Source: Rhodotorula mucilaginosa (lineage: Eukaryota; Basidiomycota; Microbotryomycetes; Sporidiobolales; Sporidiobolaceae). Taken from it: a DNA stretch of 64,000 nucleotides. Position numbers and translations under genes: made by a program. How positions within the stretch are numbered: position 1 is the first letter of the stretch; the number at the start of each line of letters is the position of its first letter. Below are positions 1-64,000 of this stretch, piece after piece. The stretch lies in contig CP137872.1 in assembly GCA_034406715.1 (NCBI GenBank), forward strand, positions 682,001 through 746,000, read 5' to 3'. The notes beneath the pieces are model-generated. The model made no database searches. It was not told the DNA's origin and was given only the letters and a program-made list of their open reading frames with translations.

Positions 1-634
1 ATCGGTCCGGGCACGGGTGTCGCCCCCTTCCGCGGCTTCTTGCAGGACCGCGTCGCGCTCGCGCGCAAGGCCAAGGAGAAGAACGGTCCCGACGCGCTCG
101 CCGACTGGGGTACGATCGACCTCTTCTACGGGTGCCGGAGGTCGACGTGGGACTTCCTCTACAAGGACGAGTGGGAGCAGTTTGAGAAGGAACTCGATGG
201 GAAATTCCGGATGCACTGCGCCTTCTCGCGCGAGGAGGGCAAGCCCAAGGTTTATGTGCAGCAGCTCTTGCGGGAGGAGGGCGACAGGATCGGCAAGGCG
301 CTCGTCGACAACAAGGGCTACGCCTACATCTGGTGAGCTTCTTGCGTTCCTTTCGGCGACTTTCAGGATCTCACCCGCGCACACGCTGACTACCTTTGAT
401 GTCTTGTTCAGCGGTGACGCCGGACAGATGGCCAAGGCGGTCGAGCGCGAGCTCGTCACCATCCTCGGCAAGGCCAAGGGCGGTTCGGACGCCGAGGGCG
501 AGAAGGAGCTCAAGTTGCTGAAGGACCGCGCCCGTTTGCTGCTCGACGTGAGTGGGCCCCACGACCCGTCGTTTCTCTTCACCTTTCTCTTACTGACGGA
601 CAGCACTTGCATCCGCTTGCAGGTCTGGTCTTAG
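1..634 (+). CDS. CPR1: NADPH-cytochrome P450 reductase, C-terminal part (partial)
   Basis: This is the carboxyl end of the FAD/NADPH-binding reductase that passes electrons from NADPH to P450s in the ER membrane. Exons are <1..332, 412..547 and 623..634. The window opens inside the NADPH-binding site (IGPGTGVAPFRGFLQDR). Next come a pyrophosphate/ribose-binding stretch around FSREEGKPKVYVQQLL and the YICGDA-QMAKAVERELV segment, whose Cys codon is split by the first intron. The last exon is only 12 bases and supplies the invariant C-terminal Trp (D-V-W-S-stop) that stacks on the flavin in this family. The N-terminal anchor, FMN domain and FAD domain lie outside the window. Sulfite reductase and nitric-oxide synthase reductase domains share the fold, but the DVWS ending fits P450 reductase. 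Confidence 0.93.
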   Translation, partial: SVRARVSPPSAASCRTASRSRARPRRRTVPTRSPTGVRSTSSTGAGGRRGTSSTRTSGSSLRRNSMGNSGCTAPSRARRASPRFMCSSSCGRRATGSARRSSTTRATPTSGELLAFLSATFRISPAHTLTTFDVLFSGDAGQMAKAVERELVTILGKAKGGSDAEGEKELKLLKDRARLLLDVSGPHDPSFLFTFLLLTDSTCIRLQVWS

Positions 635-842
635 ATCGCCGCACACCTCGCCAGAAAAGCGTATTCTCGTTCGCATGCAGTTATTTCGCAATCATCTCGT
701 ATTCCTTACAACGACGTTGGGGCACAATGTATAAAGTACGACACGACAACAAGCACTGCTTTTTTTGAGATGCGTAATCGAGAAGAGGTTAGAAAGCGTG
801 AGGAGACAAAAGCGGAGCGGGCTGGAACTTGAAGAAAATGGT

Positions 843-3800
843 CTATCGTGATGCGGTGCGCCCTCCTGCGCGGCCTTGACCGGCAGGGGTTGCGTGAGAG
901 TGTTGGGCGCCTCGAGCAGCAGCAGTGGATGAGTTGCTGACGATCGGGACGGCAGGGGGGAGGGTGTGGGTGTTCGGCGTGGTCGGCCGCGACGTGGAGG
1001 TCTGGCGGCTCGGGCCGATGGATGCTGGATTGAGCGCCTGTGCTTGCATTACGCCCGCGAAGCGAGTCAGGGCGAGGGCGATGCTGCGCGGGTCGATGCG
1101 GACCGCTTGGCTGAGCGCGGAGAGGACTTCGGTGAAAGGGCCGAGCTGGTGCAGAGTCAAGGTGGAGAGGCAGTTCTCGAGGCGAACCAGGTACGACTCG
1201 AGGAGCGCGACGAGTTCGTCGTCCGTCGCGTCCGCGCGGACGGGGAAGGCGAGAGATGTCGGATGAATGAGCGGTCCGCGCTTGGCGAGCGCTTCCCGCT
1301 GAGCTGGAGTCGAGGGCCTGGCGGAAGAGTTGCCGTCGCCGAGCAGACCGAGAGTGCCCGGAGAGTCGTCGCCGAATCCGTGTACAAGTGCGCCGCACAC
1401 AGACTCGAGCTGGCGGGACAGGGTCGTGGTCAGTCAAGTCGAGCACGATTTGGCGCCCTCTTTCGATTGGGAGACTCACACGCTGGACGATCTTGCCGAG
1501 CCGTTTGATCAGGTTGACGTCGAGGATCTGCGGCGTGGCATCCTGCACGACTTCGGTCTTTTGGCCTGCGAGACCGCCTGATGTAGCGTCCGCGCCCGTC
1601 TCGGCTGATGCTGGGGCGATGCGCTCCTTGAGCGCGGTCGGCCAGATGAGCGAAATGAGTTCGGCGGATTCGAGACCTGTGCCAAGAGAGGGAGATCAGA
1701 GGGAGCCATAAAATGTGATCCCGGTCGAGCGCCGACATACCTTTCAGCTTGCGCTCGCCGAGCTCCGTGATGCCAAAGCCGAGCCGACGCAAGGCGGCGA
1801 TGTCCTGCCGGTCGCGGGGATCGAGATACTCCTCGGCAGCTTCCGTGTCTTCGGACGCGTCGAGGTCTTCGAGCTCGTTTGTCGCCGGTTTCTGCTGCAT
1901 CACAACGTCCTGTATGATATCGATGACGTCTTGTGAGGCTGAAATCTGGCCTCCCTCGGCGACGGCAGCGATTCGCGCCGCGCGATTGACGATCGGACCG
2001 AAGTAGTCCATGCGACGCGTAATAGGATCGGCCTCGCACACCGGCTCGCCCCAGTGAATGCCCATCCGGACCGACAAACCGCGGTAGATGACCTCGCCGC
2101 GAGAATCGAGGATCTCCTTTCCCTCTTCAGAGTCGAGGATCTCCTGGGGCCAGTCCTCGCGCAAGAGCTCGAGCTGGACGGTCAAGCACCAGAGGAGAGC
2201 TGACGTGACCGTCGGGAACGACACCATGAAGGCGTCGCCTTCCGTCTTGACCTCGTATCCGCCGATGGCGCGAAGCTGGCGACGCAAGAGCTGGTTGTGC
2301 ATGCGGATGGCCGTCTGCATGCCAGGATTGGACTCCCACAGCGCGGTTGAGTTGCGAATGTCGGTAAAGACAAGAGCGACCATCCCGACCGGCGGAGCGA
2401 CCTCGCGATCCAACAAGTTGAGGTAACGTTCGCCGGCGCTCTCGTCGCCTTTCCCGCGTCGACCGGCGACGACGCCTGCCTTGTGGGCGCCGTAAAAGCC
2501 GTCGTCCACTGCGAGCGGTACGCGGCTGCGCGCGTAGAAGCCGCCCTTTTTCGCCTTGAAGAGGTCGCCGACCGCGATCACCATGACCATGATGTTCGAC
2601 GTCGAGCCGTAGGAGATGGCGAGATCGCGAAGCTTGGCCGCAGCAGACATCGGGTCGCTTCGCTCGGTGCGCGCGACATCCACGGCGGCCTGGTAAGACA
2701 TGTGCTCCCACAGTCCTCGGTTGGCGATGATGACAAACTCGTCCGCCTCGGTCAACTCGATTTCGTCGACGTCGGGAGCAGCGTTCACGGCGGGAAAGAC
2801 GTTGTAGAAGCCGAAGGATCGCGCAATGTCGACTTCGTCGTTGACGTAGCCCCGATGCGAGATCCACCCTTCGGCTGTGCGGATGCGAGCGATCTCGCCG
2901 GCGTCGAAAGGCTCGTGGCGGCGCGCGATCAGGCGGGCGGTGCCGCCGCGGCCGGCGATGACGGCGAGGGCGTTGCCGGCATTCGCGACGTAGAGGTGCT
3001 TCCGGTGGATGTACACAATCACGCCCGCAGCCCCGGTTCTCACCGACGAGACGGCACGATCGGTCAGGCTGATATCGGAGTTTTTGCGACGCGAGTCGAG
3101 GGCGGGCACGAGGAGGTTGCCGTAGTCGCGATTGATGTTCAAGAACGCCCGCCGGAGAGCGTCGCTGGTCACCTCGCCGCTCTTGAGGCGCGAAAGCTCG
3201 AGGGTGAAGACGGCCGAGAACGAGTCCTGCAGGTACTTGACGAGCTTGGCGCCCGTTCCCTGACCTTTGTTGACCGCGTCAAAGAGGCCGAAGATCGCCT
3301 CGTCGTCTTTCGACCGGAAGCGGGGAATGACGATGTCGACGAGCGAAAGCGTATCGACGCGGCTGCCGAGAGTGTCCGCGATGCCGTAGCCCATGTCGTT
3401 GATCTCGGACATAGACGTGCGTACACGCCGGTCTTCGTTCTCGTCCGGGACAGACGGAATCATGAGCGTGACGTCCATCAAACCGAGGATGTGCATCCTG
3501 GTAAGAGCCGTGAAGTCGGCGAGGTTGCGACGCTGAGTATTTCGAGGGAGGTTGGCGGCGTCGTTTCCGTGGCCCGGCTTGATCTCGAGTCGCTTGTTAC
3601 CGGAGAGATTGAGGAAGCGGAGCTCGAGGTTCCAGTTCCTACAAGAAACAAAACCGTCAGTATTGCCACCGGCTTTGCGTTCGAAATCAGCCTCTTACCA
3701 GTTCCAGTCGTAGGGCCAATTGGCGATGTTGTACTTGAGCACGTTCGAACCGACATCCAGGGCGTAGAGCTTCTTGATCTTGCCGAGCTCGGCCGGCAAG

Positions 3801-6800
3801 GTCTGCAGCTTGTTGCCGTTGACGTAGATCACGCGCAAGTTGACGAGTCGCTCAAGGTCCTCCGGCGGTAGCGTCGTGAGCTTGTTCCCCGAGAGGTACA
3901 GCTCTTCGAGGCGTTGACACTTGAAGAGCGACGAGGCCGGGATCTCGTAGATGTCGTTGAACGAGAGGTTGAGAAGCCGCAACTCCGCCATCAGCGAGAT
4001 CGGCGCAAAGACGTCGTCGCCGAGCTGGTTGTCGGCCATGTACAGGCGCTGAAGCGCCAGTGAGAGCGGCAAGGCTGCGCGGCCGCCGCCCGACACCGTC
4101 GACTGCTTGCGGACGTCGATCGTCTCCATCGGGTTGTCGAGTGCGTTCGGCGGCGTAGTCGTTGCGGTCTGCAAAGGCGGGTCGGGGAACTCTTTGATGA
4201 GATTCGACGACGCGTTGATCGTGGCGAGCTGAGCGCAGAACCAGATCTGCTGCGGCAGGCCGTGGAGGTTGTTGCCGGAAACATGCAAAGCTTGCAGGTT
4301 CGAGAGCCGACCGAGACTGTCCGGCAAAGAGGTGAGGAGGTTGTTCTTGACGCTGAGCGTGACGAGCTTGGAGAGGGTGCCGAGGTTGTCGGGCAGAAAG
4401 CGGAGCGTGTTCCCGTCGAGCGTCAACGTTTCGACCGCGCCCAGCTGGCTAAAGACATCTGTCGAAAGATTCGAGAGCTTGCAGTAGGACAGGTTGAGCG
4501 ACGTCAAGGTCGTGGTCGTTCCGGAGAGGGCGAAGCGCGTGAACGAGTTGTGCTTCGCGGTGAAGATCCGCAAGTTGGCCCAGGTCGCGTCCAGCGACGA
4601 GACCTGGTTGTGGTCGAACCGGAGCAGCTCGAGAGACCGGATCGCGGTCAAGGGTGTCAGGTCGGAGATGACGTTGCGCCGGCAATCGATCTCTTTGAGC
4701 GAGACAAGTGAACCGAGGGTCGGCGGCAGCGTCGTGATCAGGTTGGCCAGGAGGTGGAGGCGCTCGAGGTTCTCGAGCTGCCCGATCTCGGGTGGGATGA
4801 CCGTCAAGGTGTTGAAGGACAGATCGAGCTCGACGAGGCTCTCGATCTCGGAGATGACCAACGGCAGCTTGTCGAATCGGTTGTTCGACAGGTTGAGGTA
4901 ACGAAGATGCCGCAGCTCGCGGAACGCTTCCGGTACGGTCGACAGGCGGTTATTGTAGCACTTGATCGACGTCAGGCTCTGCAACTCGTGGAGCGAGATG
5001 TGGTCGAGGTCGACGATGTTGTTGTTGCTGATGTCGAGCCGTTCGAGTTGCGCGCATTCCTTGATCGCGTGCGGGACGCGCTTGATGCCCATATCCGAGA
5101 GCACGAGCTCGCGCAACGACGTGCAGCCTTGGATGAAGTCGGTCGGCAAGTCGAACGGGCGGTTCTTGGCGAGGTTGAGACTCCGAATCACGTGGGCGTG
5201 CTTGTAGAGAAAGATCGGAATCGTTTCGACGCCCTTGCCAGAGAGATCGACAAACTCCATGCTCTCGCCCGCAAAGTCGTCCTCCTGCATTTTCGGCGTG
5301 CGGCGCAAGCTGTCAGCGTTCCTGTTCCTGATGCCTGATGGAGAATCGCGCGGGTGTGGCGACTAGCTCACCGTTACGGCCGACATGGTCGAGTACTGCG
5401 CCTTGTACACGATCTTGGACAGGTACGAGTTGTCCTCTCGGCCGAGCTCCTCGAGTTTGTCGAGGTCGGTATACCCCGCCTGCTCGAACCGTCGTTTCTG
5501 CAACTGGACCGGCTTTTCGTTCGGTCCGACTCGGCGCTCGACGCCCTTTTCCCTGATGTAGAGGGCATACGTCTGCTTCGTGTTGACTTGGAACTTGCGC
5601 GCGAGCATCGCTGTCAGTTCCGAAGCGGTCGCACTCAGTGGAACCGGCAAGGTCGAGAACGTGCCGTCGACGCGGAAGACGCGGATCATGAACTGTAAAA
5701 TGGGGCGCTCTGACTCAGCAAGACTGCATTGCCCTGCAACCAATAGGTTCCGAGACCACTCACGGGTTTCTGGCTGCCCTTGCGTCCTTCGCCATCCGCC
5801 GTTCCTGGCCGGCCGCTCCGCGTGCTCGGTCGACCCCCCGACGTCGAAGGACGCCCCGCCCGGCTCTGCAACCGCTCCAATTCGCCATCTCCCAAGGATC
5901 CAAAGTTCCGCGGGACGTCTCCGAGCGAACCGTCCCGGGTCGTGCCGATTTCGCTCTCGTCCGAATCGAACCCGTTCCCTTCGAGCAAGTCTTCCTCGGC
6001 GTCGTCATCGTTGTCCTCGTCGTCGGTCCCCTCTTCGTCCGTATCGCCATCAAAGCTCGCAGCTCCTTCCGGCTTGACCGCCCAAGAATCCGGAGCTTGC
6101 CACGCTCCTGCGCTGCCGGCGGCGCCTCCCGTAGCTCGACCGGCCATGGTCGGACCCGTCGACGCCTTCCGATCAGGAAAGCTGTACGTGCTGCTCGCGC
6201 TTGGTCCGGCGCCGCCGAACGCATAGGCCGAACCGTCCGGACGAGCTGCCCCCGTGAGGCCCGAGGGTGTCACGGCGGGTTGAGTCGAACCCGACCGATC
6301 GGCGACGCTCGCCGTCATGCCCTTGAAGCTTCCGGCAGGACTTGCTGTCCGACCGTTCGCGCCCGCTGCAGCCGCAGCTGCCCTCGCCGCCGTGGTCTTG
6401 TCCGAGGCATGACCGTTCGAGTTCCAGAACGCGACGGCCGACGCAGCGGCATAAGAATTCGTAGCCGACGGCCGTTTGCCCGCGAGCGTGCCCGCCGCAG
6501 ACGAAGCGAGAGACGTTCGGCGACCCGTTCCGGTACTGCGGTTGCTGCCATTCTGCGAGCGGCCTTGGCTGACCGAATCGGCGCGCGAGGTGCTTCCGCT
6601 TCCGCCGCTCGACACGCTCCCGCGGGGTTCCATGCCGGGCATGTCCACGCCGCCGGCCGATAGACGAGTGCGCTTCGTCGGGACGTCGAGTTGAGCGGCG
6701 GCGGCGGCGGTCGCGGCGGCGGTCGCGGCGGCAGCCGCGTACGGGTTTTCGGACGCCGCGCCGTCCGTGTCGAACCGTCGGTTGTAGTCAAAGTCTCCGT

Positions 6801-7769
6801 CTCGACTTTGGGGTAGAGATCGACTTGAACTCGCACTGCCGAAACCCAGGGTGGCGGCACGATTTGGCGTTGAGGGTCGTCCGTCCTTGGTTCGGCCCGC
6901 CATGGCGTTGCGAGCCAGCACGCGGCCCGTGTCGAGGGCATCGCCGCGAGCTTGAAGCTTGGCCGGGAGTGTCTCGTACTGGGCTGGTCGCGGTGGGATG
7001 CTAATCTCGGCAATGGATCCATGGTCGGAGGAATTGCCTCCTGGATGCGCAAACGAGCAGGGCGGGAACATCCGTCAGTTTTTCGAAAATCGCGCCGGAA
7101 GTGACCCGTCCCTGCAGCTTACCGTCTCCCTTGTCGCCTTTGCTACTCCTGCCCTTGAGCAAACCGCCAAAGAGGCCTCGTTTCTTTCCGCTTCGGGAGT
7201 GACTGCCGTCCCGCTCGTCGCCTGCGCTCCGGGATCCGCGCAGATGCGAGTTCTGCGACAGCGGCAAGATGGAAGTCTTTCTTTTCGATTGCTGCAAGTC
7301 GAGAATGGGTTCAGCATGCGCCCGCCAAAACGGGTTTCCGAAGGCACTTCGGCCTTTAGCGAAAAGAGTTGGGCGAGGAGGGAAAGTGGGTGCAACATAC
7401 CTCGAGACTCGCCCTCGGTACGGAGCTCGTGCTGGCAAAGGGAGAGACTCCGGACTCTGTCCTGTTGAGCGGTACGCCGTACGCGCCAGCACCGCCTGCG
7501 CCGTACGTGGATCCACCACCACCAGCACCCGAATCGGCTGCGGCGCCATGTGGAGCCGCCCAGCCATTCCAACCTTCGAGTCCGGACGTGCCAGTCGGCG
7601 GTGGGTACTGTGCGCCCGCAGCGAGTGCGGCCGAGTGACTGGACTGGGCGCCGTAGCTCCTGTTGAGGGACGACGACGAGGGATTCGGGAGGTCGTCGAC
7701 GGCGACTCCGAGCATCTTTGCCTGCTTTGACGCGCGCGGCACGAGGGGCGCCGGGTTGAAGTCGGACAT
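843..7769 (-). CDS. CYR1: Adenylate cyclase (Ras-associating, LRR, PP2C-like, class III cyclase)
   Basis: Makes cAMP from ATP to drive the PKA pathway; fungal enzymes sit peripherally at membranes under Ras/G-protein control. Eight exons: 7769-7401, 7291-7123, 7040-5764, 5692-5372, 5284-3699, 3638-1741, 1676-1480, 1409-843 (2,127 residues, usual for fungal Cyr1). Order: low-complexity Ser/Ala/Gly N-terminus (1-600), Ras-association domain (about 605-715), some 20 leucine-rich repeats (about 720-1240), a PP2C-like domain (about 1350-1600), then the catalytic domain (about 1650-1860). Metal-binding Asp residues lie in VFTDIRNSTALWE and VKTEGDAFMVSF. The junction of exons 5 and 6 rebuilds the family-typical WNWNWNLELRFLNLSGNKRLEIKP region. 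The start is the first ATG of MSDFNPAP; an ATG 24 bases upstream is in frame but less family-like. The C-terminal tail of about 190 residues is family-like but low in complexity. Confidence 0.96.
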
Positions 7770-8481
7770 GGCGTGCGTGGCGTGTGTGTACACGTCGTCG
7801 GCCTCCGGTGTCGCTCACGGGCGCGTACGCGGAGAGTCGGGTGGTTGATTGATCGAGGAGGAGGCTGGCCGAAGAGAGTTGACGGCGCGGGCGAGAGAGC
7901 CAGTCTGCCTAGGGACGAGCACCAGGCTGCTGCGAGCTCGCTAGGTCACCCAGCTGGACCCTCGTTCCCAGTCTGCGTCCGCGTCTGCACGAGTGCTCGA
8001 GGTCGATTGTGTCGAGACCTCTTTTCGGACCCGCGTGAGCCGGCGGCGAGATCGAGTCGGCCGGCGAGAGTCTCTCTCCGGGCAGTTCATTGCACGGCTG
8101 ACGATGTTCGTACTATGATGTGGCAGATCCGAATTTCCTACAGCCAATGCTGCACTATGCGGTGACTCGCCTGGCCGAATTACCATGACTTAATGTGCCT
8201 GCGGGCTGAAGACAGGGGGCAGCGAAGTGTGCGCGTCAGAAATTTCCCGCGAGAGAGACCTTCTCCGGAACAACCCGCGAGCATAGAGCTTTACTGCGCC
8301 TGACTAGAGCAGACAGACACGAGTCAGACTGCTCAAGATTCCAGCTCCATCGACCGTTTTTCCTCTCGCTCGGCGACTCGTCAGGCTCCAATCACTCGAC
8401 TTCGTCGCTCTTCTTCGCCCATCATCGCAACCAGCTCGACCACGACAACCGCTGCTCTATAGACCCTTGACTACGTTCAAG
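7770..8481. promoter_or_regulatory. Divergent intergenic region between adenylate cyclase and ribose-5-phosphate isomerase
   Basis: About 710 bases separate two divergently read start codons, so this must hold both promoters. CT-rich stretches precede the isomerase start, as is common in basidiomycete promoters. I see no convincing ORF or RNA gene here. Confidence 0.5.
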
Positions 8482-10280
8482 ATGTCGTCCGCACCTATTA
8501 AGCCGCTCGCACCGCTCTCCGAGAACCCGAAAGTGCACCCTGGTCCCGGCAGCAGCAACTCGACTGCTCCCGGACACAACTCGAGGCGCGCATCTCACTC
8601 GTCCAGCGGTCGCCCCGACCCGTTGTCCTCCATCGCCCACGCCAGTGTCGGTCCCCCTTTCTTTACTTGTCCATATTCGAGCTCGCTCGCTGACGAGGTC
8701 GTCGTGTCCGCAGGCTTCTCGCATCGGTCCCGGCGTCATCCCGACCGGCTTGCGCATCGTCCCGCACGGCGAGTTGACCGCAGAAGAAAAGGCAAAGCGA
8801 CTCGCAGCCTACGCAGCCGTCGACGCGCACGTCAAGGACCACCACAAGGTCCTCGGCATCGGGCAAGTCTCCTTTCTCCCTCGGGTTCAGTCGGGAACGA
8901 GATGGAAACCGCACGGGCGCACGCTCTTTTCCTCCGTGTTGAGAACGTGCATCCCGTTGTCACGCCTGCCTGGAAAGGCTACCATGGGAACAAAAGAGCC
9001 GCCGGCTGACTCGTCTTCGGCGACCCTGTTTTTGCAGATCCGGATCTACGGTCCCGTACGTCGTCGAACGTCTCTGCCAGGAACCGCATTGCCGCGCCAA
9101 CAGCGATCGTTGGTGAGTCGGCTGTCCCTATTTGTTGAGGAAGAGGCTCGAGGCTGACTGAAGCTCGCGTCGCCGTGACGTAGGTACGTTCCGACCGGAT
9201 TTCAATCAAAGGAACTCATCGTCAAGGCCGGCCTCAACTTGGGCGACGTCGACCAGTTCCCGACGATCGATGTCACCATTGACGGTGCAGACGAGGTGGA
9301 TGTGAGTTTGGTGGAGGGAATCGGGTGGTGGTGCTGCCCGAATTCACGTGCCTCCTGCCTGAGACCCAGTCGCTGACGAGCCAGGAACAACGCCTTGCAG
9401 GACGAGCTCAACGCTATCAAGTGCGCCCTTCCCTTTCCCGGTACTCTCTCCCTGCCGAGCTTCTGAACTGACCAGGCTTTTTTCTGGCTCTCGAAACAAA
9501 GGGGCGGTGGAGCATGCCAGCTCCGGGAAAAGGTTCTCGCCGAGGCTGCGACACATTTCATCATCGTCGCCGACTCGCGCAAGGACTCGAAAGTCCTCGG
9601 TACCAACTGGAAGCAGGGCGTCCCGATCGAGGTGGCACCGTTCGCCTGGGCCAAGGTCTTTGTCAGTGCGTCGTCGAACCGGTTGAACTGATGACCAGAC
9701 TAGCCGAGCGACGGCTTGCTGATCTTACGTGTTGCTCGATTTCCGGCACACAGATCTGCAAAAGATGGGCTGCGAGAAGCCGACTCTGCGTATGGGCAAG
9801 ATGAAGGCTGGTCCGGTCGTGACTGACAACGGGTGCGACACCGCCTTGTCTTTCTCGAGCGATCTTTGACCGCGCGCTGACGGATACCCCTATCGCAGGA
9901 ACTTTGTGATCGACGCCGTCTTCTCGGAGTCTTACATGCGCGATCCGTCCGAGCTCTTGCACCGGATCAAGATGTGCGTTGCGGTCTTTCGCGGGTATGC
10001 TTTTCTGACTGCTGACAAAATCGCAACTTGCTTTATCAGGCTCACGGGTGTCCTCGAGGTTGGACTTTTCACGGGTATGGCAGAGGCGGCCTACTTCGGT
10101 GCCCCGGATGGCACCGTCACCTGCAGGTGGCAAGACGGTGAGGCTCGAATTGCGGGCGCTCACTTTTTGCTGTCCAAAGACTGACCGCCACATTCTTCTC
10201 TGGATACAGGTCGACGGGAAAAGGTCGATGCCGTCAAAGGACTGGACATTGCCGAGAAGGGCGGCCGGGTCAACGTCTGA
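8482..10280 (+). CDS. RKI1: Ribose-5-phosphate isomerase A
   Basis: Interconverts ribose-5-phosphate and ribulose-5-phosphate in the non-oxidative pentose phosphate pathway, in the cytosol. Ten exons: 8482-8646, 8714-8862, 9038-9112, 9184-9301, 9401-9420, 9502-9665, 9754-9832, 9899-9973, 10040-10137, 10210-10280 (337 residues; fungal enzymes usually run 250-330, the excess being a Ser/Pro-rich N-terminal leader). Motifs: [15 protein letters not shown] (phosphate loop), TIDGADEVD (catalytic Asp pair), [36 protein letters not shown] and [13 protein letters not shown]. The second intron starts GCAAGT (8863), a GC-AG intron needed to keep GSGST in frame. The intron before exon 6 ends in AAG, an unusual acceptor. 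Exon 5 is only 20 bases. The ATG at 8482 is the first in frame. Confidence 0.93.
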
Positions 10281-10530
10281 GAATCAGGCTTCATCTTGTG
10301 GAAAGATTCTTCGACAGAATCGGACTCCGCCCTCGCCCCCGAGCTGCTGTACTTGGATTGCATCTCGCCTTACTACATTATATCGAACACCTGCTTCGAG
10401 CGCTTCTTCCGTGGGTCAAAGGTCGTTGGAGCGGGAGAGCAAAGACCCGCCACCGGCGCGATCTCTAGCTAAGGGCGGCCGGACTTGGATCAAACGCCGC
10501 GTCGCTGACGACCTTGTAGTGACCGAGGGG

Positions 10531-10707
10531 TTGCTCGGCGGGGGCGAGTACGCGTTCGGTCCGCTCGACTGGGAGAAGCGCTTCGCGCTGCAAGAGGAAA
10601 AACAAAGCCTCGAGCAGAAACTGGCCGAAGTGTCGGTGTGGGAAACCCGGCTCGCGGAACTCTTGAGCGAGGCAGAGGTACGGGAAGCGCGCAAGGAGAA
10701 TGTGTGA
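10531..10707 (+). pseudogene. Orphan copy of the last exon of the peroxisomal ABC transporter gene
   Basis: It reads [20 protein letters not shown]... and stays open to a TGA at 10707, closely matching the last exon of the transporter at 15962-15786 in opposite orientation. No upstream transporter exon, ATP-binding site or acceptor AG lies to its left: the base before it is G, in GAGGGG, whereas the true gene has CCAG. It is therefore a duplicated gene fragment, not a gene. Differences from the parent include changes near the stop codon, where the parent ends NV-TAA and the copy NV-TGA. Confidence 0.85.
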
Positions 10708-11540
10708 ACTGTGTAGGCGGAAGAGTGCTCTCTCCGACGATGAAGTGTTATTCCTGTTGCTTGTTGTCGAGGGGGAGAAAGTTGCGGCAGGGCCGCGGCT
10801 TTTTCCCGTGTGCTCATGGATTCGGAAGCTGCTATTTTTCGCGCTGATTGATCCAGAATGTGCATAGTGGCGGTATGCTGGAGATGCTGGGGGGGTGAAC
10901 GGAACTACGTCGCCACACTGCGCAAGCTTGTGGGCTGCTCCTTGCTGGCGTTCGCCTCCGCTCACCTCGCGCGACTAGATGCAGACGTCCGCGCTGTACG
11001 ATATGTAAGCTTTCCCGCATGCACCGACGAGTCGAGCTCTTGGAGTAGTATACAGGAGACGCCGCGTGATTGGGAAGGCAAAAGGACCGGGTGGCGCAGA
11101 CCGCGCAGTTCCTCGCGTGGCCGGAGTCATGATTGAAGAGTTGACGCCGACGGCTAGACAATGTCCGCCTGAGAGAGTAAGCAAGCGAGACAGGACGGTC
11201 CGAGGGCTACTGAAGGATAGTCAGGCCTCGTTGCAATCTGGGAATTCAGATATTCAAAGGGAAGAGCGAGCGGTCGCTCTTTCACTCGGCCTCGGCGGTC
11301 TGAAGCCTGAAACGCACCGTCGTATCGCCATAGTTACGGATATTATGTGGCTTGGCCCCTGTAGAAATTCAAAAAATAGCAGGTGTACGCAAGTCCCGGG
11401 AAGGGCTTTGAGAGGTTGTAAAGGTGCATGCTTCCGCCGGTCGCTTCCGGAGCAATTGCTCGCCCGCTCTGGAGACTTCTCCGACGCGTAAAGCTCCCTT
11501 CGGGGCTCTCGCACAATCGAGCCGCAGAGGGAAAAGTGGC

Positions 11541-11734
11541 AAAAAAATTGAGCACCGAAGTGCAACCCATCTGATCGTGCGTGTCATCCTTGTGCAGGGG
11601 CCATGCTAATCTTCTCTGTATCGTTCCTGAGAATTTTGTAGTCGAGGGGTAAGAAACGATGCCTGATAGAAGAGTCTGTGCATTTGGCGCAAGACTAACC
11701 AAATTTAATGTATACAACCCCCGAAGGGGTGTAC
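11541..11734 (-). ncRNA. U6 spliceosomal snRNA, copy A, with an mRNA-type intron
   Basis: Core U6 landmarks read on the minus strand: a 5' CCCC-TTCG-GGGG hairpin, the ACAGAGA box followed by AGATTAGC, then ATGGCCCCTGCACAAGGATG (internal stem-loop) and a 3' hairpin with a TTCG loop before a run of seven T. An intron of 73 bases (11699-11627; GTTAGT donor, CGACTAC branch-like site, CTCAG acceptor) interrupts it between TTAAATTTG and GAACGATACAGAG; removing it restores the usual U6 order. The T-run acts as a Pol III terminator. It mirrors copy B at 14760-14953. The exact 5' end is estimated. Confidence 0.9.
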
Positions 11735-11903
11735 TGAGCAGGGTGCCAGACTCGCCATATCCAGACCCAAATTCCGGACTTTCGTCACCGCAGCGGTGCT
11801 TGACCACTTCGAGTCCACAACGCTTGCTTCGCCGTTCCCGAATGCCGCCAAAGGTGAGTGCAAGGTCGGTGGCGTGTCTCCTTATGTGCTTGGCGTCCGG
11901 TCG

Positions 11904-12334
11904 CCGTGCTCCCGGACGTCTCGCAAGGTGCGCTCCTGTCAGACCTGGCAGGCCTCGTATACACTGAGAACAATAGTAGTAAGGAGCCCCTCGACCGAGT
12001 ACGAGCCGCGAGCAAGGACGCTCTCCGAGGAAAGACCTGTGACTTCTTCGAGGCACGACCATCAGGGGAAGCTCGTAGCAGAAAGCGAGGCGAAACGGCG
12101 TAGAGATCACCGCGAGCACATGGAAGGCCAGCATTGACGCGACTGCCTTCGAAAACGGCATGGTGGACGGATCACACGAAACTTCCCTCCTCCCTTAGCG
12201 AAAGAGCTGACGGCGCATCGCGAGGACCTCTTCGGTAGCAAATATCCGGGAGCCAACGAAAGAGAACCGATATCACTTGCTGATGGACACCCTTGCTACA
12301 GACGAATAGACATGCCGCGGAACGTTGAGAATCC
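11904..12334. other. Intergenic spacer between the left repeat arm and CCP1
   Basis: A unique 431-base stretch downstream of CCP1 on its minus-strand reading and upstream of U6 copy A. It should hold the distal promoter of that U6 gene and the CCP1 3' untranslated region. I see no gene. Confidence 0.4.
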
Positions 12335-13979
12335 CTAAGCGCTAGCCGAAGCCGGCGCCGGAGTCTGGTCCTCGAGCTTCTTGAGAGGCACCGGCTCGGA
12401 CAGCTGGGCCGTGGGAACGCCGAGGTGGATGAGCCTGTCCGTGTGCAAAGATTGTCAGTGACCGATTATGATGGCAGCAGCAGCGAGAGAAGAGCCGAGA
12501 CGCACTTGCTAAAGGCCTTGGAGAAGTCGGAGAAGAAGGCGTCCTCGTCCTTGGCGTACTTCTGAGCATAAGGCTTGAATTCCTTGTCGGTCGAAAGAGC
12601 CATGTCGGTCCGCAGCTGGAAAGAGCGGTGTATCATGTCAGTCAGGAGCGAAGCATGAGCACGAGTGAGAAAACGCACCATCATGAGACTGTGGTCCGAC
12701 TTGTTCTCGTACTGAGGAGGTCCCTTCCACTTGCGCTCCTGCCACTGCTCCTCAAACAGAAGGCGGAAGTACTCGTTCCTGGGAGAGCGAAGGTGTCAGC
12801 GGAGCGATTCTCCTGAGGTCAGCGAAAGCCCCGTTACTCACGAGAAGGTCGTCGGCGCGTACTGCAGGCGAGAAGGCACAATCGTGTGAGCTCAGACGGT
12901 CCGTAGACGAAGAAAGAGAGAAACCGAGTAGAACGCACCTGCCACGGTCCGTCAAAGCCCGAGCGGTCAATGTGGCACCTTCCGAGCGCGTGAGCACCCG
13001 AAAGAGCGACGATCTCGTTGTCGTTGAAGCCCATGCGGTAGAAGATCTTGCGAATGTGGTCTGCGCCCTTGTCGCCGTCCGGCAGGCGGCCGTCCGGGGT
13101 GCAGTTCTCGACGTTGCTGCAACGCGGATAAATTAAGGGTGGCATTAGCAAAGCGGCCGTCTTGGCTACGAGAAAAGCGAAATACGAGCGTACCCGTCCT
13201 TGCGTCCAGCCCTCCAGGGGATGTAAGGTCCACCGAGCTCCTGAACTGCGCAAACACCGGCGAGGGTCTGCGGAAACAAAGATCGGTATCAGCTCACGAG
13301 ACATCGCCGCACGGTGGAGATTCTTACCCAAAGGTCCGAGTAGGTGATCTGCGGGAACTTCTTCTTGATCGGCTCGAGGTGGTTGCGGGCGTGTTCCAGA
13401 CCAGCGTTGGCGCCGTGGTTTGCCTCGGGAGCGAAGCGCATGGTGGCACCGTTCGATCCGCCGTTTCTGCGAATCGTCGCTCGAGATGGTCAAGACTTGT
13501 CGATTGCCGGCGGCGACACTGTTTGCAAACTTACCCAGTGTTCTTGTCGTAGGTCCCCGACGCGTGCCAAGCGAGACGAACGAGAACGGGGCCGTAAGAG
13601 CCGTCTGCAGAATGCGGGCAATCAGAGTCAGCACATGTGCGTCCAGAGCCATCTCTGTTCCGCGCAGGTTAGACAACACACCGTCGTAGTTGTCGTCATC
13701 GAGCGAGTCTGCGATCGCGTTGTAGACCGCCTGGTAGTCGACCTCCTGCGGGCTCGCGGCATCCTTGACCGTGCGGGCATCGTTCGGATCGGGGCGGGCG
13801 TAGAAGTAGAGGCCACCGCCGATGACGGCGGCTCCGAGAGCACCGTACAGCAAGTTGCTGTTGGACTTGGTCTCGGACGGGCCCGAAGCGAAGCCGCGAC
13901 GACCGGCGGTGCGGGCCATCTGCGGGGCAGCGCGGACGGCAAGGCGCGGCGTGGCGCGGAGGACGGAAGCAAAGGCCAT
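12335..13979 (-). CDS. CCP1: Mitochondrial cytochrome c peroxidase
   Basis: Class I haem peroxidase that reduces H2O2 with electrons from cytochrome c in the intermembrane space. Nine exons: 13979-13682, 13604-13535, 13466-13328, 13267-13194, 13116-12939, 12861-12842, 12778-12679, 12615-12506, 12434-12335 (362 residues, as usual for the precursor). The N-terminus is an Arg-rich mitochondrial presequence followed by a hydrophobic segment (about 42-61), the bipartite sorting signal. Distal haem residues are in [13 protein letters not shown] (Arg, Trp, His), the proximal His in [13 protein letters not shown], and the radical-forming Trp in [17 protein letters not shown]. Exon 6 is only 20 bases. 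The whole gene lies in the spacer of the inverted repeat, so recombination between the arms could invert it. Confidence 0.95.
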
Positions 13980-14590
13980 CTCGGTCTGCTGGGATGAAGA
14001 ACAGCTTGTCAGGGCGTGTGCGTGCTCACTCGCCTCTGCGCGAGTGTAGCTGGGCGTGCTTGAAGAAGCGTGTCGCGGTGGCAGCCGGACACCGAGTGGG
14101 GGAGATGTCGCCTGGCAAGTATGCGACGAGGATGCGGGCGGTTGCTATAGGGGAGTCATCAATGTCTACTTACCGACAGGAAGTGAGTTCGCCGAGGCTG
14201 GAAAGAGACGATGCTAGAGCCAAGGAAGGGAGGCGAGGCCAAACGGGAGATTGCCGTCGTTGCCATTTGTCAGCGCGCGTTTGAGAAGGCGCTCTCGCTC
14301 CGCCGGCAGCCGCTCCTTCGCCCTCTTCTGATTGGCTCGCAACCAGTTCCTGCACGAGTCTGCCATGCTACACAGACGCTAGAGACCTTGCGTGGCATCC
14401 GGACCTTCGAGAGCCTCTGTCTCTGCTATCCGATGCCCTCCGGCCCGCCTCGCTGCGTCCAAAAGTACACCTTCGAAGGTTGAATCAAGGCGCGCACGCC
14501 TCCCCTTGACCACTTGCTGGCTTCTTTCTTTCGACTACATCCTCCTCTCATACCTCGCTACATCTCAACCAGCTGAGGATATGGGCATGA
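13980..14590. promoter_or_regulatory. Intergenic region upstream of CCP1
   Basis: About 610 bases lie between the CCP1 start (minus) and the right repeat arm. It should contain the CCP1 promoter and 5' leader. Short open frames are present but have no family resemblance or coding signal that I recognise. Confidence 0.4.
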
Positions 14591-15962
14591 CGACCGGACG
14601 CCAAGCACATAAGGAGACACGCCACCGACCTTGCACTCACCTTTGGCGGCATTCGGGAACGGCGAAGCAAGCGTTGTGGACTCGAAGTGGTCAAGCACCG
14701 CTGCGGTGACGAAAGTCCGGAATTTGGGTCTGGATATGGCGAGTCTGGCACCCTGCTCAGTACACCCCTTCGGGGGTTGTATACATTAAATTTGGTTAGT
14801 CTTGCGCCAAATGCACAGACTCTTCTATCAGGCATCGTTTCTTACCCCTCGACTACAAAATTCTCAGGAACGATACAGAGAAGATTAGCATGGCCCCTGC
14901 ACAAGGATGACACGCACGATCAGATGGGTTGCACTTCGGTGCTCAATTTTTTTGCCACTTTTCCCTCTGCGGCTCGATTGTGCGAGAGCCCCGAAGGGAG
15001 CTTTACGCGTCGGAGAAGTCTCCAGAGCGGGCGAGCAATTGCTCCGGAAGCGACCGGCGGAAGCATGCACCTTTACAACCTCTCAAAGCCCTTCCCGGGA
15101 CTTGCGTACACCTGCTATTTTTTGAATTTCTACAGGGGCCAAGCCACATAATATCCGTAACTATGGCGATACGACGGTGCGTTTCAGGCTTCAGACCGCC
15201 GAGGCCGAGTGAAAGAGCGACCGCTCGCTCTTCCCTTTGAATATCTGAATTCCCAGATTGCAACGAGGCCTGACTATCCTTCAGTAGCCCTCGGACCGTC
15301 CTGTCTCGCTTGCTTACTCTCTCAGGCGGACATTGTCTAGCCGTCGGCGTCAACTCTTCAATCATGACTCCGGCCACGCGAGGAACTGCGCGGTCTGCGC
15401 CACCCGGTCCTTTTGCCTTCCCGATCGCGCGGCGTCTCCTGTATATCACTCGGAGAGCTTGACTCGTCGGTGCATGCGGGAAGGCTTACATATCGTACAG
15501 CGCGGACGTCTGCATCTAGTCGCGCGAGGTGAGCGGAGGCGAACGCCAGCAAGGAGCAGCCCAAGGTTTGCGCAGTGTGGCGACGCAGTCCCGTTCACCC
15601 GCCCAGCATCTCCAGCATACCGCCACTATGCACATTCTGGATCAATCAGCGCGAAAAATAGCAGCTTCCGAATCCATGAGCACACGGGAAAAACACGCGG
15701 CCCTGCCGCAACTTTCTCCCCCTCGACAACAAGCAACAGGAATAACACTTCATCGTCGGAGAGAGCACTCTTCCGCCTACACGCTTTATACGTTCTCCTT
15801 GCGCGCCTCCCGTGCCTCTGCCTCGCTCAAGAGTTCCGCGAGCCGGGTTTCCCACACCGACACTTCGGCCAGTTTCTGCTCGAGGCTTTGTTTTTCCTCT
15901 TGCAGCGCGAGGCGCTTCTCCCAGTCGAGCGGGCCGAACGCGTACTCGCCCCCGCCGAGCAA
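14591..15962. repeat. Inverted repeat, right arm (copy B)
   Basis: Reverse complement of 10531-11903. This arm is probably the parental copy, because the ABC-transporter exon in it (15786-15962) is joined to the full gene. The inner boundary is at CGACCGGACG, the outer boundary at the start of the transporter's last exon. Between U6 and the transporter stop codon (14954-15785, about 830 bases) I recognise no further gene, yet much of this stretch (to about 15425) is kept without visible difference between arms. Confidence 0.95.
14760..14953 (+). ncRNA. U6 spliceosomal snRNA, copy B, with an mRNA-type intron
   Basis: U6 forms the spliceosome active site with U2. Exon 1 runs from about 14760 to 14794 and holds the 5' hairpin (CCCC-TTCG-GGGG). 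The intron is 14795-14867 (GTTAGT ... CTCAG, with a CGACTAC branch-like motif). Exon 2 starts GAACGATACAGAGAAG and continues with the AGC triad and internal stem-loop (CCCCTGCACAAGG), then a TTCG hairpin, ending in T7 at 14947-14953. Spliceosomal introns in U6 are documented in Schizosaccharomyces pombe and in Rhodosporidium/Rhodotorula. Having both a Pol III-type terminator and an intron means this Pol III product would have to be spliced. The 5' end is approximate. Confidence 0.92.
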
Positions 15963-18900
15963 CTGGAAGTGCGCATGGCTCGGTCAGAACCCGGGCCACG
16001 AAAAGAAAAGCTTCCGCGACTGACCTGCAGGATGTAATTGTGGTATTTCCAAAGCGAAGGACGGTGTGAGACGGTCAAGAGCGTGATGCCGAGTTCTGAA
16101 CAGTAAAGAACGATCGTCAGTCGAGCTCGCATCGAAGCGCCGCATGCTGCGACCCGTGTACGTACCGGTTGCGCGCTCGTAAAAAGTCTGCTCGACCTCG
16201 AGCGTGACGGCACTGGTGCACTCGTCGAGGATCGCGTACTGTTTGTAAACTCTCAAAGTCAGCTTCGCGTGCTTCTTGAGCCGGAGAGTCACCGAAAATG
16301 AAGTACCTTGGGACGGTGGTAGAACAACCGGGCCATCGCCAGCCTCTGCTTATCCCCACCAGAGAGCGCATCTCGCCACTCGCGCTGCGTATCCCAACCG
16401 CCTTCCCGCTCGACGATCGCTTCGAGATCGAGGAGGTGCAGAATGCGAACGAGGTCCGAGTCGGTGACGCCGCGCGCGTGCATTTGCGCGCGCGAGTGCG
16501 GGTAAATGATCTGATCGCGGAGGGTTCCGAGCGAGAGGTAGGGTCGCTGCGGGATGTAGGTGAACTCGGACGCCGGCGGCTTCGTCACGGTCCCGCCTGC
16601 ACACAAGACTCGCGATGTAAGTAGAGCCCGCTAGTCCATGCGCTGGCGGAGAGCACGCACCATAGATTGGCCACAGTCCGCCGAGGATGCGGAAAAGGGA
16701 CGATTTGCCGGTCCCGTTTCCACCGACGACGAGCAGATGTTGCTGTCACAACGAACAGGGTCAGACTGAAGTCAGAGCGATGGCCAGCTTTCGAAGCGAG
16801 GAAGGAAAAATGCTCACGCCCGGCTTGACGTAAAAGCTCAAGCTCTTGATCAAGACGTCGCCTGCGGGGAAGAGTCCCAGAAGTCAGGACGCGGGAAGTG
16901 TGAGGGTCAATGTCGGGAAGGAGAGACGTACCATTCGGGGTTACAATCGGAACGCGGTCAAATACGATTTCGTTCTCCGAGTGGATGACCTTGCCCCGAC
17001 CTTGCAGCACTGCACGTCCGCCACAGTCCGGTCAGAGACCAGGGAAAATTGAGGAAAGCAATCCCACTATCCTGACTCACTCTTGGCATTCTCTGCGACT
17101 TCGTCGTCCTTTCCGACGGTCCGTCCGGCGGTACTGCCGCCACCGACAAGCTTCTTCTGATACCGGCCCGCCTTGACATCCTCCATCGTGTCCAGCAGCT
17201 CCGACACTCGCGCCGTGTAGCCGGACAACTCGGACAGGTCGCGGTACGTAGACATGAGCCGCTGGCGTTCGAGAGGAAACTTGTCAGCTCCAAAAGGACG
17301 CGATGGAGGGATCATGGCCTCGACTTACCCCAAGAGCGTCCGAGGCCGAAAGGAGAAGTCGACGATTCGTGACAAAGCCTGCGAAAGAATACAGCCGTCA
17401 GTTCTGGGCCAGACCGGGCGAGAGTGGCGCGGAATTCGCCCAATTCACCTTCGGTTCTCGAGCCAAAATCGACGCTGGCGAGGACACCGCCGAGACCTCC
17501 ACCGCCGCCGCCAAACAGGCGCGCTCCGAAGACCGGAACAGCGCAGACGCAGAGGCCGAGACTGCCCCAGAACCACTTGACGATCGATTCCTCGACGATC
17601 GAGTAGACCATGCGCATCCGCAGGATGCGGTTGATGTGCTTCAAGAGGGCAAAGTAGCCTCGCTCGATTAGGTTCTTCTCGGTTTGGGATCCTCGCAGGA
17701 ACGCGACCTCCTCGGCGTGCTCGACCAGGCGCGTGTGCGAGAAACGGTATTCGCCTTCGAGGCGCTGCTCCTCGGCGGCATAGCGTCCGAAAGGTGGCGT
17801 CGCCCACTTGACTGTCGAGCACAGAGAGTTAGTTCAGGGTTATGATGCGCGCTCGTGACGGGCGAATGAGCGTGGCTTTTTGGCTTACGCAGCGCAGCCG
17901 AGACCTGCACGATGGCAGTCAAGGCGATGAGACCTTCTGCGCCCACGTTCTGCGAGAGCTTGGCGTTATATATGATGACATCCAGTACCGGTTTGGCGAT
18001 GTTACCGCTGACAAACAGCAAGCAGCACCTAGTCAGTCACATGTCCATGTCGAGTCGCATCTGGAGGCTTACTAGATCTCGGCGAGCGAGTTGCTGAATT
18101 TTTGAATGTCGACGACGATGAGTTGGTCGGCGTTCTTGATGCGGTCGTCGAGGTTGCCGAGCGCATAGAACGTCGAGCCTTCGAGGTAGTCCTCGTGCAC
18201 CTTCTTGGTGAGCCGGGTTCGGTAAGCGATCGCTGTAGGAGGGAGGCAGGTCAGCTGTTGTTTGACACAGGATCACCATCGTTGAGGCAAGAGAAAAACA
18301 TACCCAGTTTGCTCTGGAGGTACGTCAGCATGGAGTTGGTGTAGGTGGCCGGGATGGCGATGGCGATCCAGGTCAAGATGCGCAGGAAAAAGACTCTCGG
18401 CTGCGCGCGCACGAGGGCGGAGACGATCGCGCCGTCGAGGGAGGCTATGTAGAGGGAGAGGGCGGTGCGAGCGACGAGGAAGAAGGTGTGCAGGAGCAGG
18501 AGAGAGGCTTCCTTTGAGCGGTACGAGGGCAGGACGATCCGCAGGAGGCGGGACAAGCGCTGCCAAAAGACGGCGTCGACCTGCAGCATGTACAACCGCG
18601 CGTCAGGATCTGGCGTCCGATATTGACTCGGGAGGAGTCGTGCGTTGGGCTCGTCGGCTGCTTTGACCTACCTCGACGCGCGGTCCTCGCCTCTTTGACC
18701 GCGACTTTGTACTTCCGGTGGTGGCGGCGCCTCCCTTGACCTCGTCAGCACCTTGAGACATGGTCTGTAAGGTTTGCGAAGGTGCGCCCTGTGCCGATGC
18801 GCTTGCTTTTGCCTTCTTCTTGGCCGATGCACTTCCCGTCAATCCCGCGTAGGTCTGCCCCGTCATTCACACTCAGTCAGCTCGCGCGGTCCTCGGGATT

Positions 18901-19063
18901 GGGACACCAGGACCTGAACTCTCACATTCTGGAGGACATAGGCCGAGAATGCGACCATGAGGAGGTTCGAGTAGCGGCGTCGGTGAGCGAGGTAATGCGC
19001 GATGAGCGGCCGTGCGTACTGCTCGACGGCTCCCCGCCGCAGGGTCGACTGAGCCGGTGCCAT
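15786..19063 (-). CDS. Peroxisomal ABCD-family half ABC transporter (Pxa1/Pxa2-like)
   Basis: Half-size transporter that as a dimer imports long-chain acyl-CoA into peroxisomes for beta-oxidation. Fifteen exons: 19063-18926, 18854-18672, 18580-18304, 18232-18073, 18007-17889, 17811-17449, 17378-17329, 17261-17081, 17009-16932, 16861-16818, 16742-16661, 16596-16307, 16238-16166, 16095-16025, 15962-15786 (761 residues). The membrane domain includes the ABCD EAA-like stretch [20 protein letters not shown]. One nucleotide-binding domain follows: Walker [10 protein letters not shown], signature LSGGDKQR (Asp where Glu is usual), Walker [11 protein letters not shown] and switch His in TVSHRP. The last exon encodes an acidic coiled-coil tail (about 58 residues), and it alone is duplicated in the left repeat arm. 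Pxa1 versus Pxa2 cannot be decided by eye. Confidence 0.9.
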
Positions 19064-19738
19064 CCTTTCCCAAGGTTCAAGTCGCCTTGAGGCTCCTGTG
19101 TGCGCGCTCGACGGCACCGACGAGGCTGCACGCGGGCTCACAAGACCGGGCAGTGGTGGGGCGGCGGCACAAAGCGGCGAGGTCGTGGAAGGAGCAGCGG
19201 TGACGGCTGGAGGCACTTAGCGACTTGTTTCTGCCGATTCACTACGGTCACTTGGCCTCACGAGAGGTCTGCAGCCGACAAAGGAGTCGCCGGATGCAGC
19301 GCACGCGGATGAGCGTGACAGCGGTGTCCGGTCCTCTTTCGCGGAAGTGTCGGCTGCAGTGTAACTATGGTCTCACAAAGAATGTCATACTGAGAAGTGA
19401 AACGCTGTGGACTAGAGCAAGAACCACGCGTCCATTGAAGATATAGCTTCTTCTCGGAGAGCGTCCCCCTGTTGGCTCGCCGAGGGTGACGTGGCACAAG
19501 TTGACGTCGCCGTCTCGGTCAAGTCTCGGTTGCGCAAACTTGGAGCTCAACGTTCCTTTTCCCCTCGTCTCATTGACAGAAAGAAGACTCTCGGAGGTGA
19601 GCACGCGCATCTTGCCACTCACCGCACCTTGTCCCCGTCGAGGTGTTGACTGGCAAAGCCTCTGCCGCCGCCGCCGATTCTTCTCCTCACGTTTGCCGCC
19701 CCACATCCCGCAGACTCTCTCCGACCCTCTTGCCAGCC
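19064..19738. promoter_or_regulatory. Divergent intergenic region between ABC transporter and trehalose phosphorylase
   Basis: About 675 bases between two divergent start codons, expected to contain both promoters. The part next to 19739 is rich in C and T. I see no gene. Confidence 0.4.
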
Positions 19739-22700
19739 ATGCCGAACGACCTTATCGACACGTCTAGGCTAACGCTGCCGATCCACGACCTGATCGAACG
19801 CTCGCCGACCCCTCACAGCATCACCAACCGCCGCCTCGACCTCTCCAAGAAGAAACACCGAAAGTCAGTCTCACTCATCGTCGCCAGGAAGGGCGTAGAA
19901 GTCCCCGCCTTGTCCGTGACCTTGTGCACTCGACCACCGTTGACGTCATTTAAAACTGTTCGTACAGGCCCTCCGCACCTCTCCAGACCGTCTTTGTCGG
20001 AGTCGCAGTCCGCGAACGCCCGGACCTTGACGACAGGGGCGCAGAGTACGCCATCGCCGTCAGCGATGGCAGCGGTATTGTCCAGGTGCGCCCTGGAGGT
20101 GCTTTCACATCTTCGCCCTAATCGCTGACATCGACTCGACATGCGTCTAGAGCGAGCACAGCTTCCGCCCCAAGGGAGAAACGGGCATCGACGCCCTCGA
20201 GTATATGTTTGACCTCGCCGACAAGTATACCTCGCAGCGCGGTCACAAGGTACGCCCGGGTTCTCCTCTTGACCCTCGATCCCTTCCTTCCTTCAGTACT
20301 GACTGTGATAACGCGACCCCCGGCGCACGCAGATCTCGATCGTGGCTGTTGCTCGTACCTTGGACGGGCTCGACCCGAGCATGACTTTTTACGCCGACAA
20401 AGAGCGCAGGGACACGAACGTGCACTTTCTCACGCGCGTCTGGCTCCACCTCGACGCGATCCCGTTCCTCTCGTCTCGTGAAGCCGCCGAGGGCAAGTTC
20501 TCGCTCGACGGACAAGCGACGGCCGCGATCGACGAGGCCCTCGCAACCCTGGTGCCGATGTCGACGTCGACGGTCAAGATCATGCTCAGTCCGCTTAGGC
20601 AGGTACTCGGTGAGCTCAACTCGCCGCTGTTACTCTTTGAGCTGCCAGCCAAGCCGGATTTCTGATACTTTTGCCTCGCCGCAGTCGACGCCGACTTCCG
20701 CGTCCGGCTTTACGGCCTCGCCCTCCTTAGGCAGGTGACCTCGCCCGCGCTCTGGTCGGCGTTCACCTCCCTTGGCGACGCCCTCGCCGCGCAAAAGACC
20801 AACATCAGCTTCTTCTCGGCGACCCCGCGCGGTGGCGGAGTCGCGCTCATGCGCCATTCGCTCATGCGCGTCTGGCACATGACCGGCCTCGACGTTCGCT
20901 GGTTCGTTCCCGACGGAGACCCCGCCGTCTTCAACATCACGTAAGCCGCAGCGTGTGCCTCGCTTCAAACTTCTGCGTGCGGTCCTCTGACTCTTCTTTT
21001 CGTGCCTGGCTGACCGCTCACCTTTTCTCGCCACCTCCCCCCTTCACCACACGCACACCGGCTTTATGCATGCAGCAAGCGCAAGTTCCACGTAAGACAG
21101 CCTCCTTGTGCCGAGGCATTTTGGATGTCGTAGCTCACCCACGCACTTGGGTTCCGCACAGAACGTTCTTCAAGGCGTGGCGGAACCGGATATCCTCTTG
21201 CACGAGGACGACAAGAAATTGTTCGAAGCGTGGACGGCGCACAACTTCAAGCGCTACTGGGCCGGCGAGGACAGTCCGCTGCGTCGACTCGACATTGCCG
21301 TCATTGACGACCCGCAGCGTGAGCCTTCCTCCAGCCTTGACGATGGCTCAAGAGTGACACTAACCTCCTAGAGCTCACCAGTCACTGCGATGATCCCGAT
21401 CATTCGCCGCGAGTCGCCGCGTACCAAGATCGTGTACCGCTCGCACATCCAGAGTACGGCCCACTTACCTTCGCCGAGTCCCCTCGCAGACTTGGACACC
21501 GTTTGCTGATCTTGGTAACCTTTCTCAGTCCGCTCGGACCTCATCGACAACGGCGTGCAACAGCAGAAGACTACGTGGGACTATCTCTGGGGGTTCATCA
21601 AACAGGCCGATCTCTTTGTCGCGGTAAGGATGCTCGTTGTTTCCGCACGCGAGCATCCAAGCTCATGTCGCACAATTTGTACAGCACCCGGTCGAAGCGT
21701 TTGTTCCGAAAGTCGTCAAGGACACTCTTCCGGTCGTGTACATGCCTCGTAAGCTCCCGTTCACTTCAGCGGATCTTGTGTTTTCGAATGGTGGGCCTGA
21801 ATGTCCTCCCGCGCGTCAGCCTCGACCGACCCGCTCGACGGACTCAACAAGCCTCTGAGGCGCGAGCACATGAACGGCTACCGCCACACGTTCGACTCTG
21901 CTGCTCACGTGCGTTGCGTCGTCCTTCACGTCCGCCTTGTCTCCATTGATCACGCCAGGCTGATCGCCCAACTTTCCCTCGACAGAGCTCGGACGGCCGC
22001 CACATCGACTGGAAGCGCGGCTACATCATCCAAGTGGCGCGATTCGACCCGTCCAAGGCAAGTAGACCGTGCTCAAGACTTCAAGAAGACCAGCCGAAAC
22101 TGACCCCCCTGTCGCGTCCCTGCAGGGTATTCCGGACCTCGTCGAAGGTTACCGTATCTTCCGCGAAGAGCTCGCAAAGTCAAACAGCACCGGTCCAGCG
22201 CCGCAGCTCATCATGGTGCGTCCGATGGTGTTTCTGCGCAAGAGTGCCGCCGAGCTTTGCTAATGTCTCTGCCCGCGCCGGATACAGACCGGTCACTCGT
22301 CGGTCGACGACCCGGACGGCACGATGGTCCTTCACCAGTTGCAGGAGCAGATCAGCGATGAAAAGTTCGCCAAGATCCGCGACGACATCTACGGAATTCG
22401 CGCGCCGCCGTCGGGTATGTCTCTCTCTGTGGTCAAACTTGAGCGCTTCCTCCGCTGACTGACTCGCGCACTCCTGGACAGACCGTTTGCTCAACGCCAT
22501 GCTCCGCGGCGCCGACGTTGTCTGCCAAGTCTCGACTCGCGAAGGATACGAAATCAAGGTGACGGAAGCGATCCACAAGCGCAAATGGGTCATCGCATCG
22601 AACGCGGGTGGCATTCCTCTGCAAATCCGCCAAGGCAGGGACGGCGAGATTGTCGAGCCCTCTGATCCCGAGGGTATCGCCCGCGCGTTGATCAAGTTTT

Positions 22701-23103
22701 ACTCGTCGGACAAGCTAAAGGCGAGCAGGAACGAGATGACGGCGAACGACGTCGATCACGTTCGTGGCGGTCGAGAGTGAGTCGACGAGTGTGTGGACCT
22801 GAGCGGCCGTGACTTCGCTGACTCACCGAACATCGCGCTTCGTCCCTTACTGACAGCGGAGAGGCCGGCGACGGACCTTCAGAGCGCGACCTGACGACCG
22901 GCAATGCGAGCATGTGGCACCTCATCTTTGCCAAGCTCGTCGGCATTTCGGGCCACACCGAGCTGCCGGACGAAACCAAGGCGATCCTCGACCGTCTCGA
23001 GATCTCGCGCGACGGCAAGCTCGCGTGCGACTTGTCGAGCATCCAGAACCAGCGCGTTTGGGAAGTCCTCGTCAAGGGCTTCGACGAGCAGAAGAAGCGT
23101 TGA
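19739..23103 (+). CDS. Trehalose phosphorylase, retaining GT4 type (Ccg-9-like)
   Basis: Cytosolic glycosyltransferase-4 fold enzyme that reversibly splits trehalose with phosphate to glucose and glucose-1-phosphate; the Neurospora relative is clock-controlled gene 9. Sixteen exons: 19739-19863, 19968-20085, 20151-20249, 20333-20609, 20685-20940, 21076-21091, 21162-21318, 21382-21453, 21529-21623, 21685-21748, 21820-21908, 21986-22057, 22126-22215, 22288-22414, 22482-22776, 22857-23103 (732 residues). Support: HDDPQLTAMIPIIRRE-type Rossmann segment, PIIRRESPRTKIVYRSHIQIR, WKRGYIIQVARFDPSKGIPD and the EX7E motif EGYEIKVTE of the donor site, followed by AGGIPLQI. Exon 6 is a 16-base micro-exon. 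The intron after exon 12 begins GCAAGT (22058), a GC-AG intron. A trehalose synthase label is sometimes used for the same family. Confidence 0.93.
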
Positions 23104-23234
23104 AAGTCGCCGTATGTTTCATATATTTACCTTTCATAGTTCATATTCCCATAATCCAGAAGGATACAGCGTTCCCGTATAAAGTCAATTAAAACTCGTT
23201 GCATCGAAACAAGGCGCCTGCGGGATACACCCGC

Positions 23235-24878
23235 TTAGAGACCAGCGCCCCAGATGCCCGTCTCTTGTCCGACGTAGGCGAGCACGTTTCGAGTAGGATG
23301 CCAGGCTAATGTTTCGCTGTTGCCGCCGGGCACCGTGAAGGAAGCGACCTTTTCGAGATTCGGGACCGAGAGCTGTACCAGAATCGTTGCATTCGGGTCA
23401 GCGAACCCGCCGACTTGCTAGTAGAACGGAGACTCACGATGACTACCTGCCCATCTGCAGCACAGGATGCAACGTAGTTGCCATCTTGCGAGAACCGCGC
23501 CATCCGAACAGGGTCGCTGGAAGGAAAGGAGGGGTTTCCCACCCGAGATCAGCAGCTGGCAGAACGACGGCAAATTGGTTAGGAGAAGACGTACTCGTGA
23601 ACTCCCGAAGTAGCAACGCATGACCAGTCCTCCGTCTCCCACAGGCTGACAAGCGTGTCGTTGCATCCCGCCACAAAGTACCTTCAGCCGCGGAGGAGTT
23701 TGTCGCCGTCAGTCACTTCTACGGTTCAGAGGCCACGGAAATAAGCGCAGGAGATGCCGGAGCAGATGCGCACCTTCCTCTCGGATCCAGATCAATCACA
23801 GTGACCGGCATTGTCCCGACGTCGAACGAATGTATGGGTTCGTTCTCCGGGAACGAGGTGATCCGTGCCGAGCCCTCGACACCCGTAATGAGGAACGCGT
23901 CGTTGTGGGCGAAGAGGCATTCGTTCGTTTGCTGGAGTGCAGTTTTTTGAAATGGCTCAATGCACTGAGCCAGACGGAACGAGTCCGGTCGCTCGAGGGC
24001 AATTGCGAACCAGCAGCGATGAACTCACGTCTTTGCCCATGTCTATCCGCCTCGTGATCTTTTGCTCCTCGACGTCGACCCAGACCACCTTGTCGTTGCG
24101 GTTGCCGATGACGATCGTCTTGCCGTCGGAAGACCACGCCATATTGAGGTTCTCGCCGAGCGTTTCCACCGTCGAGACGGGTTTGTGACCCTCTGCGCGA
24201 GGTTGGAAAAGTCAGGTTGTTTCGCGTGCGCCGCATCGAAAATTTCTTACGTCTCAGGTCCCTGTCGTGAACGCGGAGTCAGCATCCGGGAACAGAGCAA
24301 GTGTGACGAGAGAGCGGAGGACGAACCAGAAATGTAATGCCGTGTCCTGGGCTGCGATGCGCAAGGGGAAGCTCAGTTCTCGGGTCCAAAGAGCCCGACT
24401 TGGCACGTTGCTGTGTCGTAGAAAGGGCATATAGCTTTACCTGACCCGCTCACGCTCGCGAACCGCTCCGGATGGACAGGGCTCCACCGAACGCATTGCA
24501 CCTCGCCGACATGACCTCTGCACTCGGTCGCAGCTCGCGGGTCTGCGGGAGGAGTGAAAGAGTCAGCTCCCTTTTCCGAGCGGAATGCTCTATGGCGAGA
24601 GGGGCTGCTCACCCTTGTCTGGAAGGTAAACCCGGATGACCTTGTCCGTTCCACCCGTCGCCAACCGCCGCCCGTCGAGGTTCCCTGCCCAGCGGCGTAG
24701 CGATGATCAGCGCTGACCAATCACACGGCCACTTTAAGGCGGGTTCGAATTGCCGTAGAGATGCTGCCCGGCGGACTCGATTGAACTCACAAGCGACTGA
24801 TCGAACACGTTCGCGGCCAGTGCCTATCCGGCGAGTCGTGTAGCGTGAAAAGTCATCGCTAGCCTTTGCAGCAACCAT
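23235..24878 (-). CDS. TEX1: THO complex WD40 subunit (Tex1/THOC3-like)
   Basis: WD40 propeller protein of the THO/TREX complex, coupling transcription to mRNA export in the nucleus. It starts MVAAKASDDFSRYTTRRI (ATG at 24876-24878) and ends GIWGAGL-stop at 23235. Exons joined across short introns read successive WD repeats: RVRSVAWNLDGRRLATGGTD, GHVGEVQCVRWSPVHPERFA, LGENLNMAWSSDGKTIVIG, THNDAFLITG-type, FVAGCNDTLVSLWETEDW, and a final WHPTRNVLAYVG. This spacing and the ending match THOC3. I did not fix every intron, so only the outer range is given. It converges with trehalose phosphorylase, their stop codons being about 130 bases apart. Another WD40 family is possible but less likely. Confidence 0.8.
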
Positions 24879-25264
24879 TCTCTCAGTCCTGGTAAGCAAG
24901 AAGAGCGAGCGACTCGTGAAAGGTGTCCGTCCAACCTTTTTGCACGCACGTGAGATCGACTCTTCGGAAAGGAGCGCACCGGGGTTTGGTACAGAATCTA
25001 GTGCGATTGCGTACGGTATGGCTGCAGGGACTCTACGAGCAGGTACAAATATCGACGGGAACAGAAGGTGTTGCGAAGAAAGAACGATTTCGTCGTCTTG
25101 GAGAGAGGGAGAGAGGAGGGGAACGGGGTGTATGTAGCGTACAGGAATCTGCTCGTCAAAAGCCAGCCTCGTCGAAAGACTGGCACGTCAAAATAGTACA
25201 CGAGTTTGTACAGACCGCGCGCAAAGACGCCGTCGCGTGAGAAGCGGCGCCGGACTGACGGGGA
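24879..25264. other. Intergenic region upstream of the THO-subunit gene
   Basis: About 390 bases between the THO-subunit start and the stop codon of the PAP2 gene, both on the minus strand. It contains a purine-rich run near 25080-25125. No gene seen. Confidence 0.4.
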
Positions 25265-26191
25265 TCACACGACCGAAGCCGTTCGCCGCGTCGGCAGATC
25301 GTGCCTACCGTTCGGCCGGTCATCGACGACGCCGTCGTCGTCCTCCAGGCTGCTGCTATCGCATTCTCGCGCCTCCTTGTCGTCGACCGCAGGGAGCGAG
25401 GTGTACCCGCCATCGCGGTACGCAGGCGGAGAAACGGACCGAGCCGGCGTGCCTTCACCGCTGACGCTCGGACTGAGCGCAATCCCGCCGACCAGGTTCG
25501 GTTCGTCTCCATCGTCGCCACCGGCCAAGCGGCGCAGCATCCGTTCGCCGTACGCGTCGTAGTTCTCGCCGTCGCGGCGCGCGTGCCAGAGGCGCTCCCA
25601 GCCGTTCGTCAACCCCTCTGAGTAGTGTTGCCGGTCGAGCTTGCGGAGGCGTACGCGTTCGAAGAGCGTGAAGGCGACCACCGAGTAGAAAGTCCCGGCG
25701 AGAAGATCGATGGCGAACTGAGCGCGCGAAAAGAGGTCAGCAGGTAGCACTTTGTGAGAAGAGGGCAATTCCGTGCACTCACATGATGGTGTAGGTACTG
25801 AGTCGCCCAGAACATCCAGCTGTTTAGACAAAGCAGCATGGTCAGTCAGCAAGTCGATCAGTACGCCGGATTTCGTGCCCCCGTCGAGCAACTCACAAGC
25901 AATAGAGCCACATGAAGACGAGACCACGGTACCCCTTGGAGTAGCGAACGACAAACAGCGAGCAACAGATGGCCGTCGCGGCGTGGAGGGACGGGATCGC
26001 TCCAAACACGACGGGGCCTTTGCCGAACGCCTTGGTGTAGATGTGTGTGCCGAGGATGCTGTCGACGCGGACGAGACCGGCCGGGTTGCCGGGATAAGAA
26101 TAGTCGGGTTGGGCGGCGTCGATTCCATAGACGTCATAGCTAAAAGTCCGACATAGAGTTAGTCTTTGTGAGCGAGACAGGAAAACAGGAG

Positions 26192-26225
<34 letters not shown>

Positions 26226-27198
26226 AAGCGCACAACCACGGTGAGGCGTTCGGGAACACGAGGTGCGTTGCGAGACCGGCGAGGTTCTGCGCACCGAGCG
26301 TCCACCCGAACGTGCACGCCGCGCCCTGCGTGCCGAAACCCCAGATCCACCACGCGGCGATAATGGGCGAGGCAAAGTGCAAAGCTCCGTACGATCCGAA
26401 AGCGAACAAGTCGAGCGCGTTTGACTGTCGGAAGGACACCGTGATCAGCTCGGCAGCTGGGGGGTGGCCCTCGGTCGAGGAGCAGAACGTTGGACGTACT
26501 ATTTCGAGCGTTCCCAGGTGTGCCGTCGCGCACAGTGCGGCGGGAAAGAGAAAGATGCTGGCGGCATACCACCTGCCGCGCCCTCGTTCTGCTTTGGGCT
26601 TGTCTCCCTCGCCTGTGGTCACACCAGAATAGTCAGTAAGGGATCGTCTCAGGGAGAAGAGGAAAAATTCCGCACTCCAGTAGTAGACGAGCCGTGCAAG
26701 GGGCAGGAGCGCCAAAGTGAGGAGAATGACGCCGATCGGCGAAAGGAGGAAACGGTTCGCTGCCGGCAGCAAATTGATATGAATCTGTAGCGGCAAGGAG
26801 AACGAGTGTCAGGAGCCACTCCCCGTGCACTTTTCAAACAATGCAGGTGACCTGCATGCAAGCGGAAAGAATGAAAACAAAGGTGAAGACAAACGGGCGA
26901 CTGACAGGAGGGCGGATCTCAGTCGGAATATGTTTGGCCTGCTTGAACAAGAACGTCCACAAGAAGGGTGGGAACGCTCCGACTGCAACACAGAATCGAG
27001 GGGTCAGCGAGCGAGGTCGTGTGACCTGTCGGCCGAAGCGCGATAAGATCGCGATGAACCGCGTGAAACCAACGTACCGATGACTGTCCATAGCCTGTAC
27101 GGCACTGACGCGCCGTTCAAGAGTACCCAGCGGCAGTGCAGCAAAACCGCCAACGCTGCCGACGCGACCACGCCGAGGCGAAACCGTCGAAGCATCAT
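25265..27198 (-). CDS. Aur1-like PAP2-superfamily membrane protein
   Basis: A multi-pass membrane protein of the PAP2 acid phosphatase/Aur1 family; relatives transfer or remove phosphate on lipids, the best known being inositol phosphorylceramide synthase in the Golgi. It begins MMLRRFRLGVVASAALAVLL and contains several hydrophobic helices. The catalytic motifs are GAIPSLHAATA (first His) and the downstream QYLHHHFAIDLLAG (second His and Asp). The conserved IPTEIRPPVS loop lies near the N-terminus. A Ser/Asp-rich tail ends TRRTASVV. One intron holds a (GA)n run at about 26193-26222. Whether it is the true IPC synthase or an Aur1-like paralogue cannot be told without alignment. Intron positions were not all fixed. 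Confidence 0.75.
26193..26222. repeat. (GA)n microsatellite in an intron
   Basis: About 15 uninterrupted GA units inside an intron of the Aur1-like gene. It is the longest simple repeat in the window and likely length-polymorphic. Confidence 0.95.
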
Positions 27199-27791
27199 CT
27201 CTTGTGCTGCTGCTGCTGGTGGTGGTTGATCGCCCGCCTTTCTGCCCCGCCTCGTGCGTCGTGTCGCCCGGCCTATGCGTCGCCGTTAACTGCCCTACGG
27301 CGTCTAAACGTAGGGTGCAAGCTCGTAGTCGGTCGGAGAAAGCGCGCTCGCGGACGGACTTTGGGAGGACTGAGCACAGCCCCGCCTTTGTGTGCAACTT
27401 CGATGACGCCACTCAGGCTGCCTTCGCGCGCTCAAGCCTGGTGTGTATAGCCGGCGAGTCGACTGTGTAGGACAGCGTATAAGATGCTGAACGATCTAAT
27501 CAACCGCGTGAACAAGCGTGGGCGCGAGCTGGATCTCCAAGCCTCTCTCACAACCGACAAAACTGCACCGCCCCGGGTCCCCCGCTCGCGCGCTCGGCGT
27601 TTAACTTTAAAAATCGCGAGGTGCCCGACGCCCGAATGCGGAGTCTCCGGCGCGGAGCCTGCCTGCTGCATGCATGCATGTCAGCACTTTGTCAATCCCT
27701 CCCGATCGTTTCCCCCTCTCAGCAGCAGAATAGTCTCAGAAGGATAATGCGTACAAGCAAGCTGCTGTAGAATCATCCGTGCATACAGGCT
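27199..27791. other. Intergenic region upstream of the Aur1-like gene
   Basis: About 590 bases between two minus-strand genes: the promoter of the Aur1-like gene and the 3' side of the mL61-like gene. It contains short CATG-rich repeats near 27665-27680. Open frames here have no recognisable family. Confidence 0.4.
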
Positions 27792-28574
27792 CTACGGCGC
27801 AGACTGACGCTCACCTCCGACGAGAGCCTCGCCGTCGCCCTTGACCGGGACTTCTTCCACCACTTCGACCGGCCTCTCTCCTTCTGCCCCCCCTGCTGCT
27901 ACGCCAGCATCCGCCGCCGCCGTAGCAGGAGTCGTACCCTTGCCCGAGGCCCAAGCGCGTAGACTGTCTTCGCTGCCGAAAGTCTGCCAGAACGCGGAGA
28001 CGAGACGTTCGGATCGTTGAGGCGGAAGAGGGAAGAAAGCGGGCGGCAGACTCGGGTCGGCTATGCTCACGGAAGCAGGACGAGACTTAGCTCGACACGG
28101 ACAAGCAGAGAGAGACCGCCCTTTCGAGGAAGAGCACAAGGGACTCACTGAACGTGACGGTCAAGCCGGGCGGTTGCTTCCACACTGCAGCTGCTTCATC
28201 CTCCTCCGAGACGGGCGCCGCCTCTGCTCCCTTCTGTGCGGCTCCGGCTCCGGCGTGCTTTCTTCGCTTCACGGTCGGCACTTGCTCGAACGAGATCCGC
28301 AGAGACGGGTTGGCGAACCGAACGGCCGGGATGGCGCTCTTGACGAAATGCCTGTTAGTCACGGGAAGAGCCAAGACTGGAGTCAGCGGCAGCAGGTCGT
28401 GAGTGAAGTCTTGGCCTCAGCTCACCTGGCGCCTGCGTTGCCCTTGACGCCCTCGCTGCGGATTGTGAGGCCTTCGACGACGGCAGGGAGTCGTCGGGCG
28501 GACGGTCCCGCGGTAATCTGCTGCAGCTGCGTCGCGAGCTGCGTCGTCTTGCGTGCTTGCCGGAGTCCAGCCAT
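27792..28574 (-). CDS. Mitochondrial large-subunit ribosomal protein, mL61/Mrp49-like
   Basis: Starts MAGLRQARKTTQLATQ. The segment GNAGARHFVKSAIPAVRFANPSLRI matches the L51/S25/CI-B8 thioredoxin-like fold as seen in fungal Mrp49 proteins (which carry G-x-x-GAR-x-F-W and RLKYxNP). Two or three introns: the first donor is after GCCAG near 28424, rejoining at GGCATTTCGTC, which gives GARHF. The intron after VTF has two possible resolutions and I could not choose. The most natural reading continues IADPSLPPAFFPLPPQRSERLVSAFWQTFG. The C-terminal third is Ala/Glu/Val-rich and probably disordered. Family assignment rests on this one segment, so it is moderate. Confidence 0.6.
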
Positions 28575-29294
28575 TGCGATTATGCTCCTCCTGCACAAGC
28601 GGCAGCTGGTGTACAGTTGTGGTCGAGGTCAAGAGGCAGCGAGATGAGCGAGGACGCGGCTTGGTCTCTTCCCTCCACGCCCACAGACTCGGATGCAGGT
28701 TCTCACGCAGCAGTACCCTGTCAGTATGCTACGCCGATCCACCATCCCGCTCAAGCGAAGTCCACTGCGCGTCGGCAGCATCCGTCCATCCGTTCCCGAG
28801 CGACAGGCTCGCGATGAAACAGCTACACGCCATCCCGCAAGCGCTGCCGCTGCTATCCCACGCCCGAGCTATCAGCGACAAAAGCTGCTGCTTGCGCTTC
28901 ACGTGACAAGGCGTTGGCGTTTCCAGCGCTGCAAAAGGGGCCAAGTTACCTGCTTGATTCCTGGATGGACGAGGATGCGTCGACAAAAGGCATAGCTATT
29001 TTGGCTGCTGATCTGGGACCTCGGAGCTATCTCCTCCTCATCTTGGGGCTCGAGTTCCTTGTGCTACAACGACGCAGTCACGCAAGCGCAGCGAAGATCC
29101 GGAAAGCTCGTGGCGCACATCGCAAGCTGTCCCGGCGCGGGCAAGCAGCTGCGATGGGGTGATCTGATGCGCCGCTATGACTTCTTCGAACTCGGTACCA
29201 TTACATACCTCGCAGCAAAGGCTTAATGCTTCGTCGTATGTCGTATGAACATCGCTGCTGGCGTTGCATCCGCGAATGGAAAACCTACTCAAAC
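28575..29294. other. Intergenic region between mL61-like and COY1 genes
   Basis: About 720 bases holding the promoter of the mL61-like gene and the 3' flank of COY1. Several short frames occur on both strands, but none shows a family motif. I see no RNA gene. Confidence 0.4.
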
Positions 29295-32195
29295 TCAGAT
29301 CGGGGGTACAACGGGATGAGCCGCCTCGCTGGACAAGGTGTAATGATAGAGGGTCGAGAGCACAAAAAAGTGTAACCCGAGGGCGTACAGGACAAAGAGG
29401 TTGCGGGCGACGCGGTTCGACAGGACGACGGTCGAGAGGGTGAGGAGGACCTTCTCAAGCGGATTGAGGTTGTGGATCGCGCGGCCACGTTCCTGCGCAC
29501 GCACACGCCGCGACGAGGATCAGCTCGGAGCGGAAGATGAGGAGGCCGGAAAGGGAGAGGGACCTACTCGACCCCGGAACGCCTCGAACGGATTCATGCT
29601 CTCCTCGTACTTGTTCTGGTACCGCACGAGCTCCTCGTCGCCGCGGACCACGTTCGAGAAGCCGGCTTGCTGCTTCGCCACAGAGTTCTCGTCCCGGTAC
29701 GACTGCAGGTACCGGACCTTCTCGTAGAGCTTGAGGTTGTCGGCTTGAAGCGTCTTGATCTCGCTCCGCAGCTCCGAGATCGTGTTGAATTGGCGACGCA
29801 GTTCCTGCGGGGAGGAGGCGAAGCTGTCAGTTTATACCGGTTGGAAGCGCTGCGGAAGAACACATTGACAAACCTCTTCCAGCTCAGAGTTGCGCTGTCG
29901 GAATCGATCTCGCTGGGACGTGATGATGGGCAGGATAGAGGTCTCGGCAGAGCTCTGGAAAGGCTGCGGCTGCACAGGCGCGGCTTCGGCAGGCTTTGGG
30001 ATGTGATGAAATTGACGAGTCAGTCTCTTGGAAACATGGCATAGGGAGGGTGAAACTCGCCTTTTTGCCCAGCTGGAACCCTGCGAGCGGGTCTTCGCGG
30101 TTCGCCGAGGAGGGCTGAGCCTGGCCTCCATGCCGCGACTCGTTGATGCGCAGAAGATCATTCTCGAGGCGGTCGTTCAGCGCGGTCTGTTCCTGCAACC
30201 GCGACTGCAGCGCCTCATAGTCCGCCATGACCGTCTCGTGTGCGGCGGCCAGCTCATCGTGCGCGACGCGCAGGGCAGTGACCTCGTCTTGCATCTTGCG
30301 GTTCTTCGCCATCAAGAGATTCTCGAGCGGCTTGCCGCGTTGCAAGTTTGCCTTGTCGGCGTTCGGGTCGGGCAGGCGCACGAGAGACTCGTCGCCGTCG
30401 CCGTCAAACTCGTCGTTCATGTCGTCGAGGTCCATGCCGGCAAATTCGACATACTGTTTGAGCCAGTGTGTCAGAAAACCCAGCACCGGAAAAGAGGACC
30501 TTGCGAAACGATTCACCTTCATGATCTCGAGTTCTCGCTTGAGCTCGTCGTAGTCTTGGTACTGCTTCATCTTTTCCTTGAAGGAAGCGATCTCGCTGTC
30601 CTTCGAGACCTGTTCTTTCTCGAGAGCTTCCACCTTCTTGCTCAGCTCGGCACGGTCGACGTCGAACTGTTCCTTTTGCGCATCGAGCGAGCGGATCAGG
30701 CGGGAAGCTTCGTTCTGCAGGTCGGACACTTGGGCTTCGAGCGTTTCGACTCTGACGGACAGGGAAAACCCAGATCAGTAAGAGCCGTGCAGTCGACGCA
30801 AAGAAGGGCGGCGCGCACCGGGCGGCGCTCTCGCTTCCGGACCGGACGGCTTCAATCTCGGCGCGGAGCTTTTCGTTGCGGCCTTCGACCTCGGCGACGC
30901 GAGCTGTAGCACGCTCCAGGTCGGCAGCGATCAGATCCGCCTCGGCGAGGCGGGCAACGGTTTCCTGGTCTGCATCCGGAGCGCGAGTCAGCCTTCGATC
31001 GACCATGTGCGGATCCGGGTGCCTGAGAGGCGTGAGAAATCGAACGCACCTTGCCGCTGCGAGTGGTCCAATAAGCGAGCTTGACTGGTGTCGGCAGTCG
31101 TGCGAAGCTCGCGGAGTTGAGAGCGGGCGAGCGTAACTTGACGCTGCAAGTCCTTCTCCCTGACAACGTGGAAAGATATTAGCATGGCCAGCCTCGGTCC
31201 AAAGGACGGAGAGCTTGCATACGTACCGTTCGTCGTAGTTGCGCAACCGTTCGTCGTACGTCGCGTGAAGTGCAGCCTCTTTCGCCGAGACGCGTTCCTG
31301 AATCATGTCGTTCATCTGTCGAAAACGCGAGCCGCATCAGCGCACGTCCGCCCGAGTACCCACATGACGAAAGAGCGTCACGAACGCGAGACTCGAGGCG
31401 CTCGACTTTTTCGGCTAGCTTTTTCCGCTCCTTCTCGACCAACTGCGCCTCGTTGAGCTGCTGCTTGAGGGCGGCATTCTCTTCTTTCGAGCGCGCGAGG
31501 TCCGTCTCGAGAAGTTTGGCTTCTGAAGCTCGAGCAGTCTGGTCCTAGAGGAGTGCACGAGGAATCAACACAGGGAGGCACACTCGCGGGATCGGACGGG
31601 AACTCACGACTGCGGCGTCCAGGAGAGGGAACGGATCTGGCGCTTCCGCCAGCAGCTTGTACACGTTCAGGAACGCGCTCTCCGCCACCTTTGATCTCCG
31701 CGTCAAGTTGTCGATCTCGGTCTGGTAGGCTGTAGGGCGGCTAAGTCGCGTCAGCGTCCGCGAGAATCGAAAAGAGGTCAAGGGTCGGGGGTAGCACTGT
31801 CTACGGACCTTTCAGGAGGGTTTTGAAGACCGGGCCCTTTTCCTCGTCCGGGACTTTTCTGAATTCTGTAGGCGCTGGACTGGTCAACGGGACGGCTCTC
31901 GAGGAGGCCGTGGGAGGTGTACGCGACTTGATCGACGTGCCTCGGGTCTTCTCTGCCAACGCCTTCCTGCCGACCATGTTCTCCTTCTGGTTGTCGACGA
32001 TCTCGAGCCCTTGCTGGTCCAGCGTCCTCTGCAGGTCATGCAGCGCGATCTCTGCCGAGGCGTACGACAGTTGCAAACGTCGCCGTGTTGTGGGGTGAAA
32101 GTCGGGATCATCAGCTGCTGCAGGTCTCGGCGCCGAAGCGAAGGGTGCGTACCTTTCCATGCCGTCAAGGCCGTCGCAAAAGAGCTGTCCGCCAT
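29295..32195 (-). CDS. COY1: Golgi coiled-coil membrane protein, CASP/Coy1 family
   Basis: Tail-anchored golgin acting in intra-Golgi retrograde traffic. It starts [14 protein letters not shown], whose Trp-Lys is rejoined by the first intron to [26 protein letters not shown], the hallmark CASP N-terminus. Long heptad stretches follow across many small exons (for example around 31600-30530 and 30400-29880). The C-terminal CASP domain reads [20 protein letters not shown] followed by a single transmembrane helix ([21 protein letters not shown]) and a short lumenal tail ending PVVPPI. The intron after AEKTR appears to start GCACGT (31940), a possible GC-AG intron needed for [11 protein letters not shown]. 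An ATG 54 bases upstream is in frame; I chose the family-like one. Confidence 0.9.
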
Positions 32196-32524
32196 GCTTG
32201 GCACCGGCGCACGTACGCCTTCGAAAGCGCGCGAGGATGAGGAGAGCATTCATCGCTCGGCTGAAGGCCGCCATCGCAGGCCGAAAACTCGAGCACAGTA
32301 TAGAGCACCTCGAATCCACGGAGACCAGTCCATGTATACTAAATGCATCGTTGTCATGGGAGAAAAAAGTAAATACTGTAAAGCAGAATTACCCTGAGAA
32401 AATCGAATGGTAATCAAATGCGCAAGGACAACATGGTAGACACGACGCGAAGATGAAGGAGAAAGCAGAGGCAGGTGGTGGACAGATAGAGACATGCGAA
32501 ATGAGAAGTGGACCGAAACGTCCT
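32196..32524. other. Short intergenic region between COY1 start and the CANIN-like gene stop
   Basis: About 330 bases, AT-richer than the surroundings; both flanking genes run leftward. It must contain the COY1 promoter and the end of the neighbouring transcript. No gene seen. Confidence 0.4.
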
Positions 32525-35500
32525 TCACGAGCGGAGAAGGGCATCGTCGTCGGAAATATCGGACACCATGTCTTCGTCTTCGGCGGCGGTCGCGGTCACG
32601 CGTGCGCTGAGCGGCGCTGCTGAGTGCTCCGTTTTCGGCGTGCGGCCAAACGAGAGTTTCGGCTGCTTCGGATCCTGCGGGGCGTCCTGCGCCTTGGCCG
32701 CACGATCTTCGGCCGCGAGCGCTCGGGCTGCCTCTTCCGTCAAGTCGGAACCGGCCCTCTGCCCGCGCGCAGCGCGCAGCTGATACGTGAGCGAGTGTAC
32801 CAGGGCCGTGAAAAGGTTCTTGGCGAGGAGCCGTTCGACGGCGAGCCCCTTGCGGGCATCGGCGCGGAACCGGCTGTCAATCTTGCGGATGTGCGAGATG
32901 ATGCCGTCGAGGTCGTGCCGGAGCTCGGTACGGTCCTCGCGGTCGTAGATTTCGTACGAGATGGACGCGAGCGAGAGCATGAGCATCCTCGCTCGGTCGA
33001 CGAGCATGCCGTCGACGATCTCGTCCGGGCCCGCGTTCGCCTTGGGGACGAAGACGTTGTCGGCGGAAGGCGAGCCGAGCATGTTGCGGATCTGCGGCAA
33101 CGCCGGTTGAGAGAGATCTCGGAGCGAGGCGATCTCCTCGAATTGCTCGGTCGGTGCAAGCAAGGCGCAGGCGAGCCACCGACGGAGTTGCTTGTCCTGC
33201 TCGCTGGCATGCGGCAGCGCCTGCAGAAAGGCGAACTGGATCCGAGGCTTGGCGTCGCGGTATCGTCGAGCGAGTTGGGCGTACAACTGTCCTCCCTGTG
33301 GGACAGCAAGGCGTCAGTACACGGGTCCGCAGAACGCATGCGGGGTGGACAACTCACGGCTGCAGGCGACTTGTGAACGGCTGCCAGCACGGAGCGCAGA
33401 AGATCGCCAAGACTCGACCGCAAGGGGCTGGAGGTCGGGTCGAGAGCAAGTCGGACCAGCAGCTCGGCAAGGTTGACGGTGTCGTCGACAGCGAGCGAAC
33501 CCGGTCTGAGACTTCATGGGATCAGCGAGTGGATCCTTCGGGAATGCCGAGGTAACAACGGGCGACTCACGCAGCGGAGAGGAGAGCGTGCATCAGCCCG
33601 CAGAAGCGGAGGACGACACGATTACGCCGCGTCTGATTGATCAAGACGGAGCCGTCGCCATCTGCGGTGGCTGCGGCATCGTCGGCGGCAGCGCTTGTCT
33701 CCTGCTCTTCGACACCTTCGCGTTCCGCTTTGAGACCGACCTCCTCCAACAACGCCGAGACGCGCTCGAAAGTGATAGGCTGCGCGTCGCCGATCAGCTT
33801 GAGGTGGCGCGCGAGCAACGCCTGCAGCTTGTACACGAGTTTGGACGGCGTCGACGGATGGCAGACTTGATGTAGACCGACGCAAATGTTCCGTCAGCGG
33901 GGGCCTTGAGACGCTCAGAGGCAGACCAGGTGGCGACTCACTGAGTTGGCAAAGCCAGTCTGTCAAGATACTTCGGTCTTGATCGGATCCGTGGTCCGCA
34001 CCGCTGAAGGCAGAGAAGAGCGTGACCGGTGAAGGTATCGCATCGGAATCACGGAACCCAGCTGCAGTTCATTTAGGGGCAGATTAGTAACGAGGATGCG
34101 ATGCCGAATCTCAAGAAAAGAAAATAACCTTTGAGCAGAGACGCCATGCGCCCAAGCCACCCTTCGCCTTCCATCGTAGCAGACAACGTCTCGAGCGAGC
34201 GGATGCGAGGCTGGACCGATTGCCAAACCGTCCGCTCTTGTCTCTCCGTGAACTCCTCGACGGCTCCGTCGAGTTGGGCCACCTCGCGAGCTCGTTCTTC
34301 GTCGATAAGTTTGCCCGCCGCCTCGGCCTTGGTCTTTGCGGCAGCCTGTATCGCCTTCGGAGGCTCGAGTTCATCATCGGAGCCTGCGGCGAGAACGGCT
34401 GCGAGGCCGGCGGCATCTCCGGGCTGAACCTGAGCCAGCGCCGACACTTCATGCGAAGCGCCTTCCGCGGCCTGGTTCTCGTCGTCATCGCTCTGTTGAA
34501 AGCAGAACGACGTCAGCAACAACCTCTACAGTACCGCCGTGCCAGGAAAAGCAACGTACCATGCCTTCTTCGTCGCCCTGCAAAACCCGCTTCCACTTGT
34601 CGTACCACGCCGTCGTGTGACCCAACTCCTGTTCCTTCTTGCGAGCGCGCATCATCTTGTTGAAAGTGTCACGACCGTCGCGAAGCTCCTTCTGACCGAC
34701 GAAAAGGCTCGGAAGCGCCTTCTTGCTTCCGTTCGCAGTTGGTCGCGCAGAGGCCGCGGCGGGTTTCGACGAGACGCCGGGAGTGTAGTGGTCGGTCTCG
34801 CGCCGAGCACGATTCGAGCGCCGCATCGATGTTGCGGGACTCGGCGGAGAGACCGTTGTCGGGACAGTCGCGGCGGCAGGCGATGTCGCCGACGTCGGGG
34901 CGAGAGTCTCTCCGGCCTCGCGGCGGGCTCGCGCTCGACTGAGAAAGGTCGCCAACTCGTCTTCGTCCGAACTGGAATCGCCTTCGCTCGAGCTCGATGC
35001 CGCCGCCGCCCTGCTTGCTCGCTTCGGTCCCGCCGACTCTGCTTTGCGAGTCTTGACCGGAGAAGGAGAGTTCTCCGCTTCGCTTGCCTCGCCGTCGGCC
35101 TCGTCTGCGTCAGACTCGGCGTCCATGAGCGCATCCCACTCGCTGCGGTCCTTGTCATCCTTCTTCGCGGTGGTAGGGAGACCGCTCGCAGGCGATTTCG
35201 ACCGAGCTGCGTTGGCTGTCGCGCCGCTGCCGCCGCGATCGAGTTTCGGTTTTTTGCTCATGCTGGCTGAACGCGGCAAGTCGATGATGATTTCGAACGA
35301 AGACATACGTTTAATCGGCACACGACTGCGGCTTGGCGAGGCCTGTGGGTGATTCTCAGGAGCCGAGTCCTGACGGACTGGCGTCGGCGCCAGCGACGAG
35401 AGTGGCGAACCGGACGGCGAGCGGACAAAGATCGAATCGGACGCGCCGATTTTGGCAGGTTTTCCCGCCGACAATCGACGTACAGCCGAGTTCGTCAGCT

Positions 35501-37020
35501 TCGCTAGGCTCTTTGTGGGCGTGGACGCGGTCGGCGTGCGATGGGCAGCTGGCGAGACATGGTGGTCCGCTTCGGAGTGCTCCGGCAAGTGAGGACCCTT
35601 CGCGCCTTCGGAGCCGGAAGCCTGGTGATTGCAGATCCCGAGCGCGTTCATGGAAGTAGGCGCCCCCGCTGCGTGCGACCGCGACGGTGTCGAGGGCTCG
35701 GAGACGATGCGCTCCTGCTCGCCGAATCGCGGCGGAGAGATCGAAGCCAGTGTGACGGAGACGGACGGGGTCGACGCAGTAGTATGGGCTGATTTCGTCG
35801 GCGTGAACGGTGCGAATGGGCCCATGGTTGTCCGAGTCTGAATGCCGAGGCCAGCTCGAGTCGGTGTGGCAGATCCCGATCTGGGATCACCACTACGCTG
35901 TACTGGACCGGCAACGCTGCCGCTCTCACTCGAGATTGCCTGAAGAGCTTCGGCGATCGCCTGCGTCCTGCGCAGCGTCTTCTGCGGTGACCGGGACGCC
36001 GCGCTCGAGCGCGACCTTGAGGGCGTAACTTCCTCCTTGATGCGGCGAGTCGGTGATGTTGATTGCTTCGACGCGGTAGATGGTGCCCGGCTGGGTCGAC
36101 GTGAGGTGACCACAATGACCTCGCTGTCAGAATCGGAGGACAAGGTGGCCATCGACGCGGCCGACGGCGAAGACAGGGTCAGGTCGAGTACGTCGCGACC
36201 CTTTTCATCGATCGTGAAAGAAAAGATCTTTTTCGGCGCGCGCTGCCGGGCACGCTTGGCCGGTGAGGGAGTGCAGAGGTTGAGGGGATCGACGCTGCCG
36301 CGCTTCTCCATCTTGACGTGTGTCGCGAGCTCCGCGTCGCTGCCCGTTTCCACGGCTTTCTCTTTGCCCTTGCGCATGCTCTCTGAGGCGCGTGGACTGC
36401 GAGGAGCCGTGAAGGCTGCCGCGGTGGGCGACGGCGCGGGAGACGAGTTGCGAGCAGCGAGGCGGGGCGGATTCCTGCGCGGCGTGAGCGACTCGGCCTT
36501 GACGAAACTTCGCGGCGGGCGGTAGTCCTCTTCACTCTCCTCGGCTGTCGGTGTCAGCCGCAAGCGGGGCGAGCGCCGAGCGCCACTGATAGCCAGCTGA
36601 CCAGGGACTTGAGGAGGTGCTCCACTTGAGGAGCTCGCCGAGGCGACCACCGGCGGCTGGGGGGCGTCCCGCCTAGCCGCCTCGAGACTACCGAGGGACT
36701 GTGTCGCTCGCAGAGGTGCGCGCGGCGTAGACTCGTCGGTGGGCTTGCCCCGGCCGAGCGACGACGAAGTCGCGTTGGCGTGCGGCAGCGAGTTGGCGCG
36801 CGACGGACCGGCGCGCGCAGGCGAAGACGACCCGGCCGAGGCGCTGTCGGTGCGTACGCTCGGCGAAGAGCTAAAGTAGTGCAGCAGCGACGCCTTGCCC
36901 GTCGCAACCGGCGGAGGTGGTCCTCTGCACGCGTCAAGACGAAGTGATCAGTGCGCGTGTTTTTGGTTCCGCTTGACTTGGTTCGACCATGGCGTCTTTT
37001 CGGACTTACTTTCTACCCAT
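32525..37020 (-). CDS. CANIN-domain-like genome-stability protein (Nse6/SLF2-like candidate)
   Basis: Seven exons: 37020-37010, 36924-34560, 34492-34129, 34061-33942, 33865-33571, 33505-33358, 33295-32525 (1,357 residues, open throughout). The first 790 residues are Ser/Pro/Arg-rich and disordered. Near the start is KASLLHYF, resembling a degenerate PCNA-interacting box. A helical domain begins at RDTFNKMMRARKKEQELGHTTAWYDKW (about 765) and runs through ILTDWLCQLICHPSTPSKLV to the end, consistent with the CANIN domain that links SLF2/Nse6 to the Smc5-Smc6 complex. A short KQPKLSFGR motif precedes the acidic end. Assignment is by overall pattern rather than a diagnostic catalytic motif; treat it as a candidate. 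The first coding exon is only 11 bases. Confidence 0.5.
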
Positions 37021-37360
37021 GGTTTACCGAGACGCTGGGTTGTCGGGCGCGGGATCTTTTAGCGGCGCGCGTTCATCGAGACACGCGCAGCGGCGCGTGC
37101 CCGAGCAAAATTGGAGCAAAACCGCAGCACCTGAGGCCGGAGATTGAGTTTTCCTCTCTACACCTTTTAGGAACACCTTTGTTTTTTACGCTGCAAGTAC
37201 GGTTGCCCTTTCGCGAATCTCCTGAATCCCTCCCGACTTGTTGCGAACAGGTCCGAGGCCGGTGGCGTGGAGAATGCGTCAAGGTTGCGTAGTGATGCAA
37301 GGGTGCTATCTACTGATTCTACATGTTTTCTGGAAAGAGTCTCTCTAGGTTCTAATCCTT
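37021..37360. other. Intergenic region upstream of the CANIN-like gene
   Basis: About 340 bases between two minus-strand genes, holding the CANIN-like promoter and the permease 3' flank. The stretch 37140-37215 is AT-rich for this genome. No gene recognised. Confidence 0.4.
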
Positions 37361-39527
37361 TTAGACACTGCCAGAGTTGTCGGCGCAGGCCCACGGTCGT
37401 CCTCCGTTGGCCTCGTACGAGTCGATGATGGAAACGATCGATCCGTACGTGCCGCCGACCATGATGAAGAGACCGGCAAAGATGATGAAGGTGTTGAGAG
37501 TGACGAGCAGCCAAAACGAGAGCGTGCGCTTCTCCGCAACGCGGAAACGGCCCCGGACGTCGTAGAACCACATGAAGGAGACGCCGGTGAGCGAGAAGAA
37601 ACTGCCGAACAGGGCTCCGACGAGACCGACACTGTCATAGGGGCAGGGAAGAGAGCAGTATATGTCAGTACTGAATGTATAGACTGCCACACGTTTGCGC
37701 TCGGGGGAAAGCGCGCGGGCGGAAAAAGCGTTCTTCGACTCACAGGCCGCTGAAAACGGGAACCGCGCTCGCGACGACGTAGCTGAAGAGCACGCATCCG
37801 AAGGTGCAGCTGAGCCAGACAACCCAGTGGGTCTTGGTGCTGTGGGTGAGGTGGTGCGACTTGCGGAGGGCGCGAACGAAGATCCACTTGGCTGGCAACT
37901 GGGTGGCAAAGATCATGTCAGCACAGTGACGGCCTCGGACGTAGCAAAACTGTTTGCGCTCACATGAGTGTACTGCGTAGACAAAGAAAAAGTCAGTCAA
38001 ATGGTGGTGTGGAGAGAACCGTCGGGAAGTTTGCTCACGATGACAGCGGCCGCGAGGAGGCCGGGGATCGCGAGGCCGTACGCTATCCTTTTCACAAGTA
38101 CGCCGGCGGTTCCGAGTGCCGGTGATGCGACGTATTGGCCGGCGAAGCAGTAGACTACGATACCAATGGTAAGGTAAAACGCAGTCACGAAGCCCTGGCA
38201 AGCGAGAACGGCTTTCGAGAAGTCGCGCGGGTCGCGCATCTCGGAGGCGATGGGCAGGCTATAGGCAGAATGTATGAGTACAAGCTCTAGTCACGCGCGA
38301 AAAGTGCAGGCCAGACTCACAAGGCGGCGGTACCAGCGTAGGCGAGAAGGATGTTGGCGACGGCGTTCATCGCATCGGCGAACTTCGGCTTGCCCCAAAT
38401 CACGATACCGAGGTCGTAGGGGCCCTCCTGGGGCGCAAGAGACGGGCGTCCGCCGGCTCCGACCGCGATGGTGACGAGGAGGATGGAGACGAGCATCGAG
38501 ATGAGACCGATCCAGCCGATCCACTTGATGTTCTCGAGACGACGGAGCGACGCGAGCGGCAGAGTTGCGATTGCCGCAACGGCGACAAAAACGGCGGTGC
38601 AGGTGCCGTGCATAGAGATGGCGTTGAGGGCGGTCGAAAGACCGAGGAAGGCGGAGCCGGAAATAAGAGTCATGACTGCGGGCGGCAAATCTCGGATCAG
38701 ACGACCTGTAGGATCGAAAGACTGCCTCGGAGCAAGTCTTACGCAGCCAGTACCCGATGCCAAACAGCTCTCCGCCGACCTTTCCGAACATGACTTCACC
38801 GCAGTCGGATACCGAATCTGAAGAGGCAACGCGATCAGCTCAGTGCGAACCCGGACGAACAGCAGACTCTCCAGCTTACACACGTGAGGGTGCTTGAGTT
38901 TGAATATGCCGATGTACCAGTCGGCGTACGTGGTGAGTGCGGCGATGACCACCAGAATAATGACTGCGGGTAAAACCGAGTCAACTCCGTCGCCACTCTC
39001 TCCGCCCGTTCTCGCCGAGACTACTCACTGCCTGGTGCGAGCCCGAGAGTGTGGAACACATCCGGGATAGCGAGAACACCTGCAGAAGTAGACCTGGGTC
39101 AGACGATGCCGGTGGACGGGAGGGCCTTTCGCGCCGACCGCGTCCTCGACCGGGTGCGAGTCTGCGCGCGCGCGTACGTACCGAGACCGATTTGAGACTT
39201 CATGAGAAGGATCGACGTCGACACCCAACCGACACTGCATGACGAAAGAAAAAGTTTTTTTAGTTTCCTCGGACGCGCTAGTTCCGTCCGGCGGCGAAGC
39301 GGTGCAGGGAGGTTCGAGACGGACCTGCGGTAGTTGACCTGGCCAGGTTCAGCGCCTTGTGCGCCAAAGACGCCGTCGACCTCCTCGGTATCTTGTGCCT
39401 CTTCGTCGTCGGAGCGGCCATCAAGGCGCATCTGGACGACGCCGGTCGGCAGGTCCTCCTTCTTTTGAGCATCTCCCTTCTCGTTCGGTACTGGGTCAGA
39501 AATGGCGGTAGAGTAGCTCGGAGCCAT
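37361..39527 (-). CDS. Neutral amino-acid permease, AAAP family (Mtr-like)
   Basis: Proton-coupled amino-acid transporter of the plasma membrane. It starts MAPSYSTAISDPVPNEKG with an acidic cytosolic N-terminus. The first helix follows VSTSILLMKSQIGLGVLAIP (the typical AAAP opening, rejoined over an intron). Further helices include IIILVVIAALTTYADWYIG, SAFLGLSTALNAIS, IGWIGLISMLVSILLVTIAV, GFVTAFYLTIGIVVYCFAG, LLVTLNTFIIFAGLFIMVGG; about eleven in total. The conserved NILLAYAGTAALPIASEMRDP block is characteristic of the Neurospora Mtr group. It ends CADNSGSV. Several introns lie between helices and were only partly placed. Substrate range cannot be read from sequence. Confidence 0.87.
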
Positions 39528-40390
39528 GGTGGCGGTGGGGTTCGGTACAGGGAGAGAGGTGTCGGAGCAGGCGCAGGACCCGGTCAAGCGGTGATAGAAG
39601 CGGAGATTCGGTGGCGAGAGGGAGAGGTGAGACGGAGGGAAAAGTCTGCTGCAGCGGCTGGCCGCCCTCCCAGTCCGGGGCCAAGAAAGATTGAGGCCAT
39701 GGGCGTGGAGGGCGAGCTTTGATGGACACCAGGTGATGCGGAGGGCCCGAGAAAGTCGGAGTAAGAATCCGGGGAGCCGACGAGTACCGCTCGCGCCTCG
39801 TCCCTCGCTTCGCTCGCGTGCCTAAAACGGATCGCTGCCGCATAGCCTGGGCACGGCAGCCCGGAAAAGATAAGCTCTAAGTTAGGATAACTTCGCAAAG
39901 ATTCGGTTTGGCCCCGAGACTCGGAGAAGCTTGTACCAAGCCCAGCCGAAGGGATCCGACAGACAGATCTACTAGAGTCGTACATGAAAAGCGCCGGAGC
40001 TCTTGCTCTTGGCTGCTCATGAGCTGTCCGAACTGGTCCGAAGTGACGCAGCCTCGGTGATCCTGGAACTTACATAGCCTGATGGGGGAAGCTCGCCCAT
40101 GCATAGCAGTAGCGCAGCCTTAAATCTCAGCACCAATCGCATGGCTCCTAAGCTATAGACTCCTCCGAACAGCCTTCGCGGCGGGGTGGGCCCGAGCTCG
40201 CTGGCTTTTTTCTTTTTTTCCACGCGAGATGTCAAAATCGCGTCGCTGGAGTTAGTCGGACATAAGCAGTCGCTCCGAGCTGGCGGCGAGCGTCTCGAGT
40301 CGGAGTACTCGGAAGCTAAGGAGGCGACGGACTACGACGTCGGACAGCTGCGCAAGGGGCGTCAAGACGGTATAGCGCGTCGGCGAATGC
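39528..40390. promoter_or_regulatory. Divergent intergenic region between permease and PIF1
   Basis: About 860 bases between divergent start codons, so it should contain both promoters. It includes an AT-richer part at about 39860-40140 and a CT-rich run (CTTTTTTCTTTTTTTCC, about 40205-40221) on the PIF1 side. No convincing gene. Confidence 0.45.
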
Positions 40391-43300
40391 ATGCGCGACG
40401 CTAAACGGCCCCGACTCGTCTCGCCAGCAGCTGATCCGACCAGCGCGACGGAAGATCTGTCAACAACCGCGTCGAGGATGACGGCGCCGACGCAGGCCGG
40501 ACCGCCATCCTCGCTGACCGCGCTGGGCCAGCGTCTGTTTGGACTCGCGTGCGCCGACGAGGCCAACAGCCCGACCAGGCCTGAGCGTGCGGGAGAGGGA
40601 GTTGTTTCCCCCACAAGGGGTGATCCTCCGCCGACTACATTCGCACCCGCCAGCGCCCGTGAGCTGCCTGCCCATGAAAATCGGAACTTGGGGGCACTGT
40701 GGAGCTAACCCCTGTGCTCCAAAGGCTCGACCGAGGCGCCGGGTTCGGCTGGCTTCAGGCTCGCTTCGCCGACCAAACTCGCCCCTGTCTCTTCGATGCT
40801 CACGAGTCCGCCGCAAGCTACGCAGGCTCCGTCAGCGACGCAGAAACGGACACGGGAGGAGATTGAGCGGAAGCGCGACGAGGCTCTCGAACGAGTGAGC
40901 CTTTTTCTGATCGCCTGTTTCATGCTCGCTCGCGTTAGTGGTCGCGCGCTAATGCCAAAACATCCCTCACGCCAATCGACAGCGACGGCAAAGAGAAAAG
41001 GACAAGCACGCGAACGACCGGCAGAAGAAACGGGAAGAGCTCGCCAAGCAGAGCCTTTCGCAATTTGGCTTCACCATCTCGGCGCCGGGCATCTCGCGCT
41101 ACGGCACTGGTCGTGGAGGCTTCGAGATCAAGGAGGAGGTCGGCGTCAAAGAAGAGAAACCTGAAGTCTGGGAACCCGACCCTCGGTGCTCCGATGAGCA
41201 AAAGGCGGTGCTGAACGAAGTCAGAAACGGTCGCTCCGTCTTCTTCACCGGCGCAGCCGGCGTCGGGAAATCCTTCCTGCTCCAGGAGATCACGAGACTT
41301 CTCGAGCACCTCCAGAAGCCGTTCCAGATCACGGCGACTACCGGAATTGCCGCTCTCCAAGTCTCGGGTATCACGGTGCACTCGTGGAGCGGAGTCGGGC
41401 TCGGCAAGGATCCCGTCACGGTCCTCTACGATCGCATCATGCGTTCCAAAGAGCGCGTCAAGATCTGGCGGGACACGGCCGTGCTCGTCGTCGACGAGAT
41501 CTCGATGATCGGCGCCGACCTCTTCACCAAGCTGGACGTCCTCGGCAAGCTCATCCGCCGCGACCGCCGTCCGTTCGGCGGCTTACAGCTCGTCGTCTCG
41601 GGAGATTTCTTCCAGCTGCCACCCGTCCCCGAGCCGCGGAACGAGCTGCGCTGCATGCGCTGCGGTCACCACAACCTCCAAAAGATCCCCTTGCACGAAG
41701 CCTGCCTCCCTTACGAGGAGCGCGCCAAGGGCGTGCCGCAAGATGACGTACTCCGCTGCACGGATACTGTCAAACGCAACGGCGAGCGGATCAGCGGCTG
41801 CGGCTTCGAATGGCGAGTCCGCCGCTTCGCCTTCGAGACCGAAGCTTGGTGAGCCCAGTCGTCCACAAACTCACGTTTGCTCAAGGTACTGAATTGTCAC
41901 CATCCACCAGGGCCGAGTGTGCCTTCACGGTCATGGAGCTTACCAAAGTAAGCCTTCCAATGATGGGTTCTAGCTCCGAAAAGGGTTGACGAACGAGCGC
42001 ATGTGCACCTGCAGGTGTACCGACAAGATCACCCGGCCTTTATCGCGACTCTAGCCAAGATTCGTCGCGGAATCTGCGACGACGAATGTATCGCTTTTCT
42101 CAAGACGTGTGGGACCGAACTCGGCAGAGGCGGAAACATCAAGATCCAGGTGCGTTGCCGAACACACAATTCCGCCTACGAGATGGTTTCTGACGCGTGT
42201 TCAGTTCGATGTGCGTGGTGTGACCCGGCAGCCTACGAACCTCTACCCTATCCGGAGCGCAGTCGAGAACGAGAATCGACGCGAGTTTGAAAAGCTGCGA
42301 GAAGAAGCCTACGTCTTTCAAGCGCTTGACGATGCTCGAGGAGGCTATGCGCGATCGGTGATGGCTGAGCGGGTGCGTTCATGTTTCGCTTTCGCTCTTC
42401 GAGGAAGAACTTGACAAAGGCCTGCGGCTACAGCTTGCGAATGTGCCGCCGGCGAAAAGCTTGCCGCTCAAGAAAGGCGCTCAGGTGCTGCTGCTGGCCA
42501 ATCTCAACGTCAAACGTGCGTCACCAAGCACAGTACTACTAAGTCCTCCGCTCTGACTCCTACGGACGACACAGAGGGTCTGGTGAACGGCTCCCGCGGC
42601 GTCATCGTTGATTGGGTAGACCGCGACCTTGTTCCGCTCGACGACAAGCTCGACTCGACGCAGGCCGGCCCTTCCCAGAAGCGCAAAATATCTGGCGGAG
42701 CTTTTGGCGGCGAGGAATGGCGTGAGAAGGCTGCCGACGAATGGGCCGACAAGCAAGCGGTGGAAGTCTTTCCGCTTGTTTATTTCGCGACCGGCGCCCA
42801 AGGTAAACTTCTCGGCTCCTTCCCCAATGGGTCGAAAGGGACGCTGAAGGACCTCGCTTTTTGACAGTCATCATCCGGCCTCACTCGTGGTGCATCGACA
42901 TCGACAAGGAAAACACAGTCGCGCGGACTCAGCTGCCCCTGCAGCTCGCTTGGTCAGTCAGCCTCGTCTCGCGATCACGACCGATTGAAGCTGAGCGTTG
43001 AAGGTTGCAGGGCACTCACGATCCACAAGAGCCAAGGACAGTCGCTCGACGCTGTGGGCGTCCGGCTCAACGCTACGTTCGAGAAGGGCCAGTAAGTCGC
43101 ACGTATTGCGGGGCGTTTGCCGGCGGTGACTGATCGTTACTGATCACACAGAGCCTACGTCGCGTTGTCTCGATGCCGCAAACCGGAGGGCATGAAAATA
43201 GAGGGCTTCCATCCGGGCGTCGTCATGGGTGAGCCTGCCGCTGAAGTGGCGTTTCGTGGCCAAACCTTGCTCACGCTCGATCTGCTCGTAGCCCACCCAA

Positions 43301-43976
43301 CCGTCTCGATCTTCTACGACTGCATCAAAGAAGGACGACCTTTGTGAGCTCCCGAGCTCTTCAGCGTGCAGCAGCGTGCGCGGAGCTTTGCTGATCAAGT
43401 CGCCTCCGCAGCTTCGTCACGCCGGTCACCTACCTCAATCCGCTCGACTTTATCCAAGACTTCGATCCCCTTCTGCAGCTCTTCGCGCCCGTGTTCGGTT
43501 CGCCTAAAGCACGACCCTCACCTGGCTCGGCCGTCCTTGCACCTGGACAAAAGGTTCCGACGCTGGCGCAAACGAAAGCGCAGGACGCGACGAGTGCAGC
43601 TGTCGGCAGCGCGTCAAGCCACGTCGCATCGTCTTCCCACAACGCAACATGGCAGGAGCTACTTGAACGAGCCGCGGCGCAGTACTTGACCAGTCGCGAG
43701 GGGGCATCGTCTGGAGACGACAGCCGCTCTCCGGCACCTGTCGACCAGCAGGGGATGCCGCTCGACGAGGCGAGCATCTTTACGGCCCAAGCTTTCCGGA
43801 CCATCACCTCCCTCGTCCAGAAGCGCAAGGCCTCAGAAGAGACCGATTCGGAGCGAAGCGAGACGCCTAGAATCGATCCCGGCGGCTTCAGCACTCTCGA
43901 GGCAGATCCGGACGCGCTCGAATGCAAGCCCAAAAAGCCGAAGAGGAAGCGCTCGAAACGGCGCGTCGGACACTGA
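40391..43976 (+). CDS. PIF1: Pif1-family 5'-3' DNA helicase
   Basis: SF1B helicase that unwinds G-quadruplexes and removes telomerase, in nucleus and mitochondria. It begins MRDAKRPRLVSP, with a disordered N-terminus interrupted by an intron (donor in GCGCCCGTGAGC near 40660). Motifs in order: SDEQKAVLNEVRNGRSVFFTG (Q motif and motif I), Walker A GAAGVGKSF, motif Ia TATTGIAALQVSGITVHSW, Walker B VLVVDEISMIGADLF, motif III QLVVSGDFFQLPPV, Pif1 signature-type block, LAWALTIHKSQGQSLD (motif V) and AYVALSRCR (motif VI). After motif III there is an insertion with CMRCGHH and two further Cys (LRCTD, SGCGF), a possible zinc-binding knuckle. Tail: Lys/Arg-rich nuclear signal KPKKPKRKRSKRR. About ten exons; not all introns were resolved. 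Confidence 0.92.
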
Positions 43977-44077
43977 ATACTTTCTGATGGGGATGTCGAC
44001 TCATGTTGCTGTATATCCATGCAAGACTTTTGTTCCTACGACAACACGATTGTTACATTTTTCTCGCGGGACGAGCG

Positions 44078-47000
44078 TCACGGCCGCCATACTGGTGCTC
44101 GCGGTGTCTTTGAGGAGCCTGACGTGAACGCGTCGCGGGGCCGAGGTGTTCGAGCTCGTATAGGCGGGGACAGAGGTGTCGAGACGATGAAGGAATATCG
44201 TGGCTTCGGACGTTGGCTAATCGAACTACTGCTCCCCGCCAGTGCGCCTTCGCTCGAGGCGCTCGTACCGGACATGGTCAGGTTATTTGCCGAACTTGTA
44301 GACGCTGAGAGGCTCGGTCGGCTGCGAAGTGGCGACAAGCTTTCGGCCGTACCCGATCTTTTGAGTGTGCTGACCGGCGAGAGCGTGACTTTCTCCTCCG
44401 GGCCGAAATGCGTCAAGATGAATCTGCAGCCACTTCCGTGTTAGTTGAGAAAGGCGAAGGGACGACGAGAGGGCGTACTGAGATAACTCCAACCAGCCGC
44501 CGCCGACCCGCACCTATCGCGCCGTTTGCATCAGCCGGACTCTGCACGACCGCGCATGAATGAGACTACCCTACTCACCATGACCTGCTTGCTTCGCAGC
44601 AGTCGACAGAAGCAAGGACGCTCGCCTATGAGGTAAACGCCGCTCTCGTCCGTCCAACGACCCTCTGCGAGCTCTATCGTCACGAACGGCATCGCTCTCG
44701 CGACAAGGCTGACCGCACGGTCGAGCTTGTTACGTCCGTCATCCGAATGAGCGATTCTCGGGGAACTGAGGCCTCGCCGAGGGGTAACATCGCGCGGTGT
44801 GGTGCCAGATGTCGGCTTCGCCATTAGCCTCGACCGCGACGGGGTCGACGGAACTGCCCGCAAGGCAGATGCGCTGTCCTTGTTGCGCGGTCGGGTTCCT
44901 TTCGACGCAGAAGCCGGTGCCGGACGACGGTGAGTCGACTGAGGCGACATCCATTCCGGCTTGCGGGTGCCGGCGGGAGAACTTGCCCGGTCGAACGAGA
45001 AAGGGCGCGTTACGGTCGAACGGCTGGACTTGAGATCGATGATCGAGTTTCGGGCTGAAGATGAGCCGTATGATTGGCGCCATGGTGTAGTCGTTGGGGT
45101 GGTCGCGCCGGATCGCAAGGCGGTGGACCTGCTCAGGCTGCTGCGCGCGGTCGACGCCCGCGACGAACTTCTGCTCGACTCGGGAGACTTGATCCCCTGC
45201 CGTCTCATCTCGCACAATGATGTCCGCGTATCGCCATCAAATGTCGACTCGGTGCCAATGGCAGCGTTCGGCAGCGTGGGCTGCCCTGCAGGAATCGTCG
45301 GATAGGTCTTGGGCGGCAGGAGGTCGAGGAGTTCGTTGTAGGTCGACTCGACGCGTTGCAAGGTTCGCTGAACCCGCAGATCGTCTGCGCATTCGATTGC
45401 TGCTCGATGCAGCGCCGTCATGGCACCAGCGGCTGCGGAAAGCGCCTCCGACCTTCCGTCTTTTCGGTCCGCCTGCAGGTCCGCCTCGTCGATGTGATTG
45501 AGCAGCCCGCTGAATGCGGCGTCGGTTTGCGACGTACACTGTGCGAAGGCCGCCAGTTTCTGCACACGAGTTGTCGCCGGTTCGAGCACGTCGAGCTCGT
45601 CACGCAGCGCATGGAGCGATTCTTCGGAGGACTCAGCGAGGAGACCATCGAGAGTTGCTGTACAATCTGCCGTCTCTGCAACGATCTCTTCAACGTCGGC
45701 GTCTCCTGGAAGTCGGAGGGTGCTCGGCGAGAGCCAGCTGAGAGTCGGGATCGCGCGTATCCTCCGCCGGACCGATCTCACCGCCGCCGGCTCCTCAAGA
45801 GGCGCGAGCCAATCGTCGCTGACTTGATCTTTTGAGGCAGAGTATTGCAAGCCGGTCTCTGGTGAAAAGAGGTCGTCGGCGACTTTCGGCGCCGCATTGT
45901 CGGTTTGCGACGGAGATTTGCGAGTGGTCGACAGGTCGAGATTTTCTCGAGCCTCGGCTTCGGAGCGGACGGGCGGCTCAGACGGCGGCGGTATAGGCAC
46001 TCCCGCTTCTTTTCGGAAATGAATGGGCGAGGTCAGCTTGCTGTAGTGGATCCGAAACGGATGTGAGGTTGAGCTCACCGAGATTTGCATCGCGATCCGC
46101 TGGAACGTCTCCAGCGTCAACCTCGAACGCAGCCTCTTGGGCTTTGTCGCTCCCGGGTGAGTACACGTCTGACCGCGCAAGCTTTTCAGTCGCATTCATG
46201 ATGGACTGTCGCGACGAATCGATGAGTCCGGCGGTCGAAATACACATCTCGTTCAAGCTAGAGCGGACGTTCGCGTCGTGCGATGTAAGGTCAACCTCCG
46301 ACGATGTTGAGGATGGTCCGGCCGCTAGGAAGGGCACTCGAGCATGGAGGTTCTGGCGCAGGTGGTCGAAGTCTTTTGCGATCCGGTCAATCTCTTCTTC
46401 ATCTGGAGAAGCGAGATCGCCATCACGCTGCGCGCGAGAGACCACCGAGAACGTGCGTGATCGGAGGGACGAGATTGATTCGACGACCGCCTCGATAGCG
46501 CGTGCTTGCTCGTGCGCTCGGTCGATGAGCGATAGGCGAGCTTTGAGGGAACGAACCCGCTCGTCCAGTTCATCCGTCCTCTTCCGAAGGGACGCGAGCG
46601 CTACCGGTCCGGCGCAAGGTGCGCGTGCCTGGTCCACCACAAGTCGACGCTTCGCGCTTGAGTCGGCGAGGGCAGCATCGATCGACGCCATGAGCCGGGC
46701 ACCGGTGCCGCCGTCGTCGTCTATCACTGCGGCGGTTCCATCTCGCCACAGGGCTAGCTGGAGGTTCTCGCGTGCGTTCGACTCTGCTTCGGCGACCAGG
46801 ACCTGACACCGCTCGAGGGAGAGCAGCCAAGCGGAGAGCTCGACCGCCCGTTCGCAGTGCGCTGTTTCCGACTCGAGGATCCTGCTCCCCTCAGCCACCT
46901 TCTCGCGGAGATTGTCCGACGCTCTTCGCAAGTCTTGTCGTATCGAAGCGTCGAGGTGGACGTCGCGGGACACGTTGACGAGTCGCGCCGCGCGCTTGTA

Positions 47001-48868
47001 GAGATCTTGCGCGCGCAGGACGGCAGCAGAGAGACTCGATGCGCGAGACTCGCAAGCTGCCGCATGTTCGGAGAACAATCGCCGAGTAGAGGAACCTTGG
47101 CGAGAGTCGTCGTCGTCGGGCAGTTGCAGATCGCATGCGGGCCGTCCATCCGAAGAGCCTGACTCGGCGACGAGTTTCTGGAGGCGACCAGACGATTCCT
47201 GCACGTCACGCAGCAACGACTCGACCTCTGTCAAGACGTCGAGACTTTGGCGGTAGATGTCGATTATCGCAGAAGTTTCCGAAAGCGACTTGCGACAGCT
47301 CGAAAGCCGTGTCTCGATCTCGGCGACGAATGACGCCGTATGTTCGGACTGACTCGGCACGGCCGAATGTCGAGGTCGAGGCAGATCCCGGAGCTGGTCT
47401 TGGACATCGTCGACTCGCGTCTGAATTCGCTCGAGCCGTCCGAGAAGCTCTGCAAGCATCTCGCGTGTCGGAGTGGATGATGCTTCGGCGGTCGCCGCGG
47501 CGGCTAGGGAGTTGGACTCCTCTTGAACGCGATCGAGTTCTATCCGCATAGTTACGATCATCTCGGATTGTCGGATCACCTCGGCCGCGAAACGATCCAA
47601 CCCGTCTCCCAACAACGCCGACACGGCCTCTTCGAGTCGGTCCTGTGCGTCGAGGAACGAATCCGGTAACGGCACCGGCGAAGCATCGATCAATTTGTCC
47701 AGCGACGCGGCTGCAGCGGGGACGAGAGAGGCGGAGAGGGTGCGAGCGTTCGTTGTCAAGGTCGTGTACGCCAGCTGTGACATTTGGACCCGGTTCGTCG
47801 AAGACGATCCGGCGTTGCTTGCGAGATCGCGTGAAGAGGTCGATGCAGAGAGGGATCGCAACGAGGCGCCGAGGTCTGTCGAGGAAGTACTGGTCGAGAG
47901 TGACGAACGCTGCGAGCTGCGCAATGGGTCGCGGGACGGGCCGGATGCAGCTTGGGCGTGTCGAAGAAAGGCGGGCAGGTCTGATTCGACGATGGCACGA
48001 TAACGCTCCCAGGCCGTCTCGGTCGTCTCTTCCCACCTGTGAATGTCCGTCGGTCAGTCCTGCTCCTAGTCTCCTCGAGCGGGGGAAGGGGGAGGGCAAG
48101 CTCACTGAAGCCGGTGACGCAGGAGGGTCAATGCGCGCCGACGGTGTCGGAGGAGGTGGAGCAACTTGTCGACCGAGAAGAGCGTCGTCAAGGTGATTTC
48201 GATCAAGTCGGTGTCTCGCGGCGAGAGAGCATGCTTGCTCTTGTCTGAAGCGCGCGTGCGCGCAAAAAGTCCAGGCGTGAGTAATTGGCTTCGGCTCGCC
48301 TTCGTAGCGTGACCGTGGGTTGATTGGCTCACCTCGAGCAAGTTGCCGCATCCTCGCAAGGTCCCCCATGTCGTACTCGTCAATCTCTCGCTCGATCCGA
48401 CCATGCTCTTCCCACCACGCTTCCAACTCGGCGAACGTCGCGGCGGGCGAGGCGGGAGGTTCCGGCTCGCTCGCTTTGATCTCCGGCAAGGCAGAGAGGA
48501 ACTGGATGGCGTCAAGCAGTTCGGAAGAAGAATAAGCGATCAGTATGGCGACCTGTTCGTGCGGTCTTTGAGCCCTTGTTCGCAAGAGTCGCGCCTCACC
48601 TGAATCTTTTCATCGATCCAAGCCTTCTTCTCAGAGAATCTGTCGGACCAAGGTAGCAGGAGTTTCGAGTCCTCAGCATGCAAGGCCGGCACGAAGGAAC
48701 AAAACGGGCGAGGGCTGGGGCGCGGCGTACGCACGTGGTGAGTTCGAGGACTTCCTCTCCCGCGAGGCCGTGAGATTGCCGCCGACTCGTCGGGTGGTGC
48801 CGCGAGCTGTCAGCATTGGTCGCCTGGGGCGTGGACGGCGGAGCCGTAACGGTGGCCAGGTCCGTCAT
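44078..48868 (-). CDS. GAR (GAS2-related) domain cytoskeletal protein with long helical region
   Basis: Large protein (roughly 1,500 residues) starting MTDLATVTAPPSTPQATN. Short exons give SEKKAWIDEKIQ and LLDAIQFLSALPEIK, then an acidic helical segment (FAELEAWWEEHGRIEREIDEYDMGDLARM) and long predicted helices resembling spectrin-type repeats (47924-45300). A Ser/Arg-rich basic stretch follows. The C-terminus rejoins over two introns to a GAR domain: GVYLIGERPCFCRLLRSKQ, then VMVRVGGGWLELSQFILTHF. GAR domains bind microtubules in spectraplakins and GAS2 proteins. After it come Ser/Pro-rich residues ending APVWRP at 44078. I did not see actin-binding CH domains. A Kar9-type spindle-positioning protein is an alternative for the N-terminal part. 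Confidence 0.72.
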
Positions 48869-49254
48869 TCGAAGGTGTGTTTGTTCCTTTTGAGGAGGAC
48901 GAGATAGCAGAGTCGAGTCAAGCTGCGTCGGTTCAACGAGCTGGCGCACTCAGAAGGTGGTGCATGGATGCCAATAGCATTCGGCGTAGAGAGCAGCAAG
49001 CGAGCAACGCGTTGCGTACAGCAGAGAGACGACGTCGACCGTTTGTCCGAGAACACTGTCACGTGACCACGCAAACCCCTCTCTTGCATACACTCGGCCC
49101 ACTAAGCTTGAAATCGTCTTGACAGGGACAGAATGAGCGATGCTACAGCTGCTCGAGGTCTCAGTGCAAGCGGGTTCGCTGCATCCTGGCTGTATTCGAC
49201 TCGAAAGTCGCGTCCTTTCCGACGCCGCCGACGAACCAGAACCGCTGCCTTCGC
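48869..49254. other. Intergenic region upstream of the GAR-domain gene
   Basis: About 385 bases between the GAR-protein start and the tri-snRNP gene stop, both on the minus strand. No gene is evident. Confidence 0.4.
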
Positions 49255-50362
49255 CTACCGGATCTTGTCGAGCGGCCTGGGGAGGGTCACAGCAGCAGAG
49301 TCAGCGGCACAGAACCGACAATTCGCAACAAGGTCACAGGGACTCACCTGTTGAAACCACCTTTGCGGTTCATGTACTGCGCGCAGCGGGAAACAAACAG
49401 ACATGAGCTTTTTCTGGACACGGATTCTTGTCAACGGGTGGGTAGGAGCGCTCACCTGGCGGTAGTGGCGTTCTTGCTTGGTTGCGACACCTTCAATCTC
49501 TTGCACGTGCTCCTTGCCCTGTTTCGCATCAAAGTTGGAGAAGGGTTCAGCGTCCGCTTCCTCCTCAATCTCGCGAGCTCCGGCAAGAGGTGGTTGACTG
49601 ACCTGAGTAGTCCCGAATCCGCCGAAGCCCATCAAGGCGGCGATATCTTGCGCGTCGACTTCGGCCGCATCGTCCGCCGTGACGACATCCTTGCCTTTGC
49701 CCTTGGCGTCGCGGCCGCCATTCTCCTCCCTCCTGTTTCCTTCTCCCCCTCTGTCTCGCCTACGGTCACGATCACCGCGTCGACCTCCCTCAGCGTCGTC
49801 GCCGTCTTCGTCGTCGTCATGGCGACGACGCCGACCGTCGCGCGGAGCGGGAGGGGGCGAGCGGGAACGAGAACGAGAGCGCGAGCGAGACTCGTTGCTG
49901 TACCGCCTGCGTCGGCGCGGCGGAGAGCGCGACCTATCGCGGGTGGCCGTCGGGGACGGTGAGCGAGTCCGTCTGCGGTCTGTGAAGTGTGGAGCGCGGC
50001 AAGATCAGTACTTCGCATCGGGAGAAGAGAGAGAGCCGCCGCGCACCTCGATCGCGCCTGTCATAGTCGTGGTCATAGTCGTACGCTCTCGGTCTGCCTC
50101 CTCGGGTGTCTGCGTCCCTCCTCGGCTGCGGCACGGGGCTCCTGCTCCTCCTGCTCTCGTAGCCCCGTCCTCCTCCTGCTCCTCTCCTGTCGCGGTCATA
50201 GTCCCGACTGTCTCTGCGATTGTAGCCGCGGTGACCACCATAGCGGTCTGGGTACGACGGAGGAGGAGGAGGAGCGCGATGAGAAGAAGGTGCGGCCGCG
50301 TCGACGTCGTCGTAGCGGACGGGGGCGCGGCCCATGTGCGGCGGAGGCTGACGGTAGCTCAT
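49255..50362 (-). CDS. U4/U6.U5 tri-snRNP 27 kDa protein (SNRNP27)
   Basis: Spliceosomal protein near the U6 ACAGAGA box that influences 5' splice-site choice. It starts MSYRQPPPHMGRAPVRYDD; the N-terminal half is Arg/Ser/Asp-rich (RS-type), encoded across exons to about 49630. The diagnostic C-terminal domain reads LMGFGGFGTTQ, ... GVATKQERHYRQ and, after an intron, YMNRKGGFNRPLDKIR-stop. Exact RS-region introns are uncertain because low complexity leaves few anchors. It is divergent from the DUF2237 gene, with start codons about 120 bases apart, implying a shared promoter. It is notable next to a window that also has intron-bearing U6 genes. Confidence 0.88.
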
Positions 50363-50485
50363 CCCGCTGCCTGTCTGTATGCTTGGTCCGGTCCGAGTCG
50401 AGTGGGGGGTGAGCGGTGGAAAGGCAACTCTCTCCCTCTCCCTCTTGTCCAGCTCGTCTAGACTCTAAATTAGTCTAGCTGGGCG

Positions 50486-51536
50486 ATGCGCCACCGTAGC
50501 TTGACGCAGCGCCTCGTCACTCGCGCCTACGCCAGCCAAGTCCCGCTCCCGCCGTTCTACCGCCCGCCGCCTTCTCCGCCGTCTGCTGCAGACATGTCAT
50601 CATCGTCGGAACCGCCGACCCTCATCGACGGCTTGCCCATCTTTGAACGCAAGAACGGTAAGCTCAGCGCTCTTCTACGCATAGGGCGTCCTTTTACCCT
50701 CGCCCAGTCCGCGTTTCGACCTTTCTCTCCGATCGCGAGGATTTTCCGACGACTCGACCAACACGCTTCGGACCAGTGTATCGATCGATTAGGATTGACA
50801 CCCCTACTTTTGACTGTGAACGCAGTCCTCGGAAGTGCGCTGCGACCTGCACCCGTCGGAGACGGTCCAACGACAGGCTTCTTCCGCAACGTGAGTGAAT
50901 TCCCGCCACTCCTCTTGCATCTTCTCCGAAACTCTCGAGGCTCGTTACACGCGCAACCGGACGCTCTTCTTCGAGACTATGCAGACGAGCAGGCGCTGGG
51001 GGGAGCGAGAAAAAAATGATACAGTTTCAGAACTGACGAAAGGCATCTCTTCGCCACAGAACTACTGCGATGCGAGCCCACACGATCCCGGCTCGCACAC
51101 CGTCGCAGCCGTCGTAACTCCGACTTTTCTCGACTTCTCGAAGAGTGCGTCCCGCCCCCAACCTTTCGGCTCTTGTTGACACACTTTAGCAGCGGCCACC
51201 CCTGACCCGCTCTTGCTCGCGTGTGAACGAAAAATCGCAGGCCGCGGCAACGACCTCTGGCCCCTCTTCCCTTCCCTCCGCAAGCAGTTCTCACCTTCCA
51301 CCACCGCTCCCCAAGCGACGACTCCGTGCGTGTGGTGCCTGTGCGCCCGGCGGTGGTACGAAGCCGTGAAAGCGGCGGCGACCCACCCGCTCGGGGACGA
51401 GATCATCCCGCGCGTCGTGCTCGAAGCGACGCACGAACGGGCGTTGCAAGACGGAGGGTTCACGGCCGAGGAGGTGGCCAAGTACCCCGCCGAGGCTGTC
51501 ATCGGATCGATTGGCTCGAAAGAGTGGAGCAAGTGA
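50486..51536 (+). CDS. DUF2237-family protein with possible mitochondrial leader
   Basis: Function unknown; the family is mainly bacterial. Four exons: 50486-50657, 50825-50890, 51060-51144, 51241-51536 (205 residues). N-terminus MRHRSLTQRLVTRAYASQ is basic and lacks acidic residues, like a mitochondrial presequence. An in-frame ATG at residue 37 (MSSSSEPP) could give a shorter form. Family blocks: NVLGSALRPAPV, TGFFRN, HDPGSHTVAAVVTPTFLDFSK, SRGNDLWPLFPSL, a Cys cluster CVWCLCARRWYEAV (WCLCxxRW is the family signature) and VLEATHERALQ. The Cys cluster may bind metal (inference). Splice sites were fixed by these blocks. Confidence 0.85.
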
Positions 51537-51710
51537 CCGGTCACGTCACCGAGTCCTTCCTAACCTGTACATAACGCCGGTGTTGTCGTTTCCGCATGCT
51601 AGTGTGAAGAACCCCACTTGTAAAACAGATCTTGACGTCTCTGGGGGCGCCTGACTACAAGCACAACACACCGCACTGACCACCAAGCGAGATCGCGCGC
51701 CCCCTGTTTA

Positions 51711-53232
51711 TTACTCCCAATGACCTTCAAGCGCCTTCCCCTCAATCAGCCCCTCAAAGCCCATCTCCTTGAGGACCTTTTTCGCCTCGTTCCCATCCGT
51801 CTGCTTCTCGATATCGTGCTCGAGCTCTTGCTCCTCGGCGTCGAGTTCCTCCTTGGCCTTCTTGGACGTGTCCTGCTCCGGCGTGTGCTTGGAGGCGATC
51901 AGGAGCAGTTCGGCGCCCGGGTAGTCGAGCAAGGCGGGAGGGTCGGCGGGGATGAACTTGGTCTTGAAGAGTTTGTGCAACTCGTCCGGGTACTTGCAGC
52001 CGGGCGGTGCGAAGAGGGCCGTCGTCAGGCTTCTTTTTCTTTGACCTTTCCGAGAGTCGCACGGAAAGCGGATCAGGACGCCTCCTCACCTTGGGCTGCT
52101 TGCTCCTTGGCTTGTCCCGCACGGCCGGGTTCGTCGAAGGCGCCTCGGGATTCTTGACCTGAAGCGTGAACCCGCCCTCCTCATGAATGTGCAACGCATG
52201 CTGGACCTCGCCGAGCTGGTGCGGCATCGCGAGTTCGTAGATCAGGTAGGTGTGGTACACGGCCGAGGCGTTCTGCGAGTCTTTGGGGTAGTTCTCGGCG
52301 GCGTGGAGGACGTAGGCGCCTGCTCCGGCGACGCGCGCGCCCGGTTGGTGGCGAGTCCCTGCAGCGGGCGCAAATTGGGTTGGTGAATCAGTGTGGCTGT
52401 GTGGCCGTCAAAAAATGCTCCAGTCAAACTCACCCATCGTCTTGGTCTCGTACGTGTACGCTCCGAGCCCATCCTTGAGGGCCTTCAAGTCCTCTCCGAC
52501 GTTGAGCACCTCTCCCCAAATCGGCCTCGTCGACTCGCTCGCTTCCGGCAACGCCTTCTTCCCAACCGCGATCAGGCGGTGGAATTTCGTCCCGTGGGGG
52601 ACCAGGAGGATGTGGAATTTCGAGACATCGTCGAGCGATTCGGGGTGGTCGACTTCGACTTTGGGGCGGAAGAGGAAGTAGATGAAGCCCTTTTCGAGGA
52701 TGCCTGCATACCATATCAGTCCGGAGACATCGTCAGTGTGCATCCACTTGCTGTCATTCCACCCCGGCTCACCATGCTTGCGCTCCGGGTCAGGGTTCGG
52801 TTCATGCTTCGGGACCTGTCCCTCTGCATTGCCTTCGACCGCCTCTCCTCCTCCCTCTTCTTCCTCCTTCTTCTTGGTCGCGGTAGAGGACGACGACTCC
52901 TGAGGCGGAGGAGGAGCCGGCGTCTCTTCCTCCTCCTTCGCCGTCGCGGGAGAAGTCGTCCCTCCTTTGTCCTTGTCCTTGTCCTTGTCCTTGTCCTTGC
53001 CCTCGTCCTCGTCGTCACTCTTGACGCCAGGGGGCATCTGGACGACTTTCTTCTCGTGATGGCGGTGGTGATGCGCCGGCGCGGGCTCCTCCTTGTGCGC
53101 ATCCGAGGACGACGAAGAGGCTTTGTGCCGCTTGGGCGACGCGTCGTCGTGCTGCGACTCGGCGGCGGGACGCTTTTCGCCCGCTGTCGCCGCTTGGTGA
53201 GCAGATTCGTCTTGAGAGCGAGTCGTAACCAT
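51711..53232 (-). CDS. Conserved fungal protein of unknown function (the family sometimes labelled BTB transcription factor)
   Basis: Starts MVTTRSQDESAHQAATAGEKRP, a basic N-terminus with KRPAAESQ and SPKRHK nuclear-type signals. An acidic/low-complexity stretch includes five Lys-Asp pairs encoded by a hexanucleotide repeat at about 52967-52999. The folded part reads EKGFIYFLFRPKVEVDHPES, KFHILLVPHG, RLIAVGKKALPE, TYETKTMGTRH, ARVAGAGAYVLHAAE, HTYLIYELAMPHQLGEVQHA, GFTLQVKNPEAP and a Tyr-Pro-Asp-Glu plus ELLLIAS block near the C-terminus. The same blocks occur in ascomycete proteins named BTB domain transcription factor, but I see no BTB fold or DNA-binding motif. About four exons. Function unknown. 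Confidence 0.75.
52967..52999. repeat. Hexanucleotide repeat (TTGTCC)n in coding sequence
   Basis: Five tandem copies encode alternating Lys-Asp on the minus strand within the disordered N-terminal part of the gene at 51711-53232. It is likely variable in length between strains. Confidence 0.9.
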
Positions 53233-53454
53233 CAGCCCTGTCCTCCTTGTAGAGTGCACGGATGGGAGGGAGAGAGAGAGACTCTCGCGTCGACGTCATC
53301 TCACGCGGGAGCGAGTCGCGCGGACTTTTGACATCTCTGTTCACTTTTTGACATCTTGAGGAAACTCCAGCTCGGGGACGGCATAGACATATGACAATGT
53401 ATAACACATACATACGCGGACGAACTACGCAAGACGGAATTGGTGGCAACCTCT

Positions 53455-54744
53455 CTAGGCGAGAATCGGAGCAATCCCCTTTTCAATGTCGGCAAAGACG
53501 GCGTCGATCGACTTGGACGAGTCGATCTGCAAGCACATTGCGCAAAGAGATGAGTTTGAGCCGTGATCAGTCTGACATCTGTGTGGAAGGAAGGAGGAGA
53601 GGAAGAACTCACGTCGACGACCTTGCCCTGTTTCCGGTAGTAGTCGACGACCGGCATCGAAGTCTCGACGAAAGTGCCTGCAGATACGAAAGCGGTTAGA
53701 GTCTGACTAGCGAGATCTCCCCTACACAGCCCGCTCTGGTACTATCCCCGAGGCGAAGGGGATGTGCGGCAGCAGCGAGCGTGCGTGTAAATGAAGCTCT
53801 TTCGCCAGAACTCACGGAAGCGCTTCGTGATACTCTCGGCGTTGTCGTCGTCGCGACCCGACGTCTTGCCGCGTTCCAGCAACCGCTCGAGGAGGATGTG
53901 TTCGGGGCAGACGAGGAACAGGACGAGTTTCGACGGGCAGACCTGTCAGAAGTGGGAGCACGGGAGAAATGACGTGTCAGCATCTTCACGAACGAACGCC
54001 AATGTAATCATACTCGCCAGCAGCTCCTCTGCGCGCGTTGTAGTGCGAATGGCCGTGCGGACGCGACACGACTCACCGACTCGTCAAACTTGATGGCCTG
54101 GTCCATCTGCCTCGGGAACCCATCGATCAAGAACCTCCTCGCCGGGATCGTCGCCTGCTTGGTCGCCTCCTTGCCCTCGCCAGCTTCCGAGCTCATGGCG
54201 GCGCGCATGGCATTCTCGAGCAACTTGATCGTGACCTCCATCGGGACAATCTTGCCCTCCTTGATGTAGTCCTTGATCATGGCGCCGAACTCGGACCCGT
54301 CGCGGTTCTGTTCGGCGCGGAGGAGGTCGCCGGCTGCATGGGTTATGCGGGGAGGTCATACAGAAGGAGGCGTGTAGCATCAGCGGTGTGCGGGTTGGGA
54401 GGAGGCCCTTGGCACCCTGTGCCAAGACAGTCAACTGACCCGAGAGGTGCACGAAGCCGTGTTGCTTGACGAGTTTTGCGCACTGGGTTCCCTTGCCTGC
54501 AAGTCGTGCGAGAGTCATGGCGTGGATCGAGGTTTTTGAGTTCAGTGAAATGAGATGATCGAGGTGCAACAAGAGACCACGGTCAGCGCCCGCCCGCTCT
54601 GAGCAGGGAGACACGCGTTCAAAAGAATGCGAGCTGGAGGCTAGGCTCACCTGCACCTGGACCACCGAGGACAAAGACGACGGTGACCTCTTTCGGGTCA
54701 AACGCGGGCGAACTCGTGGCGGTCGATGTTGGGACGGCGGGCAT
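53455..54744 (-). CDS. URA6: UMP-CMP kinase
   Basis: Phosphorylates UMP and CMP with ATP in pyrimidine nucleotide synthesis. It starts [20 protein letters not shown] (ATG at 54742-54744). The P-loop [15 protein letters not shown] is split by an intron after GGPGA. Then [16 protein letters not shown] (NMP-binding), [37 protein letters not shown] (the DGFPR signature), [28 protein letters not shown] (LID with Arg residues), [19 protein letters not shown], and a C-terminus ending GIAPILA at 53455. Roughly six exons. Length and the short LID match UMP/CMP kinases rather than long adenylate kinases. Confidence 0.93.
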
Positions 54745-54932
54745 GGCGGGCGCGGACAAGCTCGAGGGCGGGTGAGAGAAGAGTTACGGGAGGGGTATAA
54801 GGGTGATCTAGTGAATACAGGTGTGTGTGTGTAGAGAGCGTGTGGGAAAGAGAGGGAAAAGAGAGAGCAGAGAACACGAAAACAGGGGCGACGCGGCGAC
54901 GACACCGCCTACTGCGGAGGGAAGACGGGCAA

Positions 54933-55109
54933 CTAGATTGGGTTGGGGTACTCTTTGCGACGGGCGTGCTTGTGCTTTGATTGGGTGCGCTTGTCGAGCG
55001 TCGACTTGAACAAGTACGCCGACCCGACCAGCGTCGTGACGACTCCGACGGCCAACCAAAGCGGACGGTTCGACCGGGCGTTGGGACGGGGAACGGGGGC
55101 CGCTGGCAT
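54933..55109 (-). CDS. Small single-pass membrane protein, 58 residues
   Basis: An intronless short frame starting MPAAPVPRPNARSNRPLWLA, with one hydrophobic helix (about 18-34: LWLAVGVVTTLVGSAYL) and a strongly basic tail (KHKHARRKEYPNPI). N-terminal Pro/Arg plus one helix and basic tail is typical of small fungal mitochondrial or ER membrane proteins. No named family recognised with certainty. The start is the first ATG after an in-frame upstream stretch without family character. It lies about 190 bases upstream of URA6 in the same direction. Confidence 0.6.
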   Translation of the reverse strand: MPAAPVPRPNARSNRPLWLAVGVVTTLVGSAYLFKSTLDKRTQSKHKHARRKEYPNPI

Positions 55110-56046
55110 GACTCTTTCTGATGATCGAAGGCGATTCGAGGAACGAGTCGGCGGTCGAGGACAAGGTCCAGGCCGAGGAGGAGGACGAGACGGAACTGAG
55201 TCGCTTCCTCCGCTCAATCTGACACTTTGCGCTGATCGAGACAAGACGGGGCACAAGAGAGAACGCCTTCAAAGATAGCAGGCGCACTCAGAGATCGCTC
55301 CCCGGCTTGCTCCATCGACGGAAGGTCGCCTTTCCCTCTCCTCTCTCCCCACTTGCTCCGGTAACCACAAACAGGCGCTTGCGCTTGCGCTTCCGCGTCC
55401 GCAAAGAGGCGCTTGGCGCTTCTGCTCACCTATGGCCCCGGTCTGCTTGAGGCTCCGTGTGTGGACTCGCATGGTACAGATGGACGGGTCTGACCGTTCA
55501 GAGTCCTGCTGAACGCTCTGGTGCGTGCGGCAGAGCGCCCGAAGCTTTCGAGCCGGATCGGGATTGCCGGCTTTCTCCCCCCTCAACGGTGGAAAGGGTG
55601 TCCACAGACGCACGTGTACTCCCCTAGTCTGATCAAGCTTGCTCCCCGCAGTTCTCTCGTATTCAACGGTCTGCGACGATGCTGGCACAAGCGCCTTTTT
55701 GGATGGAAGAGGCGCTTCGCCCAACTCGCCAACGGTGCTTGCAGGGATGCTGGGAAAACCTGGGAAGGTTGTAACCTTGGAATGAATTGTATCTACCGTT
55801 TGCAACGCCAGGAAAAGCTCGTGGGAGAGACGGAGACGCCGACGAGAAATAAGGCAGCAAAACTCGGCTTTTCGGGGCTTATTTCTCATCGCAGAAGCCA
55901 CCTCTGGCTACACTTCCTCGTTCTCGGCGAGCGTAGACATGGACGCTGCTATTCCCGAACCAGACGAACAAGATGCTAGCGGCTGCTAGCCGTTCCCGGC
56001 CGTCGTGCAGAACCGCCGGGAGAGGAGAACAGGTTCATCACCAGCA
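55110..56046. other. Gene-poor flank left of the transposase gene
   Basis: About 940 bases with no gene that I can support. A minus-strand open frame of about 210 codons (55269-55901) has no recognisable domain, and its middle is Arg/Ser-rich as expected for chance frames at this GC. A small palindrome, GCTAGCGGCTGCTAGC, lies at about 55975-55990. The left end of the mobile element may fall here, but I could not identify a terminal inverted repeat. Confidence 0.4.
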
Positions 56047-59000
56047 ATGTCCGACAACCCGTTGGAGGCCAGGACCACACCACGCGGGCACTGGTCGGCC
56101 ACTCAATCTCGTCAGAAAGGAGGCAGATTCGGAAAACGGGCGCCGGACGCGGCGGCGAGCGAAGCGCCGACCAATGTCGATGACACGCACTCGACGAACG
56201 GCGAAGGCTCAGAAGGGACAGCAGGCTCGCAGACCGCCGACGTGGAACTGCACGCCGACTTGAGACCTGAGTACGATCGCCCAAGCGAGGTCAGAGACCG
56301 GTCTCCGCTGTATTATCAGTCGGTGGCGGCCGAAGACGAACAGCCGCAAGCGACTGAGGAAATCCTGACCGGTATGTACGCAGTTTTACTAGCAAAGTGA
56401 CCAATGCTGATGACATACTTGATAGTCATCTACTCGTCTCAGTTCCCCGGACAGGATGGACCGCGCGTCCGCCAGACAGTCATGTCCGCCCCAGTCTACC
56501 GGACTCGCTTTGGCCGGCTGGTCTCGCTCGGCCACGTGTGGACAGGGGTGCAGCCGCTGACAGGAGTGCCATCTGGAGTAGAGCTGGCAGGTAAGAGCCA
56601 TCTCCGCTGCCTCTCTTGCGCACTAGCCGCTGGCCGCTCGCTGACAGATTCATGCAGATCAAGGTTTCGACGGCCGGTTGACCTATGCAGTGGTACGCAG
56701 GGGAGAACTCGATCTTTGTCATACAACAGGCGACTATGAAAATCTCGCGGAGCGTTACTTTCGTGAACCCGCAAGGGCGCGAACGTCGCGCTCCGTCCTG
56801 GAACTCGAGGCCTTGAAGGGTGTCGCGCCCGAGGCGTACGACGACGGTCTCTTTGCGTGGCTCGAACCTGATGAGCACAGCATCGTCTGTAGCGTGAGTA
56901 CCGGGCCACGTCCCTCGCTTTCACGGACAGAAGAGCACAAACTGACTCGTGGATCCGCGACAGGTCAATGCCTATTCCACTTTCAAAAGTTGGCTTGCAA
57001 AGCCAATACAGTCTGAGAACAGTGCGAATTCTTGTAAGTTCTTCGGTACTGGAGTGTGCGAGGGTTAGGTGCACGAGCGCCGGAAGAAGAAACTCCGATT
57101 CCGCCCCTGTCGGGGAAATTTTGAGGGGAGTCTTGCGAGCGCTGTACAGAACTCTGACTGCGGTCTTGGAGCATGTATGCAGATCGGATCGCTGCAAACG
57201 GGACCGCCGAATCGCCAGTCACCGCCAATTCGCAAGAGACTACAGCCGTCAATATCAGCGTCACGCCTGCGCCGGTGCCGCCGTCCAAGACCGACGTGCC
57301 CATTGACTCAAGAGTCCAGGAGGCACAGGCAGCACAGTCCCAGGTGCCGTGCGAGCTCTCCATCTCGGTGGCTCGCCCGAACGGTACTTGGCCCACCGTT
57401 CTTCGAGTACCGATCCGCCGAGATAAAGCCGGAAACGCCCGTCTGCTCGAGAATCCGGTCTGGTCGCTCAGCAACCCGGGTTCGCAGATGCGCAAGCATC
57501 CGGAAGCGAGCCGGGGGATGGTCAAGGCTCGAGCGCGACGGTGCCAAGGACTTTCCGTCTGCCCGAACGCGGGCTGTCATGGTCCAATTCGGCCGCTTGT
57601 CCGGCCATCCGCCGAAGAATCACCGTCGGCAGCGACAGCCAGCGCCAACGAACGTCGGGACGGGCCGAGTAGGACAACCGTCGAGCAGGAGGGCGGGACA
57701 AGAAGCGAGAAGCGGAAACGGCGGCAGGATACGGAGCGCCGGAACGGCCAATCGACTTGCCGCCTGTGCGGGACTGTCCTCCAATTGACACCCTGCCCAG
57801 CCGTCTTCGTCATCGCTGTCCCCGAGCCGGACGATGTCGAATGCGAGGTCTGGCACATCGGCTACCATCAGCACGAGATCCCGCCTCTCCGGACCGTTCC
57901 TGCTGCTGCCGCTGCCGAGCTGCGTGCTTTGTCCGCTGCCAACCTGGACCTGACGCCGGCACAGCTGCGGATCGGCCGCGACGTGCTGGAGCCGAATCGT
58001 GCGTCGTACCGTAAGCCAGCGATCTCGATCGATCCGAGGTTCGCCAACCTGCGGGCAATCTCGGTCACCAAGCCGCATAGCGCTCCGCCACGGCTGTCAA
58101 AGCGTGATCCTACGTACCCTGGAACTCTGGCTACTGCTGTGCTTGCCGAGTTCAGTGCCGCTCGACCGAATACTTGCTCGGACCTCGCCTACGAGGACAA
58201 CACGTTCAGCTTCTCGATCGCCACGCCGTCGATGCGCGCAGTAGCGGCAGCCGGAGGTGACACGATCCCACTCCGGGCAGCACTTCGGCGTTCCGGGCTC
58301 GTCACCGACACCCACAACACATTCTTTGCCGGGACCTGGCGCTTGATCGCCACCGTCGCTTTCGACATCCCGACATCGAGATGGGTCCCGGTCCTCTGGA
58401 CGGTGACTTCGCGCGAAAACGCCGTTGCATACCGACGTCATTTCAACTACCTTTTCGACATTTTGTCCGACGCCGGTCTCTCGTCGGAGGACATTCTGCA
58501 AAGAGTGCTTTCGGTTTTCGACTTTTCCGCATCGCAAACCTCCGGCTTTGACCAAGCATTCGCCCAATGGTTCAGTCGCGCAAGCTTTGGTGAAGCGACA
58601 AGAGTCGCCGACATCTACTCGGAGCGTCTCCGGGCGCAAGCCCTGGTTCCGGAAGGCGAGCTCGACGATCCCGAAGTTCCTTCACGCGAGGCGGCACTTT
58701 CTTACGCCCTTGACGAATCGACTGTGGCTCTTGTTGAAGCGCTCAAGCATCACCTGCTCGATTATTCCCAGAAGGAGCGGTACGACGTCGGCCTGAAACT
58801 GGCCGAGTGCTCCCGACGAGGATGCCTCCGTCACTTCGAGGCAAGCGTCGGACGAATCGCACGATCCAAACGGGGTCCCGGTGCTACCTCAGCAGAATGG
58901 AGTCGTCTCGCTATGAAGCTGAGTCGGGTGACTAGCGTTGAGGAGCACCAAGAAGTGTGCGAGAGGCTCCACACCGGTTGGCCGCACCTCGACTGGTGGC

Positions 59001-61800
59001 TCAACTGGTGGAGTCGCCCCTACGCCACCGGGATGCTGGTCCCTGCAAGACGGGACATGGGTCCGGCCGATGTCCTCGAGGTCCCCGAGACCTCGAATGC
59101 CGTCGAATCGAGCCATCGCCTCCTGATTGTCAGCGCCGGTGGCAAAAAGTTCTCCCTCGAGGTCGGCCTTCGCCGCTTGTCCGACTTCGCATCAGGCTTT
59201 GAGCTCATGCGACACCCAGCAGGCAAGTTTATGTGCTCCCCTTAGACACTGCTCTCAACCTTATCTGACCACTTCTTGTCAACAGCTCAAGCTCATGCAA
59301 AGAAGCTTCCCGCCCGATCCGGAACTCTCGTGGAGGAGCGCCCGCCACAAGTCAGGAATGCGATTCCGTCAACCTACAGGAACGACGGGCGACCGCATAC
59401 CCCTCCCTCTGGATCCGAGCAGGAGGGCAGTCAAAAGAAGAGAAAGAGGCGTCGCAAACGCAGCAAGAAGGCTCCGCATCCCTCGGTTTTCCCACCGCCG
59501 CCGTCCTCAAATCATGTTGATGGCACTTGGGCTCGTACCGTGCCATCTGTGGTAGCAGCAGCTCCTGCTCGGGCTCTCCAGGACGGCAGCGACGACGGCT
59601 ACGACGACCGCAGCGATGACGGCCACGACGACGGCAGCGACGCAGACCTTGCCGAGGAAGACCTTGCGGCCAGCCTCTCTCTCGATCGCGACGATCCGTC
59701 CCGAGATGACACCGATCTGTTTTCGACAGCTGGACCACCCTTGCTGCTGGACGAGCTGGTGTGGTGCCGCGGCGGATTTCCTCGTCGAGACAGCGGCGCC
59801 ATCGTCCTTTTCGCCTGGGACGCAAATTCATGCTGGCTCGATAGCTTTGTCTGCATTGCAGCTCGCTGGCTTCGATATGATCTTGATCCAGCTTTTGCTG
59901 TGAGTGATCTCTTCGCCTCCGGCTCTCTTTCGCCCGCTCGCCATGTCGTCGTCGAAAGTTTGGACTCAATCTTGGCCCTCATGGCTCGCGATATCGATGC
60001 AAGCACGCTGGCGAGCGCCTACACCCAGCTCTCGGCCGCGCGAGACGAGCTTCGTCATGCGCTGGTAAAGGCTCGGCTCGTGCAGAGCATGAAAAGTCAA
60101 GAATCACTCGATGTAAATTTCGGCTTTGCGGTTTTTTCTTCTATGATCCCTCGACTGTTGCTTACAGCTTTTACTTGTTCAGACCTGGTTTGGCCTCCTC
60201 CTAGACGGCTACTGCTACGGCAAAGCTGGAACTCGAGGAGGTCCGACATCAACAAGCCGCTCAGCAGAGGTGATCGATCTCTTCGGAATCCGGATGTGCA
60301 CCGTCGAGCTCTGCGCTGCGAACCATCTCGCCCACTCGGTCAGTCTTGAGCCGGTGAGCCAAGCACTGCAACTGCAGGCCTACTTCGACTTTGTCGATGT
60401 GGTCGCTTCCCCGTCGACGCTTCAAGACGCTTTTGAAGAGCTCGTTACTCTCGAGTCGCCGTCGCGACCTATCTCAGGCTGCCGGATCGGATGCAGCGTG
60501 GCTGATCAGCGTAGCTGCTATGCACCCGCCGTCTCTATCCGCGGGGTGATCTCAATGCCTAGCTACCTGCGCATCAACATCCAAGATACCGACCTCGCCG
60601 TCGGGAAAGGGCCAAAAGGCCAGCCGGCCTACCGGCGTGGCGAGTTCTGGTCCTTGGCGCTGACTCTCTCCGTTGAGGGAGTCACTGGGGTATGGCAGCT
60701 GGTTGGTGTTGCCGACTGGGACCAGAGACATTGGTGGACCGACGTTTTCACCGGCGATCAGGAAGTGGCTCGTCTCGACCCGCTGGCCAGTACCAACGCC
60801 ATCCCCAACACTACCCCGAAGCCGCACGTTCCACCCTTCTCTTCCTCTGCTCGGACCGCGTTTTATCGCTATTCGGGGACCGCTGCTCAACTCGCGAGCT
60901 TCAACAATGCCCTTGCCGGGTTTTGGAGCACCCGCCCCGGCCTCTGCATGGTGCAATTCCCTGGAACCCTCCTTCATACCGCCAGACATCGTCACCGAGA
61001 TGATATGCTTGATGTCCGGCCCCGCGCCGAGCTCTCCGAGACAGTCTGGGACCCACTTCCGGACTTTCTTGCCACTCGATCTCAGCGTTCCGAATTCCAA
61101 GCCGCATCGGTATGTCTGCTTTCTTCTGTCTTTCATCTCTCATTTGTTGACAGCATCAGAACTGACATGTACCATTTTGACAGATTCCATTGTATCTTCA
61201 GACCAAGCTGGCCAATATGATTCCGAGCCAGAAAAAGCAGGTGAGTTCCGTGGCATGAAGCCTTTGCTTCCCATCCTTGTGAAGGGCCTCAATGTCCCCA
61301 TACACGGAGAGTATACGCTTACCTCCTCTTCTACAGGGTGCCCGACCCCAAGGACGTCGTCATCCAGGTCAAAAGTGCAGTGTCTGCCAGACGCCCGCTG
61401 CAGTCAAAGCGCAGGCTGAGAAGTTAGCCTGCATCTTGTGCAGCCAGCAGGCACACAGAACCTGCGTCAACCTACCGCCCTCCTTGCTGTACTTTCTCTG
61501 TGACTCCTGCTACACCCCCGCTCTCATGGAAATTCCCCTTGAAATCTGAATCAAAATCGAGTATTCACCAACCTTGGGCCAGAAAGCTTCTCAAGCTGTT
61601 ACATCATCCTAGACAGATCTTTGGGCAAGCGTTCTTCTACATATTGCTGCTTACAGAAGGAGGAGTCGGGAGAGAGCCGGCAAGCGGTGAGCTCGAAACT
61701 TCCAACCCGAAGAAGCGCCTGAGCCCCCCGCCCAACACTTTGCAGAGCTAGGGAAGGGCTGCGGACCGCATGCGCGACCAAGATTAGCAGCCAGAACGGT
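55980..61800 (+). mobile_element. Probable Mutator-like DNA transposon body (ends not found)
   Basis: The body is inferred from the transposase gene at 56047-61549. Both flanks are gene-poor and unlike the dense gene order elsewhere, supporting insertion between the small membrane protein gene and the Vps2 gene. The limits given are only approximate: no terminal inverted repeats or target-site duplication could be recognised by eye. Confidence 0.4.
56047..61549 (+). CDS. Transposase-type gene: GCM1/WRKY zinc finger, DDE core, USP-like protease, PHD finger
   Basis: Nine exons: 56047-56371, 56426-56590, 56658-56893, 56964-57033, 57183-59222, 59286-60112, 60183-61109, 61184-61240, 61337-61549; 1,619 residues, open throughout. 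Residues 1-265: novel N-terminal region. About 385-497: Cys/His pattern RRCQGLSVCPNAGC then CRLCG-x8-C and H-x3-HQH, as in the fungal GCM1/WRKY-type finger. DDE candidates: Asp about 641 (VTDTHNTFF), Asp about 712 (VFDFSASQTSGFDQAF), Glu about 907 in TSNAVESSHR. About 1126-1131: NSCWLD, like the USP cysteine box, with a candidate His about 1404 (DWDQRHWW). About 1562-1606: C4HC3 PHD-type finger. The intron at 59223-59285 starts GCAAGT and joins both halves. It resembles Mutator-like transposases of basidiomycetes; whether it still moves or is domesticated is unknown. Confidence 0.78.
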
Positions 61801-62914
61801 TGATGCAAGACAATCAAGAGCTCTGCCAAGGTTGTGTGAGGAGGAGAGAAGAGTAAGACGAGAGGTGGCAAAGACGGCCTGCTCCTTTTTGATATGTGAG
61901 CGCGGCGTGCAGCGATGGCGAGACTCTGAGCGGCATATTCTGCCCTTGAGAAAACTTGCCCACGGGCCGCTTTCGATGAAAGGTGCTCCGGCAGTGGCGG
62001 CTTTGACAAGATTGCCTTGAAGATGAGCGATGAGGCACAAGTAGACACGACGAGAAGTTCTCGCGGGCAATTACCTGCTTTTCGAAGAGATCACAGCCCT
62101 TACAGAAAAGTGTGTTCTCCAGTGTCCAGCAACGCAAATCTGCAGCTGCGATGTGTGCAAATTTAGGGGATACCAACAAGTGATCTTCCGTTGCTTACTC
62201 GTGTTCACGCGCACTCACTAGGCACTTTTATCTGTCATCTTGGCCTGACGGAGCAAATCTCGCACATGAGTTTGACTCTGGAGCCTTTGTGAATGCTGCA
62301 TTGCCCAGATTATTGCGCACACAGGCAAGTCTGGGGAGAAGAAACCGAGCGCGAGTCGCGCCACTCGCAGATAACCTCCGGACTGAACTGAGGAAGAGGC
62401 GACAACTATTCTATGCCTATTAGAGTTGCTGGGACGCCTTAGCTTCTGACCAGCAGGTCTTGCATGTTGCCGAGAGTCGTCAAAACGGATTTTACGCTTG
62501 TCACTCTTGAAAAGCGAGGTGGTCAAGCAGTGTAGGCCCGAGTGGCGCGAAACTTCGCACCCTGGGCTCCTATAGGTCAAAAACCAGCCCTCCACAAGTT
62601 CAGCCTATTTCAACGGCGGTAGAGGTCTGCCGAGCGAGGCGCTTGTAGGCAATTGTAGGAATTATCGGAATAGAGCTGAAAGCCTTGTCGCGCAACATAT
62701 CGATAATCTGAGCGGTCAAAATGGTCGTGAAGGTGTCTGAAGCTGTTCAGGGAAGAAATCATATCCATAGAGCGCATACTTGCTGAGATCAGGCAAGCGC
62801 CTTTGCATGCGCGCTTCAAGCGCCTCTTTGTAATGACCGCACTTGCTCCGCCCCGAGGGTGCCAATTCCCGCACAGCTCAATCCAACAGAGACCAGCTAC
62901 ACACACAAGCAGAT
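61550..62914. other. Gene-poor stretch between the transposase gene and Vps2
   Basis: About 1.36 kb, lower in GC than the rest of the window. Open frames (minus 61599-62048, minus 61814-62179, minus 62218-62595) are rich in Ser/Leu/Arg and show no domain. It could be the element's right end, remnants of an older insertion, or simply the Vps2 promoter region. Confidence 0.4.
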
Positions 62915-64000
62915 ATGAACATCATCGTCAGTCCGAGGCCCTCCCGCCCCTACCCCTCGACTCGATTTGCCCTCCACGACCGCTGACATCAGACATCCCT
63001 CCCCGACCGCAGGACACCCTCTTTGGGCGGACAAAGACCCCGGCCGAGCGACTCCGCCAGCATCAGCGGGCACTCCAAAAGGCTCAGCGGGAACTCGACC
63101 GCGAACGCTCGAAACTCGAGCAGCAGGAGAAGAAACTCATCCTCGATATCAAGAATGGCGCACGCAAGGGAGAGATTGTCAGTCAAGTACCCCCGCACGC
63201 ACGCACGCACGCACGCACCCGAGAGAGAGGGAGGTTGAGCTGACCCCGTCGAAAGTATTGCCATTGCAGGGCTCGTGCAAGGTCATGGCCAAAGACCTCG
63301 TCCGGACGCGGCGATACGTCTCGAAATTCTACACCATGAAGACTCAACTGCAGGCGATCAGCTTGAGGATTCAGGGTATGCGGAGTAATCAACAGATGGC
63401 AGAGGCGATGAAGGGCGCGACGAGGGTCAGTCGGTCTTCTTCGTTCCATTCGTCGTTCGTTTGGCGCTCCTGGGACGACCCATCGCGTCCGGTCGTGCTG
63501 CGTTTGAGCCTACGAAAAGGAACTGACTGACTGAATTACGTTCACTCGTCCTCCCGCGAGCAGGCCATGTCGCTCATGTCGCGGCAGATGAACCTGCCCC
63601 AGATCCAGCGCATCCTCCAAGAATTCGAGCGCGAGTCGTCCATGATGGACATGAAGGAGGAGATGATGGGCGAATCGATCGACGACGCCATGGAGGACGA
63701 CGTGGGCGAGACGGAGGAGGAGGAGGGCGACCGGATCCTCGACGAGGTGCTCGTCGAGATTGGCGTCAGCGTCGGTCAGCAGGTGCGTTCCCCTCTTTTT
63801 TCTTCTTCTCTTTCTCCGGCCATGTAAGGTGTGTGTACTGACGCACAGGTATACGACGCCCATCACAGCTCGGAGAAGCGCCGACCTCGATGCCGGCGAG
63901 CAAACTCTCGGAACCGGGCGTCCGCCGCGCCGTCGCGATCGGCGAGTCGTCCGGCCCAGGCGGCGGCGGCGGCGGATCGGCAGCTGATTCCGGCGCGGCG
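62915..64000 (+). CDS. DID4: ESCRT-III subunit Vps2/Did4 (CHMP2-like), 3' end outside window
   Basis: Part of the polymer that buds vesicles into multivesicular bodies and recruits Vps4. Exons: 62915-62926, 63013-63177, 63270-63425, 63564-63782, 63869->64000. The first coding exon is 12 bases (MNII), joined to DTLFGRTKTPAERLRQHQRALQKA. Then basic helix RELDRERSKLEQQEKKLIL, MAKDLVRTRRYVSKFYTMKTQLQ, MRSNQQMAEAMKGATRAMSLMSRQMNLPQIQRI and the acidic helix EEMMGESIDDAMEDDVGE. The last exon is Gly/Ala-rich and should lead to the C-terminal MIT-interacting helix beyond the window. The acceptor at 63868 was chosen over one at about 63848 because it keeps an acidic/Gly linker in frame. Confidence 0.92.
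63193..63218. repeat. (GCAC)n microsatellite in a Vps2 intron
   Basis: About six tetranucleotide copies followed directly by a GA run, inside the second Vps2 intron. Confidence 0.9.

Follow-up and report, generated by a model that had tools for sequence, protein, structure and literature searches.

The 7,481-bp span at 55359-62839 of the window (the whole 64,000-nucleotide stretch of Rhodotorula mucilaginosa DNA that was analysed) is a complete, structurally intact cut-and-paste DNA transposon, and it encloses a nine-exon gene. Its inverted ends, its target duplication and a second copy in the genome support mobility. The best explanation, in which we have good though incomplete confidence, is an intact Mutator-type transposon whose gene would combine a zinc cluster, a DDE transposase, a protease-like region or its remnant and a PHD finger, with intron 5 acting as a switch. 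The initial annotation of this DNA had overlooked three features that were found here: the terminal inverted repeats, the duplicated target site and the deleted second copy. The boundaries of the element are as follows.

55350-55358, no strand: left target site duplication CACTTGCTC, an exact 9-bp repeat of 62840-62848
55359-55381, plus strand: left terminal inverted repeat CGGTAACCACAAACAGGCGCTTG, with 4/23 mismatches to the right end
55374-55717, plus strand: left subterminal GGCGCTT repeats, starting at 55374, 55408, 55415 and 55711, and at 55689 on the other strand
62817-62839, minus strand: right terminal inverted repeat, read from outside as CGGTCATTACAAAGAGGCGCTTG
62840-62848, no strand: right target site duplication CACTTGCTC, an exact copy of the left one

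The first sign of these ends came from a repeat search, which returned an inverted and a direct repeat lying roughly symmetrically around the gene. We then scanned for paired ends of 23 bp that differ at no more than 5 positions, lie 2 to 9 kb apart and are flanked by a perfect 9-bp duplication. With thresholds set after the pair 55359-55381/62817-62839 had already been seen, the pair 55359/62839 was the sole match across the whole window, and 20 Markov-shuffled windows gave 0 matches. Counted over both strands, the window has 21 occurrences of GGCGCTT, of which 9 fall within the element's two non-coding ends (1,978 bases), and AAGAGGCGCTT starts at 55404 and 55707 within the left subterminal region. 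Because of the inverted ends, the 9-bp duplication and the second copy, we regard the gene as part of a real mobile element.

The initial annotation had proposed a genome-wide search for further copies, and we searched the 20.35-Mb genome with a pattern from both ends, allowing 3 mismatches. The results revealed 3 places, namely the two window ends and one on contig C17, and the reversed-pattern control gave 0 matches genome-wide. With its duplications, the window element occupies C9:737350-744848. The left end of the C17 copy has the same 23 bases as CGGTAACCACAAACAGGCGCTTG (at C17:277353) and is 88% identical to the window element over 487 bases. The copy is 2,058 bp long (C17:277353-279410; L008 5354-7411), is internally deleted, and carries pieces matching 60908-61269 at 83% and 61618-62802 at 74%; it also has its own right end, which the end-pattern search had missed. 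In its flanks the target duplication agrees at 7/9 bases, AAGAGGCGCTT lies at left-end offsets of 46 and 348, nearly as in the window, and its protease-region remnant includes a stop. Genome-wide, AAGAGGCGCTT occurs 24 times, 3 of them in each element copy. By this comparison the C17 copy reads as an older, internally deleted relative of the window element. The second copy is a deleted one; full copies numbered at least one, the window element, and we counted this against the best explanation as regards recent activity.

On the right of the element, pieces of a Snf7-domain (ESCRT-III-type) gene lie at 62915-63827, with a presumed ATG 66 bp from the right target duplication, and the element may sit in the promoter of this gene. 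On the left, a minus-strand frame at 54084-54905 has a weak AAA_17 match (19.1 bits against a cut-off of 27) and looks nucleotide-kinase-like by eye; the element may therefore lie between two divergent genes. The C17 copy lies close to a sugar-transporter-like frame. Two insertions, in the window and on C17, prove no preference for gene starts.

The gene model and the motif series within it are as follows.

56047-56371, plus strand: exon 1, with the start codon at 56047
56426-56590, plus strand: exon 2
56658-56893, plus strand: exon 3
56964-57033, plus strand: exon 4
57183-59222, plus strand: exon 5, with the zinc cluster and the candidate DDE transposase core; relatives P0001 (99%) and P0002 (85%)
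57542-57874, plus strand: GCM1/WRKY-like Cys/His cluster (C386, C392, C397, C458, C461, C470, C486, H490, H494, H496)
58307-59107, plus strand: putative catalytic motif series (D641, D712, C813xxH816, W865-875, E907)
59223-59285, plus strand: intron 5, 63 bases, GC-AG, with an in-frame TAG at 59243; the fusion hangs on its splicing
59286-60112, plus strand: exon 6, with a basic KKRKRRRKR, an Asp-rich stretch and the NSCWLDSF Cys box (C1128 at 59831)
60183-61109, plus strand: exon 7, with the candidate protease His (H1404, at 60729) and an Asp 16 residues on
61184-61240, plus strand: exon 8
61337-61549, plus strand: exon 9, with the PHD-like C4HC3 finger and the stop

Nine exons had been said to join without a stop into about 1,619 codons, and the joined translation indeed gave 1,619 residues with one terminal stop and none internal. 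Of the eight introns, seven have GT-AG borders, and intron 5 is GC-AG (donor CAG/GCAAGT). A CTRAY branch-like site lies somewhere in 6/8 introns, in intron 5 at 21 bases before the intron end, and each of the eight, if retained singly, truncates the protein early.

The Cys/His cluster and the Asp-Asp-Glu candidates that the initial annotation had described were all located, with D641, D712 and E907 as the acidic series, E907 in SNAVESSHR, and Trp residues between the second Asp and the Glu (W865/870/871/874/875). By its motif order D-D-CxxH-W-E and its 9-bp duplication, the predicted transposase fits the Mutator-like type. The label of a GCM1/WRKY zinc-finger DDE transposase was borne out for motifs and ligands, whereas no Pfam profile recognised either part; the GCM1/WRKY resemblance, including the comparison with GCM1 itself, is one that we presume. 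The Pfam MULE profile gave no match in the protein at E ≤ 10 (hmmscan) and none genome-wide at E ≤ 0.001, the GCM profile (PF03615) at E ≤ 10 gave one match in the genome, outside the window, no Pfam match fell on 57485-57919, and NCBIfam gave no match. A DUF6074 match (E 0.036) was below its cut-off and was dropped. An AlphaFold prediction of exon 5 with three sequences had a mean pLDDT of 32.4, too poor for a fold search. PDB matches of the finger region to OGG1 (E 0.52-0.75; 0.076-0.55 in a second search) and a match to ribosomal protein L5 (E 1.4) were at chance level and were dropped.

The GCM profile match outside the window (C4:996404-996619; 19 bits, E 0.014, 2 TAG inside) was dropped as chance and was not taken as a second GCM element. 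A tblastn search of 18 kb around it, with composition correction and filtering off, gave low-identity matches in biased sequence (among the matches listed, best summed E 1.4e-08 at 23% identity), and a loose scan for ends and duplications gave two unconvincing pairs with 6/20 mismatches. By eye, in the first 10 kb, the match runs antisense to long host frames.

Among 7,994 candidates scored in a protein search, exon 5 had two relatives, P0001 (99%) and P0002 (85%). Exon 6 has a 98% relative (P0003), which consists of this exon with read-through into intron 6. The relatives found span exon 5 or exon 6 alone; when 7,984 candidates were scored against the full-length 1,619-residue protein, none was a relative at E ≤ 0.001, and scans of the viral and prokaryotic collections yielded none. 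In P0002 the cluster keeps 10/10 ligands, and both Asp, the CxxH and the Trp cluster are conserved; E907 is present in the window and in P0001, and P0002 stops short of that position. In protein comparisons with region boundaries of our own choice, identity between the window and P0002 was 137/140 around the first two Asp and 93/100 just before them, 33/38 and 43/48 in the finger halves, 30/44 in the loop between the halves, and 72/99 in the part of exon 5 N-terminal to the finger. Past the second Asp it was 46/60 just before the CxxH and then 73/87 around it. Such uneven conservation is the pattern expected if selection has acted on a working transposase. P0002, whose contig is 35.9 kb long, stops short of the third catalytic residue and may be a broken copy or enter an intron there. 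At 58055-58072 the window reads AISVTK where both P0001 and P0002 read AISEVTK, a one-codon difference.

Among the predicted accessory domains, the PHD-like finger is the best supported. Its C4HC3 ligands are complete at 1563-1607 (C1563, C1566, C1581, C1584, H1589, C1592, C1604, C1607). The PHD finger of the initial annotation was backed by this pattern and by the Pfam PHD match to exon 9 alone (E 5.6e-05, full model length), but the score of 23.5 bits falls 0.5 bit under the curated cut-off of 24; with the whole protein it was 14.5 bits (E 0.037). A PDB match of exon 9 to the PHD-containing chain 2ysm (E 0.2) was too weak to count.

The region between the transposase and the finger had been called a USP-like protease, a membership that found no support here. 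The Cys box and the His are present, but the UCH profile (PF00443), which at E ≤ 10 matched 35 places in the genome, had none in the window, and hmmscan likewise gave none. The NSCWLDSF box (C1128) is followed by H1404 and then by an Asp 16 residues on, which gives the order Cys-His-Asp; Cys-His-Asp/Asn order is a weak criterion, with several D/N within 26 residues of H1404. No Pfam match to Ulp1 (peptidase C48) was obtained in the protein. In Ulp1 the His comes before the Cys, whereas here the Cys box stands before the His; this papain-like order argues against Ulp1, and both points separate the window element from the Ulp1-bearing Mutator elements. AlphaFold prediction of exon 7 alone reached a mean pLDDT of 33.4, too poor for a fold search. 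PDB matches of exon 7 to thioesterases (E 0.46-0.52) and of exon 6 to a TGF-beta receptor (E 0.75-0.79) were dropped as chance level. At about 59435-59690, exon 6 encodes the strongly basic KKRKRRRKR and, after it, an Asp-rich segment of repeat-like character; together they may form a linker that carries a nuclear signal.

We lean towards the region between transposase and PHD finger being, or once having been, an enzyme. That the second half is free of an enzyme, its middle a decayed or unrelated passenger domain, has a considerable chance of being right, somewhat short of even, and is compatible with the transposon reading. It would account for the silence of UCH and the other profiles and for the lack of a usable AlphaFold fold, and a Cys-Trp-Leu box with a distant His could arise by chance. 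The succession of Cys, His and an Asp 16 residues past the His speaks for an enzyme instead, as does a frame that remains open across exons 6-9. Mushroom genomes also encode many proteins in which an NSCWLD-type box follows a MULE-like domain. Should the middle region be enzymatic, its most plausible role would be to strip ubiquitin or SUMO from the transposase or from repair proteins.

Exons 5 and 6 share one frame, parted by the TAG at 59243, and retention of intron 5 would yield a 952-residue protein still holding the entire D-D-E series. The element could contain two genes, one for a transposase that stops at 59245 and another, under a promoter of its own, for the protease/PHD part. This arrangement, which we consider distinctly unlikely, would suit a stop only 20 bases beyond the GC donor, and GC-AG introns are rarer than GT-AG ones. 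Two ORFs are also described for some Mutator-like groups in the available text of PMC6446971. The exon-6 frame, however, has no ATG from the TAG at 59243 to past the Cys box (59825), the first being at 59981, and an independent gene would have to begin in a further upstream exon not yet seen or at a codon other than AUG. Since this frame lacks an ATG from the upstream stop to the Cys box, one fused gene is likelier than two; the missing ATG and the strong GC donor of intron 5 together tip the balance towards a fusion, and we predict from the DNA that the transposase and the accessory half belong to one gene. Inclusion of the PHD part further requires splicing of introns 6 to 8.

Domestication as a host gene of transposon origin would agree with the single full copy found (a lower bound) and with the strong conservation in P0002 around the first two Asp. 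Such genes usually lose their ends and duplication, whereas this element retains both, the 9-bp duplication without a mismatch, and has a deleted relative elsewhere in the genome; we judge domestication very improbable. The length of exon 5 bears on a further alternative. Exon 5 lies within a 695-codon stop-free frame, and the longest stop-free run per simulated 64-kb sequence (n = 20) ranged from 309 to 582 codons; since 695 codons exceed all 20 simulations, this frame is beyond chance in GC-rich DNA, and the other exons do not exceed chance by length alone. That unrelated frames were linked by wishful splicing is hardly credible: GC-rich DNA does yield long chance frames and 2/8 introns are without a CTRAY branch-like site, but exon 5 outruns every simulation, its conservation is uneven and domain-like, and the joined exons lie inside a pair of inverted ends flanked by a duplicated target site.

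For the intact Mutator-type transposon that we favour, the following mechanism can be proposed. The zinc cluster would bind the element ends and the subterminal GGCGCTT repeats, and the D641/D712/E907 site would excise the element and insert it at a new place through joins staggered by 9 bp. At the C-terminus, the PHD finger might aid the choice of chromatin, such as gene starts. The middle region, with its papain-like order, would be a ubiquitin-/SUMO-type protease or its decayed remnant; as a protease it might shield the transposase or release it once cutting is done. Whether the accessory half is attached would depend on splicing of intron 5, the GC-AG one. A bolder proposal, which we think unlikely as it stands, is that the element represents a Mutator-like family of yeast-like fungi which makes two proteins through intron 5, a 952-residue transposase when it is retained and a 1,619-residue form with a divergent deubiquitinase-like enzyme and a PHD finger that reads histones when it is spliced, and that the choice of form tunes cutting against targeting and escape from turnover. 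Intron 5 offers a simple handle on the function of the accessory half, and an element this compact, with its single gene and defined ends, would be a convenient system in which to test the role of accessory domains. A genuine protease here would have to be divergent enough to escape current profiles.

Known elements provide the closest comparisons, each taken from the available text of its source. MULEs make 8-11 bp target duplications (PMC6446971), and CxxH and a W between the second D and the E are MULE transposase features that were mutation-tested in Muta1 (PMC5225508). Like the window element, MULEs, fungal groups included, have a 9-bp duplication, inverted ends, the D-D-CxxH-W-E order, a zinc cluster and a deleted derivative (PMC6446971, PMC5225508); the window element differs from them in its lack of a Pfam MULE match, its nine exons and the extended accessory half at its C-terminus, which includes a PHD-like finger. 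One further described MULE DDE element has a related MITE sharing its TIR and TSD; its TSD is 10 bp, and the available part of its description mentions no protease or PHD. Rehavkus shares a 9-bp TSD with the window element and has a PHD finger in its transposase, comparable to the PHD-like one here, but has arthropod and annelid hosts and a minisatellite, with no protease mentioned in the available text (PMC6446971).

Mutator transposons with an Ulp1 protease occur in hydra, lancelet and plants and, like the window element with its candidate region, pair a DDE transposon with a ubiquitin/SUMO-type cysteine protease (PMC2836005). Ginger1 transposases carry Ulp1 or OTU domains, and Ginger1-9_HM has Ulp1 and PHD after the DDE, so that transposase, cysteine protease (a candidate here) and PHD stand in one protein, as in the window (PMC2836005). 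Ginger1, however, has a Gypsy-like integrase and CCGG/CCGT-type duplications, in contrast to the 9-bp CACTTGCTC and GCM1-like cluster of the window element (PMC2836005), which on its duplication falls outside Ginger1. In Trichomonas a transposase_11 protein is joined to a peptidase C19 domain, again a transposase with a deubiquitinase domain, but from another transposase family and with a recognised C19 that is absent from the window (PMC2836005).

The initial annotation knew of no element with this domain order, which, for the kind of architecture, was too strong a claim: Ginger1, Ulp1-Mutator and the Trichomonas C19 protein (PMC2836005), together with the PHD of Rehavkus (PMC6446971), make the kind already known. 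A single gene with a GCM1-like cluster, a MULE-like DDE, a protease-like region of Cys-first type and a PHD, in this exact order, did not turn up in the literature searched, whose coverage of WRKY-GCM1 fingers was incomplete. DNA transposons have repeatedly acquired ubiquitin/SUMO-type proteases and PHD fingers, in Mutator and in Ginger1 (PMC2836005), and the window element appears to be an uncommon version of this known arrangement of a transposase with accessory domains.
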